DNA of 64,000 nucleotides from an uncultured Bacteroidota bacterium (GTDB lineage: Bacteria; Bacteroidota; Bacteroidia; NS11-12g; UBA9320), in assembly GCA_937124965.1 (NCBI GenBank), contig CAKZLB010000059.1:1-64000 (forward strand), written 5' to 3'. This document shows, in pieces, positions 1 to 64,000 of this stretch. The first letter of the stretch is position 1; every line of letters begins with the position of its first letter. The notes beneath the pieces are model-generated. The model was not told the origin of the DNA, ran no database searches, and worked only from the letters and a program-made list of their open reading frames with translations. A program made the translations under genes and the position numbers.

Positions 1-105
1 TTCAATTCTTAAACCACAAAATGAAACGGCCAATTAACCATATAAAAATTAACATTGCCTAAATGCACTACGGGTTAGTACTATATAATATGGCAGCACA
101 ATTGA

Positions 106-237
106 ACAACCTATAACACATATAATGGTGAGTCAAATCCAATACAAATTAATCAGCGAGTAGTTTCTAAGACTATAATTGATCCAGTAAAAAAGGGATA
201 TACTGCAACGCTTAAGGTTTTAGCACCAAACGGCTGA
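106..237 (+). other. Short open remnant without a start, unidentified
   Basis: An open stretch runs from just after a stop at 103-105 to the TGA at 235-237. It could encode about 43 residues containing VVSKTIIDPVKKGYTATLKV. It has no start codon in the frame and I do not recognise it. It ends about where the truncated IS3 orfA begins, so it may be the tail of a gene broken by the insertion, or chance. The rest of 1-215 shows no other coding or repeat signal. Confidence 0.2.
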
Positions 238-362
238 AGAACCTTCTGATTAAAAAGGATTTAGCAAAGCTCGTTGACGACTCCTATCTTGAAGTTGCGG
301 CCAAGAATCTAGGCTATAAAAGTGTTGAAGAATTAAAAAAAAACTTAAACATAAAGCCTTGA
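216..362 (+). pseudogene. IS3-family orfA, 3' remnant
   Basis: This frame is open from just after a stop at 213-215 to the TGA at 360-362 and encodes about 48 residues ending in VEELKKNLNIKP. It is helical, with leucines spaced like a coiled coil, as in the C-terminal zipper of IS3-family OrfA proteins, and it directly precedes an IS3 orfB. The N-terminal helix-turn-helix that OrfA needs to bind the element ends is missing and no start codon is present. The element is therefore 5'-truncated and probably cannot move by itself. The identity as orfA rests mainly on position and frame. Confidence 0.55.
338..344 (+). promoter_or_regulatory. Putative -1 programmed frameshift site of the IS3 element
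   Basis: In the orfA frame the sequence reads A AAA AAC, a classic -1 slippery heptamer, inside a run of nine A. The orfB frame lies exactly at -1 relative to orfA and is open back through this site, so slippage would give an OrfAB fusion, the usual IS3 transposase. The downstream structure that often stimulates slippage was not examined. Confidence 0.5.
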
Positions 363-1219
363 TGATTAGCATGGAAAACAAACAGAACAAGCGTCCTTTT
401 AGTATACAAGAAGTATGCAGTGGGTTTGACTTAAACCGAGACGCTTTTTACAAGTACAAAAGAAGGTTCACGAAACAAAATACTATAAACGACCAGGTAA
501 TCCAGTTGGTTAAAAATAGTCGAAAAACATTACCAAGGGAAGGCACTAGAAAACTACTAAAATCACTTAAAACCGATTTTGACAAAAGACACTTAAAAAT
601 CGGTAGAGACCAGTTGTTCAATATTTTACGGGAAAACAATTTATTTGTGAAACGCAAAAAGTACTCCTGTAGAACGACCAACTCCTATCACCGCTTTTAC
701 AAGTATAAAAACATAATCAAAGACCTTAAAATAATACGTCCTAATCAAGTTTGGGCTTCTGACATAACGTACATCAGAACCGTCAATGGCTTCTGTTACT
801 TAGCACTGATTACGGACATGTATTCGCGCAAAATTGTTGGGTATGATCTCAGTGATACTCTTGAACTATCTGGATGTTTAAAAGCTCTTAAAAAGGCCGC
901 CTATCAGAACAAAAACATCAAAGAGTTAATCCATCATTCTGATAGAGGGATACAATATTGCAGTAATGTGTACACTAGTGAGCTTATTAGAAAAAATATC
1001 CTTATCAGCATGACCGAAGAAAATCACTGCTACGAAAATGCTTTAGCTGAAAGGGTTAACGGTATTTTGAAAGATGAGTTTTATCTTGATCAAACGTTTA
1101 CTTCAATGATGCACGCTAAAAAAGCAACAAAAAACGCTATCAAACTTTATAACTCTAAAAGATTACATCTATCTTTAAACTTTAAAACACCAAATTCTAT
1201 CCACATAAATGCCGCTTAA
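359..1219 (+). CDS. IS3-family transposase OrfB (DDE)
   Basis: This 286-residue protein is full length for an IS3 OrfB. An N-terminal HTH_21-like region covers about residues 12-110, followed by an rve-type integrase core. The catalytic triad is visible as D135 (SDITYI), D195 (HHSDRG) and E231 (NALAERVNG); the D-to-E spacing of 35 residues is the DD35E signature. It would catalyse strand cleavage and transfer as the OrfAB frameshift product. Residue 1 is a TTG; ATG codons follow at 362 and 371, and the true product is probably made by frameshifting from orfA. Because orfA is truncated, activity in cis is doubtful although all catalytic residues are kept. Confidence 0.93.
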   Translation: MMISMENKQNKRPFSIQEVCSGFDLNRDAFYKYKRRFTKQNTINDQVIQLVKNSRKTLPREGTRKLLKSLKTDFDKRHLKIGRDQLFNILRENNLFVKRKKYSCRTTNSYHRFYKYKNIIKDLKIIRPNQVWASDITYIRTVNGFCYLALITDMYSRKIVGYDLSDTLELSGCLKALKKAAYQNKNIKELIHHSDRGIQYCSNVYTSELIRKNILISMTEENHCYENALAERVNGILKDEFYLDQTFTSMMHAKKATKNAIKLYNSKRLHLSLNFKTPNSIHINAA

Positions 1220-1270
1220 TTTTTATTAATAACATGTAGCCGTATTTTAGGACGTGACATAATGCGCTAC

Positions 1271-1410
1271 AACGGTTCCTGCCTATGCGTAGTGCGGGTT
1301 TTAATTGTTATATGTTTTTGGGAAACGGAATTGTTGGTTGCTCTTGCAACCAAAAACCGCGTCACCGTTTTGGTAGTAAGATGCGAGCATTACGTATAGG
1401 CAGTGTTAGC
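1271..1410 (-). repeat. Cassette-boundary palindrome A (attC-like)
   Basis: A 17-base left arm at 1279-1295 (CTGCCTATGCGTAGTGC) pairs with 1387-1403 (GCATTACGTATAGGCAG): 15 Watson-Crick and two G-T pairs. Inside lies a perfect 8-bp hairpin (TTGGTTGC/GCAACCAA, 1334-1353) enclosed by AAACGG/CCGTTT. The outer edges are AACGGTTCC (1271-1279) and GTTAGC (1405-1410). The stop codon of the next gene is only 5 bases from the element. Read on the minus strand it lies directly downstream of that gene, where an integron cassette keeps its attC. It does not match the strict IntI core consensus, so the name is by analogy. Confidence 0.6.
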
Positions 1411-1415
1411 AAACG

Positions 1416-2909
1416 TTAAAGAACGACGATTTTTCTATTAATAATTTGCCCTTCGGAGCTCGTTATTCTTATGAAATATATACCATTGTAACCGTTCATA
1501 TCCCACACCACGTTTCTCTTATTGGTGTTTTGAGACTTAATTTGATGCCCATTTAAGTCAAATAGCTCTATAAGTGCGTTTTGGTTAAATCTCATTGCAT
1601 CAATATACAATAGACCTTTAGCAGGGTTTGGAAATATCTTAAAATTTGATAAATCAACATTTTCAATACCTAAAGATTTATTCATGTATACCTTGATATA
1701 TCCAGAATCTCTATCATTATAATGTGAATGTTTTTCTGTCGAACCAATGCACAAATAACTACCATTTTGACTAAACGCTATACTGCCGTCTTTGTAATTG
1801 ATATCGGCATAGAAAGACTGCACTGAGTCCCAATAATCAACAGATCTTTGATAAATTTCAACTCGAAGTCCTCTTTCGCCTTGGTACAATATATTTCCAG
1901 GTATACCAATTGCTGCAACTTTGCCGTTTGGGCTCATTTTTACAACAGAACCTAAAAAGTCCCCTGAATCACCACGAACAGTACCGGCTTCAAGTTTCCC
2001 TAAAGAATTTTCGAATTTGAAGAAACAAGCGGCGCCTTCCGGTGACCCATCAGTAGATATTTGCGCAAACGGTGCTCCAATAATTAAGCGATTACCTTCC
2101 TCAGAAATAGAAACTGAATATCCAAAGTGGCTATCAAAAGAATCCAGTGAAAACAGGTTTTGTCCGCGTAATTGCCAAGAACCGTTTGTTCGTTTGTATG
2201 TAACTACCCTACCACTACCAATACTTGAACTGTCAATGTAATTGTACGATCCAATGACTAAATACCCACCGTTTCCAGCTAAATCACAACTATACCCAAA
2301 CGCTTCATTGTAAGAGCTTCCTTTAAAAATTTGATCGATCACCCATCGATCATCTTCAAGACGGTAAACATTTAGTCGGCCTATGACGCTTCCTTGTTCC
2401 TTGAAACCTGTTTCCCCAACGGCTAATAATTTACCATCATGACTTAGGTCAATTGAACGTCCTAATCTACAATTTTCACAGGCACCTGTTATTGTTTGAC
2501 CAACGACGTTCCATGAATTATTCAACCACTGGTAGACATGGACTTCTCCCGCATATTTTACAGTATCACCAGCCCAAGCCCCATTTGCACCGACAGCAAT
2601 AACAGAACCATCGCCACTTATGGCTACAGAAGCCCCGAACAAGTCAACATTGGCCACACCAGTTATATCCTCACCTTTTCTAATCCAGTTTTGACCAACT
2701 TTGGTGTAAACTTTTATTTTTCCCCGTCCAGAATAGTAGCCTTCACAACCAACAATCATTGTTTTTCCATCCGATGATAAGGCTAATGAAGTTCCACATT
2801 CTTCATGTGGTTCACCACCGATAGATGCTTCTTCTGTCCAGTTTTGTCCGAATACCGAACTAGAGGTTATCATTAAAAGAATGGTAACGAATGAATTTAA
2901 ATTTTTCAT
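1416..2909 (-). CDS. Secreted beta-propeller (FG-GAP-like) protein with T9SS sorting domain
   Basis: I chose the ATG at 2909 (497 aa) because it gives a clean signal peptide ending at VFGQ; a longer frame to 2999 would run through a palindrome. The mature protein has about seven repeats of roughly 55 residues of the type LALSSDGKTMIVGC, AISGDGSVIAVGAN and DLSHDGKLLAVGET, as in integrin-alpha or FG-GAP-like propellers. The last 75 residues (FKIFPNPAKGLLYID onward) form a type IX sorting domain. It is predicted to be exported and anchored or released at the surface; ligand unknown. The gene stands alone between two palindromes, with 10-bp inverted repeats on its flanks, and looks like a mobile cassette. 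Confidence 0.8.
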   Translation of the reverse strand: MKNLNSFVTILLMITSSSVFGQNWTEEASIGGEPHEECGTSLALSSDGKTMIVGCEGYYSGRGKIKVYTKVGQNWIRKGEDITGVANVDLFGASVAISGDGSVIAVGANGAWAGDTVKYAGEVHVYQWLNNSWNVVGQTITGACENCRLGRSIDLSHDGKLLAVGETGFKEQGSVIGRLNVYRLEDDRWVIDQIFKGSSYNEAFGYSCDLAGNGGYLVIGSYNYIDSSSIGSGRVVTYKRTNGSWQLRGQNLFSLDSFDSHFGYSVSISEEGNRLIIGAPFAQISTDGSPEGAACFFKFENSLGKLEAGTVRGDSGDFLGSVVKMSPNGKVAAIGIPGNILYQGERGLRVEIYQRSVDYWDSVQSFYADINYKDGSIAFSQNGSYLCIGSTEKHSHYNDRDSGYIKVYMNKSLGIENVDLSNFKIFPNPAKGLLYIDAMRFNQNALIELFDLNGHQIKSQNTNKRNVVWDMNGYNGIYFIRITSSEGQIINRKIVVL

Positions 2910-2924
2910 ATTTTTTGATTTAAT

Positions 2925-3000
2925 GTTTGCTAACGGTTCCGGGTATGAGGCGTAGCTTGGAATGTGCGCAGGCTTTGAGCGGCTATGACTTATACCCAAC
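2925..3000 (-). repeat. Cassette-boundary palindrome B (attC-like)
   Basis: GGGTATGAGGCGTAGC (2941-2956) pairs with GCTATGACTTATACCC (2982-2997), with 13 Watson-Crick pairs, two G-T and one mismatch. It is preceded by AACGGTTCC (2932-2940), identical to the edge of palindrome A, and by GTTTGCTAAC (2925-2934), the exact reverse complement of GTTAGCAAAC at 1405-1414. It lies upstream of the propeller gene on its coding strand. The other edge abuts a truncated radC fragment. Confidence 0.6.
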
Positions 3001-3206
3001 CTAAGATTGTCTTTCAGTTTGCACTAAAGTTAAATGCCTCAGCAATTGTGCTTGCTCATAATCATCCGAGTGGTAATTTAACACCTAGTAATGCAGATGA
3101 ATCGTTGACTCAAAAGATTAAAGAAGGAGGAAAGCTACTGGACATACAGTTATTGGATCATTTGATTTTGACTTCTGATTCGTATGGTAGTGTAAATAGT
3201 TCATAG
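3000..3206 (+). pseudogene. RadC-family (JAB/MPN) C-terminal fragment
   Basis: About 68 residues match the end of RadC-type proteins: the metalloprotease-like signature AHNHPSGNLTPSNAD (HxHPxGxxxPSxxD) followed by LLDIQLLDHLILT. Family members are about 150-230 residues, so the N-terminal half is missing. Homology starts immediately after palindrome B; the only upstream ATG (2985) lies inside the palindrome arm. The C-terminus (SYGSVNSS) also departs from the usual ending. RadC proteins are common on mobile elements; their biochemical role is unsettled. This copy is most likely dead. Confidence 0.85.
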
Positions 3207-3747
3207 AGTCTCTTTTTTCGAATAATGATGCTCGGTATACTTATACGCACCCTTCTTTTGGGTATTTTGGTAGTTTTGGTAACTTTGGGCATGGCTCTCT
3301 AGATATTTGTTTGGTCTAGTATTACTTCCTCTTTTACGATAATTGATGGAATTTTACAGTCAAACTCTTCTTTTAAAAGAGAAATATGTTTATATGTCAT
3401 TGATATTCATATAGTTATATAAATAATAATTAAAATGATTATTTTGGACTATGTATTCATTCATATCAGAATACCTAAATCAACACACTTTTACCTTTAC
3501 AAGAGCGTATTTCCCTTACGCCCAAAACTACCAATCTTACCGAAACGTTAGTGGAATCATCCACAGAACCTAGTAAGATTGCTAATGTGTATAGTAAAAT
3601 GGTGGCTCAAGTTCAATTCCTCCTACTTCCTCTGCTCACTCACAGTTTAATTCTAACACATTGCGAAATGCCAAGGTGAAATAATAAAACGATTCTTACA
3701 AGAAGAGTAAAATGAAGTCTATGGTTAAATATTTAAGGCTTAATTTT
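3207..3747. other. Gene-free stretch between radC fragment and LamG gene
   Basis: No gene is recognised in these 540 bases. A 13-bp sequence TTGGTAGTTTTGG (3267-3279) recurs inverted at 3522-3534 about 240 bases away. Each copy is next to a small hairpin: ACCC...GGGT near 3249-3263 and GCGTA...TACGC near 3505-3521. A weak open frame of about 57 codons (roughly 3480-3660) has no start and no recognisable similarity. The region may be decayed mobile DNA. Confidence 0.35.
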
Positions 3748-3755
3748 TATCTTTG
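3748..3755 (+). promoter_or_regulatory. -7 box of the first LamG gene
   Basis: TATCTTTG matches the Bacteroidota -7 consensus TAnnTTTG and lies 18 bases before the ATG. The paralogue downstream has the same 18-base spacing. No clear -33 TTG is seen. Confidence 0.5.
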
Positions 3756-3773
3756 ATGTCGTAGAATCAGATT

Positions 3774-5276
3774 ATGAACTTCAAATCAACTCTTGTAACC
3801 GCAATTTTAATTTTTACTTTCTCATTAGGTTTCTCCCAATCCGTTACAAAAGGTCTTATTGGATACTGGCCGTTTAACGGAAACGCCAACGATGAAAGTA
3901 TCAATAACAATCATGGAAAAGTCACAAACGCGACACTGACTCTTGATAGGTTTGGAAATAAGAATTCAGCATACATTTTTGATGGTAATGGAGACTATAT
4001 AGATTGTGGAGACAGTGCAAACCTTTTTGTCTCGACTAATACTACTAATTTTTGGTTTTTGTTTGATGATACTACTAAAATTCAACATTTCGTAAATTGT
4101 ACTAACTCCGATAGTGGAGAATGGGGAGTAAACTATTACCATCATTCTGCATCCAGCGGAGGAGGTATTATCTCAGGATTAAGCGGCGGTTCAAATGATT
4201 CATGGATCGCAGCGGCTACATCTAGGAATTTTAGATATGCTGACAGTACATGGCACATGTTTACCTCGACCTACTCGGCTAAAGATAATTCTTTAAGATT
4301 TTATCTGGACGGATGCTTTGTTTCCAACATTACAGCTCAAAGAAAAGGATTTGTAAATGGTAAGGATAGTTTAAGTTTTAATAATAAAGAACATTGGGTA
4401 TACGGTATTAGGAGCCAATATTTAACTTCAAGTACTGGTAGTCCAGGTTATCTCGATGGCTGCCTAGACGACATAGCTTTGTACAACCGAGTATTGAGCC
4501 AAGTTGAGATTAAAGAACTGTATAATGGAAGAGTATACTACGACACCACTAATGTTTTCGACACCACATACATTAATGACACGACATTCTATAAGACATA
4601 TGATACCACGAATGTTTTCGACACAACTTACATTAATGACACAACATTCTATACGACCTATGATACAACTATAGTCTTTGACACAACATTCGTTAATGAC
4701 ACAACTTTTTATACCATCTACGACACAACCAAAGTAACAATATACGACACGACCAATACAACAATATACGATACAACCAATATAATAATCTACGACACAA
4801 CTAATATAACGATCTATGACACTACTAGTATTCCCATCTATGACACTACATATATCTCAATAAATGATACCACATTCTTTCGGGTCTATGACACAACTAG
4901 GTTAACGATCTATGATACAACTCGAATTACGATTAATGATACGGCAATTCACCAGGATACATTCTATTTAGCTGTTACAGATACGCTTTACATAAAATCA
5001 TACTTAAGTTCCGGGTCTACAAATTCATGCGTAATAAAAATGTACCCAAACCCAACTAATGATGCAATTACTATAATAAACGGGTCTTTTTGTTCAATGT
5101 TAGGTTATACCTTAACCATTGTTGATGATAGAGGTAAATTAATATACAAGACCGCTATTTCTAATAAAACGCTTTCAGTGGACCTCAAACAATTCGCGGC
5201 AAACGGACTGTATTATGTGAGCTTGACGGATGCTAAGGGGAAAATGGTAAGTCAAAAGAAAATTATTCTTTATTAA
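3774..5276 (+). CDS. Secreted LamG-domain protein with YDTT repeat linker and T9SS sorting domain
   Basis: This 500-residue protein starts with a signal peptide (cut after SLGFSQ). A LamG/concanavalin-like beta-sandwich fills about residues 25-250: GLIGYWPFNGNANDES, DGNGDYIDCGD and LDGCLDDIALYNRVLS are typical. Residues 256-387 are a threonine- and aspartate-rich repeat linker built on YDTT. The end (CVIKMYPNPTNDAITI to KKIILY) is a type IX sorting domain. It is probably a surface carbohydrate- or protein-binding protein. The next gene is a close paralogue with a much shorter linker, so the linker has expanded or shrunk since duplication. A -7 box 18 bases upstream supports this ATG. Confidence 0.85.
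   Translation: MNFKSTLVTAILIFTFSLGFSQSVTKGLIGYWPFNGNANDESINNNHGKVTNATLTLDRFGNKNSAYIFDGNGDYIDCGDSANLFVSTNTTNFWFLFDDTTKIQHFVNCTNSDSGEWGVNYYHHSASSGGGIISGLSGGSNDSWIAAATSRNFRYADSTWHMFTSTYSAKDNSLRFYLDGCFVSNITAQRKGFVNGKDSLSFNNKEHWVYGIRSQYLTSSTGSPGYLDGCLDDIALYNRVLSQVEIKELYNGRVYYDTTNVFDTTYINDTTFYKTYDTTNVFDTTYINDTTFYTTYDTTIVFDTTFVNDTTFYTIYDTTKVTIYDTTNTTIYDTTNIIIYDTTNITIYDTTSIPIYDTTYISINDTTFFRVYDTTRLTIYDTTRITINDTAIHQDTFYLAVTDTLYIKSYLSSGSTNSCVIKMYPNPTNDAITIINGSFCSMLGYTLTIVDDRGKLIYKTAISNKTLSVDLKQFAANGLYYVSLTDAKGKMVSQKKIILY
4539..4934 (+). repeat. Coding tandem repeat (60-nt x3, then 24-nt units)
   Basis: Three 60-base units (4539-4598, 4599-4658, 4659-4718) encode YDTTNVFDTTYINDTTFYKT and close variants. 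They are followed by 24-base units from 4719 encoding YDTT plus four residues (KVTI, NTTI, NIII, NITI, SIPI), one double-length unit at 4839-4886, and two more units to 4934. The paralogue at 5547 retains only about two units. Codons for Asp and Thr vary between units, so the array is old or under selection at the protein level. Confidence 0.85.
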
Positions 5277-5520
5277 GCATTCGAATTTCGAATCTACTCG
5301 CCTGGATTGCGTAGCTAAGATGCGCTGCATATAGTATTTTTAAATATCCCATGTTTATTATTGGATTTCCATAATGGGATAAAGAATCAATACGTATGTA
5401 ACAAATAATTGTATCGATAGTGTGGCCAACACGTACAAAGGCACATTGCTCGATGTTAGTTTCATTTTAGCATTAATCTACCTAAAACGGTTCAATGGTG
5501 ACAAACTATCAAATTTTCAG

Positions 5521-5528
5521 TACCTTTG
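5521..5528 (+). promoter_or_regulatory. -7 box of the second LamG gene
   Basis: TACCTTTG fits TAnnTTTG and lies 18 bases before the ATG at 5547, the same spacing as in the upstream paralogue. The 5277-5520 interval is otherwise without a recognised gene; a 7-bp palindrome around TTCGAATTTCGAA lies just after the upstream stop (5279-5293). Confidence 0.5.
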
Positions 5529-5546
5529 GGGTAACCGAGTAACAAT

Positions 5547-6701
5547 ATGACTATGAAAAATTTCTTTACTACCTCAATCTTACTTTTATCTTTCTCTTTC
5601 GGATTTTCTCAATCGATAACAAAAGGTCTAATCGGATATTGGCCGTTTAATGGGAATGCCAACGATGAAAGTATAAACAACAATCATGGCACGGTCACAG
5701 GTGCAACGCTTACGGAAGATCGATTTGGTAATAAAAACTCGGCATTTCTATTCGATGGAAATGGTGACTATATTGATTGTGGTGATAGTTCTAATCTCTT
5801 TATTTCAACTAACACTACAAACTTTTGGTTCTTGTTTGATGATAGTACCAAAATTCAATACTTCGTTAATTGTTCAAGCTCAGCTAATGGAGAATGGGGT
5901 TCACAATATTATCACCATTCAGCATCTACTGGTGGGGGGCTTATTGCTGGTGTTCATGGCGGTTCTAACGATGCCTATCTAGGTTCAATAACCAAAAGGA
6001 ATTACCGTTATGCCGATAGTCTGTGGCACATGTTTACTTCCTGTTATTCTGCAAAAGACAATTCAATGAGGTTTTACCTAGATGGATGTTTTGTTGGTAA
6101 CGTTACTCACAAACGTTATGGTTTTGTAAATGGAAGAGATAGCCTAGTATTTAATGGAAAAGAACACTGGATGTATGGTGTGCACAGTCAATATATTACA
6201 TCTGGCGCTGGTTCACCAGGCTACCTGTCCGGATGTTTGGATGATGTGATGCTATTTAACAGAGTGCTATCTCCTTTAGAAATATCAGAACTTTACTCTA
6301 GTAAGATTTACAGTGACACAACACGTGTGACGGTTTATGATACGAGTTATGTCACAATAAATGACACCACTTTCCATTACGACACAGCTTATGTCTCGGT
6401 TACAGACACACTTTTTATTAAATCATATTTGAATACAAGTTCCACAAATCCATGTGTGATAAAAATGTATCCAAATCCAACGAATGACATAATTACTATT
6501 GACAACGGTTCAGCATGCATGAATTTAGGTTATCAAATAACAATCGTTGATGATTTAGGGAGATTGGTTTATAAATCGACTATTACGAATAAAACGTTGA
6601 CCGTGAATTTAAAACAATTTACGTCAAATGGTCTCTACCTGGTTTCACTAAACGATTCAAAAGGAAAGATTGTCAGTAGAAAAAAAATAATACTCTACTA
6701 G
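5547..6701 (+). CDS. Secreted LamG-domain protein with short linker and T9SS sorting domain (paralogue)
   Basis: This 384-residue protein is a tandem paralogue of the gene at 3774. It has a signal peptide ending near FGFSQS, a LamG-type sandwich to about residue 255 (same GLIGYWPFNGNANDES opening and LSGCLDDVMLFNRVLS close), a short linker with YDTS, NDTT and YDTA, and a nearly identical type IX sorting domain ending in KKIILY. It is predicted to be surface-exposed; the ligand is unknown. ATG codons occur at residues 1 and 3; the promoter spacing favours 5547. The main difference from its neighbour is the loss or absence of about 95 residues of YDTT repeats. Confidence 0.85.
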   Translation: MTMKNFFTTSILLLSFSFGFSQSITKGLIGYWPFNGNANDESINNNHGTVTGATLTEDRFGNKNSAFLFDGNGDYIDCGDSSNLFISTNTTNFWFLFDDSTKIQYFVNCSSSANGEWGSQYYHHSASTGGGLIAGVHGGSNDAYLGSITKRNYRYADSLWHMFTSCYSAKDNSMRFYLDGCFVGNVTHKRYGFVNGRDSLVFNGKEHWMYGVHSQYITSGAGSPGYLSGCLDDVMLFNRVLSPLEISELYSSKIYSDTTRVTVYDTSYVTINDTTFHYDTAYVSVTDTLFIKSYLNTSSTNPCVIKMYPNPTNDIITIDNGSACMNLGYQITIVDDLGRLVYKSTITNKTLTVNLKQFTSNGLYLVSLNDSKGKIVSRKKIILY

Positions 6702-6980
6702 AATACTAGATCAAACAGAATCGCAAAATCTACATCAGAATTTTACGAATACCGCTAAACTCATTGTTTTGGAGGTGTTTTTCTGTCCTTAAATCTAAAG
6801 TTATGTCGTAAAACCTTTTTCAACAGTATGATGAAATTCTTAATATTTGTAAAAAGGAGCGAATTTCGTGTCAAATAGGAAAAGTGTTCGAAACGGAATC
6901 TTTTATTTTATCCGAACGGAATCACTAAGTAACAACTTGAATTTTCTTTTCAATTGTTGTACCTATGTTGTACCCAACAT
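6702..6980. other. Gene-free spacer before the tRNA
   Basis: I see no supported gene here. A translated frame crossing 6868-7197 is a tRNA artefact. A near-repeat of TGTTGTACC occurs twice around 6956-6976. Confidence 0.5.
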
Positions 6981-7016
6981 AAAAAAGCCTTGCAAGTGTT
7001 TGACTTACAAGGCTTT
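6981..7016 (-). terminator. Intrinsic terminator of tRNA-Asp
   Basis: On the minus strand, just beyond the tRNA 3' end, AAGCCTTGTAAG pairs with CTTGCAAGGCTT (12 bp with one G-T) and is followed by a run of six T. It fits a rho-independent terminator for the tRNA transcript. Confidence 0.8.
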
Positions 7017-7030
7017 AGCAATTTACATTG

Positions 7031-7104
7031 CGGTCCGGACGGGACTCGAACCCGCGACCCCCTGCGTGACAGGCAGGTATTCTAACCAACTGAACTACCG
7101 AACC
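7031..7104 (-). tRNA. tRNA-Asp (GTC)
   Basis: A 74-base cloverleaf is readable on the minus strand. The acceptor stem is GGTTCGG/CCGGACC with discriminator G. The D arm contains AGTTCAGTTGGTTAGAA, the anticodon loop is CTGTCAC with anticodon GTC, and the T arm GCGGGTTCGAGTCCCGT is canonical. CCA is not encoded (TTG on the plus strand precedes it). It is followed by an intrinsic terminator. It marks the border between the accessory block and the housekeeping region. Confidence 0.97.
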
Positions 7105-7234
7105 GTAATTCTTTTAAAACATTCTAAAAACTTTCAGACCGTTTTAAATTGGTGTGCAAATATAGATTTTTGGATAATAACAAATAATATTTTTTGAAAA
7201 AATATCTTCTAATATTTCAGTCGCTAAATAATTC

Positions 7235-7242
7235 TAACTTTG
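7235..7242 (+). promoter_or_regulatory. -7 box of accA
   Basis: TAACTTTG fits TAnnTTTG and lies 24 bases before the chosen ATG at 7267. It overlaps the TTG at 7240 that would begin a longer frame, so that longer start would not be transcribed. Confidence 0.5.
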
Positions 7243-7266
7243 CCCCTCATTTCAAATGGATATAAT

Positions 7267-8220
7267 ATGATGTTATTAGATTTTGAAAAGCCTATTGAAG
7301 AGCTTATGGAGCAACTCGAAAAGGCTCAAGCAACTCACGAAAAAGGTAAGGTTGACATGACCGACACCATAGAACAGTTGCAAGGTAAAATTGATCAAAC
7401 CCGAAAAAATTTATATAAAAATTTAACTGGATGGCAAAAGGTTCAAGTGTCTCGACACCCAGACCGACCATACACACTAGATTATATTCATGGCATAACG
7501 AAAAACTTCATTGAACTGCATGGTGATCGCAATATGGGCGACGATAAAGCAATTGTTGGTGGTTTTGCCAACATTGATAGTCACCCAGTGATGATTCTTG
7601 GTCATCAAAAAGGCAGAAACACCAAAGAGCGTCAATATCGAAACTTCGGTATGGCGAACCCAGAAGGTTATCGAAAAGCACTTCGATTTATGAAGTTGGC
7701 CGAAAAATTCAACAAACCAATTATAACTCTTATAGATACTCCAGGTGCATCTCCAGGATTAGAGGCTGAAGAACGAGGTCAAGGTGAAGCAATTGCAAGA
7801 AACCTAATGGAAATGGCTGTATTGAAGGTGCCAATCATCTGCATCGTTATCGGTGAAGGGGCTTCAGGCGGTGCTTTAGGTATTGGCGTAGGCGACCGAA
7901 TTGCCATGCTCGAAAACTCATGGTACTCAGTGATTTCCCCAGAAAACTGCTCAACCATTCTTTGGAGAAGTTGGGAGTTCAAAGAAAAAGCTGCGGAAGC
8001 CTTAAAGCTTACTGGAAACGATATGCTCAAAAACGGTCTAATCGATAAAATTATCAAAGAACCCGTTGGTGGTGCTCATACAGATAAAGAGGCTATGTTC
8101 AAGACGATCAAGCTTGAAATAAAAAAGTTACTTAAAGAACTAAAGGAATTGTCTCCAGAGGAATTAATTGATCAACGCATCGCTAAATTTGGCTCAATGG
8201 GGGTTTATGAAGAAGCGTAG
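7267..8220 (+). CDS. accA: Acetyl-CoA carboxylase carboxyltransferase subunit alpha
   Basis: This 317-residue protein transfers the carboxyl group from carboxybiotin to acetyl-CoA, giving malonyl-CoA, together with AccD; it acts in the cytoplasm at the first step of fatty acid synthesis. The length and the opening [17 protein letters not shown] match AccA. The crotonase-fold core shows [29 protein letters not shown] and the glycine-rich [12 protein letters not shown] oxyanion region. The start at 7267 (a second ATG at 7270 is possible) is preferred because a -7 box lies just upstream. accD is not in the window. The 3' end overlaps the convergent WbqC-family gene by 38 bases. Confidence 0.97.
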
Positions 8221-8770
8221 CTAAAGCTTCTGGTCCAACATTAAATAATAGATCTAGAATACTTACGTTTTCAAGAAAATCATTTTTATCTTGGAAAACC
8301 TGATAATAACTGATTGGGTACTCCAATAAGTGGAACTTCTCGTCCACGTCTTCGCTATCAAAACTAGTTGTGGTTGAAACCGACATGTCTACATTCAGTT
8401 TCGCAAAGCACCATTTGACGGCTGCCAAATTTAGATCAAAGAGTAAATTGTGCCTTTTGTTTAATAAGTCTTTGAATTCGTGTGCATAAAATTCAAAAAA
8501 TGGAGACCGGTTATATGCCGTTTCCACGCTCCTTAGGTGTTTTGTTATCCAATCCTCACTATAACTTATTTCAACATCTATAAAACGATGCCTTGACGCT
8601 TTTACGGTAGGAATAGACAATGATTGTCGACCGTTCGGTCCGACGATATCAAAACGATTTCTGTGGCTTTGTTTTACCCAATTTTCAAATCCGTCAACCA
8701 TTATTGAATCTGTCTGACTTACTCGTTGAAACCAGCCAATCGAAGGAAACAAATGAAGTGGTACAATCAT
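8183..8770 (-). CDS. WbqC-family protein
   Basis: This 195-residue protein resembles the WbqC family: an opening hydrophobic strand with [11 protein letters not shown], then [20 protein letters not shown] and [14 protein letters not shown], features shared by the Bacteroidota members. WbqC proteins are found in O-antigen loci elsewhere but their reaction is not established. It overlaps the folK stop by 4 bases (ATGA), so the two are probably co-transcribed and translationally coupled. Its last 38 bases overlap the end of accA on the other strand. Context gives no clear pathway. Confidence 0.75.
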
Positions 8771-9273
8771 TCTGAACTTTCCTCCTTTTCCAATAATTCT
8801 GTTCGCAAGGTCCTAATTGACTTCTCTAATAAAGGGTGTTCAAAGTCGGGCATTATTTCCATTAAAGGATCCAACACAAACAAACGCTCCTGTAAATATG
8901 GATGTGGAATCTCGAGAATGTCTGATTGATACACTAAATTTCCATAAAAAATAATATCAATATCAATAATTCTTGGACCCCATTTTTCTTTTCGAACTCT
9001 ACCTAAATCTTGTTCGATATTCAAGATGGTTTCAAGTAAAACAAGAGGTTTTAAGTTCGAATTATAAACAACAGCCAAGTTTAAAAAACTAGATTGGTTT
9101 ACATTTCCCCATGGCTCTGTTTCATACACCGATGATATTTCAATAGGTTCACCCATGACTTCTTTCAAACTTGTTAGAGCTTGTCGCAAGTTACCCGCTT
9201 TATCGCCAATGTTTGTGCCCAATAGCAGCACAACAAGTTCCGACCTTTGCGTTATTTCAAAATCTCGATCCAT
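8767..9273 (-). CDS. folK: 2-amino-4-hydroxy-6-hydroxymethyldihydropteridine pyrophosphokinase
   Basis: FolK transfers pyrophosphate from ATP to 6-hydroxymethyl-dihydropterin in folate synthesis. The 168-residue length is normal. Hallmarks are LLLGTNIGDKAGNLRQAL near the N-terminus, SSVYETEPWG, the helix LNIEQDLGRVRKEKWGPRIIDIDI with its Mg/ATP-binding aspartates, and PHPYLQERLFVLDPL. Transcription probably starts in the short divergent space before 9355. It is followed by the WbqC-family gene with a 4-base overlap; no other folate gene is adjacent. Confidence 0.96.
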   Translation of the reverse strand: MDRDFEITQRSELVVLLLGTNIGDKAGNLRQALTSLKEVMGEPIEISSVYETEPWGNVNQSSFLNLAVVYNSNLKPLVLLETILNIEQDLGRVRKEKWGPRIIDIDIIFYGNLVYQSDILEIPHPYLQERLFVLDPLMEIMPDFEHPLLEKSIRTLRTELLEKEESSE

Positions 9274-9342
9274 TCCGATGGCTCAAAGTTCCAACATTTT
9301 CATATGGTCTACAACCTTATTCTTGAATTGAATTCGTTTGTG

Positions 9343-9350
9343 TAAATTTG
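9343..9350 (+). promoter_or_regulatory. -7 box of the 9355 gene
   Basis: TAAATTTG fits TAnnTTTG, with TTG 17 bases upstream (9323-9325). Only 4 bases separate it from the ATG, which implies a nearly leaderless transcript. Confidence 0.5.
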
Positions 9351-9354
9351 TCTA

Positions 9355-9729
9355 ATGGAGTTTAAAAACATTTTAATCCTTGTTGGTGTAGCCGTTTACT
9401 ATTACTTAAGAGCTAGAAGTAACAGTAAAAAGAATGAAGCCAACCAAAAAAATGTAAAACCCTCTCCAAAAACTAGTTCATCTAAAGGCCGTAGTTTAGA
9501 GGATATCCTTAGAGAGTTCCAACAAGAAGTAACTCCAGAACCATCTCCAAATCCAGAACAAAGATTTGAAGAACCTATCATTGAAAAAGAATTTGTAGAG
9601 AAGTCAAAACCAATTCAACCTGTTAAGCTGGTTGAAATTGAAGAGGAAGAAGATGGTGATGAAGATTCTTTTGACTTAAGACAAGCCGTCATCAATGACG
9701 CCATCCTCAATAGACCCCACCGTTTTTGA
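9355..9729 (+). CDS. Small membrane-anchored acidic protein, unknown function
   Basis: This 124-residue protein begins with one hydrophobic segment (about residues 4-20, ILILVGVAVYYYLRAR), then a lysine/serine-rich stretch, the short conserved-looking helix RSLEDILREFQQE (about residues 46-60), a proline- and glutamate-rich acidic region, and the tail FDLRQAVINDAILNRPHRF. Similar small proteins with RSLEDIL and AILNRP motifs occur in other Bacteroidota, but no function is known to me. It is probably anchored in the inner membrane with a cytoplasmic acidic tail. The 3' end overlaps the convergent GtrA-family gene by 54 bases. Confidence 0.75.
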   Translation: MEFKNILILVGVAVYYYLRARSNSKKNEANQKNVKPSPKTSSSKGRSLEDILREFQQEVTPEPSPNPEQRFEEPIIEKEFVEKSKPIQPVKLVEIEEEEDGDEDSFDLRQAVINDAILNRPHRF

Positions 9730-10212
9730 CGAACCTTTAAAAATCCAGATTTTCTGACCAATAAAGTTTACGATACTTGTAACCGCAGTAGCCAAAACGA
9801 AAGCGAACAATTTGTCCGTTTTAAATGGGAAAAGAGTAGTTTTCACTCCGTCATACGTCGTATACAACAATGCTATTTCATTGTCTTTAAACAGACTAAG
9901 ACCAAGCTTGTTAATGGCTATGTTGATTACAAAAGATATGGCATATAAAACTGCAAAATTTCGCAGTCTCTTATTATCACGGTCGGAGGTTCTCCAAGTC
10001 CAAAACTTATTAAGGTTATAAGTTACCAAGCTACCAACGATATAACCGAATCCTTTATACACATCAGTCCATATAATGCTTCCAAACGCGGTTTCCGTAG
10101 AGTTTCCAAAAAGATTACTTAAACTATAATAAACAGTAAAATCCACAAAAACTGCGATTAAGCCGCTAATTGTAAATTTCGTAATTTGTTTACTTGTTTG
10201 GTAGATTGCCAT
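9676..10212 (-). CDS. GtrA-family membrane protein
   Basis: This 178-residue protein has four predicted membrane helices, at about 12-32, 50-68, 82-105 and 133-150, and the family pattern FTISGLIAVFVDFTVYYSLSN near the start and YNLNKFWTWR after helix 2. GtrA/DPMS-type proteins act in moving lipid-linked sugars across the inner membrane or assist glycosyltransferases; the substrate here cannot be read. It stands alone, with its own -7 box and a well-placed TTG upstream. Its 3' end overlaps the convergent small membrane-protein gene by 54 bases. Confidence 0.88.
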   Translation of the reverse strand: MAIYQTSKQITKFTISGLIAVFVDFTVYYSLSNLFGNSTETAFGSIIWTDVYKGFGYIVGSLVTYNLNKFWTWRTSDRDNKRLRNFAVLYAISFVINIAINKLGLSLFKDNEIALLYTTYDGVKTTLFPFKTDKLFAFVLATAVTSIVNFIGQKIWIFKGSSKTVGSIEDGVIDDGLS

Positions 10213-10228
10213 GAAATCGAATATGGGG

Positions 10229-10258
10229 CAAAAATACTCTATTTAGAATTTTGACCAA
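10229..10258 (-). promoter_or_regulatory. Promoter of the GtrA-family gene
   Basis: On the minus strand TTG (10256-10258) is followed after 19 bases by TATTTTTG (10229-10236), close to the Bacteroidota -33/-7 arrangement. The start codon follows 16 bases later. Confidence 0.55.
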
Positions 10259-10286
10259 TTAAATGGGTTTGGGATATGGAATAATC

Positions 10287-10294
10287 TATATTTG
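10287..10294 (+). promoter_or_regulatory. -7 box of guaB
   Basis: TATATTTG fits TAnnTTTG; a TTTG lies 15 bases upstream (10268-10271). The ATG at 10330 follows after 35 bases. The box is 70 bases from the divergent GtrA promoter. Confidence 0.5.
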
Positions 10295-10329
10295 CACCGC
10301 AAATAATAGCCGCATTTAATTATTTGCAA

Positions 10330-11802
10330 ATGTCTGAAAATTCTCAATCAAAAATTGCTTATCACGGTCTCACTTTCGACGACGTGTTGGTTTTGCCAAA
10401 ATATTCTGAAGTCTTACCTCGTGACGTAATTACGCAAACAAGACTAACAAAAAAACTTTCTATAAACGTTCCAATAATATCCGCTGCGATGGATACTGTT
10501 ACCGAAAGCAAGCTTGCAATCGCAATAGCACGTGAAGGTGGAATTGGTATTATTCACAAAAACATGTCGATAGCACAGCAAGCTGCCGAAGTGAAAAAAG
10601 TGAAACGTTCTGAGAGTGGAATGATTAAAGACCCTATTACACTCGAAGGTCACGCAACACTTCAACAAGCATTAGGATTAATGAAAGACCATCGGATTGG
10701 TGGCATTCCAGTTGTTGATGGGAACGGAGTACTTAAAGGAATAATTACCAATCGAGATCTACGTTTCGAAAAAGATTTGTCGAAACCTATCTCTGACGTA
10801 ATGACGAAAGAGAACCTTATCACTACTGACGTAGATACAGACTTGACCAAAGCAAAAGGCATCCTTCAGCAATATAAAATCGAGAAATTACCCGTTGTTG
10901 ATTCAAAAGGAACATTGAAAGGTCTTATAACATTTAAGGACATTGAAAAAGTTAAAAACCACCCAACTTCATCCAAAGATTCGTTCGGAAGGCTATTGGT
11001 TGGTGCAGCTGTTGGTATAACTTCGGACACCATTGATCGTGTAACTGCATTAGCAGAAGTTGAGGTAGATGTTATAACACTAGACACAGCTCATGGCCAC
11101 TCAAAAGGTGTTGCTGAAGAACTGAAAAAGATAAAAAGCGTGTTTCCAGACTTACAAGTAATTGTTGGAAACGTGGCAACTGCTGAAGCTGTTAAATTTT
11201 TAGCAGAAGCTGGTGCTGATGCAATCAAAGTTGGGGTTGGTCCTGGATCAATTTGTACAACTCGAATTATCGCAGGCATTGGAGTACCACAGCTTTCAGC
11301 CATTATGCATTGTGCTGAAGCAGCCAAAGAGTTTAACGTCCCAGTTATTGCAGACGGTGGTATTCGGTATAGCGGTGATCTTGTCAAAGCACTGGTTGGT
11401 GGAGCTGACAGTATTATGGCGGGTTCTCTATTTGCTGGAACCGAAGAGTCTCCAGGAGAAACGAGTATTTATGAAGGACGAAAGGTTAAATCCTATCGCG
11501 GAATGGGCAGTATTGAAGCAATGAAAAAAGGAAGTAGTGATCGATACTTTCAAGACGCTGAAGCAGGTTTAGCTAAACTAGTTCCAGAAGGGATAGTTGG
11601 AACCGTTCCGTATAAAGGGAGCTTAAGTGAAGTTATCTATCAGTATGTTGGAGGTTTACGAGCAGGAATGGGGTACTGTGGTGCCAAAACTATAAGCGAA
11701 CTTCAAGATGTACAATTCACCAAAATCACTGGTAGCGGTATGCGTGAAAGCCACCCTCATGATATAACGATTACCAAAGAAGCTCCGAATTATAGTAGAT
11801 AA
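10330..11802 (+). CDS. guaB: Inosine-5'-monophosphate dehydrogenase
   Basis: GuaB oxidises IMP to XMP with NAD, the committed step of GMP synthesis. This 490-residue protein has the usual layout: a TIM barrel interrupted by two CBS domains at about residues 98-213. The catalytic loop GVGPGSICTT carries Cys309; VIADGGIRYSGD and the flap region MGSIEAMKKGSSDRYF follow, and the C-terminus has GGLRAGMGYCGA. I start at the ATG 10330; a TTG two codons upstream is less likely. The gene is monocistronic, with a hairpin-bearing intergenic stretch after the stop. Confidence 0.97.
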   Translation: MSENSQSKIAYHGLTFDDVLVLPKYSEVLPRDVITQTRLTKKLSINVPIISAAMDTVTESKLAIAIAREGGIGIIHKNMSIAQQAAEVKKVKRSESGMIKDPITLEGHATLQQALGLMKDHRIGGIPVVDGNGVLKGIITNRDLRFEKDLSKPISDVMTKENLITTDVDTDLTKAKGILQQYKIEKLPVVDSKGTLKGLITFKDIEKVKNHPTSSKDSFGRLLVGAAVGITSDTIDRVTALAEVEVDVITLDTAHGHSKGVAEELKKIKSVFPDLQVIVGNVATAEAVKFLAEAGADAIKVGVGPGSICTTRIIAGIGVPQLSAIMHCAEAAKEFNVPVIADGGIRYSGDLVKALVGGADSIMAGSLFAGTEESPGETSIYEGRKVKSYRGMGSIEAMKKGSSDRYFQDAEAGLAKLVPEGIVGTVPYKGSLSEVIYQYVGGLRAGMGYCGAKTISELQDVQFTKITGSGMRESHPHDITITKEAPNYSR

Positions 11803-11847
11803 CTCGTTGGATTACAGATTGATAATTTGTCTATCCAGAACTTCTAA

Positions 11848-11990
11848 AATCAAAAATCTCCAATCTGACTTCTGACTTCAGATTGGTCTATTCCTAAATC
11901 GTGTTAACCAATTTTAACGTAATCGTCTTAGACTAGAAGTTTAACGTAGAAAATTTCTACAATCAAAAATCTCCAATCTGCCTTCTGATT
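11848..11990 (+). repeat. Direct repeat pair and hairpin downstream of guaB
   Basis: The 20-mer AATCAAAAATCTCCAATCTG occurs at 11848-11867 and again at 11961-11980; similarity continues (ACTTCTGA/CCTTCTGA). The first copy is part of a perfect 9-bp hairpin, CCAATCTGA (11860-11868) with TCAGATTGG (11878-11886), without a T tract. A 7-bp palindrome GTAGAAA/TTTCTAC lies just before the second copy. It may be a dispersed intergenic repeat or a weak bidirectional terminator between the convergent guaB and protease genes. Confidence 0.6.
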
Positions 11991-12039
11991 TCTTCCTTCT
12001 TCCCTCTCCGTTCAAACTTCTCCCTTCCCTCCTCGTCGC

Positions 12040-14529
12040 TTATTTTTTTATAATTTTTCCGTGTGACTCCAAATTGTCTTCATTGATAAACGTGTAATAA
12101 TACACCCCAGATTCAACCGACAATAGTATTGTATTATTTGCAGCATCAATATCTTGTTCTAATACAACTTGACCAAGATTATTTGTGAGCTGAAACTTTC
12201 CCTTGATCGGTGTCTTTAAGGTAATGCTTCCCGTTGTAGGATTTGGAGAGAGTTCAATTTTGGCATTGTTAATTGTTGGAACACCTACGTTGAATTTAGC
12301 CGTTATCGTTTTCTCTGCGCCATCGCTTGAGCAAACATTATCGATGTATAGTTCTACTTTATAGCTATCACGTATTGCATACGTATGTTTTGGACTATCT
12401 TCAAGTGAAGAGTCTCCATCACCAAAGTACCAAACCAGAAATGAAAAATTTTGACTAGTATTGGTAAAATCAAACTCCATTCCGTCTTCTAGGACATCAA
12501 AACTTGCAATTGCATCATCTATAACTGTGATGGTTTCTTCTAATTCCGAACTTGAACCACAGGCGTTCTTTGCCGCAACCGAAACTACATGGTCTCCAGA
12601 AGTTGCCCAATCAACCTCGACAGCATTTTGGTCCGAAGCGCCAACAATGGTTCCTCCAGTATTTACATTCCACACATAAGACGTAGCGTCGGGTACATCC
12701 GTTAGCTGATAGGTTGGATTTGCTTTGTCTACGCAAGATGTATCATGTAAAAAAGAAGTAGGAGTTTCAGGAACATCTGGTTGAACCGTAATCTTTACAA
12801 ATGCGGTATCATCGCCAAAATCATTTGAAACTATCAAACGAATTGTCTTTTCGCCAGATTTAGAGTAGTCAACAATATATGGTCCTGATCCAGTAGCTTG
12901 ACCAGTTGATGCGTCATCACCAAAATCCCAGTTATACTTTGTTACCTTACCTTCTGTTAAGTCAGTAAACCGAACACTTGTACCTGGACAAGGTGTTACT
13001 ATATTAGCCTCTAGATTGGCCTTTGGTTTTGTGATATTGCAGTCGTTCGCAGTAATTGATTTATATAATGACTTTCCACATACGCGACCTTTTCCACTTT
13101 CATCGCCAACGTAAACCCCACCATCTATATCATCTTGATGCAGTTTTGTCTTTCGATCTCCGTTTGATAAGGAATAATGCATGATTTTAGTGTCATCGAT
13201 AACATGTGATAATTGATGTCCATGTCCCAACTCATGTGTGGCAACAGTTTCGAAATCGTATTGACTTGTTGCTGGTTTGTCAGTGCCATAATACCAACTT
13301 CTCGTAGAGTCGAATGATATATCCAACTCTGAAACATAAAATGTCGCTACTCCACTGGTTACACATCCGCCATACCAACTGCTGCATACGCCTAAACGAC
13401 TATCACCGAAATTTGTGAATCTCACTATGTTAATATTGTCTTTCGCCGCAGCTTGAGATGTCGTAGTTGACGAACTAATATCCCAATTCATGAGTGTTCC
13501 ACATCTCCAGTTTTCTGCTGCTCGGTAAAAAGCGTTTACAGCATCATCTTTACCAGCAAAATTATCAGACATCGTCCATTGATATCCCCCATTGTTATTG
13601 AGATCAATATGTTTTGGTGAGTAATAACCGGAATCAGCTCCACTCCCACCTTGAAAAGCATAGTTTGAATGAGAATACCTAACAACAATCGATTGGCTAG
13701 AAAGTCCGGTCTCAGAACTCGTATTGGTTACTCTTATTTTGCCTGTACCTGCTCGATTGGGCACATACACTTCAATTTTACTATTGCTCCATGACTTGAA
13801 TGAAGTTGGATAATGTAGTTCCAAAAAGCGCCCATCACCATAATTTGGATCAACAAACTCCACATATCCGTCACCTTGAGCAAACCCAAAATTACTTCCC
13901 GTTATCGTCAATAAGTCTCCCGTTCCCCCTGTTACTGTATCTTTATCAATACCAGAAATTATTGGAGTTGCTAACGGGCGAGTATTCGAAACACCAAAAA
14001 ATCCTTTACCTACTACTTTTCGGGATACACCCGTATATGACTCAATTAACGGGAATAAATAGGTCTCGACATTTTCAAACTTTTCAAAATAACCATGAGC
14101 CGTTTTATTTAAAAGGTCGTATTTGATAAATGACTGTACACTAGCAGTCGGTTTGTAATATTTTGTCTCCTTATTGTTAAAAGTGATCGGTGAGTTCTTT
14201 AATAAGAAAACTCCTTTTTCACCAACTGAAAGTTGTAATGAAGGCTCAACAACAAGAGCTGTTAGTCCTATTACTCCTCCTTCGGTTAATATTTCAATGG
14301 TCTTACTTTCAACAACTCCTTTAAAAATAGAGGATACCTTAAGCAAATTTGTTGTGTAAATAAAATCATGATTATCATTCCAGACACTAACTTGGTCAAT
14401 AACCTCTGCCTCAACAATTACGTCAGACATGTAAACTTTTTTCTGAACACTAAAAGGTTCAATTGTGCATTGAGAATATGCGCCGATTGAAAGCGCTGTA
14501 ACTAGTAAAAGGGTAAAAATTCGCTTCAT
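12040..14529 (-). CDS. Secreted metzincin-type metalloprotease with TIG and PKD domains, T9SS sorting domain
   Basis: I start at 14529 (829 aa), which gives the signal peptide MKRIFTLLLVTALSIGAYSQ; an upstream ATG nine codons earlier would bury it. A TIG/IPT-type sandwich is seen around residues 190-285 (TPIISGIDKDTVTGGTGDLL). The protease core carries HELGHGHQLSH near residue 432, the metzincin zinc site HExxHxxGxxH-like (third ligand H; S in place of the usual residue before it) and a Met-turn candidate IMHY. PKD-like domains follow (YNWDFGDDAS, VWYFGDGDSS), then a type IX sorting domain (IELSPNPTTGSITL). It is probably an exported or surface protease of the pappalysin/matrixin-like kind; substrate unknown. 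Confidence 0.85.
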   Translation of the reverse strand: MKRIFTLLLVTALSIGAYSQCTIEPFSVQKKVYMSDVIVEAEVIDQVSVWNDNHDFIYTTNLLKVSSIFKGVVESKTIEILTEGGVIGLTALVVEPSLQLSVGEKGVFLLKNSPITFNNKETKYYKPTASVQSFIKYDLLNKTAHGYFEKFENVETYLFPLIESYTGVSRKVVGKGFFGVSNTRPLATPIISGIDKDTVTGGTGDLLTITGSNFGFAQGDGYVEFVDPNYGDGRFLELHYPTSFKSWSNSKIEVYVPNRAGTGKIRVTNTSSETGLSSQSIVVRYSHSNYAFQGGSGADSGYYSPKHIDLNNNGGYQWTMSDNFAGKDDAVNAFYRAAENWRCGTLMNWDISSSTTTSQAAAKDNINIVRFTNFGDSRLGVCSSWYGGCVTSGVATFYVSELDISFDSTRSWYYGTDKPATSQYDFETVATHELGHGHQLSHVIDDTKIMHYSLSNGDRKTKLHQDDIDGGVYVGDESGKGRVCGKSLYKSITANDCNITKPKANLEANIVTPCPGTSVRFTDLTEGKVTKYNWDFGDDASTGQATGSGPYIVDYSKSGEKTIRLIVSNDFGDDTAFVKITVQPDVPETPTSFLHDTSCVDKANPTYQLTDVPDATSYVWNVNTGGTIVGASDQNAVEVDWATSGDHVVSVAAKNACGSSSELEETITVIDDAIASFDVLEDGMEFDFTNTSQNFSFLVWYFGDGDSSLEDSPKHTYAIRDSYKVELYIDNVCSSDGAEKTITAKFNVGVPTINNAKIELSPNPTTGSITLKTPIKGKFQLTNNLGQVVLEQDIDAANNTILLSVESGVYYYTFINEDNLESHGKIIKK

Positions 14530-14590
14530 TGAAAATGTTTTGTCCAAATATCGCATAAAAACACCTTCAAATTTTGTTACAGTTTAGTCA

Positions 14591-14598
14591 TACCTTTG
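14591..14598 (+). promoter_or_regulatory. -7 box of purK
   Basis: TACCTTTG fits TAnnTTTG and ends 14 bases before the ATG at 14613; TTTTG lies 14 bases upstream. Confidence 0.5.
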
Positions 14599-14612
14599 AA
14601 TCCGTATAAAAA

Positions 14613-15773
14613 ATGACACAACCTTTTAAAAACACAATTGGAATTATTGGAGGTGGACAATTAGGAAAAATGCTAATTGAAAGTGCCCTCCCATGGAATG
14701 TATCTTTTAACATCTTAGAACAATCTCAAGACTGTCCATCCTTTAGGTATGCTTCAACTTTTATTGAAGGAAGTCTAATGGATTCGTCTAAAATTATGGA
14801 ACTGGCAGAGATCAGCGACGTAATTACGTATGAAATTGAACATGTTAATGTGGAGACACTTAAAGCTTTGGAAGCAAAAGGTAAAACGGTAATACCGGCT
14901 GCCAATATCCTAGAAATTATTCAAAATAAAGGAACTCAAAAGTCTTTTTATAAGGATAATGAGCTCAACACATCGAAATTTGAAATCGTTGATTCTAGCG
15001 ATGCGGAACAAGTTGATTTAACCAAGTACTCTAGCGAGAAAATTGTTGTTAAAAGTTGTACTGGAGGATATGATGGAAAAGGTGTTGCTATCTTAGCCAA
15101 ATCTGATGTTATGAATGGTAAAGTATCTGATGTGTTTAAAGGTCAAGTAGTGGTCGAAGAATATATTGAAGATGCGAAAGAGCTTTCTGTAATAGTGTGC
15201 AGAAGTAGGTCAGGTGAAATAAAAACTTTTCCTATAGTTGAAATGGAGTTTGATCCCAAAATAAACTTAGTAGACTACCTTTTTGCACCAAGTTCAATAG
15301 AGGCCGAAACAGCCGAAATCGCTACTGAATTAGCAAAAAACTCCATTGATAAACTTAATGGCGTTGGAATTTTTGCCGTTGAACTGTTTTTAACAAAAAG
15401 TGGAGAGTGCCTCATAAATGAAATTGCACCTCGTCCTCATAATTCTGGACACCACACCATTGAAGCATGCTATACTTCACAATATGAGCAACTTATTAGA
15501 ATAATGCTTGATTTACCTTTAGGTGATACATCATTGATCTCACCTGCAGTAATGACAAATATTTTAGGTGCCAACGATGTTACTGGCGATTATAATCTTG
15601 AGGGTCTAGCTGATTTGGCAAAAACCAAAGGAGCTTATCTTCATTGGTATAACAAAACGGTGACCAAGCCAGGTAGAAAAATGGGTCATTTTACAGTTCT
15701 TGATGAATCTTTGGATAGCGCAATTGCTACTTCGAAATTTCTCAGAGAAAAACTAAAAACCGTTAAGCCATAG
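14613..15773 (+). CDS. purK: N5-carboxyaminoimidazole ribonucleotide synthase
   Basis: PurK uses ATP and bicarbonate to convert AIR to N5-CAIR in purine synthesis. The 386-residue protein has the ATP-grasp layout: N-terminal GIIGGGQLGKMLIESA, the ATP-binding lid CTGGYDGKGVAIL, and the metal/ATP site FAVELFLTKSGECLINEIAPRPHNSGHHTIEAC. It precedes purE by 39 bases, the normal partner that turns N5-CAIR into CAIR. A -7 box sits close to the start, and another before purE, so the pair may be transcribed both jointly and separately. Confidence 0.97.
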   Translation: MTQPFKNTIGIIGGGQLGKMLIESALPWNVSFNILEQSQDCPSFRYASTFIEGSLMDSSKIMELAEISDVITYEIEHVNVETLKALEAKGKTVIPAANILEIIQNKGTQKSFYKDNELNTSKFEIVDSSDAEQVDLTKYSSEKIVVKSCTGGYDGKGVAILAKSDVMNGKVSDVFKGQVVVEEYIEDAKELSVIVCRSRSGEIKTFPIVEMEFDPKINLVDYLFAPSSIEAETAEIATELAKNSIDKLNGVGIFAVELFLTKSGECLINEIAPRPHNSGHHTIEACYTSQYEQLIRIMLDLPLGDTSLISPAVMTNILGANDVTGDYNLEGLADLAKTKGAYLHWYNKTVTKPGRKMGHFTVLDESLDSAIATSKFLREKLKTVKP

Positions 15774-15787
15774 TATCCTTTTATTGA

Positions 15788-15795
15788 TAGCTTTG
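15788..15795 (+). promoter_or_regulatory. -7 box of purE
   Basis: TAGCTTTG in the short purK-purE gap fits TAnnTTTG, 17 bases before the purE ATG. It may give purE an extra transcript. Confidence 0.4.
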
Positions 15796-15812
15796 TTAAA
15801 ACCTTTGATTTT

Positions 15813-16328
15813 ATGACGGCAATTGTAGGAATAATTATGGGTTCTGACTCCGACTTACCGGTAATGTCAGAAGCTGCAAAAGTATTGGACGAGCTTAAAG
15901 TTCCTTACGAACTTACTGTAGTTAGTGCTCATCGTACTGCAAAACGAATGTATGATTACGCAGATTCTGCAGTCGATCGTGGACTAAAAGTAATAATAGC
16001 TGGAGCTGGTGGAGCCGCCCACCTTCCGGGAATGGTGGCTTCCTTGACCGCCTTACCCGTCATTGGTGTTCCAGTTAAATCCTCAAACATGAGTGGCATA
16101 GACTCGCTATATAGCATAGTTCAAATGCCTCCAGGAGTTCCAGTTGCAACTGTCGCAATTAACGGCGCAAAAAATGCCGGAATCTTAGCAGCGCAAATCG
16201 TTGGAATTGCTGATAAAACCGTCCAAGAAAACGTAGGAAAGTTTAAATCAGAGATGGAATCTACGGTTCTTGAGAAGGCCGAAAATCTTGAAAAGATTGG
16301 CTATTCAGATTATCTAAGAAAAAAATGA
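15813..16328 (+). CDS. purE: N5-carboxyaminoimidazole ribonucleotide mutase
   Basis: PurE moves the carboxyl group of N5-CAIR to give CAIR. This 171-residue protein is the class I (bacterial) form: [19 protein letters not shown] at the N-terminus, [13 protein letters not shown] with the catalytic histidine, [17 protein letters not shown], and the PVKS and [18 protein letters not shown] motifs. It follows purK and its stop overlaps the next ORF's ATG by 4 bases, so the DUF3109 gene is likely in the same transcript. Confidence 0.97.
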
Positions 16329-16897
16329 TAATTCACGAAGACACACTCATCAGCGACGAACTTCTTCAAGAATTTTTCGCATGCGATGTACAAAAGTGCA
16401 AGGGTGCTTGCTGCATCGAAGGTGATAAAGGTGCACCAATTAGTCAAGAAGAGGTTGAGATAATTGAGTCTATTAAAGAAATTGTCTTTGAAGACTTATC
16501 GCAGGAACATATCGATTTTATTAAGGAAAACGGTTTTTATGAAAAAGACGACGACGGCGAATTGGTCACAACTTGCCTAGATGATGGAAAGTGTTGCTTT
16601 GTAATCGAGCAACCAAACGGCATCTTAAATTGTGGAATTGAAAACGCTTTCTACAAAAATAAAATAGACTTTATCAAACCAATAAGCTGTCATTTATATC
16701 CCGTTAGAATAAGAGAGTTTGACACGTATTCTGCCCTAAATTACCACCAGTGGTATTTATGTGGTGACGCTTGTAATAAGGGAGATAGAGAGCAAATTAA
16801 GGTGTATGAGTTTACCAAAACAGCATTAATTCGACGATTTGGTGAGGACTGGTATAAAGGTCTTGTTCAGATCGATAAAGAACTTAGCAAATCTTAA
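16325..16897 (+). CDS. DUF3109-family cysteine-rich protein
   Basis: This 190-residue protein has eight cysteines in family-typical groups: [11 protein letters not shown] near residues 19-29, CLDDGKCCF near 80-88, CGIENAF and [10 protein letters not shown], and [10 protein letters not shown]. The pattern suggests bound metal or an iron-sulphur cluster, as in related zinc/iron-chelating cysteine-rich families. The function is not established. It is translationally coupled to purE (ATGA overlap). Its stop shares a TTAA with the convergent TonB receptor stop. Confidence 0.85.
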
Positions 16898-19209
16898 AGT
16901 CTCAGTCCTAACTGAAAAATAATTGATCGTGGTGCTCCAATATCAGCTGGCCGAACCATATATTCAACATTACCAATATTATTTAACACAACTGCTAGTT
17001 TTAGTTTTGACGTAACCCGATAAGAAATTCGTGTATCTACAAGCCAATATCCATTAGGATTAAGGTCTAACCCCGTTTGAATTCCTGGGACTAAAATCGA
17101 AAAAAGATCGCTGACAAAAGCTTTATCAATATTCTGAATTTGACTTTGATACCTCGTGGACAATCCAATAGAAAAGCGATTTTTCTTATACGACACATCC
17201 ATTTTAAAACTACGTACATTTCTGTATTTTAATATATTATCAGTTGGATCTGAACTAGTGCTTTGGTAAGTCAGTTCATTGTTGAAGCTATCTTTTGCAA
17301 ACACAAATTGTGAAGAATCCATGGTTGGGAGGCTATACGTGTACCCTCCAAATAATGACAAGACACCTCGTTTAATTTTCATCTCTCCTACAAGGCTTAA
17401 ATCTATCCCTTTAATAGTTGTTTCACCTGTATTAATAGACTTAAAGCCAAGCCCATACCCATTAGACGCCGAATTATCTCTTGACCATTGTCCAAACGTA
17501 AACTCCATCATATTTTGATACGTCATTTGAAACAATGCAACATCAAAAAAACCTTTTATCTTCTTTGTTTTAAAGCCTTGTTTTAGGCCGAATTCCAGAT
17601 TATCGCCCGTTTCAGATTCAAGTTGCTCATTAGGATAAATAGAAACCAAGCCTACCGTCGTTTTGATATAGCTTTCTGCAATCGTTGGAAAGCGATACCC
17701 TTGACCATATGATGTCCGGAAATATGTTCCTTTAGCAATTTTGTAATTCATTCCAGCGCGATAAACTGGCTTAGACTCTTCATATTCATTAAGCGTGTAA
17801 TTTTCGTATCGTGATCCCATACTTGTGTTAATACGTTTGCTTGAGAACTCCAATTGTGCATATACTGCTTGGTTGTTCGCACGTTGTTCTCCGCTAAACA
17901 ACGGTGATTTAGTCGTTGTAGACATGATGGTTGCCCCATAAACAAACTTTAACATTTTTTTATAAATCGGCAGGTTTGATTGGTAATCGAAATAGAAGAA
18001 CTTACTGCTATTAGATTGATTGTTTGCCGTATCTCCATTATCAACTTGATTGTCTATCGATAAAAGTCTTCCTTTAAAGTTGTGTGCCCATTTTTTATTT
18101 GTAGTGTAGGAAAGAAAAGGGTCGATTCTGAACTTAGTCCCATTTGTTGTAGTCGTTTGGTCGTTAAATGCGTTATAAGCACTATCGTAGCTTTTCCAAA
18201 GAAGAAAAGATCCATTTTCTGTTTTTAGTAAATGACCTCTAACACCATAGTTAAACCTATTATTCACTCTTCTACGTATATCCAATCCAGCGTGAAGTCG
18301 TTTATCGAAATCTCCAAGCCGGTAACCTTCATCATTAACATATTCCAAGGTTGTTGTCAAGTCTATTTTTTTTATTCTTCTTGAGTCGATGAATCGTATA
18401 CCATTTTTTTTCAGCGAATTATCACTCCAGTTTAAACCTTCTCGCTTAGGTTTATTATAATTTCCAGTAAATGCAGTAACACGAGTAGATGGTCTTTGAC
18501 CTGGCCATGCTGTGCGAATATTTATCATCCCATTGAGTGCTGATGAGCCATAGAGAACCGAGCTTGCTCCTTTTACAACTTCCATATTTCTGATATTTTC
18601 AGTAGCAATAAAGTTCCATTGCACCGATCCGGCATCACCACTAATTAGAGGCATTCCATCAACAACCATCAATGAACGAGTGCCTGCACCATAGCTCCAT
18701 CCCGCTCCATTTCTAATATTAATTTGACCATCAGATATTGAAACACCACTCACTTGGTTTACAATTTCATCAATAGTTATCGGATTCTTATCGTGAATTA
18801 ACTGAGGGCTAACTGCTTCTACCGAGACGATTTGATTCTTCAGAGCTCTTTCTATTTTATCCGCTCCAATAACCGTTTGGTTTAACATGGTCTCATCTGC
18901 CGATTCCATAAAAATACGTGTCCCATTCTCGAAGCCTTTCGTTTGAATTAAATACTCTGAATAGCTGACATGCTTTAGTGTCAATTGAGATGAATTTGTA
19001 GTGATAGAAAAGTATCCCGTTGAGTCCGTTAAAACAACATTTAACCTTTCATTGTCTCCTGTTCCTTGCTCAGAAACATCATCAAACACTTCAACATTAT
19101 GGATTGGCTTTTTACTATCTAAATCAAACACAAAACCTTCAATGCGCTTTTGTCCATAAATGTTGCCATACGAGACGATAACTAGCAACGCAAGTAACCA
19201 TTGTTTCAT
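16894..19209 (-). CDS. TonB-dependent outer membrane receptor
   Basis: I start at 19209 (771 aa), giving the signal peptide MKQWLLALLVIVSYGNIYGQ. A carboxypeptidase-regulatory-like domain covers about residues 20-100 (IEGFVFDLDSKKPIHNVEVF), followed by the plug (ISIDEIVNQVSGVSI-like region, MVVDGMPLISGDAG, MEVVKGASSVLYGSSALNG) and a 22-strand type barrel ending in IIFQLGLRL. It should import a ligand with TonB-ExbBD energy; the substrate cannot be read and no SusD partner is adjacent, which argues against the glycan-type SusCD systems and leaves metal, haem, vitamin or siderophore uptake open. Confidence 0.93.
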   Translation of the reverse strand: MKQWLLALLVIVSYGNIYGQKRIEGFVFDLDSKKPIHNVEVFDDVSEQGTGDNERLNVVLTDSTGYFSITTNSSQLTLKHVSYSEYLIQTKGFENGTRIFMESADETMLNQTVIGADKIERALKNQIVSVEAVSPQLIHDKNPITIDEIVNQVSGVSISDGQINIRNGAGWSYGAGTRSLMVVDGMPLISGDAGSVQWNFIATENIRNMEVVKGASSVLYGSSALNGMINIRTAWPGQRPSTRVTAFTGNYNKPKREGLNWSDNSLKKNGIRFIDSRRIKKIDLTTTLEYVNDEGYRLGDFDKRLHAGLDIRRRVNNRFNYGVRGHLLKTENGSFLLWKSYDSAYNAFNDQTTTTNGTKFRIDPFLSYTTNKKWAHNFKGRLLSIDNQVDNGDTANNQSNSSKFFYFDYQSNLPIYKKMLKFVYGATIMSTTTKSPLFSGEQRANNQAVYAQLEFSSKRINTSMGSRYENYTLNEYEESKPVYRAGMNYKIAKGTYFRTSYGQGYRFPTIAESYIKTTVGLVSIYPNEQLESETGDNLEFGLKQGFKTKKIKGFFDVALFQMTYQNMMEFTFGQWSRDNSASNGYGLGFKSINTGETTIKGIDLSLVGEMKIKRGVLSLFGGYTYSLPTMDSSQFVFAKDSFNNELTYQSTSSDPTDNILKYRNVRSFKMDVSYKKNRFSIGLSTRYQSQIQNIDKAFVSDLFSILVPGIQTGLDLNPNGYWLVDTRISYRVTSKLKLAVVLNNIGNVEYMVRPADIGAPRSIIFQLGLRL

Positions 19210-19255
19210 AGGTATTATTTTTAGTAACTTCGTGATACACAAGTTTAGTAAAAAT

Positions 19256-19972
19256 ATGCGAGGGTCATTATTATTTATTTGGAGTATGTTAATTATAGGT
19301 ACTGGGTTTGCTCAAAACTGTATTCCAGACCAAAGCATCACGGAAGATGGATTTCATCCTAAAACTATAGAATCTGCTTATGTAGATGTGGATTACAAAC
19401 AAGTACTTCAGCTGCGGGTGTTTAAAGATACAACCGTAGTATTAAATGGAAACCCAGTTGTTGCAACGATTGATTCGATTGTTGTAGGGGATATTAAAGG
19501 ATTGCCAAATGGTTTTTACTACACTTGCTCTAGCAAGAACTGCGGTTTTATTCCAGACTCAACTGGTTGTGCTACACTTGAAGGAAAAGCCACTAAAAAT
19601 CAAGTTGGTGATCATATCCTAGAAATAGAAATAGAAATCTTTGCTAAAATATTTGGTTCAATTACAACGACACAAAAAGATACTTTACGACAATTTGTGT
19701 TAGTTGTTGAAGATTTAGCTTCAGTGGGAGAAATAGCAAAAGGAAAAATATTATACCCAAACCCAGCTATCAATGGAACTGTGTCAATTTCACAATCCAT
19801 ATTCAATAACATTTCTGAAATAAGCTGCGTGAATGCCCAAGGGCAAAATTTTGATTTTCAAATGGTTAACAATCAGTTAAAAATAACCAACGGCAGCTCA
19901 GGACTTTATACATTTTTAATTAAAACGAAATCAGGCAAAACCATTAGTCAGCGTATCTTGTTCACTGATTAA
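19256..19972 (+). CDS. Small secreted protein with T9SS sorting domain
   Basis: I start at 19256 (238 aa), because an ATG 96 bases upstream lies inside the divergent receptor gene. A signal peptide ends at TGFAQN. The middle contains a beta-rich domain with paired cysteines ([23 protein letters not shown], residues about 88-110) that I do not recognise. The tail from [15 protein letters not shown] is a type IX sorting domain. It is divergent from the TonB receptor gene with only 46 bases between, so common regulation is possible. mnmA follows after 10 bases. Confidence 0.75.
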
Positions 19973-19982
19973 GAGTTATAAA

Positions 19983-21140
19983 ATGAAACGAGTCGTTGTT
20001 GGACTGTCAGGAGGTGTTGACTCATCAGTGGCAGCCTCTTTACTAATAGAGCAAGGGTATGAAGTAATTGGCGTCTTCATGAAAAATTGGCATGATACGG
20101 ATGTAACTATCAGTGACGATTGCCCTTGGGAAGAAGATAGCAAAGACGCATTACTCGTTGCCGAAAAGTTAAATATTCCATTCCAAACACTCGACCTCAG
20201 TGAGGATTATAAAAAGAAAATTGTTGACTACATGTTCGCCGAATATGAGGCTGGAAGAACACCAAACCCGGACGTACTGTGCAATCGTGAAATCAAGTTT
20301 GATGTTTTCTTAGACGCGGCTTTATCACTAGGAGCCGACTTTGTTGCCACTGGGCATTATTGTCGCAAAGACGAAATCGAAATTGATGGAAAGACTACCT
20401 ACCGACTTTTAGCTGGAAAAGATAAGAAAAAAGATCAGTCGTACTTCTTATGCCAAGTTAATCAATATCAACTATCAAAAGCATTATTTCCAATCGGCCA
20501 TTTAGAAAAGTCTGAAGTTCGAAAAATCGCGGAATCCAGTGACTTAATAACAGCAAATAAGAAAGACTCTCAAGGGTTATGCTTTATTGGTAAGGTGCGT
20601 TTACCAGACTTTTTACAACAACAATTAAAGCCTAAAACCGGCAACATTATCGAGATTCCTTCAGATAATCCAATTTACGAAAGATCAAAACAAGAGCACG
20701 AGGCTCTACAATATCATGAGAACGATGGGATTAAAGTTGGTGAACATGAAGGGGCACACTACTTTACGATTGGACAAAGAAAAGGATTAGGTGTTGGTGG
20801 AAAAACTGAACCACTATTTGTAATTGCAACAGACGTAACGTCTAATTCCATATACGTAGGTATGGGAGAAAATCATCCAGGTTTATATCGTAATGCACTA
20901 TTTATCGAGCGTAATGAGCTTCATTGGGTTAGAGAAGATCTAGGACTATCTTCAGGTAAGTCAATGCACGTGAACTGCCGCATACGTTATCGACAACCTC
21001 TACAATCTGCAAACATCACAATGGTCGATACAGGTTTGTTGATCAAATTCGAAGAACCTCAAAAAGCCATCGCTGCTGGTCAATTTGCTGCTTGGTATAT
21101 TGGCGACGAGCTTGTTGGTAGTGGGGTTATTTCTGCTTAG
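19983..21140 (+). CDS. mnmA: tRNA-specific 2-thiouridylase
   Basis: MnmA makes the 2-thio group of U34 in tRNA-Lys, -Glu and -Gln. The 385-residue protein has the PP-loop [15 protein letters not shown], the first catalytic cysteine in [12 protein letters not shown] and the second in [17 protein letters not shown], and the central HDGHH-like [16 protein letters not shown] segment. It begins 10 bases after the small secreted protein gene, so the two are probably co-transcribed despite unrelated roles. Its TAG shares the 4 bases TTAG with the convergent gene. Confidence 0.97.
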
Positions 21141-21946
21141 TCCCAGTGAAAACCAAAACGTATTTCAAAACGCTGATATCTTATCTTTTCTTCAATTCTG
21201 CTAGGAGTCTGTTGATTCATTTGGTAAATATACCCGTCATAAGCGGTAAACATCACCTGAGATTTATAACCAAATTCTATGTTCCAACTTCTTTTCAGAT
21301 TACGTTTTCGTGTAATTCCGAAATATGGATTAAGATAAACTCCACCCTTGACACTATAATTATTGTACCATCGGTATGCAGCAACGTTAGGAAATGCGTA
21401 TCCTATACCCAACCCGTAGTAAAGTGATTTACCTTGCGGCTTTAATCGCCCATAATAATCCAAGCCTATTGGTATTACATTGATATCTGGCCATAAATAA
21501 AACTCATACCCGCTACGAATTCCAACATGATGTCGATAACCAAAACTTTTTCCAGCTCCTACAAGCAACGAAAAACCTGCAACAGGGTCTCCATAATAGT
21601 CCAAACCAAGAGGTATTGATGCCGAAGAGTAAAAGTAGTATGCGGTATCGTTATATAATTCGTCTTGTTTTAGCGTTTTATGTACATAGTTTTTAGGAAT
21701 AGGAACTTTCGTTGTATTTGTTAAAAAATCCAACTGAGAAATATCTTCCCACTTAATTTTTAAAGTATCAGAATCGCCAACTATCACGTCAACTTGGTTT
21801 TGATAATCAATATGGAACACTTTTCCACTAATAATTACACCTGATTTCAAGACAATTTTAGCATTTTGTGTTTCAGTTTGACAAAAGACTATGCTGGTGA
21901 CTAAAACAAAAAATATAAAATGAATGACTCGTGATAATGAATTCAT
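21137..21946 (-). CDS. Predicted outer-membrane-type beta protein, copy 1 of a duplicated pair
   Basis: I start at 21946 (269 aa; signal peptide ending at SIVFCQ) rather than at an ATG 57 bases upstream, which would overlap the divergent gene. The N-terminal 70 residues ([40 protein letters not shown]) look like a small beta domain. The rest has alternating short strands rich in Tyr and Gly ([38 protein letters not shown]) and ends WD/FD-like, as in an eight-to-ten-strand outer membrane barrel. Function unknown. It pairs divergently with a LVIVD lipoprotein, an arrangement repeated just downstream. Confidence 0.75.
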
Positions 21947-21967
21947 AAAAAACGTTGTAAACTTTTT

Positions 21968-21975
21968 TAGATTTG
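21968..21975 (+). promoter_or_regulatory. -7 box of LVIVD lipoprotein copy 1
   Basis: TAGATTTG fits TAnnTTTG and lies exactly 17 bases before the ATG at 21993. The same octamer and spacing recur in copy 2. Confidence 0.6.
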
Positions 21976-21992
21976 AACAACTTCCGAAAGTT

Positions 21993-23219
21993 ATGCAAAA
22001 CATCAGGCTTTTAATAATTCTGCTATCGACATTTACCGTTGGTTTACTTTCTTGTGTAACAAAATGCGAACAAACAATATACTACAATGCAAGGATAGCA
22101 GTATATGAAAGCTTATCGAACATACGCAACACTGTTGAATTCTTACCACCACAAACTATTACACGTGTTGACCAAATGGCCGAGAATTCACAAGCTTACT
22201 TTTTATTAGAAAAAAACAAAGGTGTACATATAGTCAGAAAAACTAGCAGTTCTGCACTCACAAAAAGTGGATTTATTCGTGCAGATTTATGTTTTGAAAT
22301 TGCCAACGTTGGTGAGTACCTAGTGCTATTTCAAGCAAATGATGTTGTAACACTTGATGTGAAAAATTCGAATACTATTCAAGTTGTATCCAGACTTGAA
22401 AATATAATTAATAAGAGTTATGTCCGCAATGATTCATTTGTGGTTGGTTATGACACTGCTGAAGTGGTGAGAGTAATTCAAGACGCGAATTGTGGTAATG
22501 AGTATCTCAATATTAGCGAAATTGAAACGAACGAATTTAATTCATTTCCTCATGCAGCAGCTTCAAGTTTAAATTCAGAATTGTACATATGTGATAACAG
22601 AAACTTGATAGTTGTGAGCGCTGACTCAATGACTGGTTTACTTAGTTTCCGCTCCAATCAATCCATTGCATTTACTCCCTTGGAAAACCCCCACATTGCA
22701 CAAAACGCCAACACCATAATTGTTGGCAAAGCGAATTCAAGCCTAATTCCTTTTTCGATTGCTTCAAACCCGTTGTCGCCAGTGCGGTCGTCATTTTCAG
22801 TTCCAGGTGTGTTTTCTTGTGGCAAGTTTTACGTAATCAATAACCATTTGTTTTTTCCTGACTTTGTCGAAAACTTTGATAGAAACCGATGTTTCCCAAA
22901 TGGAAGTATGACCATTAGAAATATAAATGGTGGCGGCGTATTTGTGAACTTAGCACCCCAATTTGCAGAATCAAGGCACCTTTCGAATGAAGGAAACGTA
23001 GCACTTTTGAGTGATGGGAATGCGGGGTTTTTTCTATTGAATGTTGCAACACCACAGTTCTTCAATTTGTCTACAGACGTTTTAGGAAGCTTTAGTCAAG
23101 TTCATGCTAGTATTGCGTTGATGTCTAGTGGAAGGGCGTTGATTTGGGGAAATGACGGCTTGTTTTTATTTGATGTTAGTGACCCAACAAATATTATTCA
23201 ACTTGAAAAAGTAGAATAG
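21993..23219 (+). CDS. LVIVD repeat-type lipoprotein, copy 1
   Basis: From the ATG at 21993 (408 aa) the protein begins with a lipoprotein signal (VGLLSC, lipid at Cys). The opening after it, YNARIAVYESLSNIRNTVEF, and the repeats such as AYFLLEKNKGVHIVRK and GLFLFDVSDPTNIIQLEKV are typical of Bacteroidota LVIVD beta-propeller lipoproteins. It is predicted to be anchored in the outer membrane; function unknown. A longer frame from 21924 overlaps the divergent gene and lacks the promoter. The gene is similar to 24097-25320 along its whole length. Confidence 0.82.
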   Translation: MQNIRLLIILLSTFTVGLLSCVTKCEQTIYYNARIAVYESLSNIRNTVEFLPPQTITRVDQMAENSQAYFLLEKNKGVHIVRKTSSSALTKSGFIRADLCFEIANVGEYLVLFQANDVVTLDVKNSNTIQVVSRLENIINKSYVRNDSFVVGYDTAEVVRVIQDANCGNEYLNISEIETNEFNSFPHAAASSLNSELYICDNRNLIVVSADSMTGLLSFRSNQSIAFTPLENPHIAQNANTIIVGKANSSLIPFSIASNPLSPVRSSFSVPGVFSCGKFYVINNHLFFPDFVENFDRNRCFPNGSMTIRNINGGGVFVNLAPQFAESRHLSNEGNVALLSDGNAGFFLLNVATPQFFNLSTDVLGSFSQVHASIALMSSGRALIWGNDGLFLFDVSDPTNIIQLEKVE

Positions 23220-23243
23220 TCTATTTACAATTACAGGACTTAA

Positions 23244-24062
23244 TCAATCAAAACGAAGGCCAACACGTATATCAAAACGGTTAATCCTAATATCGTGTTT
23301 TAAACGAGCAAACATTGAGCTGTTTCGTCCTACGATTAGACCGTCATACTCTGCCTTAGCACGTTGAGATTTAAATCCAAATTCTACGTTCCAGCCAGTT
23401 TTTGGTGTGCCTTTCCCAGCAATTCCTATGTAAGGATTAAAAAAGACTCCTCCTCTTGTTTTAGAGTTCTCCAGCCATCGGTATTCGGTAAAGTGAGTAA
23501 AAGCATATCCTCCACTGACTCCGTAATACCATGATCGTCCTTGCGGTTTGAATCGACCGTAGTAATCTAACCCTACTGGAATAAAACTCATGTTAGGCCA
23601 TTCGAAATATTCATAACCTGTCCGCAGTCCGATGTGGTGTCTGTAATTAAACCCTTTACCCACGGTAACTAAAAGCGAAAAACCAGCAGACATATAGTTT
23701 GAAAAACCAAAGTCATTTGGAACTCCAATAGATAGGTTGCAGTAATAGGATGTGTCTCTAAATTTGGAGTTTCTTTTTTTTTCAGACAAATTTTTTCTCC
23801 AATCAGGTTCGTCAATTTTCAGTCTTGAATACTTGATGTCATCTATACTATCCCAAGGTATTGTGGTTGTATCTTTTATACCTGTTAATACGTCTACGTA
23901 GCTATATTTAACAACTTTTAGTACTGGCCCTTGAACGATTTCCCCAGAATTCAAAAACACTGTAGCAATTTGAACTTCATTTTGGCTATAGGCACGAGAC
24001 TGAATGAAAATGACCAAAACCAATGGGACGAGTTTGAGCAGAATAATTTGGAAGAACTTCAA
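23244..24062 (-). CDS. Predicted outer-membrane-type beta protein, copy 2
   Basis: This is a paralogue of the gene at 21137: GLDYYGRFKPQGRSWYYG, YRHHIGLRTGYEYFEWPN and a start domain with VFLNSGEIVQGPVLKV match it in order. The only ATG in frame (24107) would overlap the divergent lipoprotein gene and its -7 box. I therefore prefer the TTG at 24062 (about 272 aa), which gives the signal-like MKFFQIILLKLVPLVLVIF and a cut near AYSQ; this start is uncertain. A barrel-type outer membrane location is inferred from strand pattern; function unknown. Confidence 0.7.
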   Translation of the reverse strand: MKFFQIILLKLVPLVLVIFIQSRAYSQNEVQIATVFLNSGEIVQGPVLKVVKYSYVDVLTGIKDTTTIPWDSIDDIKYSRLKIDEPDWRKNLSEKKRNSKFRDTSYYCNLSIGVPNDFGFSNYMSAGFSLLVTVGKGFNYRHHIGLRTGYEYFEWPNMSFIPVGLDYYGRFKPQGRSWYYGVSGGYAFTHFTEYRWLENSKTRGGVFFNPYIGIAGKGTPKTGWNVEFGFKSQRAKAEYDGLIVGRNSSMFARLKHDIRINRFDIRVGLRFD

Positions 24063-24071
24063 ATTTGCAAT

Positions 24072-24079
24072 TAGATTTG
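24072..24079 (+). promoter_or_regulatory. -7 box of LVIVD lipoprotein copy 2
   Basis: TAGATTTG again precedes the ATG (24097) by exactly 17 bases, as in copy 1; conservation between the duplicated copies supports it as the real promoter element. Confidence 0.6.
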
Positions 24080-24096
24080 ACCGAAGCGTGAAAGTT

Positions 24097-25320
24097 ATGA
24101 AAAACAATGTTCTAAAACATAGTATTGTATTTTTTCTAGTTTTTTATTTACAATCTTGTCGGACCGATTGTGATCAGCGGGTATATTTCACAACTCAAAC
24201 TCCCATTTATAATAGCCTTTCTAAAATACGGAAATCGATTGAATCTGCGGACCCTAAAGAGATAATTTCTGTAGATCAAATAGTCGCTACAACAAATGCA
24301 TTTTTTCTACTAGAAAGAAACCAAGGCATTCATGTTCTGGAACGAGTAACTGAAAACAGTCTTAAAAAGCTTTCGTTTATTAAGGCTCAAGCCTGTTTAG
24401 AGGTCTCTCAACGATTTGGGTTCCTGATTGTTTGTCAAGGTCCCGACATTGTAACATTGGATATAACAAATCTCAGCCAAATTCGGGAGGTTTCAAGACT
24501 CGAGAATGTTATGAATATGAGCTACATTAAGAGTGATTCTTTTATTTCGTATTATGAAAACCGTGAGGTTGAAAAGGTTTTACCAGATGATTGTGTAGAG
24601 GACGAAATTAAATATGTAAATGTCGAAGATTTAGCAAACCCTCTTAAACCGCATGCCTCAAATTCCGCATTAAATAACAATATCTATGCATGCGACAATG
24701 ATCGCCTTGTCAACGTGCAAATAGACTCTCAGAGTGGTGACTTACAATTAATAAAAAACATAAATCTTGGTTCGAACCGATTTCGAGACGCCTCAAACAT
24801 TAACAATGGTAAATACTTGGTAATCGGACATGCAGACAATGTATTAATTCCATTTTCATTACGCAATAGTAATGGCACGCCAGAGCTGTCGACATTTGCA
24901 GTACAACCTTCCAATACTTGTGGAAATACGTACCTTATTAATGATTATTTATTTTACACTGGAAGCCCAGAAAACATTGCAAATCGCAGTTGCAATGGAA
25001 AGAATTACTTATTTATTAGAAATTTTGGCAGTGGTTCAGCTGGTTTTCATAAAGCCCACATATTTACTCAACCATTTCATTTGTCAACTCAAAAAAATAC
25101 ATCATTGTTAAGTGATGGTGCTGGTGGTATTCATCTATTGGACGTTTCAAATCCAGCATCATTTGAGTTAACTAAGGATGTTCTTGGATCGTATAAGCAA
25201 ATTAACGCTCAAAAAAGTTTATACATTGGCGACATAGCCTTGGTTTGGGGAAATGAGGGACTATTTCTTTTAGATTTAAGCAACCCTAGCAATATAGTCT
25301 TACTTTCAAAAATAGAATAA
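24097..25320 (+). CDS. LVIVD repeat-type lipoprotein, copy 2
   Basis: From 24097 (407 aa) the signal ends in the lipobox LQSC. After it, YNSLSKIRKSIESADPKEI and NAFFLLERNQGIHVLER line up with copy 1, and the C-terminus GLFLLDLSNPSNIVLLSKIE is nearly the same as in copy 1. LVIVD-type propeller lipoproteins of Bacteroidota are of unknown role. Together with the divergent barrel-like gene it forms the second unit of a duplicated two-gene block; the copies differ by many substitutions, so the duplication is not recent. Bases 25321-25539 after it hold no recognised gene. Confidence 0.82.
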   Translation: MKNNVLKHSIVFFLVFYLQSCRTDCDQRVYFTTQTPIYNSLSKIRKSIESADPKEIISVDQIVATTNAFFLLERNQGIHVLERVTENSLKKLSFIKAQACLEVSQRFGFLIVCQGPDIVTLDITNLSQIREVSRLENVMNMSYIKSDSFISYYENREVEKVLPDDCVEDEIKYVNVEDLANPLKPHASNSALNNNIYACDNDRLVNVQIDSQSGDLQLIKNINLGSNRFRDASNINNGKYLVIGHADNVLIPFSLRNSNGTPELSTFAVQPSNTCGNTYLINDYLFYTGSPENIANRSCNGKNYLFIRNFGSGSAGFHKAHIFTQPFHLSTQKNTSLLSDGAGGIHLLDVSNPASFELTKDVLGSYKQINAQKSLYIGDIALVWGNEGLFLLDLSNPSNIVLLSKIE

Positions 25321-25539
25321 AGGGCGTGACAGTTGAAAAATCCCTAAAAAATAGGATTTGGCCTCTAACAACATCGCAACCTTCCACCGTTCGACCGAAG
25401 TCTCTTTTACAAAGTAAATGAGGCCTGGTTTTGAAATGCTAGTTAAGCCGGTAAAGTATAAGTGTTGAATTTTTCAATCTTTGCCGACGCCCAAGTCAAA
25501 GGTAAGTGAATTGTTAGTTTTCCTTGAGCAATAAATCAA

Positions 25540-25547
25540 TATTTTTG
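25540..25547 (+). promoter_or_regulatory. -7 box of the family 2 glycosyltransferase
   Basis: TATTTTTG fits TAnnTTTG and ends 13 bases before the ATG at 25561, which favours that ATG over the GTG at 25555. Confidence 0.45.
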
Positions 25548-25560
25548 TCATTCTGTGACA

Positions 25561-26559
25561 ATGAATCTAAAAGGGAAAAACATACTTGTGAGTATCATAC
25601 TTCCTTTCAAAAACGAAGAGAAATACATAGTAGAATGTGTTAACTCGATTATAGCTCAGTCCTCTAAGAATTGGGAACTCATTTTAGTAGATGACCATAG
25701 TTCAGATAGAAGCACAATGTACGCGAAAGAGTTTACTACATCTGACTTACGAATTCGTTATTTCCTTAACCCAGGTACAGGGGTCATTGATGCCTTAAAA
25801 GAAGGCTTTAAACAGTCTACCGGTTCTCTTATTACTCGAATGGACGGTGACGACATCAAGACACCTGACAACATAGAGCAATTAATTGAGCTAACTTCTA
25901 AAGGTGTTATTGGAGTTGGGAAGGTCGAATATTTCAGAGAAGGTGGTGTTGGTGAAGGATATAAAAAATATGCGACGTGGATGAATCAGCTTACTCGAAC
26001 CAACCAGAACTTCACTGAGATTTACAAAGAATGTGTAATTCCATCACCATGCTGGATGTGTACTCGAGAAGATTTTATTGCTTGCGGGGGCTTTGATTCG
26101 ACGTTGTACCCTGAAGATTATGATTTGTGTTTTCGCTTTTATGGTGCTGGTTTGAAAACAAATGGAAGTAAGTCTGTTATTCATTATTGGAGAGACCATG
26201 AAATTAGAACCACTCGAACGTCTGCTCATTATTCGGATAATCGATTTTTAGATTTAAAAACATTCTACTTTTTAAAACTTGATTTCAACCAATCAAGAAA
26301 TCTTATTCTTTGGGGAGCTGGAAAAAAAGCTAAAGTCATGGCTAAAATTTTTATAAATCAAGGTGTTGATTTTATGTGGTTGACCGACAATCACAAAAAA
26401 ATCGGTCATAATATATACGGTGTTATCCTTTCAGATTCTCGAAAATATATTCCAAAACGTGAAGATCAGATAGTAATTGCAGTAAGTGATAAGTCTGGCA
26501 GCAATGATATTCACGCCATTACATCTTCTAATAATGTAAAACCGCTCTGGTTTTGTTAG
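25561..26559 (+). CDS. Family 2 glycosyltransferase with extra C-terminal domain
   Basis: This 332-residue protein has a GT-A fold typical of family 2: SIILPFKNEEKYIVECVNSI, LVDDHSSD, TRMDGDDIKTPDN with the DxD-type metal site, and an EDYDLCFRF motif around residue 178. The last 90 residues are not part of the usual fold: NLILWGAGKKAKVMAKIFIN has a GxGxxxK turn like a nucleotide-binding Rossmann start. It presumably transfers a sugar to an envelope glycan or lipid; donor and acceptor are unknown. It stands alone with its own promoter, and its stop shares TTAG with the convergent phosphoesterase. Confidence 0.88.
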   Translation: MNLKGKNILVSIILPFKNEEKYIVECVNSIIAQSSKNWELILVDDHSSDRSTMYAKEFTTSDLRIRYFLNPGTGVIDALKEGFKQSTGSLITRMDGDDIKTPDNIEQLIELTSKGVIGVGKVEYFREGGVGEGYKKYATWMNQLTRTNQNFTEIYKECVIPSPCWMCTREDFIACGGFDSTLYPEDYDLCFRFYGAGLKTNGSKSVIHYWRDHEIRTTRTSAHYSDNRFLDLKTFYFLKLDFNQSRNLILWGAGKKAKVMAKIFINQGVDFMWLTDNHKKIGHNIYGVILSDSRKYIPKREDQIVIAVSDKSGSNDIHAITSSNNVKPLWFC

Positions 26560-27782
26560 GATAGTTCAAACACAGTAATTTCAGGCCAAATACCAAACCT
26601 TCCAGGAAAACCAAGATATCCAAACCCACGGTTCACATATAACTTTTGATGACCCTCTTCATAAAGTCCTGCCCACTCAGGGTATACATATTTTATTGGG
26701 CTCCATTTTAAACCTCCTGTTTCAATTCCAAATTGCATTCCATGAGTGTGTCCGCTAAACATGGCATCCACCTGAGGGTACTCTTTAAGCACCTCGCCTC
26801 GCCAATGGCTAGGATCATGTGAGAGTAGTAACGTAGGTGTGGTTGGATCGACTCCGTCGATGGCTTTTTTCAAATCACCATACTTTTTGAAATGCATCTT
26901 AGCTCCCCAGTTTTCTACACCTACAATTGCTAAGTCGTCATTATTTATTGATAAAACCTCATTTTCATTCATTAACAATCTCCAACCTAATTTGCTATGA
27001 ACCTCTTGCATTTGTGCAATGTTATTTGGTAAATCGCTAGGTTTAAAACCAGCTATATACTCACCATAATCATGATTTCCTAATGTTGCGAACACACCAT
27101 GCGGAGCCTTGATTTGAGAAAATACATCAATGTACTCATCCATTTCACTTGCCTCGTTATTCACCAAGTCTCCGGTAAAAAATACTATATCTGCTTTCTG
27201 CTGATTTATTAGATCAACACCTCTTCTTACAGCTTCTTTGTTCCAGAAAGTGCCGCTATGTATATCGCTTATTTGCAGTACTTTGAGGCCTTTCAACCCC
27301 TCAGGCAAATTAGGAATCTTTAACTTTTGGTTAATAACTTGATAACTATGCGAACCTTTAACTGCTCCATAGGTTAATGCGGCGCCAAAACCAGTTGCGA
27401 CAAACGCGCCAGCTTTCATGATAAAGTTCTTACGAGTAATTCCAGACTCACTACCGCTAGATTTTGAAAACAAAGAGCCAATCCATTGAAAAAATCTGAC
27501 GACATCGTCAATAGTCATAAAAAGGCCCCATACCAATTGTGTTATGACAAAAATGAAAAAGTACGTTAAGGCAACTTTCGTCCAAAACTCAACCGGTGTC
27601 TTTCCAAACCTCGAACTTGTGTAGATCAAAGCTCCATAAGCAGAAGCTACAAATAGCCAGTAAACTAGCTTCAGAAGCATTAGTGACTTTCCCTCAAAAT
27701 TTTGAATAACCACCTTATACCCTTGAAAAACGTACAGGTTAAGCAATAGAATTATTCCCAAGAATATTATTAGTCTTTTCAT
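26556..27782 (-). CDS. Membrane-bound metallophosphoesterase (calcineurin-like)
   Basis: The 408-residue protein has four hydrophobic segments in the first 150 residues (about 3-22, 35-55, 68-95 and 120-140), followed by a calcineurin-like domain. Metal-binding motifs are complete: ISDIHSGTF, FFTGDLVNN, TLGNHDYGEY, LLLSHDPSHW and FSGHTHGMQFG. Proteins of this layout (YkuE/YaeI-like) act at the membrane surface; some hydrolyse lipid-linked substrates, but the substrate here is open. A twin-arginine-like region is not obvious; the segment ITRKNFIMKAGAFVATGFGA resembles a Tat-like internal helix. Confidence 0.9.
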   Translation of the reverse strand: MKRLIIFLGIILLLNLYVFQGYKVVIQNFEGKSLMLLKLVYWLFVASAYGALIYTSSRFGKTPVEFWTKVALTYFFIFVITQLVWGLFMTIDDVVRFFQWIGSLFSKSSGSESGITRKNFIMKAGAFVATGFGAALTYGAVKGSHSYQVINQKLKIPNLPEGLKGLKVLQISDIHSGTFWNKEAVRRGVDLINQQKADIVFFTGDLVNNEASEMDEYIDVFSQIKAPHGVFATLGNHDYGEYIAGFKPSDLPNNIAQMQEVHSKLGWRLLMNENEVLSINNDDLAIVGVENWGAKMHFKKYGDLKKAIDGVDPTTPTLLLSHDPSHWRGEVLKEYPQVDAMFSGHTHGMQFGIETGGLKWSPIKYVYPEWAGLYEEGHQKLYVNRGFGYLGFPGRFGIWPEITVFELS

Positions 27783-27921
27783 TAAGATGAAAGTTCTTTT
27801 GGTACCGCAAATAAGACAATTAGAATTGAGTTTAGTTCTATTATTGGTCGAATTATCCGGGAGTTATGGCAAAAACTGATTTCATAGCAAACAAGACGTG
27901 CCAATTAGTTGTATATACATG

Positions 27922-27929
27922 TAAATTTG
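27922..27929 (+). promoter_or_regulatory. -7 box of the MarR gene
   Basis: TAAATTTG fits TAnnTTTG; only 4 bases separate it from the ATG, suggesting a nearly leaderless message. Confidence 0.5.
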
Positions 27930-27933
27930 TATA

Positions 27934-28392
27934 ATGTCGTTGGAAGAAGATATAAAACAGGAAAAGTTTAGTTCGGAGTATCAAAAGTTAAGTGTGAACA
28001 TCGCATTCACAAATAGCTACTTGGCTAGTTTATTGAACAACTACCTTAAACCTTTTGACCTCTCTGCTCAACAGTACAATGTTTTACGAATCTTAAGAGG
28101 CCAGCACCCAAATCCTGTATCTATCAACAGTATCACTGACCGAATGATAGACAAAATGAGTAACGCCTCACGGTTGGTAGAAAAGTTGCGTAGGAAAAAC
28201 ATGATACGACGTGAGACTTGCGCAAGCGATAAACGTCAGGTTGATGTGTGCATCACGACATATGGTTTGGAAGTGTTACAAAGCATTGATTCATTAATGA
28301 AAGATTACGAAAATCAATTTTCACACCTTTCAATTGAAGATGTTACGTTTGCAAATCAAGTATTAGATGACTTAAGAAAAAAAAATAGATAA
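27934..28392 (+). CDS. MarR-family transcriptional regulator
   Basis: This 152-residue winged-helix protein shows the MarR layout: dimerisation helix, LSAQQYNVLRILRGQHPNPVSI, recognition helix with TDRMIDKMSNASRLVEKLRRKNMI, and the wing RRETCASDKRQVDVCITTYG. It carries one cysteine (Cys in ETCASDK) at the wing, so redox sensing is possible but not shown. The YceI-family gene begins one base after its stop, so the two form an operon; similar MarR-YceI neighbours are common in Bacteroidota. It may regulate that pair itself. Confidence 0.92.
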   Translation: MSLEEDIKQEKFSSEYQKLSVNIAFTNSYLASLLNNYLKPFDLSAQQYNVLRILRGQHPNPVSINSITDRMIDKMSNASRLVEKLRRKNMIRRETCASDKRQVDVCITTYGLEVLQSIDSLMKDYENQFSHLSIEDVTFANQVLDDLRKKNR

Positions 28393-28393
28393 A

Positions 28394-28993
28394 ATGAAAA
28401 ATAACTTAAAATACTCATTGTTGGTGGTTCTAATTGGAATTACCTTATTCAGCTTCACCGAGTCAATTACCTCTTTAGACTATGAGGTTTTAACTGCAAA
28501 GAGTGAGGTTAAATGGACTGGAAGAAAACCTGGTGGAGAACATACAGGAACCGTTGACCTAAAAAGTGGATCATTCAGTATTGAAAATGATATTATTACC
28601 AGCGGAAGTTTTGTCCTCGATATGACTTCAATAAAGGTAACTGACTCAGAAAGTCAAAAACTATTAAACCACATCAAAAGCGAAGACTTCTTCAATGTTC
28701 AAAAATATACCGAGAGCAAACTTGTTATAACTTCGGGTAAATCAACAGCTGTGGACGATAAAGGAAAGCACACACTGGAACTAACAGGAAACCTGACCAT
28801 TTTAGACAAAACGCTTCCAATAACATTTACAGCTAAAAACACCGCTAAAACTGAAAACTTTATGGTATACTCAAGTTCAATCACAATTGATCGAACGAAA
28901 TATGGTATAACATATAAGTCAAGTTTGTTAGGAGACGCGATGATTAATGACGAATTTGACATGGACATCAAGTTGTTCGCAAAAAAGAAATAA
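28394..28993 (+). CDS. YceI-family periplasmic lipid-binding-like protein
   Basis: The 199-residue protein has a signal peptide (YSLLVVLIGITLFSFTES) and a YceI-type lipocalin-like barrel: KSEVKWTGRKPGGEHTGTVD, GSFVLDMTSIKVTD, LLNHIKSEDFFNVQKYTES and LTGNLTILDKTLPITFTAK. YceI-fold proteins bind isoprenoid-type molecules in the periplasm; the ligand here is unknown. It follows the MarR regulator directly and is followed by an intrinsic terminator, then a second, more divergent YceI-like gene. Confidence 0.92.
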   Translation: MKNNLKYSLLVVLIGITLFSFTESITSLDYEVLTAKSEVKWTGRKPGGEHTGTVDLKSGSFSIENDIITSGSFVLDMTSIKVTDSESQKLLNHIKSEDFFNVQKYTESKLVITSGKSTAVDDKGKHTLELTGNLTILDKTLPITFTAKNTAKTENFMVYSSSITIDRTKYGITYKSSLLGDAMINDEFDMDIKLFAKKK

Positions 28994-29017
28994 TACTTAA
29001 AAACATATTTTATAAAA

Positions 29018-29044
29018 AAGGCCTCACACGAGGTCTTTTTTTTT
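29018..29044 (+). terminator. Intrinsic terminator after the YceI gene
   Basis: AAGGCCTC pairs with GAGGTCTT (8 bp, one G-T) around an ACAC loop, followed by nine T. It ends the MarR-YceI transcript 15 bases before the next gene. Confidence 0.8.
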
Positions 29045-29058
29045 GCCGTTATAGTAGC

Positions 29059-29616
29059 ATGTCGTTAAACCTAATCATCCGTCGTGGTACATTACCACTT
29101 TGTTTATTGTTAACTTTTGGCCTTTCAAGCTTTACCGTTGGTACTCCATGGAAATTTACTGTAGACCCAAGCATAAGCGTTGCCCAATGGAAACTGGGTG
29201 ATCAAACGACATTTACCACAGATATTGACACAGGCTACATGCACAGTATGTTGGGCCTTTATGATGGCCTTCTTGTGTTTAATTTATCAGAAGTTAACCT
29301 GTATGACCTTAAAAAAAACACAAAGATTCATCATGACTTATTTGAGACAGCCAAATATCCTAAGTGCTCTCTAGTAATTGAAAGAGGAGAATATTACGGT
29401 TATCGCAAATACAAAACAAAAGGAACTCTGTCAGTTAAGGGTATAACAAAGCCAATACAGTTTGTGTGGAAAAAGACACCAGTAGACACCATTAAAAAAA
29501 CAGACGAAAAATTCACAACACAGTTTCAAATTGAAAATGCATCATTTGGAATAAAAAGTCCACAACCTTATACAACACTTTCTATATCACTAAAAGGAAA
29601 CTGGTTTAATTATTAA
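29059..29616 (+). CDS. YceI-like secreted protein
   Basis: This 185-residue protein resembles the YceI fold: WKFTVDPSISVAQWKLG, IHHDLFETAKYPKCSLVIER and GTLSVKGITKPIQFVWKK follow the family order, and residues 1-28 look like a signal peptide. It differs from the upstream copy by having the ligand-side strands shorter. A terminator separates the two genes, so it must have its own promoter, though I see no clear -7 box. Its stop shares TTAA with the convergent aminopeptidase. Confidence 0.82.
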   Translation: MSLNLIIRRGTLPLCLLLTFGLSSFTVGTPWKFTVDPSISVAQWKLGDQTTFTTDIDTGYMHSMLGLYDGLLVFNLSEVNLYDLKKNTKIHHDLFETAKYPKCSLVIERGEYYGYRKYKTKGTLSVKGITKPIQFVWKKTPVDTIKKTDEKFTTQFQIENASFGIKSPQPYTTLSISLKGNWFNY

Positions 29617-31523
29617 TCCGCCAGAATACTCTCTATACTGTTGTAAGAAACCGCGTGATAACCGGGTTTCGCTTTTACAAAAACTTCTTTCGCCCACGCT
29701 TTTCCATCTTCGGTTGCAGCTAGTTTTTCATAAATAGGACTTAAGAATTTTCGACGACCAACGGACGTTAAAAAGGATTCAATTGAAGGGTATGCATCTT
29801 TGTATTCTACCGAAATACACTGTTGATACCAATCACATAAAATCTCATTATTCCCGCTATGGGTTAAATTAAACACCTTATCAAGGTCTTTAACCTGTTC
29901 TAGTGATAGCTTACCATCAAGACCTCGTAAAAAGTATAACCAATGATGTGTAGTCCAATTTTCCGTAACCAATTCTTTAGCCATTTCACCATTCATAAAC
30001 CGTAAAATCTCTGTTTCCACTTTTTGAAGCTCCTCAGACTCTGGTTGCGGAGCATTCTCTGGTAAACCTGGGCCGTAAATCCATGAATCAGCCATGATTG
30101 ATGCCTTCAGAGCTGAATCGCCATGTAACAAATTATCATCTAAGTAAGCTAAGAAACGTTTTGTATTCATTGGTTTAAAAGCGTTTTCAGTAAAATATTT
30201 TTTTAAGAAAATATCGAACTTTTCTCGACCTACAGCTTTTTCAATTGTTTGCAAGAAAAACCTTCCTTTCTCATACGCGATGTCTGTAAGTCCGTCGTCA
30301 GGATTTCGTCCATCCAATTCTAAGTACAAGTGAGTATCCTCCGCTTTGCCTTCTTTAGTCAATCGAGCGATTGTCTTTTTCAAATCACCCATACCAAGTT
30401 TGGTTTGCATTTCTTCATAAGGTTTACCAAAGATTTTTTCCATTATTCTCTGTTCAAAATACACTGTAAAACCCTCGTTCAGCCAGAAGTCGTTCCACGT
30501 TTCATTCGTTACTAGGTTACCTGACCATGAATGAGCCAATTCATGAGCAATCAATGCTACAAGACTTCGGTCGCCCGCAATAATTGTTGGCGTAGCAAAT
30601 GTTAACCGAGGGTTCTCCATTCCACCGAAAGGAAAACTTGGAGGTAAAACCACCACATCATATTGTCCCCAAGCGTACTTACCATATAAAGCTTCAGCAC
30701 TATCAATCATACTTTGCATATCGGCAAACTCCCAAACACACTTTTCAAGCATTGTCGGCTCAGCGTATACACCGCAATTTCTTCCCAGAGATTCATACTC
30801 CAAATCACCAACGGTGAGTGCCATCAAATACGAAGAAACTGGTTGGTTCATTTCAAAATTGTAAACTCCTGAAGAATCCTTTTTTTGTCCGTTTGTTGCG
30901 CTCATTAAAGCTAGCAAGCCGGGGTCTGTCTTTATAGTTGCGCTGTAAGTGTATTTAACTCCAGGACTATCCTGACAAGGAATCCAAGTTCGAGCGAGAA
31001 TAGCTTGTGATTGGCTAAACAAATAAGGATGTTTTTTTCCTGCAGTTTGCTCTTTAGATAACCATTGCAATGCTTCAGACTTCGGGTTTGTAGAGTAATA
31101 AATTGTTACAGCCTTTGTATCCTCAGTAACTTCAATCGCTAAATCTCGTCCAAAATACTCTACATCTTCTCCTAACTCAAATTTTGCTTCCTCACCATTG
31201 TCTAACAATATTTTCTCAATGTTTAATTGCCTTGTGTCCAAGTGTAAAATCTCAGAGTTTGTTTTGTTATTAAGCGTAAGTTTAACAGAGCCTACTAACA
31301 CCTTTTTCTCAAAAGATACATCCAAATCTAGATGCATATGTGCAATAGCAATTTCATTCGGATTACTGAAAGAATGTGCATCTTTTGCTAGCATATTTGT
31401 ACTATCTGTTGCAGTCAAATCGTCGGTTGATTTGTTTTCGGAACTTTTATTGCATGATACTAGTACAGCAACTAATGATAGAGCTATTATCGATGAGAGA
31501 TTTCGAATCTGTTTTTTGTTCAT
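29613..31523 (-). CDS. M1-family aminopeptidase lipoprotein (leukotriene A4 hydrolase-like)
   Basis: The 636-residue protein is a lipoprotein (lipobox LVSC at residues 22-25) with the M1 order: N-terminal beta domain, GGMENPRLTF (exopeptidase GxMEN motif), and the zinc site HELAHSW followed by NEG after 18 residues. The C-terminal helical domain resembles the LTA4-hydrolase type (KETVTENWTTHHWLYFLRGL region). It cleaves N-terminal residues from peptides in the periplasm or at the outer membrane. An upstream -7 box is present on the minus strand. Confidence 0.93.
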   Translation of the reverse strand: MNKKQIRNLSSIIALSLVAVLVSCNKSSENKSTDDLTATDSTNMLAKDAHSFSNPNEIAIAHMHLDLDVSFEKKVLVGSVKLTLNNKTNSEILHLDTRQLNIEKILLDNGEEAKFELGEDVEYFGRDLAIEVTEDTKAVTIYYSTNPKSEALQWLSKEQTAGKKHPYLFSQSQAILARTWIPCQDSPGVKYTYSATIKTDPGLLALMSATNGQKKDSSGVYNFEMNQPVSSYLMALTVGDLEYESLGRNCGVYAEPTMLEKCVWEFADMQSMIDSAEALYGKYAWGQYDVVVLPPSFPFGGMENPRLTFATPTIIAGDRSLVALIAHELAHSWSGNLVTNETWNDFWLNEGFTVYFEQRIMEKIFGKPYEEMQTKLGMGDLKKTIARLTKEGKAEDTHLYLELDGRNPDDGLTDIAYEKGRFFLQTIEKAVGREKFDIFLKKYFTENAFKPMNTKRFLAYLDDNLLHGDSALKASIMADSWIYGPGLPENAPQPESEELQKVETEILRFMNGEMAKELVTENWTTHHWLYFLRGLDGKLSLEQVKDLDKVFNLTHSGNNEILCDWYQQCISVEYKDAYPSIESFLTSVGRRKFLSPIYEKLAATEDGKAWAKEVFVKAKPGYHAVSYNSIESILAD

Positions 31524-31543
31524 TCTTGTCGATTATGTTGGTT

Positions 31544-31551
31544 CAAATATA
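31544..31551 (-). promoter_or_regulatory. -7 box of the M1 aminopeptidase gene
   Basis: On the minus strand TATATTTG fits TAnnTTTG, 20 bases before the start codon. Confidence 0.5.
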
Positions 31552-31628
31552 GTATCTCGATACTAAATAGATGTTTATAACGTTGACTGCATAACTAAAA
31601 ATTTATTATGCAAAGTGAACAGAAATTA

Positions 31629-31636
31629 TAATTTTG
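31629..31636 (+). promoter_or_regulatory. -7 box of the acidic-repeat gene
   Basis: TAATTTTG fits TAnnTTTG and lies 16 bases before the ATG at 31653, supporting that start. Confidence 0.5.
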
Positions 31637-31652
31637 CACAACTTGTTAAGAA

Positions 31653-32510
31653 ATGAATAAAGTAAATAAAACAAATATGCACCTCAGAGTGGCTTTATTT
31701 CAGAAAATTGGATTAATGCTTTTACTCTGCGTTGGCAGCCAGACGCTAATCTTCGCCCAAGACGGAGACGACTATTCAGATGATTACGGAGATTACTCTG
31801 ATGACTATGGAGATTACTCTGATGACTACTCTAATGGAGACAGCAGCGATGATTATTATAGCGACGACTATTCTGAAGACGGCGATGATTACGGAGACTA
31901 TGGGGATTATGGCGATTATGGTAGTGATGAATCAGACGAATATGTTCCTAAAAAAATAATCCGAAAACCTTACATACGGTTTGTTCCCCCATATGACTCT
32001 ACTCGTGAGTTAGTCCTTTACAAAGCTGTTCAGGATATAAAAGATCGTGAAGGTTACGAAGTTGAAATTGATACAATAAACTTCAGAGCTCACAAATGGT
32101 TGGAAGAGGAATATGGTAAAAACTTGAAAAAGTATTTGTTGTCAGATGGTATAAACGAGAACGCAGGAGAAATGGAATACAAGATTAAAATTCTTGGAAC
32201 ATTTCCATGTGAGATAGAGCCAAACGAGTTTACAAAAATTCGAGATGGTAATGTTGAATATGAACTAGAAATTCGGGTTCGTGACGGACGTTACAGATAT
32301 ACCGTAATGAATCTTGTTCACATTGCAGATCCTAGACCAGGAGAAAAAGAAGGAGAGAGAACATATTTCGAATACCTAATGAAGTCAGAAGATGATGTTC
32401 GGGCAGGTGATCGTGTTCTGATTGCTGCAGACAAAAAAATAAATACTATGATGGCAGAACTTCTAAAAACCTGTCAGACGGCTCCAATCGAAGAAGAAGA
32501 CGACTGGTAG
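31653..32510 (+). CDS. Exported protein with Asp/Tyr-rich repeat tract and gliding-type C-terminal domain
   Basis: The 285-residue protein has a signal peptide (hydrophobic residues about 17-35, cut near IFAQ), an unusual tract at residues 37-97 built of SDDYGDY- and DYGDYG-like repeats with almost only D, Y, S and G, and a folded C-terminal part (residues 100-285) beginning RKPYIRFVPPYDSTRELVLY, which I cannot assign with certainty; it recalls DUF4468-type alpha/beta domains. The net charge of the tract is strongly negative, so metal or calcium binding is conceivable. Its function is unknown. It has its own promoter and a strong terminator. Confidence 0.78.
   Translation: MNKVNKTNMHLRVALFQKIGLMLLLCVGSQTLIFAQDGDDYSDDYGDYSDDYGDYSDDYSNGDSSDDYYSDDYSEDGDDYGDYGDYGDYGSDESDEYVPKKIIRKPYIRFVPPYDSTRELVLYKAVQDIKDREGYEVEIDTINFRAHKWLEEEYGKNLKKYLLSDGINENAGEMEYKIKILGTFPCEIEPNEFTKIRDGNVEYELEIRVRDGRYRYTVMNLVHIADPRPGEKEGERTYFEYLMKSEDDVRAGDRVLIAADKKINTMMAELLKTCQTAPIEEEDDW
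31761..31943 (+). repeat. Coding repeat of Asp-Tyr units
   Basis: The 61-codon tract encodes repeats such as DYSDDYGDYSDDYGD and GDYGDYGDYG. At the DNA level, GATTACTCTGATGACTA-like units recur near 31790-31830 and GGAGACTATGGGGATTATGG-like units near 31895-31920, so slippage is a plausible source of length change. Confidence 0.8.
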
Positions 32511-32538
32511 CCAAAATAGTTTAATAAGAAATTGTAAT

Positions 32539-32575
32539 AACCCTATATCAAGAAACAATTGGTATAGGGTTTTTT
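32539..32575 (+). terminator. Intrinsic terminator
   Basis: AACCCTATA pairs perfectly with TATAGGGTT over an 18-base loop, followed by six T. It ends the acidic-repeat transcript. Confidence 0.8.
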
Positions 32576-32610
32576 ATGACACGATCTTTGTTGTACAAAA
32601 AGAAAAAATT

Positions 32611-33066
32611 ATGAGCGACGAAATCAACACAAACCAATCGACCATTGATCAATTAAACGAACTATTGTCTTCATATCAAATTTACTATCAAAACTTACGC
32701 GGTTATCATTGGAATATAATTGGAAAGAAGTTTTTCGAACTTCATTTGAAGTTTGAGGAGTATTACAATGATGTTCAACTTAAAATTGATGAGATTGCGG
32801 AAAGAATATTAGGACTAGCAGCAACCCCTTTGCATTCGTTTCCACAATATTTAGAAAAATCTAGTCTCTCGGTTCAAGAAAATATAACAGATGGGAATGT
32901 AGCTATTGAGCAAATAAAAACTCAACTAGAACAACTAGTTACAAAGCAGAAAGACATAATCAAAACTGCAGATTCTAACGATGACATCTCTACAAACGAT
33001 TTGATGACAAGGTACATTGCAGAGCAGGAAAAAACGCTTTGGATGTTGCGTTCTTATTTAAGCTAA
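32611..33066 (+). CDS. dps: Dps-family ferritin-like protein
   Basis: This 151-residue protein is full length for Dps. The ferroxidase-site pattern is intact: NLRGYHWNIIGKKFFELHLKFEEYY then DEIAERILGL, giving the H...H...D...E ligands shared across the subunit interface. Dps oxidises ferrous iron with hydrogen peroxide and stores it, protecting DNA. No lysine-rich DNA-binding tail is evident. It has no clear TAnnTTTG box nearby, so another sigma factor or regulator may control it. It abuts the convergent dioxygenase gene with no spacing. Confidence 0.94.
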   Translation: MSDEINTNQSTIDQLNELLSSYQIYYQNLRGYHWNIIGKKFFELHLKFEEYYNDVQLKIDEIAERILGLAATPLHSFPQYLEKSSLSVQENITDGNVAIEQIKTQLEQLVTKQKDIIKTADSNDDISTNDLMTRYIAEQEKTLWMLRSYLS

Positions 33067-33909
33067 TTATTTATTTCGAATTCTTTTTATTGTTCTCCAC
33101 ACAACCGGAGGCATCCAATCATTAGCCAAGTTTACAACTTTGTTATAAACCCTCATGTTCTTCTCGGTTTCTACCCCTTTTCTATCAACGAAAAGCGTAG
33201 TATGATCTTCCAAGCCATCATTTATCTCGTGCGTAGGTCTTCCGTTCGTGTAATAGTATAAAGCAAGAGATTTTCTACTACGATCTTCAGGGCAGTTAAG
33301 TTTATCCGGGTGTCCATGATATGAAAAATCCGTTGTTGAAAACATGGCCATACGATTAAAAAGAGGAAGTATCTTCTTTTCACCTTTGGTCATGTCTTCA
33401 TTCCAGAGTTCAAAATGTCCACCATACTCTTCTTTCCAATCTTTGTTCAGATAAACGAGAACGTTTAATCTTCTATCCAAACCCGTTAACTTGTGTTTAT
33501 TGAAATCAGCATGCACCTTTAGGTAACCTCCACGCTTAATTTGGTGGCAGCCTCCACCCTCGAAATATGGATCACCCAATAAATTTTCTATTCCTGTTAA
33601 TTCCGATAAAAAATTTAAAAACGGTTCAGAGTTTAGAAAATGCATAAAAACTTTCGTAGCTTTTCCAAACCGATTCTCTCCTCTGGAAGCTAGTTTTACT
33701 TCGTTTGGGGTCTTATACTGTATATCTCCCTTGTCTCCCATCTCAGGAAATTCGTTCAATACAGTCGTTAAGAACTCATTATTAAAGAATTCATCAAAAT
33801 AAATATTTGGAAACGGAGAGTTGCTGGCATACTGGTTTTTATAGTGCCGAGCCAATCCCATTAATTCGTCATATTCGATGTCTAGAACTTTATATTCTCC
33901 GATATACAT
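33067..33909 (-). CDS. 2-oxoglutarate/Fe(II)-dependent dioxygenase-like protein
   Basis: The 280-residue protein has a double-stranded beta-helix with the iron facial triad: HADFN (HxD) and a distal H in SYHGHPDKL, and the 2-oxoglutarate-binding arginine in SRKSLALYYY. The order and spacing recall prolyl-4-hydroxylase-like and lipid/sugar 2OG enzymes. The substrate is unknown; no neighbouring gene identifies it. The frame ends immediately after the dps stop on the opposite strand. Confidence 0.82.
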   Translation of the reverse strand: MYIGEYKVLDIEYDELMGLARHYKNQYASNSPFPNIYFDEFFNNEFLTTVLNEFPEMGDKGDIQYKTPNEVKLASRGENRFGKATKVFMHFLNSEPFLNFLSELTGIENLLGDPYFEGGGCHQIKRGGYLKVHADFNKHKLTGLDRRLNVLVYLNKDWKEEYGGHFELWNEDMTKGEKKILPLFNRMAMFSTTDFSYHGHPDKLNCPEDRSRKSLALYYYTNGRPTHEINDGLEDHTTLFVDRKGVETEKNMRVYNKVVNLANDWMPPVVWRTIKRIRNK

Positions 33910-33939
33910 ACATTAACTTTAAGGTGTAAAAAAAAGAAA

Positions 33940-33947
33940 TATTTTTG
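33940..33947 (+). promoter_or_regulatory. -7 box of the DUF2723 gene
   Basis: TATTTTTG fits TAnnTTTG and overlaps the GTG at 33947 that could start a longer frame. The start at ATG 33971 lies 23 bases downstream and is preferred. Confidence 0.5.
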
Positions 33948-33970
33948 TGACAACAAAGACACGCACGAAT

Positions 33971-36900
33971 ATGATACAATATAAGTTGTGGAACAACATT
34001 CTGGGATGGGTAAGTTTCGTTATTGCAATGATCGTTTATACGATGACCGTAGAACCCTCTGTTCCGTTATGGGATTGTGGTGAGTTCATTTCAGCTTCAT
34101 ACAGTTTACAGGTTGTTCACCCTCCAGGTGCTCCACTTTTCTTGTTATTAGGTCGCTTGTTTTCACTGTTTGCTCCTTCCGCTGAGCACGTGGCTTTGGC
34201 GGTTAATATGCTTTCTGTGGTTGCAAGTGCATTAACTGTAGGCTTCACATTTTGGATTACAACACATTTTGCAGTTAAAGCTTTGGGCTTAAAAGTTCAA
34301 AAACCAGAAGTTTCGTTAGAAAACGGCATTATAATTTTTGGGGCGGGAATGATAGCAGCTTTAGCGCTTACCTTCATGGATACTTTTTGGTTTAGTGCCG
34401 TTGAAGCAGAGGTATATGCATCTTCTTCTTTGTTTACTGCTCTTTCTTTTTGGGGAATATTAAAATGGGAAACGAATAAAGATAGACCTAATGCAAGTCG
34501 TTGGCTTGTATTCATAGCGTACACCGTGGGTTTATCAATAGGACTTCACCTACTTAACTTACTTGTAATTCCTGCGGTAGTGCTATACTACTTCTTTAAT
34601 CAGTATAAAGTCACCCAACTAAATGTCATTAAGGCATTGGGTATTGGTGCCGGATCACTAGTTTTTATTAACTGGGGATTGATTCCTGGTTTACCAAAAA
34701 TAGCAGCAGTTTTAGATAAGCTTTTTGTTAATTCTTTTGGTTTACCTTTTAACTCTGGTGTATTATTTACCGCTGCTCTTGTTATCGCTGCAGTAATCTT
34801 TAGTATTAGATATTCCATTAAGAAAAATAAACCATTGTTAAACTTAGTACTTGTTTGTACTGCCTATATATTAATTGGGTATAGTTCATACTCTATGGTT
34901 GTTATTCGTTCGTTGGCTGAGCCTCCGATTGATATGAACGATCCTGAAGATGCATATAGTTTATTGAGTTACATTCAGCGTGAACAATACGGTGATCGCC
35001 CTTTGTTTAAAGGTCCTTACTATAATGCTCGTTTAGCTCCTCCTTACTATGAGGAAGGTTCAGCTCAATATAGAAATAACATCGATGAGAACGGTAATCC
35101 AGAATATGTTAAAACTGGTAATCGTGTTGAATACGTGTGGGATGAAAGATATCTAACAAACTTCCCAAGAATGGGAGATTTAACGGATAAAAACAAAGGA
35201 TACAAGTATTGGTATAAAGAACGTGTCAAAAAAGATGCTAATGGAAATGAAGAAGTTGTAACGCCTGAATTCAAAGACAACATCGGCTTCATGATGAATT
35301 ACCAACTAGGCTGGATGTACTGGCGATACTTCTTTTGGAACTTCGGAGGTCGCCAAAGTGATATTCAAAATGTCGACAATAATATTTTCGATGGTAACTG
35401 GATGAGTGGTTTGAGTATTACGGATAACCATAGAATCGGGCCACAAGATGATATCCCTGAATCACTATCGAGTAATAAAGCGCGAAACAAATACTATATG
35501 ATTCCTTTCTTATTGGGTCTTATTGGTATTTTATTCCAATTCAGCCGTCAAAAGTATGACGCGACTGTAGTTACAGTTCTTTTCGTTTTCACAGGAATGA
35601 TGATCGTTTTATATCTGAATCAACCACCGCTTGAACCAAGGGAAAGAGATTATACCAACGTTGGTTCATATCAGACGTTCTGTATTTGGATAGGATTAGC
35701 CGTTTTAGGGATTGCACAATTCTTAAAAAAGTACCTGAATGGAAAAATGGCTGGTGTCATTGCTATTGTACTTTGTTTAACAGCTCCTTACCTAATGGGA
35801 TCAGAAAACTGGGATGATCATGACCGTTCAGACCGTTACTTAGGAATAAGTTTCGCAAAAAATTACTTGAATTCTTGCGAAAAAGATGCAATTCTGTTTA
35901 CAAATGGTGATAACGATACGTATCCTCTGTGGTATGCTCAAAACGTAGAAGGTTACAGAACAGATGTTCGAATTATCAACCTAAGCTTATTGAGTACAGA
36001 GTACTATGCTCAGGCACTCACACGACAGTACTACGACTCTAAACCATTACCGATGTCAATTATTCCATCAGAAAAATTACAGGATGGTCAGAGAGACGGT
36101 ATTTCATGGAATCCTAAAAACCCATATTTCAATGAGAAGGACTATTACGCATTGTCTGATGTTTTAGCTTTTATTACAAGCGATGATGATCGAAAGAAGG
36201 GCAGTACAAATCCAACTCAACCAAGTGATCTTGAAAACTATCTGCCAACTCGTAATGTATACATTCCGGTAGATAAAGATGCTGTAATGCAATCAGACAT
36301 GATACGTGAAGGAGACTCTTCAAAAGTAGAAAGCATCATTAAATTCAATTTAGGCACACGATTGTTGAAGGGAAGCGTAGTAATGTTGGATATCATTGCA
36401 ACGAACGCTGCTACTGGCTGGAAACGACCAATTTATTTCACAACTACGACAGGAGATGATACGTATGCTGGACTTGAGTCATACTTCAGACATGAAGGGT
36501 TAACGTATCGCTTGGTACCAATGAAACACAATTGGGACAACTTAAGAGGTTTGACAGATAAAGAGTTATTATATGACCGGTTAATGGAAGACTTCGAATG
36601 GGGTAATATGGATAAAGGAACTATGTTCTTAGACCATAAAGCTACACTTGTACCTAGAAACCTACGAATATTGTTTGTACAAGTTGCGCAACGATATGCT
36701 AATGAAGGCAATAAGGAGAAAGCCAAAGAGCTATTGTTAGAATCATTGAGAGTAATCCCTGAGTCTGTTTTACCAATGGATACATATATTCGGTCTTTCT
36801 ATATCGAAATGTTAAACCAAGCAGGAGAGACTGAAAAAGCAAAAGAACTACTCTCTGTTAGCGTGAATCAAATTTCAGGTGAAATGAAGTATTATCAGCA

Positions 36901-37057
36901 GCTTGCAAATAATAAGAATAGAAAATTCAAGAAAATTGGGTTACAAAGGTTGGAGTCTACAAAGCGCGACTTACAGCAAAATTATGGTTTAGCAAATAGG
37001 CTAGGTGATTCTACCTCAATGCAAATATTAGGTACGTTACAAAGTACAGCTAGATAA
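33971..37057 (+). CDS. DUF2723-family polytopic membrane protein (glycosyltransferase C-like)
   Basis: From ATG 33971 (1028 aa) the protein has about a dozen membrane helices in its first 620 residues. The opening MTVEPSVPLWDCGEFISASYSLQVVHPPGAP is the hallmark of DUF2723: an acidic site in a periplasmic loop, as in protein-O-mannosyltransferase-like GT-C enzymes. The large C-terminal part is soluble and ends with TPR-like helices (KEKAKELLLESLRVIP and ETEKAKELLS). The usual job inferred for the family is transfer of a sugar from a lipid carrier; the acceptor is unknown. A strong terminator follows. Confidence 0.9.
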   Translation: MIQYKLWNNILGWVSFVIAMIVYTMTVEPSVPLWDCGEFISASYSLQVVHPPGAPLFLLLGRLFSLFAPSAEHVALAVNMLSVVASALTVGFTFWITTHFAVKALGLKVQKPEVSLENGIIIFGAGMIAALALTFMDTFWFSAVEAEVYASSSLFTALSFWGILKWETNKDRPNASRWLVFIAYTVGLSIGLHLLNLLVIPAVVLYYFFNQYKVTQLNVIKALGIGAGSLVFINWGLIPGLPKIAAVLDKLFVNSFGLPFNSGVLFTAALVIAAVIFSIRYSIKKNKPLLNLVLVCTAYILIGYSSYSMVVIRSLAEPPIDMNDPEDAYSLLSYIQREQYGDRPLFKGPYYNARLAPPYYEEGSAQYRNNIDENGNPEYVKTGNRVEYVWDERYLTNFPRMGDLTDKNKGYKYWYKERVKKDANGNEEVVTPEFKDNIGFMMNYQLGWMYWRYFFWNFGGRQSDIQNVDNNIFDGNWMSGLSITDNHRIGPQDDIPESLSSNKARNKYYMIPFLLGLIGILFQFSRQKYDATVVTVLFVFTGMMIVLYLNQPPLEPRERDYTNVGSYQTFCIWIGLAVLGIAQFLKKYLNGKMAGVIAIVLCLTAPYLMGSENWDDHDRSDRYLGISFAKNYLNSCEKDAILFTNGDNDTYPLWYAQNVEGYRTDVRIINLSLLSTEYYAQALTRQYYDSKPLPMSIIPSEKLQDGQRDGISWNPKNPYFNEKDYYALSDVLAFITSDDDRKKGSTNPTQPSDLENYLPTRNVYIPVDKDAVMQSDMIREGDSSKVESIIKFNLGTRLLKGSVVMLDIIATNAATGWKRPIYFTTTTGDDTYAGLESYFRHEGLTYRLVPMKHNWDNLRGLTDKELLYDRLMEDFEWGNMDKGTMFLDHKATLVPRNLRILFVQVAQRYANEGNKEKAKELLLESLRVIPESVLPMDTYIRSFYIEMLNQAGETEKAKELLSVSVNQISGEMKYYQQLANNKNRKFKKIGLQRLESTKRDLQQNYGLANRLGDSTSMQILGTLQSTAR

Positions 37058-37076
37058 GCTTCTAAGACTCAAAGAA

Positions 37077-37109
37077 AAACCCCAAGGAGAAATTCTTGGG
37101 GTTTTCGTT
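37077..37109 (+). terminator. Intrinsic terminator of the DUF2723 gene
   Basis: AACCCCAAG pairs perfectly with CTTGGGGTT (9 bp, 8-base loop), followed by a T-rich stretch. It lies only 12 bases before the next start codon. Confidence 0.85.
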
Positions 37110-37120
37110 TAAAAAGGATA

Positions 37121-37864
37121 ATGGAAAAAAAGCACGTTGTAAAACAGTTGATTTATGGAATTCATGCAGTTCAAGAAGCCATAGAGTCTGGTAAAGAGTT
37201 CGAAAGGATATACATTCTCAAAACAGAAAAGGGTGCGGCTCTAATGGAGCTGAATGGTCTGATAAAAGAAAAAAGACTCCCCGTACATCATGTGCCAATT
37301 CACAAACTGAATCGGCTCACTCGTCGTGATGCAAATCATCAAGGAGTGGTTGCATTTTTGTCGATTATTCCAAACGTAACTGTAGATGAGATCATAACAC
37401 GCACATTCGAATCTGGAGAAAGCCCAAAAATTCTAGTTTTAGATGGGGTGACCGATGTTCGAAACTTTGGCGCCTTAAGTCGTTCGGCATTGGCATTTGG
37501 TTTTCATGCAGTAGTGGTTCCAAACAAAGGGTCAGCGTTAATTCATGAAGACGCTGTTAAGGCTTCTGCTGGAGCTTTAATGAAAATACCTGTTTCAAAG
37601 TCTATTAATCTCAGTAGAACAATACTTGAAATGAAGCAGTTTGGGTTAAAGATTATTGGAATAACTGAAAAAGCAAACGAGTCTATTTCAAAACTTAAAA
37701 TTGACGAGCCGTTTGCACTCATTCTTGGAAACGAAGAAACTGGACTACATCCAAATAGTTTAGAGGCATGTGACGCAACTTATAAAATAGATATTTCACC
37801 ACAAATTGACTCCTTAAACGTGTCTGTTGCTGGTGCAATTGCCATGTTTGTTACCTCTAATTAA
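37121..37864 (+). CDS. rlmB: 23S rRNA 2'-O-methyltransferase, RlmB/TrmH family
   Basis: This 247-residue SPOUT enzyme contains the N-terminal substrate-binding domain (IYGIHAVQEAI, HQGVVAFL) and the three family motifs: LDGVTDVRNFGALSRSALAFG, LILGNEETGLHP, and IDISPQIDSLNVSVAGAIAMF. The closest named family member is RlmB, which methylates G2251 of 23S rRNA; a related TrmH paralogue cannot be excluded. Bases 37865-38066 downstream hold no recognised gene. Confidence 0.88.
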   Translation: MEKKHVVKQLIYGIHAVQEAIESGKEFERIYILKTEKGAALMELNGLIKEKRLPVHHVPIHKLNRLTRRDANHQGVVAFLSIIPNVTVDEIITRTFESGESPKILVLDGVTDVRNFGALSRSALAFGFHAVVVPNKGSALIHEDAVKASAGALMKIPVSKSINLSRTILEMKQFGLKIIGITEKANESISKLKIDEPFALILGNEETGLHPNSLEACDATYKIDISPQIDSLNVSVAGAIAMFVTSN

Positions 37865-38066
37865 CAAAGAACACTATATGTTTAGGTAAAAACATTACTA
37901 AGCAAGACCCTTTCCTTGTTATCATTTTTTTGTAACCTGCTGATTATGTGTCGATTATTTTAAATGGCTTATCAATTTTTGATAATAAAAACTAAATATA
38001 TTTTCGCTTGTTATTCTCGTAGATAAAATTATTTTCGCGAACAATTGGGACAGAATAAATAACATT

Positions 38067-38288
38067 ATGTATTGGACATTAGAACTAGCTTCGTATTTGG
38101 ACGACGCACCTTGGCCAGCAAGTAAAGACGAATTGATTGATTACGCTATTCGATCTGGAGCACCGTTGGAGGTTGTAGAAAACCTTCAAGAATTAGAAGA
38201 CGACGGTGATGCATTTGAATCAATCGATGAGGTGTGGAGCGAGTATCCCACCACAGACGATTACTTCTTTAATGAAGACGAACTATAA
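38067..38288 (+). CDS. DUF2795-family small acidic protein
   Basis: The 73-residue protein begins MYWTLELASYLDDAPWPASKDELIDYAIRSGAP and ends in acidic residues. It matches the DUF2795 pattern of a small helical domain (about 60-75 residues) that is widely conserved in Bacteroidota but has no known function. It is followed by a GAAA-tetraloop terminator, which suggests high expression. It is one of the few genes here with a clear spacer (202 bases) upstream. Confidence 0.85.
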   Translation: MYWTLELASYLDDAPWPASKDELIDYAIRSGAPLEVVENLQELEDDGDAFESIDEVWSEYPTTDDYFFNEDEL

Positions 38289-38302
38289 ACACATTTAACA
38301 TA

Positions 38303-39151
38303 TTATAATGAAACCGGGGAAACCCGGTTTTTTTTTGTTAAAAAACTAATAATTTCTTCTACCGTTTTGTCGTCCTTCAGTCCGTTGTTGTGTCCCATAC
38401 CAAATGTTGTGAGCAACTCCCCATTCATGAGTTTACTCATTTCTATTCCTTCATTAACCGGAACTTCTGGGTCGTCATTGTCAACAACTACAAGTGTTTG
38501 TGGCACATTAGCTATCTCCTTAACTAGGTTAGCCGTAGAGTAATACGAGAAATCTTGATTGAATCGCTTCTTTAGCCTTTTTCGTAGCGCCTGTTCAATC
38601 TTTTTATTTCCGCCAATCTGTTCCATAAAACGATTCATAATTGTGTCTGCGTTTATTGCAGAATTTGAAACAACCAACTTTTCTACCACAAGTGAGTTTT
38701 CATTCAACGCTAAAATGCACGCCATCGCACCAAGTGAATGTCCAACTAATGCATAAACGTCTCCTAGTTCTTGAGAAAGTGAGAGAATAGTTTCCTTAAA
38801 CTCTAAAACATTTGATGACTTTCCTTCAGAAGATACATGACCAGGGAAATCTGGAATAACGACTTTATAACCCCCTTTCGTTAATGGTTCTATGAATTTT
38901 CTAAAGTGAAACCCCTTACTACTCCACCCATGTGCAAAAATGATTGTTGGCCCTTTCCCCCAAACCCATGCATAGCAGCGATTTCCGTTAACAGTCAATG
39001 GTATTTTTTTTCCTTCTAACTTTTTTGCCAAATCTTTGGGGTGAGACTTCAGTCGGAAAGGTTTAAAGAACAAATAAAAAGATAAGCTTCCTCCAAGCGC
39101 TGGTGCAAATACGCCTAGAAAACGAAACACAAATTTTATGACTTTTTGCAT
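38303..39151 (-). CDS. Alpha/beta hydrolase
   Basis: I start at the ATG 39151 (282 aa); a TTG seven codons upstream is unlikely. The N-terminus has a short hydrophobic stretch (residues 5-25). The hydrolase core shows IIFAHGWSSKGFHFR, the nucleophile elbow VGHSLGAMACIL, a late acid in VVDNDDPEVPV and the catalytic histidine in FGMGHNNGLKD. Esterase or lipase activity is likely; substrate unknown. Its last ten codons are the hairpin that terminates the opposite DUF2795 gene, an odd overlap noted separately. Confidence 0.87.
   Translation of the reverse strand: MQKVIKFVFRFLGVFAPALGGSLSFYLFFKPFRLKSHPKDLAKKLEGKKIPLTVNGNRCYAWVWGKGPTIIFAHGWSSKGFHFRKFIEPLTKGGYKVVIPDFPGHVSSEGKSSNVLEFKETILSLSQELGDVYALVGHSLGAMACILALNENSLVVEKLVVSNSAINADTIMNRFMEQIGGNKKIEQALRKRLKKRFNQDFSYYSTANLVKEIANVPQTLVVVDNDDPEVPVNEGIEMSKLMNGELLTTFGMGHNNGLKDDKTVEEIISFLTKKNRVSPVSL
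38311..38336 (+). terminator. Intrinsic terminator of the DUF2795 gene
   Basis: AAACCGGG pairs perfectly with CCCGGTTT around a GAAA tetraloop, followed by nine T. It lies inside the 3' end of the convergent hydrolase gene and also encodes that protein's last residues. Confidence 0.88.
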
Positions 39152-39189
39152 GTTGCGGTTTTTGAAACACAAAGGTGTAAAATTGTGTC

Positions 39190-39648
39190 ATGAAATGGTT
39201 GTCGGCTTTTGGATTAATTTGCCAATTCGTTGCTTTTTGGTTTGCAGCTCCAGAGCTGTTAGGTGAATCAACATTGACTCGAATGCAGCATGGAATACGA
39301 AAGTTGGTAACTTGGATTCCAATAATTATTACTCTACTTATAATCCTGAGTTATGGCGTCACCTTTATTGGAATAAGTGGGTACAACACCTATCAAATGT
39401 ATAAAAATGGAGAACCTGTAATAGACATGTATCGTTATTTTATTTACATGGGAATATTCACAACGTTGTATATGCTTTTTATTTTTCGGTATAAAAAAAT
39501 TAGGAGTTATTTAGAAAACCGCGTCGCGATTCCTTTAACAGACCGATTGCTTAATAGCAATGAAACACGTAAAAACGCTTTAATTATTGGAGCTTTATTA
39601 TTTACAATTGGTTTTGTTTTACAACTGGTTGTTGTTTTGCTTAGCTAG
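39190..39648 (+). CDS. Four-helix integral membrane protein, unknown
   Basis: The 152-residue protein has four hydrophobic segments, at about residues 4-22, 40-62, 86-102 and 126-148, separated by charged loops (RMQHGIRK, RYKKIRSYLENR). I do not recognise a family. It starts 17 bases after the convergent promoter space of the hydrolase, with which it is divergent, and its 3' end overlaps the convergent hydrolase at 39619-40443 by 30 bases. Confidence 0.7.
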   Translation: MKWLSAFGLICQFVAFWFAAPELLGESTLTRMQHGIRKLVTWIPIIITLLIILSYGVTFIGISGYNTYQMYKNGEPVIDMYRYFIYMGIFTTLYMLFIFRYKKIRSYLENRVAIPLTDRLLNSNETRKNALIIGALLFTIGFVLQLVVVLLS

Positions 39649-40443
39649 AGCCTCATTTAAAATTGAGTTCGTTTCTTCAACTAGCAGTTTGTGGCCCTTG
39701 TCAATAACGAATAACTGAGTTCGCGGAATTAGTTTTTTCACCTTTTCAGCTGTACTAATGGAAATAACGCTATCCCTCTTACCGTAAATCAGTGTTAAAC
39801 CAATATTGCTACTTTGTAAAAACCGTATAGCGTTTTTAGCTCCTGGTGTTATTCTCGCCGTGCTATTCCAGCGAAGGAACAACTCTTGCCGTTTAAGTTT
39901 GGTATCAATTGTTGATTTATAAAATTTTAAGACCTTTCCACTCATTACTCCAGATTTCTTTAAGAGCTTTGCCGTTAAAAAAACCCAACCAGGGTACAAA
40001 ATAAACAGTTTGAATAAAAAGCGACCTATGGCAGTTTTTGTTACAAAAGCAAAAGCAGGTTTAGGTTTCAACCCATCGGCTGCAATAAGCCAGAGACGGT
40101 TAATTTTATTTGGCAGTGCTTGAGCAAGACCTAACACATAATTCCCACCTATACTATATCCTAACAAACTGACCTTTTCACTTGCATCAATATGATTAAG
40201 GAAACTTAACATTAAATCGAGTAGCAGTGTGTTGTCTAATTTTTTTCGTTCGCGCCAAATAGTTTTACCCTGATACGGTAGGTCAATTGACACTATATGG
40301 TACTGTCTACCTAGACTTTCCTCAAAAACGTTGAAAACTGAACAATTTTGTCCGTAACCATGAAAACAAATTAACGTCTCATTTCCAGCACCATACTCGG
40401 TATAGTTGATTACTGAGTTCCTCCATTCAAATTGCTTTTCCAC
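39619..40443 (-). CDS. Alpha/beta hydrolase
   Basis: The full frame to 40554 would overlap the carB start and its -7 box. I prefer the GTG at 40443 (274 aa), followed by EKQFEWRNSVINYTEYGAG, the usual N-terminal strand of this hydrolase type. The core shows LICFHGYGQNCSVF (oxyanion region), LGYSIGGNYVLGLA (nucleophile Ser), IYGKRDSVISI (acid Asp) and VIDKGHKLLVEE (catalytic His). The substrate is unknown. It is divergent from carB, with 55 bases between starts. Confidence 0.82.
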   Translation of the reverse strand: MEKQFEWRNSVINYTEYGAGNETLICFHGYGQNCSVFNVFEESLGRQYHIVSIDLPYQGKTIWRERKKLDNTLLLDLMLSFLNHIDASEKVSLLGYSIGGNYVLGLAQALPNKINRLWLIAADGLKPKPAFAFVTKTAIGRFLFKLFILYPGWVFLTAKLLKKSGVMSGKVLKFYKSTIDTKLKRQELFLRWNSTARITPGAKNAIRFLQSSNIGLTLIYGKRDSVISISTAEKVKKLIPRTQLFVIDKGHKLLVEETNSILNEALAKQNNNQL

Positions 40444-40470
40444 AATACGGTTTTTAGGGTTTGAAAGTCT

Positions 40471-40478
40471 TAATTTTG
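40471..40478 (+). promoter_or_regulatory. -7 box of carB
   Basis: TAATTTTG fits TAnnTTTG and ends 20 bases before the ATG at 40499. It supports the choice of that ATG over the upstream one at 40406. Confidence 0.5.
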
Positions 40479-40498
40479 CCCAATTTGAAACAAATCCA

Positions 40499-43315
40499 AT
40501 GCCCAAAGATACCTCAATAAAATCTGTTCTAATTATCGGAAGTGGTCCTATCATTATCGGTCAAGCGTGTGAGTTCGACTATTCTGGTTCGCAAGCTGCG
40601 CGCTCATTAATGGAAGAAGGAATATCAGTGACTTTGATAAACTCCAATCCTGCTACGATTATGACTGACCCAGTTATGGCAGACAACATATACTTGTTGC
40701 CGTTAACACCTGAGTCTATAGTTGAAATTCTAAAAAAGCATGACATTGATGCGGTTCTGCCAACTATGGGAGGTCAAACTGCTTTAAATCTTGCAAAAGA
40801 AGTTGATGAATTAGGTATTTGGGAAGAATACAATGTTCGGATGATCGGTGTTGACATGAACGCCGTGGAAAAGACGGAGAACAGAGAAGAGTTTCGCCAG
40901 TTGATGGTTGATATTGGTATTGGTGTAGCTCCATCTAAAATTGCGAATTCTTTTCTTGAAGGAAAAGAGGCCGCTCAAAAATTAGGATTTCCACTCGTTA
41001 TTAGACCTTCATATACATTGGGAGGTTATGGTGGTGGTTTTGTTCATGAAAAAAGTCAATTTGATGAAATGTTAAAAAGAGGGTTAGAAGCTTCTCCTAC
41101 ACATGAAGTCTTAGTTGAAAAAGCAGTACTTGGTTGGAAAGAGTATGAGCTTGAACTCCTTCGAGATTCTAATGACAATATTGCTATAATTTGTACCATT
41201 GAGAACTTTGATCCAATGGGAATCCATACAGGTGATTCTATCACCGTTGCACCAGCAATGACATTGAGTGACACGTGTTTTCAAGAAATGCGAGATCAAG
41301 CCATTCTGATGATGCGTAGTATTGGAAATTTTGCAGGTGGTTGTAATGTGCAGTTTTCTGTAAATCCTGACAATGAAGATATTATTGCAATTGAAATTAA
41401 TCCTAGGGTTAGCAGATCTTCAGCATTAGCCTCAAAAGCAACGGGTTATCCAATTGCAAAAATTGCAGCAAAATTAGCTATTGGTTATCATCTTGACGAA
41501 CTAAAAAACCCAGTTACAACAACGACTTCGGCGTTCTTTGAACCTTCAATTGATTACACAATTGTTAAGATCCCTCGCTGGAATTTTGCAAAATTTCCAG
41601 GTGCTGATCCAAAATTAGGATTAGGAATGAAGTCCGTTGGAGAGGTGATGGCAATTGGCAGAAGTTTTCAAGAAGCGATTCAAAAAGCTTGTCAAAGTTT
41701 GGAGCTAAAACGAATGGGTTTGGGGTGCGACGGTTATGAAGAGCGTAATCTTGAAAAGCTAGTTGACAGCCTTAAAAATCCTAGTTGGGATCGCTTGTTT
41801 CACATCAAAGATGCAATTTCTTTAGGAGTTCCTGTAACATCTATTCAAGAAGCTACAAAAATCGATCGTTGGTTTTTGGAGCAAATTTACGATCTGGTTA
41901 AAACAGAAAAGGAAATTAAAAAGTTCTCCATTGACAACATTGAACCAGGTGTTCTAAGAACTGCAAAAGAAAAAGGATTTTCAGACTTCCAAATTGCCTA
42001 TGCAATGGGCGATTGCACAGAGGATGACGTTTACGCAAAACGTAAATCGCTTGATATTAAACGAGTATACAAAATGGTTGACACTTGTTCTGCGGAATTT
42101 GAGTCGCCAACCAACTATTATTACTCAACATTTGAAGGCGAAAATGAATCTGTTGTTACAGACAAAAAGAAGGTTGTAGTTCTTGGGGCTGGGCCAAATA
42201 GAATCGGACAAGGTATTGAATTTGATTATTGTTGTGTACATGGATTAATTGCATCCAAAGAGATGGAGTATGAAGCAATCATGATAAACTGCAACCCGGA
42301 AACGGTGTCAACCGATTTTGACATGGCGAGCAAACTTTATTTTGAGCCCGTTTTTTGGGAGCATTTGATTGAAATCATTGAATTAGAAAAACCAGAAGGT
42401 GTGATTGTTCAATTAGGTGGTCAAACCGCACTGAAGCTCGCTGAAAAACTCCATAAGCATGGTATAAAAATCATTGGAACTAGCTTTCCAGACATGGACT
42501 TAGCTGAGGATCGAGGCTCATTTTCTGATTTATTGAAAGAGTTAGGAATTCCATATCCTGAGTATGGCGTTGCTGATAACGCATATGAAGCTGTTGAAAT
42601 TGCTAATCGTGTTGGATACCCTGTATTGGTAAGACCTTCTTATGTATTGGGAGGTCAAGGTATGAAAATCGTTATCAACGACGAAGATCTTCAAAAAGCG
42701 GTGATTGAACTTCAAGGTGATTTACCAGACAATAAGATTTTGATTGATCACTTTTTAGATAGAGCTGAAGAATCTGAAAGCGATAGTATTTGCGATGGTG
42801 ATGATGTTCATATTTTGGGTATGATGGAGCACATTGAACCAGCAGGAATTCACTCTGGAGACTCTTCTGCAGTATTGCCTCCATTTAGCTTCTCACAGAA
42901 AGTTTTAGATCAAATGGAGGAGTACACGATTAAAATTGCTCATGCATTAAATATAATTGGCTTGTTAAACATCCAATTTGCCGTTAAGGACGAAAAGGTT
43001 TATGTAATTGAAGCAAATCCTCGAGGATCGCGAACAGTTCCTTTCATTTGCAAGGCATACGAAGTTCCATATGTAAACATTGCAACCAAGATTATGCTTG
43101 GTACACACAAACTAAAAGACTTTGATATTGTTAAAAAACCAAAAGGTTACGCTATCAAAAAACCAGTGTTTTCATTCAATAAGTTCCCTAACGTTAATAA
43201 AGAGTTAGGACCAGAAATGAAATCAACGGGAGAAGCTATCATTTTTGTTGAAAATCTAAAAGACCCATATTTTAGAGAGTTATACAAAGAAAAATCGATG
43301 TACTTGAGTAAATAG
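40499..43315 (+). CDS. carB: Carbamoyl-phosphate synthase large subunit
   Basis: CarB makes carbamoyl phosphate from bicarbonate, ATP and ammonia supplied by CarA, for pyrimidine and arginine synthesis. From 40499 the protein has 938 residues. Both ATP-grasp halves are visible: LIIGSGPIIIGQACEFDYSG and, in the second half, VLGAGPNRIGQGIEFDYCC, each with MGGQTALNLA or LGGQTALKLA motifs, and EINPRVSRSSALASKATG and EANPRGSRTVPF. The usual length is about 1070 residues; the sequence stops after KEKSMYLSK, so the MGS-like allosteric domain (about 130 residues) seems absent. carA is not in the window. Confidence 0.96.
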   Translation: MPKDTSIKSVLIIGSGPIIIGQACEFDYSGSQAARSLMEEGISVTLINSNPATIMTDPVMADNIYLLPLTPESIVEILKKHDIDAVLPTMGGQTALNLAKEVDELGIWEEYNVRMIGVDMNAVEKTENREEFRQLMVDIGIGVAPSKIANSFLEGKEAAQKLGFPLVIRPSYTLGGYGGGFVHEKSQFDEMLKRGLEASPTHEVLVEKAVLGWKEYELELLRDSNDNIAIICTIENFDPMGIHTGDSITVAPAMTLSDTCFQEMRDQAILMMRSIGNFAGGCNVQFSVNPDNEDIIAIEINPRVSRSSALASKATGYPIAKIAAKLAIGYHLDELKNPVTTTTSAFFEPSIDYTIVKIPRWNFAKFPGADPKLGLGMKSVGEVMAIGRSFQEAIQKACQSLELKRMGLGCDGYEERNLEKLVDSLKNPSWDRLFHIKDAISLGVPVTSIQEATKIDRWFLEQIYDLVKTEKEIKKFSIDNIEPGVLRTAKEKGFSDFQIAYAMGDCTEDDVYAKRKSLDIKRVYKMVDTCSAEFESPTNYYYSTFEGENESVVTDKKKVVVLGAGPNRIGQGIEFDYCCVHGLIASKEMEYEAIMINCNPETVSTDFDMASKLYFEPVFWEHLIEIIELEKPEGVIVQLGGQTALKLAEKLHKHGIKIIGTSFPDMDLAEDRGSFSDLLKELGIPYPEYGVADNAYEAVEIANRVGYPVLVRPSYVLGGQGMKIVINDEDLQKAVIELQGDLPDNKILIDHFLDRAEESESDSICDGDDVHILGMMEHIEPAGIHSGDSSAVLPPFSFSQKVLDQMEEYTIKIAHALNIIGLLNIQFAVKDEKVYVIEANPRGSRTVPFICKAYEVPYVNIATKIMLGTHKLKDFDIVKKPKGYAIKKPVFSFNKFPNVNKELGPEMKSTGEAIIFVENLKDPYFRELYKEKSMYLSK

Positions 43316-43552
43316 ATGTTTATAAGAAATCTACTTCTTGTTTTCGTTGCATACCTGTTGATTCAGTTTATTGGTAAGGTATGGAAGTTTCGTAAAGTAA
43401 TACTTCAACAACGTGATGCCATTTTGAACCAGACAAAAGAAGCTGAAAAAGCGTCACGGCAGGAGGGAGAAATACACATTAAATCGAAAAAATCATCTAG
43501 TTCGAAAGATATGGATGAAGGCACGTATATCGATTATGAAGAAGTTGATTGA
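43316..43552 (+). CDS. DUF4834-family small membrane protein
   Basis: The ATG immediately follows the carB stop (TAGATG), so translation is probably coupled. The 78-residue protein has one membrane helix (residues about 4-22, LLLVFVAYLLIQFIGKVWKF), then a basic and serine-rich region and an acidic end with the family pattern GTYIDYEEVD. Members are small and common in Bacteroidota; function unknown. Bases 43553-43721 downstream contain no gene. Confidence 0.8.
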   Translation: MFIRNLLLVFVAYLLIQFIGKVWKFRKVILQQRDAILNQTKEAEKASRQEGEIHIKSKKSSSSKDMDEGTYIDYEEVD

Positions 43553-43721
43553 CCCAACCCATTATCGACCATTAACCTTTATTCATTATATTCTTTAAAT
43601 AACAATTTCCTTATCTTAAATAAATGTTTGTGAAACAATGCGTTCACAAACTGTTAACCTACCCCTTAGAATAACATAAGACTGTATGTCCTGATTTGCG
43701 TTAAAGAAAGTAACGTTAAAA

Positions 43722-46700
43722 ATGACTCGCACATCTCTATGTTTTATTATTTGTCTGCTAGGCTTTTCAATAACCCAAGCACAAATAAAATTCGATCCTA
43801 AAATCGATGTAAACTTTGTTACCGACACTGTAATGGTTCCATCGAAACCTCTTGTGTTCCAAATCTTATTCCGAGGCGGATTTGACAAAGTTCAAACTAC
43901 ACCTACCTACAACAACCCAGGAGGTGAGGCTATCTCCAAAAGCTGGAATGACTTTATTGGTTTTACTCCTGATGAAACTGGAGAAAGTCTTGGCTGGATA
44001 TCTATCAATCATGAAATGGTAACTGCTGATGACAACATTGGAGACGGTGGAGGAATGACCGTTTTTCGAGTAAAAAGAGATCCTGACAATGACACATTAA
44101 TCATCATGGACCAAACCTTAAGTGATGGTCGAAAAGGAACCTTCTTTAATGTAGATTTTGTGAATTTCACTGGAGAAACAGGCATGAACTGTGGAGGTAT
44201 TGTCTCACTTGCAGACGGACGAATTTGGACTGCTGAAGAGTGGATGAGATTTAGTAATGACGATATTGCTGATCGTGACAAAAGTGATTTTATCATAGGA
44301 CAAGGAACTGTTAACGGTCAGAAAGCTCCAGCTGGTTTCCCAGGATTTAATGGTGAGAAAATTGAGAAATATCAGAACTACAACTATATGACTGAGATTG
44401 ATCCTCGTGAAGCAAAAGCAGTTCGAAAACAATACAACTGGGGTAGGCAAGCATTTGAAGGAGGAGTTGTACTAGAGGACAACAAAACTGTATACTTAGG
44501 AGTAGATAATACTCCAGGTTTCTTTAGCAAGTTTGTGGCTGACGTACCAGGTGATTTTACAAAAGGTACAACGTACGTTTATAGACACAACGATCAGCAA
44601 TTGAGGTTAAATCACAACTCTTCAAAGTTGAATTCATTTGGTGAGATCTCTGCCTATGACAACATAAATAAACGCATCTATTCAACAAATTCTGGTTCTA
44701 ATGGAGTTTCGGTTTATTCCTTAACAAATGGAATCATTGATAGTATTGGCTTAATCGACCTTTCTAGTTATGGGGCTGCTCCAAACTCCGTTGCAGTTCA
44801 TAACGGCATTCTAGCAGTTGCAATGCCCGATGGAGTTAAGACAAACAACGGGCAAATATTGCTTTATGATAAAGACTATACTTTGCTGAAATCAGTTACA
44901 GTTGGTGCTCTTCCAGACATGGTAACATATTCTCCAGATGGAAAATATATTATTGTTGCGAATGAAGGTGAACCAAGCGACGATTATAAAACAGACCCAG
45001 AGGGTACAGTGTCAGTAATTGACATGTCTAATGGTGCTGCCAATGCGACTGTAAAAAGTGCAACATTTGCAGGGGTTACTATCCCTTCAAATGTTAGAAT
45101 ATTTGGACAAAGCGAAGGAAGTGCCAGTGACCTATTCTTTTCAGAGTATGCCGAAGGAAGCTCAAACAACAAATACTTGGAAATTTACAATGGCACAGAC
45201 AACGATATTGACTTATCGTCATATGCCTTTCCAAATGTATCTAACGCTCCTTCGACCGCAGGTGAGTATGAATTTTGGAACGCATTTCCTGCAAACACAT
45301 CAATCAAAAAAGGAGAAACCTTTGTTATCGCTCACCCATCTGCAGATGCTAAAATACTAGCCGATGCCGATTATACTTTTACTTTCTTGAGTAATGGTGA
45401 TGATGGCTTTGCATTGGTAAAAGGCGGTACATGGAATGATGCCGACACAGATGGAAATGTTGATGCTGGAGAAATGACAGGATTTACGGTTCTAGATTGG
45501 ATTGGTGATTGGGCTGGAGATCCAGGATCTGGATGGGAAGTAGCAGGAGTAAGTGACGCAACAAAAGATCATACATTGGTTAGAAAAGGTAGTGCATCAG
45601 GAAATTCAAATTGGACAAATGCCGCTGGTACGAACGTTCAAAACAGTGAATGGATTGTAAAAAACAACGAAGACTGGTCTAATTTAGGTACGCATGCATT
45701 AGTTGTTAAATCGACTCCTGAACAGGATCTTGAACCAGAATATGTTGCTGTAAGCAGTGACTCTAAGACAGCCTATGTAGTTTGTCAAGAAAACAATGCA
45801 ATAGCAGTTATTGACATTGCTAATGCCACTGTGACTAAAGTTATCGGTTTAGGTTTCAAAGATTATAGTTTAGAGAAAAATGCCATTGATGCGACAGATA
45901 AAGACGACTCTATTGGAAACTTCAGAACCTTCAATAACGTCTTTGGAATGTACCAACCTGACGCTATTTCAATTGCAAACATCGGCGGAACAGATTACAT
46001 TGTTTCTGCAAACGAAGGTGATGCACGTGACTATGACGGCTTTTCAGAAGAGGTGCGAGTTGATGATCTTACCCTTGACCCAACAGCTTTTCCAAATGCA
46101 GCAGAATTGCAAAAAAGTGAGAACTTAGGTAGGTTAAAAACAACTACCACTATGGGAGATATTGATGGTGATGGCGACTATGATGAAATATATTCTTATG
46201 GTGCACGATCATTCAGTATATGGGATACAGATGGTAATTTAGTATTCGACAGTGAAAATGAAATTGGAAGAGTTCTTTCAGCTCAATACCCTGGAAACTA
46301 TGCAGCCGGAAGAGATGATGATAAGGCAAGTGAACCAGAATCAATTGCGATTGGTGTTGTTGATGGTAAAACATTTGCATTTATAGGGCTGGAACGAGCG
46401 ACAGGCGTAATGGTTTATGACATAACTACTCCTAGTCAAGCTAAATTTGTGCAGTATTACAATAAAAACGAGAATGACCAAAGTCCAGAAGGATTGGTTT
46501 TTATACCAGCTTCTGAGTCAGCGAATAACACTCCTTATCTTATTTCTACCAACGAAGCTTTTGACGATTATGGTGGGTCAGTTAGTGCTTATAGCATTAA
46601 TGGCTTTGATGGCAAAAAATGGGTTGAAATGAACAATTCCGACTTAGACAAAATGCTGAACTATGATGTTGAAGCAATTAATGTTGGGGCTACAATGTTC

Positions 46701-47567
46701 AATCGATTAGAATGGGTGACATATGACCCAGATAGTAAAGCGGTTTATATGACCGAGACAGGAAGAGACAACCCAGGAAGCCGTTGGGCGGATGATCATG
46801 CTAAAGGAGGCCAACACTCAGATCATACATTAGCTCGAGCAAAAGAACAAGGAGTGTCTCCTGATGATGCAGCATATTGGGACTATTATGGTCGTGTCCT
46901 TAAGTTTGATGAAACAACAGAGGAAGTAACTGTTCAAATTGAAGGTGGACCATATTCGGCAACATCACCATCTATCTCTAATTATCCAGAAAATCATTTG
47001 TCCAACCCTGATGGATTGTCAACTATGACAATCAACGGTCAGAACTACCTGATAATTTGTGAAGATTTAAATGGAACTTCTAACGGACGTGTACCAGCTG
47101 GTGTAAGTAATAGAACTTGTGAGCTATACATGCTAGACCTAAGCGTAAACAATCCAACACATGACGACTTAATTCGAATTGGAGTTGGACCACTAGGAGC
47201 AGAAATAACAGGAGCATGTCCAACACCTGATGGAAAAACTCTTTTAGTGAATTCTCAGCATCCAAACGCTACGAATCCATTCCCATACAACTATTCGTTA
47301 ACCTACGCTCTGACAGGCTGGGACTTAGAAAAATTCGTAACAGTTCACGAACTTAAAAAGAAAAATGATGCTTTCGGTGTTTACCCAAACCCAACAACTG
47401 GAAGTATTTATTTTGACAAAGTAATGGATGCGGCTGTGTATGGCAATGATGGTAAACTACTTAATGTGTTTACTCAGGTTAAAGAAATAGATTTATCGAA
47501 CTACTCAAAAGGCATCTATTATATTCAAAATGAAAATGGAGCCACTAAAAAGCTTGTGTTACGCTAA
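43722..47567 (+). CDS. Giant secreted PhoX-like phosphatase with nested choice-of-anchor I and lamin-tail domains, T9SS sorting domain
   Basis: This 1281-residue protein has a signal peptide ending near ITQAQ. Residues about 30-290 resemble the first part of a PhoX/DUF839-type phosphatase (RGGFDKVQTTPTYNNPGG, GWISINHEMV, GGIVSLADGRIWTAEEWM). At about 295 the chain switches to a choice-of-anchor-I-type propeller (GALPDMVTYSPDGKYIIVANEGEPSDDYKTDPEG), which is interrupted at about 465-658 by a lamin-tail domain (FFSEYAEGSSNNKYLEIYNG) and resumes at EQDLEPEYVAVSSDSKTAYV. The PhoX part then resumes near 965 (VEAINVGATMFNRLEWV, MTETGRDNPGSR). The last 70 residues are a type IX sorting domain. A surface phosphatase is likely; catalytic competence is unproven. 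Confidence 0.85.
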   Translation: MTRTSLCFIICLLGFSITQAQIKFDPKIDVNFVTDTVMVPSKPLVFQILFRGGFDKVQTTPTYNNPGGEAISKSWNDFIGFTPDETGESLGWISINHEMVTADDNIGDGGGMTVFRVKRDPDNDTLIIMDQTLSDGRKGTFFNVDFVNFTGETGMNCGGIVSLADGRIWTAEEWMRFSNDDIADRDKSDFIIGQGTVNGQKAPAGFPGFNGEKIEKYQNYNYMTEIDPREAKAVRKQYNWGRQAFEGGVVLEDNKTVYLGVDNTPGFFSKFVADVPGDFTKGTTYVYRHNDQQLRLNHNSSKLNSFGEISAYDNINKRIYSTNSGSNGVSVYSLTNGIIDSIGLIDLSSYGAAPNSVAVHNGILAVAMPDGVKTNNGQILLYDKDYTLLKSVTVGALPDMVTYSPDGKYIIVANEGEPSDDYKTDPEGTVSVIDMSNGAANATVKSATFAGVTIPSNVRIFGQSEGSASDLFFSEYAEGSSNNKYLEIYNGTDNDIDLSSYAFPNVSNAPSTAGEYEFWNAFPANTSIKKGETFVIAHPSADAKILADADYTFTFLSNGDDGFALVKGGTWNDADTDGNVDAGEMTGFTVLDWIGDWAGDPGSGWEVAGVSDATKDHTLVRKGSASGNSNWTNAAGTNVQNSEWIVKNNEDWSNLGTHALVVKSTPEQDLEPEYVAVSSDSKTAYVVCQENNAIAVIDIANATVTKVIGLGFKDYSLEKNAIDATDKDDSIGNFRTFNNVFGMYQPDAISIANIGGTDYIVSANEGDARDYDGFSEEVRVDDLTLDPTAFPNAAELQKSENLGRLKTTTTMGDIDGDGDYDEIYSYGARSFSIWDTDGNLVFDSENEIGRVLSAQYPGNYAAGRDDDKASEPESIAIGVVDGKTFAFIGLERATGVMVYDITTPSQAKFVQYYNKNENDQSPEGLVFIPASESANNTPYLISTNEAFDDYGGSVSAYSINGFDGKKWVEMNNSDLDKMLNYDVEAINVGATMFNRLEWVTYDPDSKAVYMTETGRDNPGSRWADDHAKGGQHSDHTLARAKEQGVSPDDAAYWDYYGRVLKFDETTEEVTVQIEGGPYSATSPSISNYPENHLSNPDGLSTMTINGQNYLIICEDLNGTSNGRVPAGVSNRTCELYMLDLSVNNPTHDDLIRIGVGPLGAEITGACPTPDGKTLLVNSQHPNATNPFPYNYSLTYALTGWDLEKFVTVHELKKKNDAFGVYPNPTTGSIYFDKVMDAAVYGNDGKLLNVFTQVKEIDLSNYSKGIYYIQNENGATKKLVLR

Positions 47568-47603
47568 AAGCACTTGATTACGTTTATTTATTATTCTCTT
47601 ATG

Positions 47604-47627
47604 AGCCCCGAGTGATCGGGGCTTTTT
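47604..47627 (+). terminator. Intrinsic terminator
   Basis: AGCCCCGA pairs perfectly with TCGGGGCT around a GTGA loop, followed by five T. It ends the giant phosphatase gene 10 bases before the next start. Confidence 0.85.
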
Positions 47628-47637
47628 CTATTAAAAT

Positions 47638-49440
47638 ATGAAACAAATATTTATTCTTCTGGTTACCATATTTTGCCTTAGTTTTAGTGCTTCTGAAAAA
47701 CATGTTACACCAAATAATGGCGTAAAAAAAGGTTTCTTAAGCAATCTTGAGCAGTTGTCGAACAGTTGTTTAGAGCTAAGTAATAAAAACCAAATCGATC
47801 AAAAAGACTACCTGTCACTGCGTTCAGAGTTCAAAAAAATTGAGTTCTTATTAGCACAAATTGATCACAGCTTTTATCTTAAAAACATAAACGGTGCACC
47901 TTTGCCAAAGCTGGAAAAAAATGTACCGGATATAAGTGTTATAGAGCCACATGGCTTTCAAGTGTTGGATGAGTTAATGGCACAACACCAAGACTCATTT
48001 GTTATTGAAAAGTCTTCTGAGCTTAAGCATTTATACACTAGTTTAAATCAAGCTAAATCTTTTACTTCAAATATTTCATTCTCGAATGAGCTATTGCTTC
48101 ATGCTTTTCAGAACGAACTTCTTAGGATTTATACCTTGGGTATTACAGGATTTGATACACCAGGATCACTGAATGGTGTGACGGACGCGTCTCAGTCATT
48201 ATCGGGTTTATTAGAATTTTCAGAAATAAGTGAATTGGATAGTTTAGGAATACTACAACATTTACTCAAGCGAAACATACAATATCTGGACGATAACCCT
48301 AATTTCGAATCATTTGATAGGGCAATTTACTACATAGAATTTTGGCAACCTTTATACTCAGAACTAATAGACCTGTATTCGAAAAACGAGTGTCGAACAT
48401 GGAATAAAGCTGAACTTAAACCTTTAGAAGTTAATGCTTCTGAAAAACACCTATTTAATCAAACCTTTTTCAACAAACAGGCATTTATTGACTTTAACAT
48501 CAACGAGATAAATTCAGAAACCATCAAGCTCGGCAAAGCCTTATTTTATGAAAAAAAACTATCAAAAAACTCAGAATTGTCGTGTGCATCATGCCACAAC
48601 CCAAAAAAAGGATTTAGTGATGGCAGAAAAAGAAGTATATCATCTGATGGTGAAACTACGCTGCTAAGAAACTCATCTGGTCTCATAAACTCAATGTTTA
48701 CAAAGGCCTTCTTTTATGATTTAAGAGCAGAACATCTATCACAACAATTTGAGCATGTGATTTTCAACACTTATGAATTTAACACTACTTTATTATCAAT
48801 CTTTAAAGACCTCGACTCTTTTGGATATACTACTCAATTCAAAAAAGCTTTTCCGGCTCATAGTAAAGACCCCATTAACCCATACACTTTTAAAGTTGCC
48901 CTATCAGCCTACATTAGCTCTTTAACTAAATATGATTCAAAATTCGATAAATTTATGCGTAAGGAGTCAGTACTATTTGACAGCTCTGTAATTAAAGGTT
49001 ACAACCTTTTTATGGGTAAGGCCGCATGTGCTACCTGTCATTTTCCTCCAAACTTCTCTGGCTTAGTACCTCCATATTTCAACGATTCGGAAACTGAAAT
49101 TTTGGGAGTACCACAAGATACAACTTATGGCAAGTTAGATCCTGATTTAGGAAGGTATTCCGAAAAAAAACCAAAAGACATGGTCGATTTCTACCGTCAC
49201 TCTTTCAAAACGACAACCGTTCGTAATATCTCCCTAACCAGCCCATATATGCACAATGGTGTGTTTAAAACACTCGAACAGGTGCTGGAATTCTATGATA
49301 ATGGAGGTGGTGTAGGGCATGGATTAAAGATACGAAATCAAACACTTTCAAGCGATAGTCTATCATTAACAGATCAAGAAAAAAGCGACATTATCACATT
49401 TATGGAAAACCTTGAAGAAAATTGGTCTAATGACTATTAA
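47638..49440 (+). CDS. Di-haem cytochrome c peroxidase (MauG/CCP family) with helical N-terminal domain
   Basis: The 600-residue protein has a signal peptide (residues 1-20) and a helical N-terminal part to about residue 270 (LRSEFKKIEFLLAQID, VIEPHGFQVLDELM, RIYTLGITGFDTPGSLNGV), which recalls imelysin-like domains fused to peroxidases in Bacteroidota. Two haem-binding motifs follow: CASCH (316-320) and CATCH (464-468), with the CCP order ALFYEKKLSKNSELSCASCHNPKKGFSDG and a C-terminal histidine region. It should reduce hydrogen peroxide or oxidise a partner in the periplasm. An intrinsic terminator isolates it from the upstream gene. Confidence 0.9.
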   Translation: MKQIFILLVTIFCLSFSASEKHVTPNNGVKKGFLSNLEQLSNSCLELSNKNQIDQKDYLSLRSEFKKIEFLLAQIDHSFYLKNINGAPLPKLEKNVPDISVIEPHGFQVLDELMAQHQDSFVIEKSSELKHLYTSLNQAKSFTSNISFSNELLLHAFQNELLRIYTLGITGFDTPGSLNGVTDASQSLSGLLEFSEISELDSLGILQHLLKRNIQYLDDNPNFESFDRAIYYIEFWQPLYSELIDLYSKNECRTWNKAELKPLEVNASEKHLFNQTFFNKQAFIDFNINEINSETIKLGKALFYEKKLSKNSELSCASCHNPKKGFSDGRKRSISSDGETTLLRNSSGLINSMFTKAFFYDLRAEHLSQQFEHVIFNTYEFNTTLLSIFKDLDSFGYTTQFKKAFPAHSKDPINPYTFKVALSAYISSLTKYDSKFDKFMRKESVLFDSSVIKGYNLFMGKAACATCHFPPNFSGLVPPYFNDSETEILGVPQDTTYGKLDPDLGRYSEKKPKDMVDFYRHSFKTTTVRNISLTSPYMHNGVFKTLEQVLEFYDNGGGVGHGLKIRNQTLSSDSLSLTDQEKSDIITFMENLEENWSNDY

Positions 49441-49599
49441 TGTTAAAACATCAATTACATAGTAATTTCTTAAAATTCTCTTATCAATAACTTAACCAAC
49501 ACACAACTTCTATCATACATACTAGTCTCAAATTTGTAATATGATAGTACGAATAGTGATTAAAATTCTATTTAACAATTTCCAAGCAATACTTCGAAA

Positions 49600-50448
49600 A
49601 TGAAACGACGTGAAATTGAAGTGGCCGTAATTTCAGATGTGCACTTAGGAACTGTTGGTTGTCGTGCAAATGAGGTGTTAGAATATTTAAAAAATATCAA
49701 CCCTAAGACATTAGTTTTAAACGGAGACATAATTGATGTATGGCAGTTTAAAAAGAAGTTTTGGCCTTCATCACATACCAAAGTCTTAAAAGAAATTTTA
49801 AATTTAGCCTCCAAGGGAACCGATATACATTTTCTTCCTGGAAATCACGATGAAGTTTTTCGTCGATTTGTGGGATATAAGGTAGGCAACATTAGTATTG
49901 AGAATAAACTAATACTCGAACTGGGAGGCAAAAAAGCTTGGTTTTTTCATGGTGACGTTTTTGATGTAACCATGCAACATTCCAGATGGTTAACAAAGCT
50001 TGGTTCTGTTAGTTATGACTTATTAATTTGGTTTAATCACAAAGTCAACAATCTTTTAGAAGTCGTAGGAAAAGAAAGGATCTCATTTTCCAAAAAAATC
50101 AAAAATGGGGTTAAGTCTGCGGTTAAGTACATTAATCAATTCGAAAACCTATGTGCAGACATTGCTGTTTCAAAAGGATATGATTTTGTTGTATGTGGAC
50201 ATATTCATCAACCAGAAATCCGAAAAATTGTTTCAGAGAAAGGCACTGTTACCTATTTAAACAGTGGAGATTGGATTGAAAACCTAACATCCTTAGAATA
50301 TAATAACGGTGTTTGGAACATAAAGCACTTTGAGAATTTACCTTATGCTAAGAACAAAAGCGTGCATAACGACTCAGAGGAAATGGATGCAAAGCTTCTA
50401 TTTAAAGAGTTATTAAAAGACTTTCAAATTTCGACACAAAACTCTTAA
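49600..50448 (+). CDS. LpxH-like UDP-diacylglucosamine diphosphatase-type metallophosphoesterase
   Basis: The 282-residue protein has the LpxH-type motifs: SDVHLGTVGC, LNGDIIDVWQFKKKFWP, FLPGNHDEVFRRF, FFHGDVFD and CGHIHQPEI. LpxH cleaves UDP-2,3-diacylglucosamine to lipid X in lipid A synthesis; here the operon partners suggest a related role in glycolipid metabolism rather than the main lipid A pathway, which is not decided by the sequence. It is followed by a glycosyltransferase after 10 bases. Confidence 0.88.
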   Translation: MKRREIEVAVISDVHLGTVGCRANEVLEYLKNINPKTLVLNGDIIDVWQFKKKFWPSSHTKVLKEILNLASKGTDIHFLPGNHDEVFRRFVGYKVGNISIENKLILELGGKKAWFFHGDVFDVTMQHSRWLTKLGSVSYDLLIWFNHKVNNLLEVVGKERISFSKKIKNGVKSAVKYINQFENLCADIAVSKGYDFVVCGHIHQPEIRKIVSEKGTVTYLNSGDWIENLTSLEYNNGVWNIKHFENLPYAKNKSVHNDSEEMDAKLLFKELLKDFQISTQNS

Positions 50449-50458
50449 CTAATAGATA

Positions 50459-51466
50459 ATGAAAGTCTTGTACGGTGTTCAATGTACTGGAAATGGCCAT
50501 ATTACGCGGTCTTTCGAACTAATAAAAGAACTAAAAAAGTATGTTAAAGTTGACATTGTTACAAGTGGTAGTCACTCTGAAATAGAGTTGCCGTATTACG
50601 TTCGATACCGGTTAAAAGGTTTGTCATATTACTTTGGCAAAAATGGAAGTTTTGACTTAAAAAAAACCTTAAAATCAAATAACATTGTTCGTTTTGTCAA
50701 GGAAGTAAAACGGTTACCACTTGATGAATATGACTTGATAATATCCGATTTTGAACCAATATCAGCGTGGGCGGCCAAACTTAAAAAGAAATATACCGCT
50801 GGATTAAGCAACCAGGTTTCTCTTTTGCATCCAAGCGTACCTAAACCTAAGAAAACCGCCCTATTATCACGCCTCTTCCTTAAAGTCTTTTGTCCGATAG
50901 ACGAGGGTTATGGACTATTGTATAAAAAATATGCGAATAATATATTTCACCCACCTATTCGGCAAGTTATTCGTGACCTGACACCTACTTTGGGTGCACA
51001 TTATGTGGTTTATTTACCGTGTTATAGCGATGATAGGATTATAAGCGTGTTGCAACATGTTAGCTCCGTTAAATGGGTTGTATTCTCAAAAAATGTAGCG
51101 GAAGACGAAATGCATGACAACGTTCAAATCAAAGCTATCGCTGAAAGTTCTTTTATCCAATACCTCGAGAACTGTAGCGGTGTATTATGCACTGCAGGAT
51201 TTGGCACCACATCAGAAGCTATATTTTTAAAAAAGAAGTTGTTAGTTGTGCCTATGAAAAATCAGTATGAACAGACGTGTAATGCACATATTTTAAACAC
51301 GTTAGGTATACCATACTTACAATATTTTAATAAAAACACTGTTGACCAAATAAAAGAGTGGGTCGCTAAAGACAGCACTATAAACATAGAGTTTAAAGAC
51401 GAAACAGGTTCCATTGTACGCACCATATTAACTGATTATATAAATCACTCAAAACAGGTAGTGTGA
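50459..51466 (+). CDS. Glycosyltransferase, GT-B fold (MurG/UGT-like)
   Basis: The 335-residue protein resembles GT-B enzymes of the MurG/UGT type: the opening YGVQCTGNGHITRSFELIKEL is the acceptor-side glycine loop, and the C-terminal domain has the donor-binding CTAGFGTTSEAIFLKKKLLVVPMKNQYEQTCNA motif. It may glycosylate a lipid. It lies between the LpxH-like phosphatase and a GH1 enzyme; the GH1 start overlaps its stop by 4 bases (GTGA), so the three genes are an operon. Confidence 0.88.
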   Translation: MKVLYGVQCTGNGHITRSFELIKELKKYVKVDIVTSGSHSEIELPYYVRYRLKGLSYYFGKNGSFDLKKTLKSNNIVRFVKEVKRLPLDEYDLIISDFEPISAWAAKLKKKYTAGLSNQVSLLHPSVPKPKKTALLSRLFLKVFCPIDEGYGLLYKKYANNIFHPPIRQVIRDLTPTLGAHYVVYLPCYSDDRIISVLQHVSSVKWVVFSKNVAEDEMHDNVQIKAIAESSFIQYLENCSGVLCTAGFGTTSEAIFLKKKLLVVPMKNQYEQTCNAHILNTLGIPYLQYFNKNTVDQIKEWVAKDSTINIEFKDETGSIVRTILTDYINHSKQVV

Positions 51467-52827
51467 ATCCTAAGTTGTTTTCAAGTAGTTCAGAAAATAA
51501 ACATCCATTCCCTCATGATTTTGACTGGGGAATTGGCATTTCCTCCTTTCAAGCAGAAGGCGGTTCGGCTAGAGATTTGCGTGGTGAAAGCATTTGGGAC
51601 GTATTTCCCGCCCATAAGATTAAGGACTTGTCCAATGCCAATAGATCATGCAATTTTTATGAAAACTACAAGCAGGACTTAAATCTGGTTAAATGGCTAA
51701 ACATAAAAAATTTCAAAACATCCATTAGCTGGCCTCGAATATTTCCAGATGGGCATGGTTCCGTGAATCAGAAAGGGTTAGATTACTATGATCGACTTAC
51801 CGATGCAATGCTACACAGAGGAATAACACCATGGTATGTTATGTATCATTGGGATTTACCGCAAAGCATACAAAACAAAGGTGGTTGGACAAACAGGGAC
51901 ACGGTATTATACTTTCAAGAGTATTTGGATACTTGTTATTCCAGACTGAAAGATCGAGTTGATAACTGGATAGTAATGAACGAACCATTTGTTTTCGTTG
52001 GTGCTGGTTACTTCTTAGGTATACATGCTCCAGGTGAAACTAGTTTAAAAAAGTTTCTTACAGCTACTCATCATGTTAACCTTGCCAATGGTTTAGGGAT
52101 AAACACGCTTCAGAACTTAGGTGCTAAGAATGTTGGAACATCTTTATCATTTTCTAGCTTGCATCCATTCAAAAATAATACGTCAAACTTAGCAGCATTA
52201 AAACGGTCAAATGCATTAATTAACCACTTATTTTTGGATCCTTTGCTTGGTAAGCAATATCCTACCAAGACTTTACCCTTTTTAAAAAAAATAGAAAACC
52301 ACATTAAGCCAAACGACTTGGTTGACATGTATTGTACGCCTAATTTTATTGGTGTCCAAGTCTACACTAGAGAAATAATCAAGGAAAATTGGTTCACACC
52401 TTACATCAGAGCGAAAGTTGTTTCGGCTCAAAAAAGAGGTAAACAAACCACAACATTAGGCCAAGAAGTATACCCAGAGGCAGTTGCTGAAATTATACAA
52501 TATTTGGATTCATATATAGACATACAAACAACGCCGCTTTATATCACAGAATGTGGAATAAGTCTTTCTGAAGACTCCAAATTCCAACCAGTAAACGACG
52601 AGTATAGGATTCAATATTACCAAAAAGTGTTAAAATCACTTGAACCGTTTGCACAAGCTGGTAAGGTTAAGGGGTTATTTTTATGGAGTTTACTTGACAA
52701 CTTCGAATGGGCCGAGGGTTACACTGCTCCCTTTGGGCTCTTTAATGTCAACTGGGACTCATTGGAAAGAAACCCCAAAAATTCAGCATTTTGGTTCAAG
52801 CATTATCTTAGAGGTCAATTTTCGTGA
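51463..52827 (+). CDS. Family 1 glycoside hydrolase (beta-glucosidase-type)
   Basis: The 454-residue enzyme is full length for GH1. The acid/base Glu is E174 in the motif VMNEPFVF (NEP) and the nucleophile Glu is E363 in YITECGIS (the family's TENG with Cys in place of Asn). It starts with the GTG overlapping the previous stop, and no signal peptide is seen, so it is cytoplasmic. Cleavage or transglycosylation of beta-glycosides is likely; in this operon it could process a glycolipid. The substitution in the nucleophile motif is unusual and may affect activity. Confidence 0.92.
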   Translation: MNPKLFSSSSENKHPFPHDFDWGIGISSFQAEGGSARDLRGESIWDVFPAHKIKDLSNANRSCNFYENYKQDLNLVKWLNIKNFKTSISWPRIFPDGHGSVNQKGLDYYDRLTDAMLHRGITPWYVMYHWDLPQSIQNKGGWTNRDTVLYFQEYLDTCYSRLKDRVDNWIVMNEPFVFVGAGYFLGIHAPGETSLKKFLTATHHVNLANGLGINTLQNLGAKNVGTSLSFSSLHPFKNNTSNLAALKRSNALINHLFLDPLLGKQYPTKTLPFLKKIENHIKPNDLVDMYCTPNFIGVQVYTREIIKENWFTPYIRAKVVSAQKRGKQTTTLGQEVYPEAVAEIIQYLDSYIDIQTTPLYITECGISLSEDSKFQPVNDEYRIQYYQKVLKSLEPFAQAGKVKGLFLWSLLDNFEWAEGYTAPFGLFNVNWDSLERNPKNSAFWFKHYLRGQFS

Positions 52828-52886
52828 CATAAACTTTTGTTATAGTGCGGGGCAAAATCCTTAAACTTGTGTAAAATCTATCACAC

Positions 52887-55022
52887 ATGAAACATACTTT
52901 TTCCATTATTCTAATACTGTTCTTTTGCTGTTTGAACCAAGTAATTGCACAAAACGTAGCGTTAAACTTTGACGGTTCAGATGATTATATCCAAACGTCT
53001 CACGCTGGAATATCAGGACAAAATGCACGTACTGTTGAAGCAATGATACGTACAACTGCTAACTGTGACCCTAATCAGAAAGGTAAGCAAAAAGTGATTG
53101 TGGATTGGGGAACAGCGTCTACAGGTGCTCGTTTTACATTAAATATCCTATGGGGAAACGCGTTGAGATTGGAAGTTTCTGGCTCTGGATTAAGCGGACA
53201 AACAGTAATTAACGATGGTAAATGGCATCATGTTGCTGCAGTTTTTACCCAAGTAGGTAAATCAAATGAGATAAGGTTATATGTAGATGGAGTTTTAGAC
53301 ACATCTGGGTCCATACCAACTGGCGTTAATACGGGTTCTTCAGTCAATGTGCGTATTGGCCAAAGAATTGACAATACAAACAATTTTGAAGGCGACATTG
53401 ACGAAGTTAGAATATTCAATTTAGCACGTTCTGCAAGTGACATTAAGGCTGATATCCATAAAGAATATTGCAAATACCCAAAAGGGTTGGTAGGCTACTG
53501 GAAGCTTAATGAAGGAGCTGCGAACTCTTCTAACTCTAGCAATAAAACTGCAAAGGATTATACAAGTAGTAAAAAGGATGGCACCTTAACAAACTTTGGA
53601 CTTTCTGGAAAATCTTCAAATTGGATTACGGGAGATACACTTAAAGGTGGCGACACTCGAGTAACTTCAGACGCTTTTGGGTGTTACAGTTATAAAGCTG
53701 CTGATGGAACAGTTTACACATCACCAGGAAAATATGAAACTGTATTAACAAATGCTGCTGGATGCGACTCTATCATTACTCTTAACCTCACATTAGGAAG
53801 AGTTTACAGTTTCTCACGCCACACTGTTTGTGATTCATTTGTTACTCCACTAGGGAATACATATTACCAAACAGGTTTTTATCGCGACACATTAGTTGGT
53901 GTAACACCAAAAGGCTGTGACTCAGTATTAATCATGGAAGTAGTCGTAAATCAACCAATAAATACGTCAGAAAAAGTAACCGAATGTGACTCCGCAGAAA
54001 TTGAAAAAAAATGGTACTATAAAAACGCTAAGATCTCAATTGACGGAAAAGCAGTAACAGGGTGTGATTCAACGCATACCGTTGACTTGTTGATTAACCC
54101 TTCTAATAGTTATACGATTAAAGAAGAGACTTGTGATCGGTACACTTCTAGTCTTGGAAATGTTTACACCAAAAGTGGCTTGTATAAGGAAAAGTTTTCA
54201 AAAGCGAATCAATACTCCTGCGATTCGGTAATCTTTTTAGATTTAACTATTAACCATAGCATCACCCAAAACATACCGACCGAATCGTGTGATTCATTTG
54301 TATCGCCAGGTGGCTTCGCTTACTATAAAGATGGATTATTTACAGAGAGTTATTCAACCTCTAAAGGGTGTGATTCGATTCTCAAATACAATGTAGACAT
54401 TCACAATGCGACGAGTTCTAGTGAAAACGTTGATGCTTGCGATTCTGCTCAAGTGGATGGAATGTGGTACACTGTTTCTAAAATAATTGAGTTAAACAAG
54501 CAAACCATAAACGGTTGTGATTCAAATGTTACCGTTGATTTAACTGTTACGACAGTAGACAACAAAGTAACGCAAACAGGAAAAACCTTAACGGCACAGC
54601 AAATCGATGCAACCTATCAATGGGTAGATTGCAAAACTAATAAGAACATAAATGGGGAAACCTCTAAAGAGTTTACAGCGCCTTACTCTGGTGACTTCGC
54701 GGTAGACGTTACAGTTAACAAATGTACCAAACGCTCCGAGTGTGTTGCTTTAGTTGGATTAAATGTAAGTGACTTTCACCCAAATGATTTATTTACCGTA
54801 TCGCCTAACCCTTTTAACAAGTCGTTGACACTTTCCACAAACTCAAACGAATCGATTGCTAAAGTTGTTATAACAGATATTCAAGGTAAAATTGTCTATC
54901 AGAGGGTTTCAGTTGCGTTAAACTCAGTTGATGTTGTATTGAACGTGGCTCCTGGATTTTATCAGCTAACACTGACAACTTCTTCTGGAAAGACGGCCGT
55001 ACAACGAATAGTTGCTCAGTAA
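52887..55022 (+). CDS. LamG-domain secreted protein with Cys-containing repeats and T9SS sorting domain
   Basis: The 711-residue protein has a signal peptide ending at VIAQ. A LamG-type sandwich covers about residues 25-195 (ALNFDGSDDYIQTSHAG, KWHHVAAVF, GDIDEVRIFNLARS). Residues about 265-560 hold five repeats of roughly 50-60 residues with the shape CDSFVTPLGNTYYQTGFY and GCDSVLIMEV, each carrying a pair of Cys, common in Bacteroidota adhesin-like proteins. The tail (DLFTVSPNPFNKSLTLS onward) is a type IX sorting domain. It is probably a surface or secreted adhesin-like protein; ligand unknown. Confidence 0.85.
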   Translation: MKHTFSIILILFFCCLNQVIAQNVALNFDGSDDYIQTSHAGISGQNARTVEAMIRTTANCDPNQKGKQKVIVDWGTASTGARFTLNILWGNALRLEVSGSGLSGQTVINDGKWHHVAAVFTQVGKSNEIRLYVDGVLDTSGSIPTGVNTGSSVNVRIGQRIDNTNNFEGDIDEVRIFNLARSASDIKADIHKEYCKYPKGLVGYWKLNEGAANSSNSSNKTAKDYTSSKKDGTLTNFGLSGKSSNWITGDTLKGGDTRVTSDAFGCYSYKAADGTVYTSPGKYETVLTNAAGCDSIITLNLTLGRVYSFSRHTVCDSFVTPLGNTYYQTGFYRDTLVGVTPKGCDSVLIMEVVVNQPINTSEKVTECDSAEIEKKWYYKNAKISIDGKAVTGCDSTHTVDLLINPSNSYTIKEETCDRYTSSLGNVYTKSGLYKEKFSKANQYSCDSVIFLDLTINHSITQNIPTESCDSFVSPGGFAYYKDGLFTESYSTSKGCDSILKYNVDIHNATSSSENVDACDSAQVDGMWYTVSKIIELNKQTINGCDSNVTVDLTVTTVDNKVTQTGKTLTAQQIDATYQWVDCKTNKNINGETSKEFTAPYSGDFAVDVTVNKCTKRSECVALVGLNVSDFHPNDLFTVSPNPFNKSLTLSTNSNESIAKVVITDIQGKIVYQRVSVALNSVDVVLNVAPGFYQLTLTTSSGKTAVQRIVAQ

Positions 55023-55053
55023 GTTTACTTATACACTTAACGTTATAAATGTA

Positions 55054-56382
55054 ATGTTAAGACTTGTTTTATTCGCTTGCCTTAAAGTTTTTATTGGTCA
55101 ACTTGGCTATGCTCAAAGTGGCGTAATCAACCTTGATAACATGAATGTGCTGTACGTTGGCGTTGAAACGCCTATAACCTATGGTGTGATTGGTAAAAAG
55201 TGTAAAACTACCGTTTTAAGAACCTCACAAAACATAAAAGTCAATCATGTGGACTCCCAGACCACAGTAATGGCAACGACACGTGGTCGTGGTTTCATAC
55301 AAGTTGGTTATGTAAAGCGTGACACCACTTGGCTAAATTCTACCATTTATAGAATTAAGTCATTACCAAAACCAGATGCGCGTTTTGGTTCAATTTCTTC
55401 CGGAAATACAGTATCTAAACCAGCTCTTCTAGTACATCGACGTATTACTGCTAGTATGGGTTCGGGTTTTGTTGCCTCGCATGTGTACTATACAGTTTCG
55501 TCCTATAGGTTTAAACTTCTTGATTACAATGGAGTTAAGCAATTTGATGTAAACGGTAGTTTTATAACTGACCCAATAAGAAGAGCAATTCGCTTGTCAA
55601 AGGGAGGTGTTATTTTAATTGATAACATTCATGCATCAGCAAATTTTAAGGGAGATGATAGAGTGTTATCCCCTATTCATATAAAAATTAATGCCAGTGA
55701 CTATGATATGTTATATGCTGACTTTAAAGTTGTTACAAAATCTGGTAGCTTATTGAATATTCAAAATGTAAGAAAAACCGAAAACCTTATTGATTTAATG
55801 GATTCCATTGAAACTGGAAAAGTAACACTGTATTACCTCAACAAACGTATAGAAAACACATTTTTTAATGGTGTACTTAAACAGCAAACCATTTACAATC
55901 AATCTGGATTTAAATCTCTTAAAATCCTTCAAAAAGATTCAATTGTGCAAGAAGTAACCTCCTATTATTCTTCTGGTCAAGTTAAAGTTAAGACACATAT
56001 CAACGATACGCTTTTCTATTTGGGAGATAGTTCATATATTAAATATTACAACAACAATTCTCTTCCCTATGCAAATCAAGACTATACAGACTCCTTTGGT
56101 TGTCCTAATCACTTTGTAGTCGATCATGGCTTAACACCGGTAGGTGAATTCGAAGAATACTATGAAAACGGAAACTTAAAATGCAAAGGTAGAATTGGAC
56201 TTGTGAGTGGTCAAAGGCCTGTACCGAAATATGATGATTCCATCTATGGTGACGGTTTGGAGCACTCCAATAACTATTTTAACAGAGCTGTGCTTCAAGG
56301 AACTTGGTACTATTATAAGCAAGATGGCACCCTTGAAAAAACAACAGTTTATGATGACGGAGTTATAAAAAATGATAAATAA
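55054..56382 (+). CDS. GldM C-terminal-like protein fused to MORN-type repeats
   Basis: I start at 55054 (442 aa; signal peptide ending near LGYAQ) as an upstream ATG overlaps the previous gene. The first half (MNVLYVGVETPITYGVIG, ASMGSGFVASHVYYTVSSYRF, LSPIHIKIN) resembles the immunoglobulin-like C-terminal domains of the type IX secretion/gliding protein GldM. The second half has MORN-type strands (VTSYYSSGQVKVKTH, EFEEYYENGNLKCKGR, GTWYYYKQDGTLEKTTVYDDG) like the YwqK family. It lacks GldM's membrane anchor. The role is unknown; a shared fold with GldM does not prove a shared function. Confidence 0.7.
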   Translation: MLRLVLFACLKVFIGQLGYAQSGVINLDNMNVLYVGVETPITYGVIGKKCKTTVLRTSQNIKVNHVDSQTTVMATTRGRGFIQVGYVKRDTTWLNSTIYRIKSLPKPDARFGSISSGNTVSKPALLVHRRITASMGSGFVASHVYYTVSSYRFKLLDYNGVKQFDVNGSFITDPIRRAIRLSKGGVILIDNIHASANFKGDDRVLSPIHIKINASDYDMLYADFKVVTKSGSLLNIQNVRKTENLIDLMDSIETGKVTLYYLNKRIENTFFNGVLKQQTIYNQSGFKSLKILQKDSIVQEVTSYYSSGQVKVKTHINDTLFYLGDSSYIKYYNNNSLPYANQDYTDSFGCPNHFVVDHGLTPVGEFEEYYENGNLKCKGRIGLVSGQRPVPKYDDSIYGDGLEHSNNYFNRAVLQGTWYYYKQDGTLEKTTVYDDGVIKNDK

Positions 56383-56395
56383 CCAAAATACAACG

Positions 56396-57439
56396 CTACA
56401 TCAAGACGTCATTCACAGGCTTAATTGCTTCAGGAAATTCATCTCCTAGCATTTCTTTGAGATCAATTTCAATAGTGCGACATAGTGACAACATTGGCAC
56501 GTCGTTTCCAAGTCCTTCAAAAGGGTTTTCAGAATAGTCACCAACGAGTTCCATCATCAAGAAAACCCATCCTACTATAACAGTAAAAGGAATAGAGAGC
56601 CAGGCACCCCAGGCGCTCATATCGTGAAACTCAGTGACTAAACCAAATGGCAACAAAAAGATGAATATTCCAACGAATATGAAACTCATACTACCGTATT
56701 GACGTGGAAGTGGAAATTTCTTAATGCGTTCAGCTTTACCTTGATGATCATAAAAGTCACTTAGGACTTTTTGTAACTCCATATGTCTAAAGTCATCTAT
56801 TAAGTTGTTTGCTCTAAGTTCCTTTAAATCTTGAGATTGCTGGTCAATTATTTGAGTCGCAGTGTTCTGACTGTTAATCATTCGATCTATCTCCTCTTTA
56901 GGCAAACACCTTGGTATCTCAAATGCCGTTATCTCATCTCCATACAATCCAATACCAAAAGTTTTCTGTCTTGATTCAGTTCGTTTCCTCACTAACCTTC
57001 CTTGATTAATGTGTTCCCATTGTGTTGGAATCAAAAGTTGACTCCTTAGGGAATACAACCAACCAATGTGTCTGTAAATCAACTTTCTATGTAAACTTAA
57101 GAGCTCTGCTTCACTTAAATCATTCTCATTAAATTGGTTTGTGACGAATGCTTTAATCATTGAACCCCAAGATCTACTGCTATTTACAATTGCACCCCAG
57201 ATCTTACGAGCTTCCCAAAGTCTGTCATATGAGCTATTGTTCTTAAAGCCCACGTAAAACGCAACAGCAGTACCGACTATGGAAACTGGCAACCAAGGCA
57301 CCTTAAAGGCATGAATTTTCATCTCATGCAGTGTTTCAATAAACAATGGAACAAGAATAGCCCAAGCAGTTAACCAGATTAAATGTCCTCCAGAAAACGA
57401 CATGAGGCTTTTAATAGAAAAATTCTTTTTAACGTACAT
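56396..57439 (-). CDS. Bestrophin-family chloride/bicarbonate channel-like protein
   Basis: The 347-residue protein has the bestrophin layout: two N-terminal membrane segments (GGHLIWLTAWAILVPLFIE and VPWLPVSIVGTAVAFYVGF), the motif NNSSYDRLWEARKIWGAIVNSSRSW, and two further segments near 225-245 and 255-280. Bacterial bestrophins form anion channels, and some eukaryotic members carry bicarbonate. It lies 5 bases after the carbonic anhydrase gene on the same strand, so the two are co-transcribed and may work together on bicarbonate. Confidence 0.88.
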   Translation of the reverse strand: MYVKKNFSIKSLMSFSGGHLIWLTAWAILVPLFIETLHEMKIHAFKVPWLPVSIVGTAVAFYVGFKNNSSYDRLWEARKIWGAIVNSSRSWGSMIKAFVTNQFNENDLSEAELLSLHRKLIYRHIGWLYSLRSQLLIPTQWEHINQGRLVRKRTESRQKTFGIGLYGDEITAFEIPRCLPKEEIDRMINSQNTATQIIDQQSQDLKELRANNLIDDFRHMELQKVLSDFYDHQGKAERIKKFPLPRQYGSMSFIFVGIFIFLLPFGLVTEFHDMSAWGAWLSIPFTVIVGWVFLMMELVGDYSENPFEGLGNDVPMLSLCRTIEIDLKEMLGDEFPEAIKPVNDVLM

Positions 57440-57444
57440 TTAAC

Positions 57445-58083
57445 TTACGACGTTCCTAAATTGTATATTTCTTGAATGTCATGAAGCATCTTGGTGAAGT
57501 CAAGCTTTAAATCTATTAACTTACCACTCTGAACATCAAACACCCACCCATGAACTTCTGGGAATTGATTGTTGATATACGACCTCTGTACAACTGCTGT
57601 TTTAGTTATATTAACACATTGCTCTTGGACATTTAATTCTACTAACCTGTTATAACGATCATTTTCGTCTGATATCGCGTTTAGCTCGTCTTTATGAAGT
57701 CTGTAAACATCACGAATATTTCTTAGCCATGGATTTAAAATTCCTAAGTCTTGTGCCTGCATTGCAGCCTTAACACCTCCACAGAAATAGTGACCACAAA
57801 CAACAATGTGCTTAACCTTTAAATGTGCAACTGCATATTCAATAACCGTCATAGCATTTAAATCCGTGTTACTGATCACGTTAGCGACATTTCTATGAAC
57901 GAACACTTCACCTGGTTCCACCCCCATTAGTTCTTCTGCTGTAACCCTGCTGTCGCTGCATCCTATATAGAGGAAATCTGGACTCTGACCTTCTGATAGT
58001 TTTTGAAAAAAGTCACTCGAATTAGCTTTTTTTTCTTCAATCCACTTTTGGTTATTCTCAAATATTTCTTCGTAAGTCGTCAT
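57445..58083 (-). CDS. Beta-class carbonic anhydrase
   Basis: This 212-residue protein interconverts CO2 and bicarbonate. The zinc ligands are Cys42, His98 and Cys101, with the Asp44-Arg46 dyad: GCSDSRVTAEELMG and VVCGHYFCGGVKAAM are the class-defining motifs. No signal peptide is present, so it is cytoplasmic. It precedes the bestrophin-like gene by 5 bases, an arrangement that suggests paired CO2/bicarbonate handling. It is convergent with nothing and lies 17 bases from the sortilin-like gene. Confidence 0.95.
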   Translation of the reverse strand: MTTYEEIFENNQKWIEEKKANSSDFFQKLSEGQSPDFLYIGCSDSRVTAEELMGVEPGEVFVHRNVANVISNTDLNAMTVIEYAVAHLKVKHIVVCGHYFCGGVKAAMQAQDLGILNPWLRNIRDVYRLHKDELNAISDENDRYNRLVELNVQEQCVNITKTAVVQRSYINNQFPEVHGWVFDVQSGKLIDLKLDFTKMLHDIQEIYNLGTS

Positions 58084-58100
58084 TTTTTGTTTTTTAAGTT

Positions 58101-61100
58101 TTATTTAATAATTAGTTTTTGTTGAAAGGTTTGACCTTCTGAATTGATAGTGGCAATATAAACACCTGGCCTTAAATCACAAACTACATCTAGCTCTGAT
58201 TTGTGATCGTTTTTTATTTTTTCACTGTAAACAATTCGTCCAGAATTATCATAAACCACTAAGGATTTGAATTTCTCTATGCCGTCTAGTTGAATTGTGA
58301 AAGATCCGTTGTTGGGATTCGGGAAAACAATGCTTTGCTTAGTCGCAAAGTTAAAAGTGTTAGACAAGGTATCCTTCCTGACAATTATTGTGTAGTCTTC
58401 AACCTCGCCAGATTCTGTCCCGCAGGGATTAAGCTCTCTCGTTGTGTATCGACAAACAACTCTCATTCTTAAAGGTTTATCAAGAATAACATCTGAAGGC
58501 ACTTTAAACTGACCATATCCCACATGTGAGTTGTCGATTTCTCCCATAGTGATTCTTTCGTCATCATCAAACTCGGCGTTATGATTATAATCAATCCATG
58601 CTCCTATTTTATTTAAATCAAAATGATAATTAAGCCCCATTTCTAACAAATAATCATGTTTCTGATAAAGTTCAACAATGCTGTCTGTATAATCGCCATA
58701 ATATTCCTGATTACTGTAATGTGCAAGGTTCTCTAATCCAACGTACTTTATCCAATCTGCTCCAGTGCCTGAACCCCCTCGACCAAAACAATATACAAAA
58801 GGCCGCACCGTATAATTGTATCGATAAGATTTTGTTTCTAAACCATTTTCATTAATTACAGAAATAACAAAGTAAATTTGGTCACCCTCTTCTTCTGATG
58901 GAATCCCAGTGGCCGATTGCCAATTATCCCCAGATGTATTGGTCATAGTAATTGAATTGTCCAAACTCGTTGAATTTTTTGACCAATAAACACTAACAGT
59001 ACTAATTGGATTTTCGCTCCTTATATCAGCTGTTACAATTTGATCAATACCCTTTTTAGGCAACAAGTCTGTCGGGGAATCCATAATACCTGTTCTAACA
59101 ATTTTAGGTTTGTTGCTACTTGCCGCTAGATCTGTTTGCCAAAGTCCTCGACCCCAAGTTGCTGCTCGTAACGTATTACTTCCGTAATTAATCTCTAAAT
59201 CTTTTACAGTAACATTTGGCAACCCATTATCCATTAACTTCCAATCATTACCCTTTTTGCTCTTATAGTACACTCCGATTTCACCTCCTACATATATGTA
59301 TGATGAATCGCTTGGATCAATGGTAACAGTTCTAATAGGCATATTCCCCAAGTTTGAAGTTATATTGACCCAAGTAGCGCCTAGGTCGTTTGAAATAAAG
59401 ATTTTACGATTATCATTTTGATAACGATTATATGTTACAACAATTGTACTGTCACTTTTAGGGTCAAACTCTATGTCTGTAATACTATATGATGGTAAGT
59501 TTGATAGAATATTTTTCCATGTATTCCCTCCATCGGTCGTCAGTCTAATTGTCGAGTTTCGGGCAATTGCAATTATTTGTGAGTTACCTTGAGCAATTGC
59601 TGCTTCCTTAATTATTCCTATTTGAGGGGCACTATAAAATTGCCAGGTCTCACCAAAATCTAAACTACTATAAATAGTGTCGGCAAAGTGATATAATTTC
59701 ATGTGGTTTAATGGGTCAAGTAACAATGGAGCTTCCCAGTCCGCTTGCCCTGATCCACGTCTTGGGTTTTCTGCTGAAGTACGTGTTTGTCCGCCGTCCT
59801 GTGTATAATTTCTAGAACCATACTGCCAACTTCCAATGTACCATTCATTATTTAAAGGCTGAGCAATCGCTTCCATTCCATCACCACCATTCCACTCGAC
59901 CCAACCAGTTTCATTCAAAATACTAGTACCATTATCTTGAGAACCTGCAATATTTATTTCTTGGTTTGACTGACTAAGACCTAACGCGTAAAACTCCCGA
60001 ATTGCGGTCCCATCATTCAATCTGGTCCAGGTTTTACCGTTATCATCACTTTTCGCTAAATACCCATCCGTACCAACATAAAACACACCGTTGATGCACT
60101 CCAATGTCCTTACGTCAGCGTGGACATACGCCGCATTTCTGTTATTCCAAAAGGTAACCTGTGAAAACGTTTTACCCTCATCGTCGCTTGCTTCCACATC
60201 AACATAACCATATATCATTTTATTTACATCCAAATCGCTAACAGAAAAACCAAGACAACTCTCTTCAGGATTTGAAATGAATGTGAAAAACGCACCTTTA
60301 TTTTTTGACCTCCAAACACCATTCGTTGACGCAACATAGACGTTGTCTGGTTGATTTTTAGAGACAGCAATGTGAAGTTTTGCATTGTTGTTATTGGATA
60401 TCACTGCAGAATTGTTCCAATTTGACCCTGTGTCGGTAGATATTCTAAGATAATTCCGACCTGATTGGTAGTTGTTATAAGCGTATACGATATTTCTCTC
60501 GGTAGGGTGAAACTCGATATCAGTAGCATACCCAGAAAAGACTAGTGTCCATGAATCAAGATCGTTTTTTGATAAATATAGCCCATTTGATGTTCCAACG
60601 TATATTGTCCCTTTTCGTGTTGGGTGAAATGCTAATTTATAAATTCTTTGATTTCTACCTAGCCCCCCAATATTCGTTTGAGTGGGATTAAACTTAGTTT
60701 GGACCCATGTTTTTCCAGCGTTTTTAGAACGATATATACCATGTGTGTTTGCATTACCCCCTTGTTGAACTGCGATTATAATGTCATTGACATCAAAAGG
60801 GTTAACCGCTAAGGACACCACTCCCGAGACAACTAACGTATCGGTTGTGTTTTCCCAATTCTTGCCTTCATCAAAGGTTCTCCAAAAACCTCCACTCCGT
60901 GACCCTAAAAATATCGTTTTTGTATTGTTTGGATTGACCCAAAATGTTTCAACACGGCCGATTCCTGGAGAATAGTGTGATGTTATGTTATTTGCATCCC
61001 ACGGACCTAACTCTTTCCATATTCCCAATGTAGCTTTTTGATGTTTGTTAGGGTTTTCAGATTGTAACGTCTGAAAAGAAAGTTGCGCTCCGTCATAATA

Positions 61101-61352
61101 TGCGTTTAACCTTTCGCCAGAAGGGTAAAATTTACTTTCGTTTTCATTTTTCCATCGCTGATATCCTTTCCACCCACTTCCTTTACCTTTTCCATTTTTT
61201 TCGAAATATACCTCCGCTGAATCGACAACCTCATAAAAGTTGTAGCGAACATCATCCATCATTACCTTATAGGATTTCTCCTGTCCAAATGAAGCAATTG
61301 ATGAAAATAGAAAAAAACATGAAAAAATGTACCTTGAAAATTTGAAAACCAT
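58101..61352 (-). CDS. Large secreted VPS10/sortilin-type propeller protein with GEVEDY motif and T9SS sorting domain
   Basis: The 1083-residue protein has a signal peptide ending at IASFGQ. Residues about 110-780 form a VPS10/sortilin-like beta-propeller with Asp-box/BNR signatures (SRSGGFWRTFDEGKNWENT, SKNAGKTWVQTKF, TTDGGNTWKNIL). A GEVEDY-type domain follows (CGTESGEVEDYTII), and the end (SIVFPNPNNGSFTIQL onward) is a type IX sorting domain. Such T9SS-exported sortilin-like proteins are common in Bacteroidota; function unknown here. A -7 box lies 5 bases before the ATG on the minus strand. Confidence 0.88.
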   Translation of the reverse strand: MVFKFSRYIFSCFFLFSSIASFGQEKSYKVMMDDVRYNFYEVVDSAEVYFEKNGKGKGSGWKGYQRWKNENESKFYPSGERLNAYYDGAQLSFQTLQSENPNKHQKATLGIWKELGPWDANNITSHYSPGIGRVETFWVNPNNTKTIFLGSRSGGFWRTFDEGKNWENTTDTLVVSGVVSLAVNPFDVNDIIIAVQQGGNANTHGIYRSKNAGKTWVQTKFNPTQTNIGGLGRNQRIYKLAFHPTRKGTIYVGTSNGLYLSKNDLDSWTLVFSGYATDIEFHPTERNIVYAYNNYQSGRNYLRISTDTGSNWNNSAVISNNNNAKLHIAVSKNQPDNVYVASTNGVWRSKNKGAFFTFISNPEESCLGFSVSDLDVNKMIYGYVDVEASDDEGKTFSQVTFWNNRNAAYVHADVRTLECINGVFYVGTDGYLAKSDDNGKTWTRLNDGTAIREFYALGLSQSNQEINIAGSQDNGTSILNETGWVEWNGGDGMEAIAQPLNNEWYIGSWQYGSRNYTQDGGQTRTSAENPRRGSGQADWEAPLLLDPLNHMKLYHFADTIYSSLDFGETWQFYSAPQIGIIKEAAIAQGNSQIIAIARNSTIRLTTDGGNTWKNILSNLPSYSITDIEFDPKSDSTIVVTYNRYQNDNRKIFISNDLGATWVNITSNLGNMPIRTVTIDPSDSSYIYVGGEIGVYYKSKKGNDWKLMDNGLPNVTVKDLEINYGSNTLRAATWGRGLWQTDLAASSNKPKIVRTGIMDSPTDLLPKKGIDQIVTADIRSENPISTVSVYWSKNSTSLDNSITMTNTSGDNWQSATGIPSEEEGDQIYFVISVINENGLETKSYRYNYTVRPFVYCFGRGGSGTGADWIKYVGLENLAHYSNQEYYGDYTDSIVELYQKHDYLLEMGLNYHFDLNKIGAWIDYNHNAEFDDDERITMGEIDNSHVGYGQFKVPSDVILDKPLRMRVVCRYTTRELNPCGTESGEVEDYTIIVRKDTLSNTFNFATKQSIVFPNPNNGSFTIQLDGIEKFKSLVVYDNSGRIVYSEKIKNDHKSELDVVCDLRPGVYIATINSEGQTFQQKLIIK

Positions 61353-61357
61353 AGTGC

Positions 61358-61365
61358 CAAAAATA
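61358..61365 (-). promoter_or_regulatory. -7 box of the sortilin-like gene
   Basis: On the minus strand TATTTTTG fits TAnnTTTG and lies 5 bases before the ATG, suggesting a nearly leaderless transcript. The box falls between the stop of the photolyase gene (61381) and this start. Confidence 0.45.
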
Positions 61366-61380
61366 CGGTTCTATAACAAA

Positions 61381-62688
61381 TCAAGAACTAGAAATACCAG
61401 ATTTGTAAGTGTCTATAGCGCGAATTCTGGCTTTTTTATGGTCTACCATAGGTTTTGCGTAGTTTCCTGTTAGTAATTCTGGTACCCACTTTTTCGTATA
61501 GTTCATTTGTCCATCAAACTTCTTGAGTTGCTCGCTAGGGTTAAAGACTCTAAAGTATGGTGCAGCGTCACATCCGGTACCTGCAGCCCATTGCCAATTA
61601 CCGTTGTTTGAAGAGAGTTCGTAATCTAATAGGTGCTTGGCAAAATAGGCTTCACCCCATTTCCAATCTATCAACAGATGTTTACACAAAAAACTCGCAA
61701 CCACCATCCGAACTCGATTATGAATATATCCAGTTTCATTTAGTTGTCTCATTCCAGCGTCTACCATTGGATATCCAGTATTTCCTTTGCACCATTTTAC
61801 AAAGTCTTCCTCTTTATTTAGCCACCCTATGCCATCATACTTTCGTTTGAAATTGTGACCCACAACTTCTGGAAAATGATACAATATTTGAATGAAGAAC
61901 TCCCTCCATATTAGCTCAGAAACAAATGTTGAGTTTTTCTTGACAGATTTAATAATCGTTCTAAGGCCAACCGTTCCAAAGCGCAAATGTGGGCCAAGGT
62001 AGCTCGTTCCGTCGGTGCTTGGGAAGTTTCGAGTCGTTTCATACTCGTCTAAATGGTTGATTGAGTAAGGTTTAACCTTTTTATTAGACTCCTCAAAACC
62101 TATTTCATTTAACTCTGGAAATGGTGCAGTATGCTTTATAAAAGAATCAAACTTGAGGCTTTCAACTGGTGTTATGGAACTCAGCTCTACTTTTGAAAGC
62201 CATTTATTTTTATAAGGTGTGTAAATCGTATACGGTAACCCGTCGTTCTTTAGCACCTCTGAGAAATCGCATATCACATGATCCTTAAACGATTTTGCTT
62301 CAACACCGTTAGTTTTAAGGAAGTCTACTATTTCGTTGTCCCTCGCCAATCCATAAGGTTCGTAATCTTTATTAAAATAAACTTCGTTGACCGAGTAGTC
62401 TTTGATAATTCCCTTCCATGCGTCAATAGGTTTATTGTGAAGCACAAGAAGTGAGCTGCCAAATGACTTTAATGAATCATTAAGAATTTGCAATTGTTCG
62501 TGAATGAATGTAACACGTGCATCGTTTTTCGATAGTTCATGAAGAATGTCTATATCAAATATAAAAATAGGTAAAACTGGTTTACCTGTATTTAAGGCTG
62601 CCGTTAAACCTACATTATCTTCTAGACGCAAATCTCGTCTAAACCAAAAAACATTAACATTGTCTTGGAGAGGGAGGTTACCATTCAT
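61381..62688 (-). CDS. Deoxyribodipyrimidine photolyase / cryptochrome-family protein
   Basis: The 435-residue protein has the N-terminal antenna domain (NVFWFRRDLRLEDNVGLTAAL) and the FAD-binding helical domain: GTSYLGPHLRFGTVG, ELIWREFFIQILYHFP, NGNWQWAAGTGCDAAPYFRVFNP. The conserved WREF and the asparagine/tryptophan positions of class I CPD photolyases are visible. It likely repairs cyclobutane pyrimidine dimers with light, although a cryptochrome role cannot be excluded by sequence alone. It is about 28 bases from the sortilin-like gene; no operon is evident. Confidence 0.93.
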   Translation of the reverse strand: MNGNLPLQDNVNVFWFRRDLRLEDNVGLTAALNTGKPVLPIFIFDIDILHELSKNDARVTFIHEQLQILNDSLKSFGSSLLVLHNKPIDAWKGIIKDYSVNEVYFNKDYEPYGLARDNEIVDFLKTNGVEAKSFKDHVICDFSEVLKNDGLPYTIYTPYKNKWLSKVELSSITPVESLKFDSFIKHTAPFPELNEIGFEESNKKVKPYSINHLDEYETTRNFPSTDGTSYLGPHLRFGTVGLRTIIKSVKKNSTFVSELIWREFFIQILYHFPEVVGHNFKRKYDGIGWLNKEEDFVKWCKGNTGYPMVDAGMRQLNETGYIHNRVRMVVASFLCKHLLIDWKWGEAYFAKHLLDYELSSNNGNWQWAAGTGCDAAPYFRVFNPSEQLKKFDGQMNYTKKWVPELLTGNYAKPMVDHKKARIRAIDTYKSGISSS

Positions 62689-62780
62689 ACCTGTAAGAAA
62701 GGATTCTAGTTGATTTTTGTTTTAAAAAATCCTTAGAATTCCTATTTCACTTGTAAAACAAAGACGTTTTTTAAAGTCAC

Positions 62781-64000
62781 TTAAAGCATCGGAGGAAATT
62801 GTCCGGGATCTGCTTCATTCATCATGCTGTATATTACAGAAAAAATGTCTTCGGCATTGGGCTTAGAAAAATAATCACCATCGGTACTGTATGCTGGTCT
62901 GTGTGCTCGCGATGTAATAGTTTTTGGTTGACTGTCTAGTAACGTGTATCCATTTTGCTTTTCCAATACTTGTTGCAACATGTAAGCTGTGGCTCCGCCT
63001 GGAACATCTTCATCTAAGAATACTACTCTATTTGTTTTTTCAAGTGATTTAACAATGTCTTTATTTAAATCGAACGGGAGTAATGATTGCACATCAATTA
63101 ACTCAACAGAAATATTGTGATTTTTCAATAAGTTGATCGCATCTTGTGCAATGCGAACACACGACCCATAGGTTACCAAGGTAACATCTGTTCCTTCCTC
63201 AAGCACTTCTACTACTCCTAGTGGTAGTGTATAACTTCCTAAATTGTCAGGCTTCTTTTCTTTTAGTCTATATCCATTTAAGCATTCAACAACTATTGCT
63301 GGTTCATCAGCTTGCAACAACGTATTGTAGAATCCTGCAGCCTTTACCATGTTACGTGGAACTAATACGTGCATACCTCGAACTGCATTGATAATCATCG
63401 ACATAGGTGAACCACTGTGCCAAATTCCTTCTAGTCTATGTCCCCTAGTCCTTATAATTACAGGGTTTTTTTGCCCCCCTTTTGTTCTATATTGAAGTGT
63501 TGCAATATCATCACTCATGATCTGGATTGCGTAAATCAAATAATCTAAATACTGTATTTCTGCAATTGGTCGAAGACCGCGTAAGGATGCGCCCACTGCT
63601 TGCCCGATAATTGTATTTTCTCGAATGCCGGTATCCATAACACGAAGCAAGCCGTGCTTTTCTTGTAAACCTGCAAAGCCTTGATTTACATCACCAATGT
63701 GCCCAACATCTTCTCCAAAAGCCAAAACTTTTGGGTCACGAGACAAAGCCTCATCAAAACACTGTTGTAGGATTTCGAAGCCATTCAATACTTCACTATC
63801 ATCGCTATATGCCGGTGGTACTTCATTGACTTTTAGAGCATTCCATTGAGACTCACTGTATAAATGGCTACTGTAACGATCATAATTTGTTTCCTTATAG
63901 GTGTTATACCATGTTAACAAGGACTCCCTTGCTGAGCTTGTTAATCCAATTGTTTCACGGAGTACTTTTGAAGCTATAACTCCGAAATCTTTTCGAATTA
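62781..64000 (-). CDS. 2-oxo acid dehydrogenase E1, C-terminal beta-type part (5'-truncated at the edge)
   Basis: The frame is open to the window edge (codons [18 protein letters not shown] before the TTG at 63920), so the protein starts outside; this is the C-terminal part of a larger E1. The visible part matches an E1-beta transketolase-like region: [84 protein letters not shown] and [13 protein letters not shown]. In Bacteroidota such E1 is often a fused alpha/beta polypeptide of a branched-chain or pyruvate-type dehydrogenase, using thiamine diphosphate; the exact substrate is undecided. Confidence 0.9.

Follow-up and report, generated by a model that had tools for sequence, protein, structure and literature searches.

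Is the lone minus-strand gene near the left end of this DNA a mobile cassette and, if so, what would move it? The window, that is the whole 64-kb stretch analysed, is the start of contig C59 of a 4.09-Mb Bacteroidota genome assembled in 79 contigs (G000). An earlier note had proposed that the gene is packaged like an integron cassette. It described two bracketing palindromes, exact inverse boxes flanking the gene and recombination at GTT, with no integron in sight and an unknown recombinase. The sequences and coordinates that it gave are all present: AACGGTTCC at 1271-1279 and 2932-2940, GTTAGCAAAC at 1405-1414 and GTTTGCTAAC at 2925-2934 of the window sequence. The cassette reading itself is supported genome-wide, and the observation was correct and under-sold. 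We consider it very likely that the gene belongs, as one of its circularisable cassettes, to an integron-like system widespread in Bacteroidota, recombination being inferred from the sequence and not observed. The features concerned are as follows.

1273..2933, minus strand: complete cassette, from the TT of the upstream GTT to the G of the downstream GTT; the cut G|TT is inferred at both ends
1416..2909, minus strand: cassette gene, an open reading frame of 497 aa from its ATG; the protein has beta-propeller repeats of FG-GAP type and carries a C-terminal sorting domain for type IX secretion
2925..2934, minus strand: R' box of the window cassette, GTTAGCAAAC on the gene strand
1405..1414, minus strand: R'' box of the window cassette, GTTTGCTAAC on the gene strand; R' is its perfect reverse complement
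1271..1407, minus strand: attC-like site from AAC to GTT (spacer, 15-bp L stem, variable centre, L', GGAACC, GTT)
1264..1273, minus strand: R' box of the next cassette, GTTGTAGCGC; in L001 a complete cassette begins with this box
359..1219, plus strand: insertion-sequence transposase (rve core; PF00665, E 4e-20), interrupting the next (GTTGTAGCGC) cassette
2932..2999, minus strand: truncated attC-like site of the short type, left from an upstream cassette that was lost, R'' half missing; matches the full sites L002:5576-5665 and L003:1896-1985
2985..3206, plus strand: RadC-like JAB-domain gene fragment at the array edge (PF04002 profile positions 48-117, E 3.6e-26)

The protein encoded by the cassette gene is a secreted propeller protein of FG-GAP type that ends in a type IX sorting tail. 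The outer repeat measures 16 nt and is 94% complementary. At the attC-like site 1271..1407, the bottom strand folds at -27.3 kcal/mol vs -20.9 for the top. A covariance model built from 39 long sites of this genome recognises this site at 128 bits (E 2.1e-27), the site being one of the 39 used in training. An Rfam search at the window sites returned nothing relevant. One point of the earlier description is corrected: the right-hand palindrome is the truncated site at 2932..2999 and does not fully match the left one in build. The truncated site abuts the radC fragment. We propose that the copy in the window marks where an array fragment ends, the array having been cut by rearrangement into radC on one side and into an insertion sequence on the other. 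Next to this edge, 3774-5276 and 5547-6701 encode a pair of secreted paralogues that both have type IX sorting tails, one of them carrying long DTT-rich repeats.

The inverse boxes exist as sequence, and were dropped as stand-alone evidence: counting both strands, the window contains 24 perfect inverted pairs of GTT+7 spaced 150-3000 nt apart, and the 10-nt pair GTTAGCAAAC/GTTTGCTAAC is one such pair. The motif GGAACCGTT occurs at 4 sites in the window, with a partner only for the one at 2934. The pair gains significance only when it is taken together with the hairpins and with what the remaining genome shows.

Genome-wide, GGAACCGTT was found 63 times vs 22 for a reversed control pattern, clustering in short contigs composed of consecutive cassettes. 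The covariance model matched about 65 related recombination sites. Between consecutive sites, the 10-nt start (GTT+7) and the reverse complement of the end matched perfectly, that is at all seven variable letters, in 42 of 58 intervals; shuffled pairings of starts and ends gave a mean of 1.5 perfect matches and a maximum of 6 in 2000 trials. Within a single site, whose halves belong to different cassettes, a full match was seen in only 2 of 70 cases. This is the rule expected of circular cassettes. The inferred cut after the G of GTT and the origin of R' and R'' from the same cassette both hold across the genome, in support of the earlier interpretation. The permutation result also contradicts a reading of the palindromes as dispersed repeats whose boundaries are unrelated to recombination.

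Most exceptions to the rule come from ten copies of one geneless cassette with an imperfect pair. Duplicated cassettes have bodies that are mostly 85-100% identical, and most of their neighbours are unrelated (about 50% identity, no more than random alignment gives). Some cassettes begin with the same box and have unrelated bodies. It is because of the same-cassette rule, together with duplicates elsewhere that share bodies and not neighbours, that we delimit 1273..2933 as a cassette. Solitary attC-like sites were also seen outside the dense arrays (C74:118601, C67:52718, C13:87315, C49:24118 and C72:52226); these may be insertions at secondary sites.

The sites resemble attC: by folding energy, the bottom strand was the more stable in 39/39 long own sites. 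Their 15-bp stem was unbroken in all 39, with two stem columns changing on both sides in a compensatory way. At other loci (20 sites, 19 loci), unrelated stem sequences paired without a bulge over 12-26 bp, and wobble bias in other genomes pointed to the bottom strand in 17 sites, as opposed to 2 in which it pointed to the top. The earlier note had suggested looking for extrahelical bases like those of attC. None was found in the outer (L) stem, either in own sites or in sites from other genomes; a conserved G.T wobble is present instead. It lies exactly at nt 15 from the R box (after AAC) in 39/39 own sites, at columns 22-125, and in 25/25 sites from other genomes, 16 in a first comparison and 9 held out. 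At this position the top strand has A opposite C and the bottom strand T.G. Elsewhere in the stem the G.T rate was 7%, nt 10 showing a wobble in 12/25. Most R boxes do not fit GTTRRRY (GTTAGCA, GTTGTAG); a few do (GTTAGGC).

The claim that no integron was in sight must be corrected: a recombinase, an attI-like site and an array are present on other contigs of the same genome. Among eight matches to the phage-integrase family, one is a protein of 395 aa (C13:654319-655506). Its gene is followed after 87 nt by an attI-like site, GGATAAAAACAAG|TT, and then by the first cassettes, the whole occupying C13:654319-656861. The link between the window array and this platform lacks a physical join, as the assembly breaks at repeats.

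The recombinase, formerly described as unknown, is an XerA/IntI-like tyrosine recombinase without the I2 helix and is not a member of the IntI family. About 45-50 residues that form the additional domain of IntI1/IntI2 are missing from it, and this domain (I2/patch III) is absent from all aligned members of its family. Against TIGR02249 (cutoff 265), the protein scored 196 bits and its family 191-208, compared with 509 for the IntI1 control; the alignment consisted of two stretches broken where the additional domain begins. In IntI4, residues 179-249 were left unmatched by the alignment. No protein of the whole genome passes the IntI model cutoff. The best-scoring NCBIfam model was archaeal XerA (NF040815, cutoff 220), at 235.7 for the own protein; of seven further members, four scored above the cutoff and three below it, at 198.6-217.3. 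In a tree from which sparsely filled columns had been dropped, the Bacteroidota recombinases grouped in a clade of their own (99/96), separate from both IntI1/2/4 (100/100) and the Xer proteins, and the separate Xer-like proteins of the genome (L010, L012) fell outside it. Some branches were long and the deep order is unsure. A structure search ranked XerA first and IntI4 (2a3v) right after; the AlphaFold model used as query was weak (pLDDT 72, pTM 0.48), and only the ranking was retained. About 100 residues precede the SAM-like domain (L011:850-1200). This region is present family-wide, has no convincing Pfam match and might be a domain for the folded site.

Relatives of the recombinase were found across the phylum, in agreement with the proposal of a Bacteroidota cassette system. 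A family member was present at E <= 1e-60 in 13 of 39 genomes searched (own genome included), and at E <= 1e-95 in 61 of 296 sampled Bacteroidota genomes, or 40 of 140 genera. Twenty further relatives, mostly lower-scoring, yielded attC-like sites in eight loci; for many lower-scoring recombinases no cassette was found in the stretch read. A plasmid copy in Chryseobacterium oryzae (L063:11998-13671, NZ_CP094530.1) adjoins an attI-like site; a VOC-family cassette and a degenerate cassette end were seen there. With the first 210 aa of the recombinase as query, no plasmid relative was found.

The platform has the following order on one strand: tyrosine recombinase gene, attI-like site, mostly single-gene cassettes. 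This order was verified next to approximately 30 relatives. The attI-like site, a short imperfect palindrome with the consensus TATAAACAAG|TT, usually lies 70-125 nt downstream of the recombinase stop codon. Of 41 loci for which sufficient sequence was at hand, 21 had an R pair of at least 9 nt for the first cassette within 1.5 kb, 1.5 being expected by swapping. An attI profile trained on 24 of 47 loci placed 38 of the 47 above every one of 34 null windows, and most loci outside the training set were also above the null. In a few loci of the first set, a recognisable attI was missing. The sequences themselves show the order of the platform, the boundary rule, the bias to one strand, the absence of I2 and the presence across the phylum.

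The cassettes mostly carry a single gene. The longest open reading frame runs with the attC-like site in 37 cassettes and against it in 3, and 18 cassettes have no frame of 50 aa. Among the products are a methylase of the SpoU type, a ParE toxin, a propeller protein and two proteins with, respectively, a PIN domain and leucine-rich repeats. A 7.5-kb cassette (L001:677-8159, contig C9) encodes an HTH-like protein and three methyltransferase/restriction-type proteins (PglXI-like, type IIG-like); it is unusually large and is likely a defence system. One geneless cassette, GTTGTAGCCC (126 nt plus site), is present in at least 10 copies (L001, L002, L003, L006, L054) and also lies directly at attI (L011:2122-2251). 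Geneless Vibrio cassettes have been studied for carrying a promoter (PMC11014356), and by analogy this one could supply a promoter to the array.

We propose the following mechanism. The recombinase would bind the attC-like site as a folded single strand, the bottom one, and cut at G|TT, and the circular cassette would then be inserted at attI or beside another attC-like site. The choice of strand would rest on the G.T wobble together with an asymmetric spacer (about 1 nt vs 4-5 nt), without any docking of extrahelical bases by an I2 helix. Action of the recombinase on these sites, use of the folded bottom strand and strand selection by G.T are all inferred; no excision, circle or insertion was observed, and one strain per species was available.

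Three other explanations were considered. The one that survives best, unlikely as it is, is XerA-like recombination of double strands on ordinary sites, the hairpin being a by-product of inverted core repeats. The XerA-like recombinase without I2 and the short imperfect palindrome at attI speak for it. Against it stand the greater stability of the bottom strand in 39/39 sites, the bias of G.T wobbles to one strand with one at a fixed position, the conservation of pairing rather than of sequence, and pairing between R' and R'' of the kind that folding of the cassette end would select for. A degenerate ordinary integron (CALIN), with cassettes built by a classical IntI since lost and a recombinase nearby only by chance, is very improbable. 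The architecture, the one-gene and geneless cassettes and the toxin genes are as in chromosomal integrons. However, no protein of the genome reaches the IntI cutoff, the I2-less recombinase adjoins attI in many distantly related genomes, and the sites share a fixed mark at nt 15 in place of outer-stem extrahelical bases. Finally, dispersed repeats (terminators or REP-like) lying between genes and unrelated to recombination are practically ruled out: hairpin folding, position after genes and a few single copies outside arrays fit them, but they cannot alone give a cassette-specific R'/R'' match, nor explain why cassettes are joined to attI behind the recombinase or why nearly identical cassettes sit among different neighbours.

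We thus return to the cassette system, which we regard as a new, I2-less variant of the integron, its cassette excision and insertion being inferred. A bolder reading, towards which the balance tips slightly, is that of a second integron lineage, widespread in Bacteroidota, which would capture folded single strands without I2 or outer-stem extrahelical bases and choose the strand by a fixed G.T wobble; it would represent either a pre-I2 state or a parallel invention. The I2 helix has been presented as the innovation that enabled Xer-like recombinases to act on single-stranded cassettes (PMC7790495), and an I2-less cassette system in about one fifth of the sampled Bacteroidota genomes would reopen the question of integron origins. 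It would also reveal a large unread pool of cassettes (restriction systems, toxins, secreted proteins) and allow a direct test of the roles of I2 and of extrahelical bases.

Integron surveys filter for recombinases that have the IntI-specific domain (PMC9668308, PMC2426708); since the Bacteroidota recombinase lacks I2, surveys filtering in this way would miss the system. For Bacteroidetes, IntegronFinder 2.0 listed In0 elements and, apart from the integrons of Chlorobi/Ignavibacteriae, a single complete integron, that of Salinibacter ruber (PMC9024848). No description of an I2-less Bacteroidota cassette system was found in the open-access literature searched, preprints and subscription journals being outside its scope.

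Compared with known systems, the closest in organisation are the sedentary chromosomal integrons. They share with it a tyrosine recombinase, an attI, arrays of mostly single-gene cassettes, the G|TT boundary and R'/R'' from the same cassette, as well as a better-folding bottom strand, geneless and toxin cassettes and a site type tied to the host. Unlike in these integrons, the recombinase lacks the additional domain (I2) and its gene runs in the cassette direction, R pairing extends over approximately 10 nt, is cassette-specific and mostly does not follow GTTRRRY, and the outer stem has a fixed G.T at nt 15 and no extrahelical base (nt-15 pairing in classical attC sites was not measured). With IntI1, IntI2 and IntI4 the recombinase shares the tyrosine recombinase fold and a nearby branch of the tree; it differs from them by its separate supported clade, the missing 45-50 or so residues of the additional domain and the long N-terminal region before the SAM-like domain. 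Archaeal XerA, XerC and XerD provide the best sequence and structure matches and likewise have no I2. Unlike them, however, the recombinase is not a housekeeping resolvase: it heads a cassette array, in a genome that has separate Xer-like proteins.
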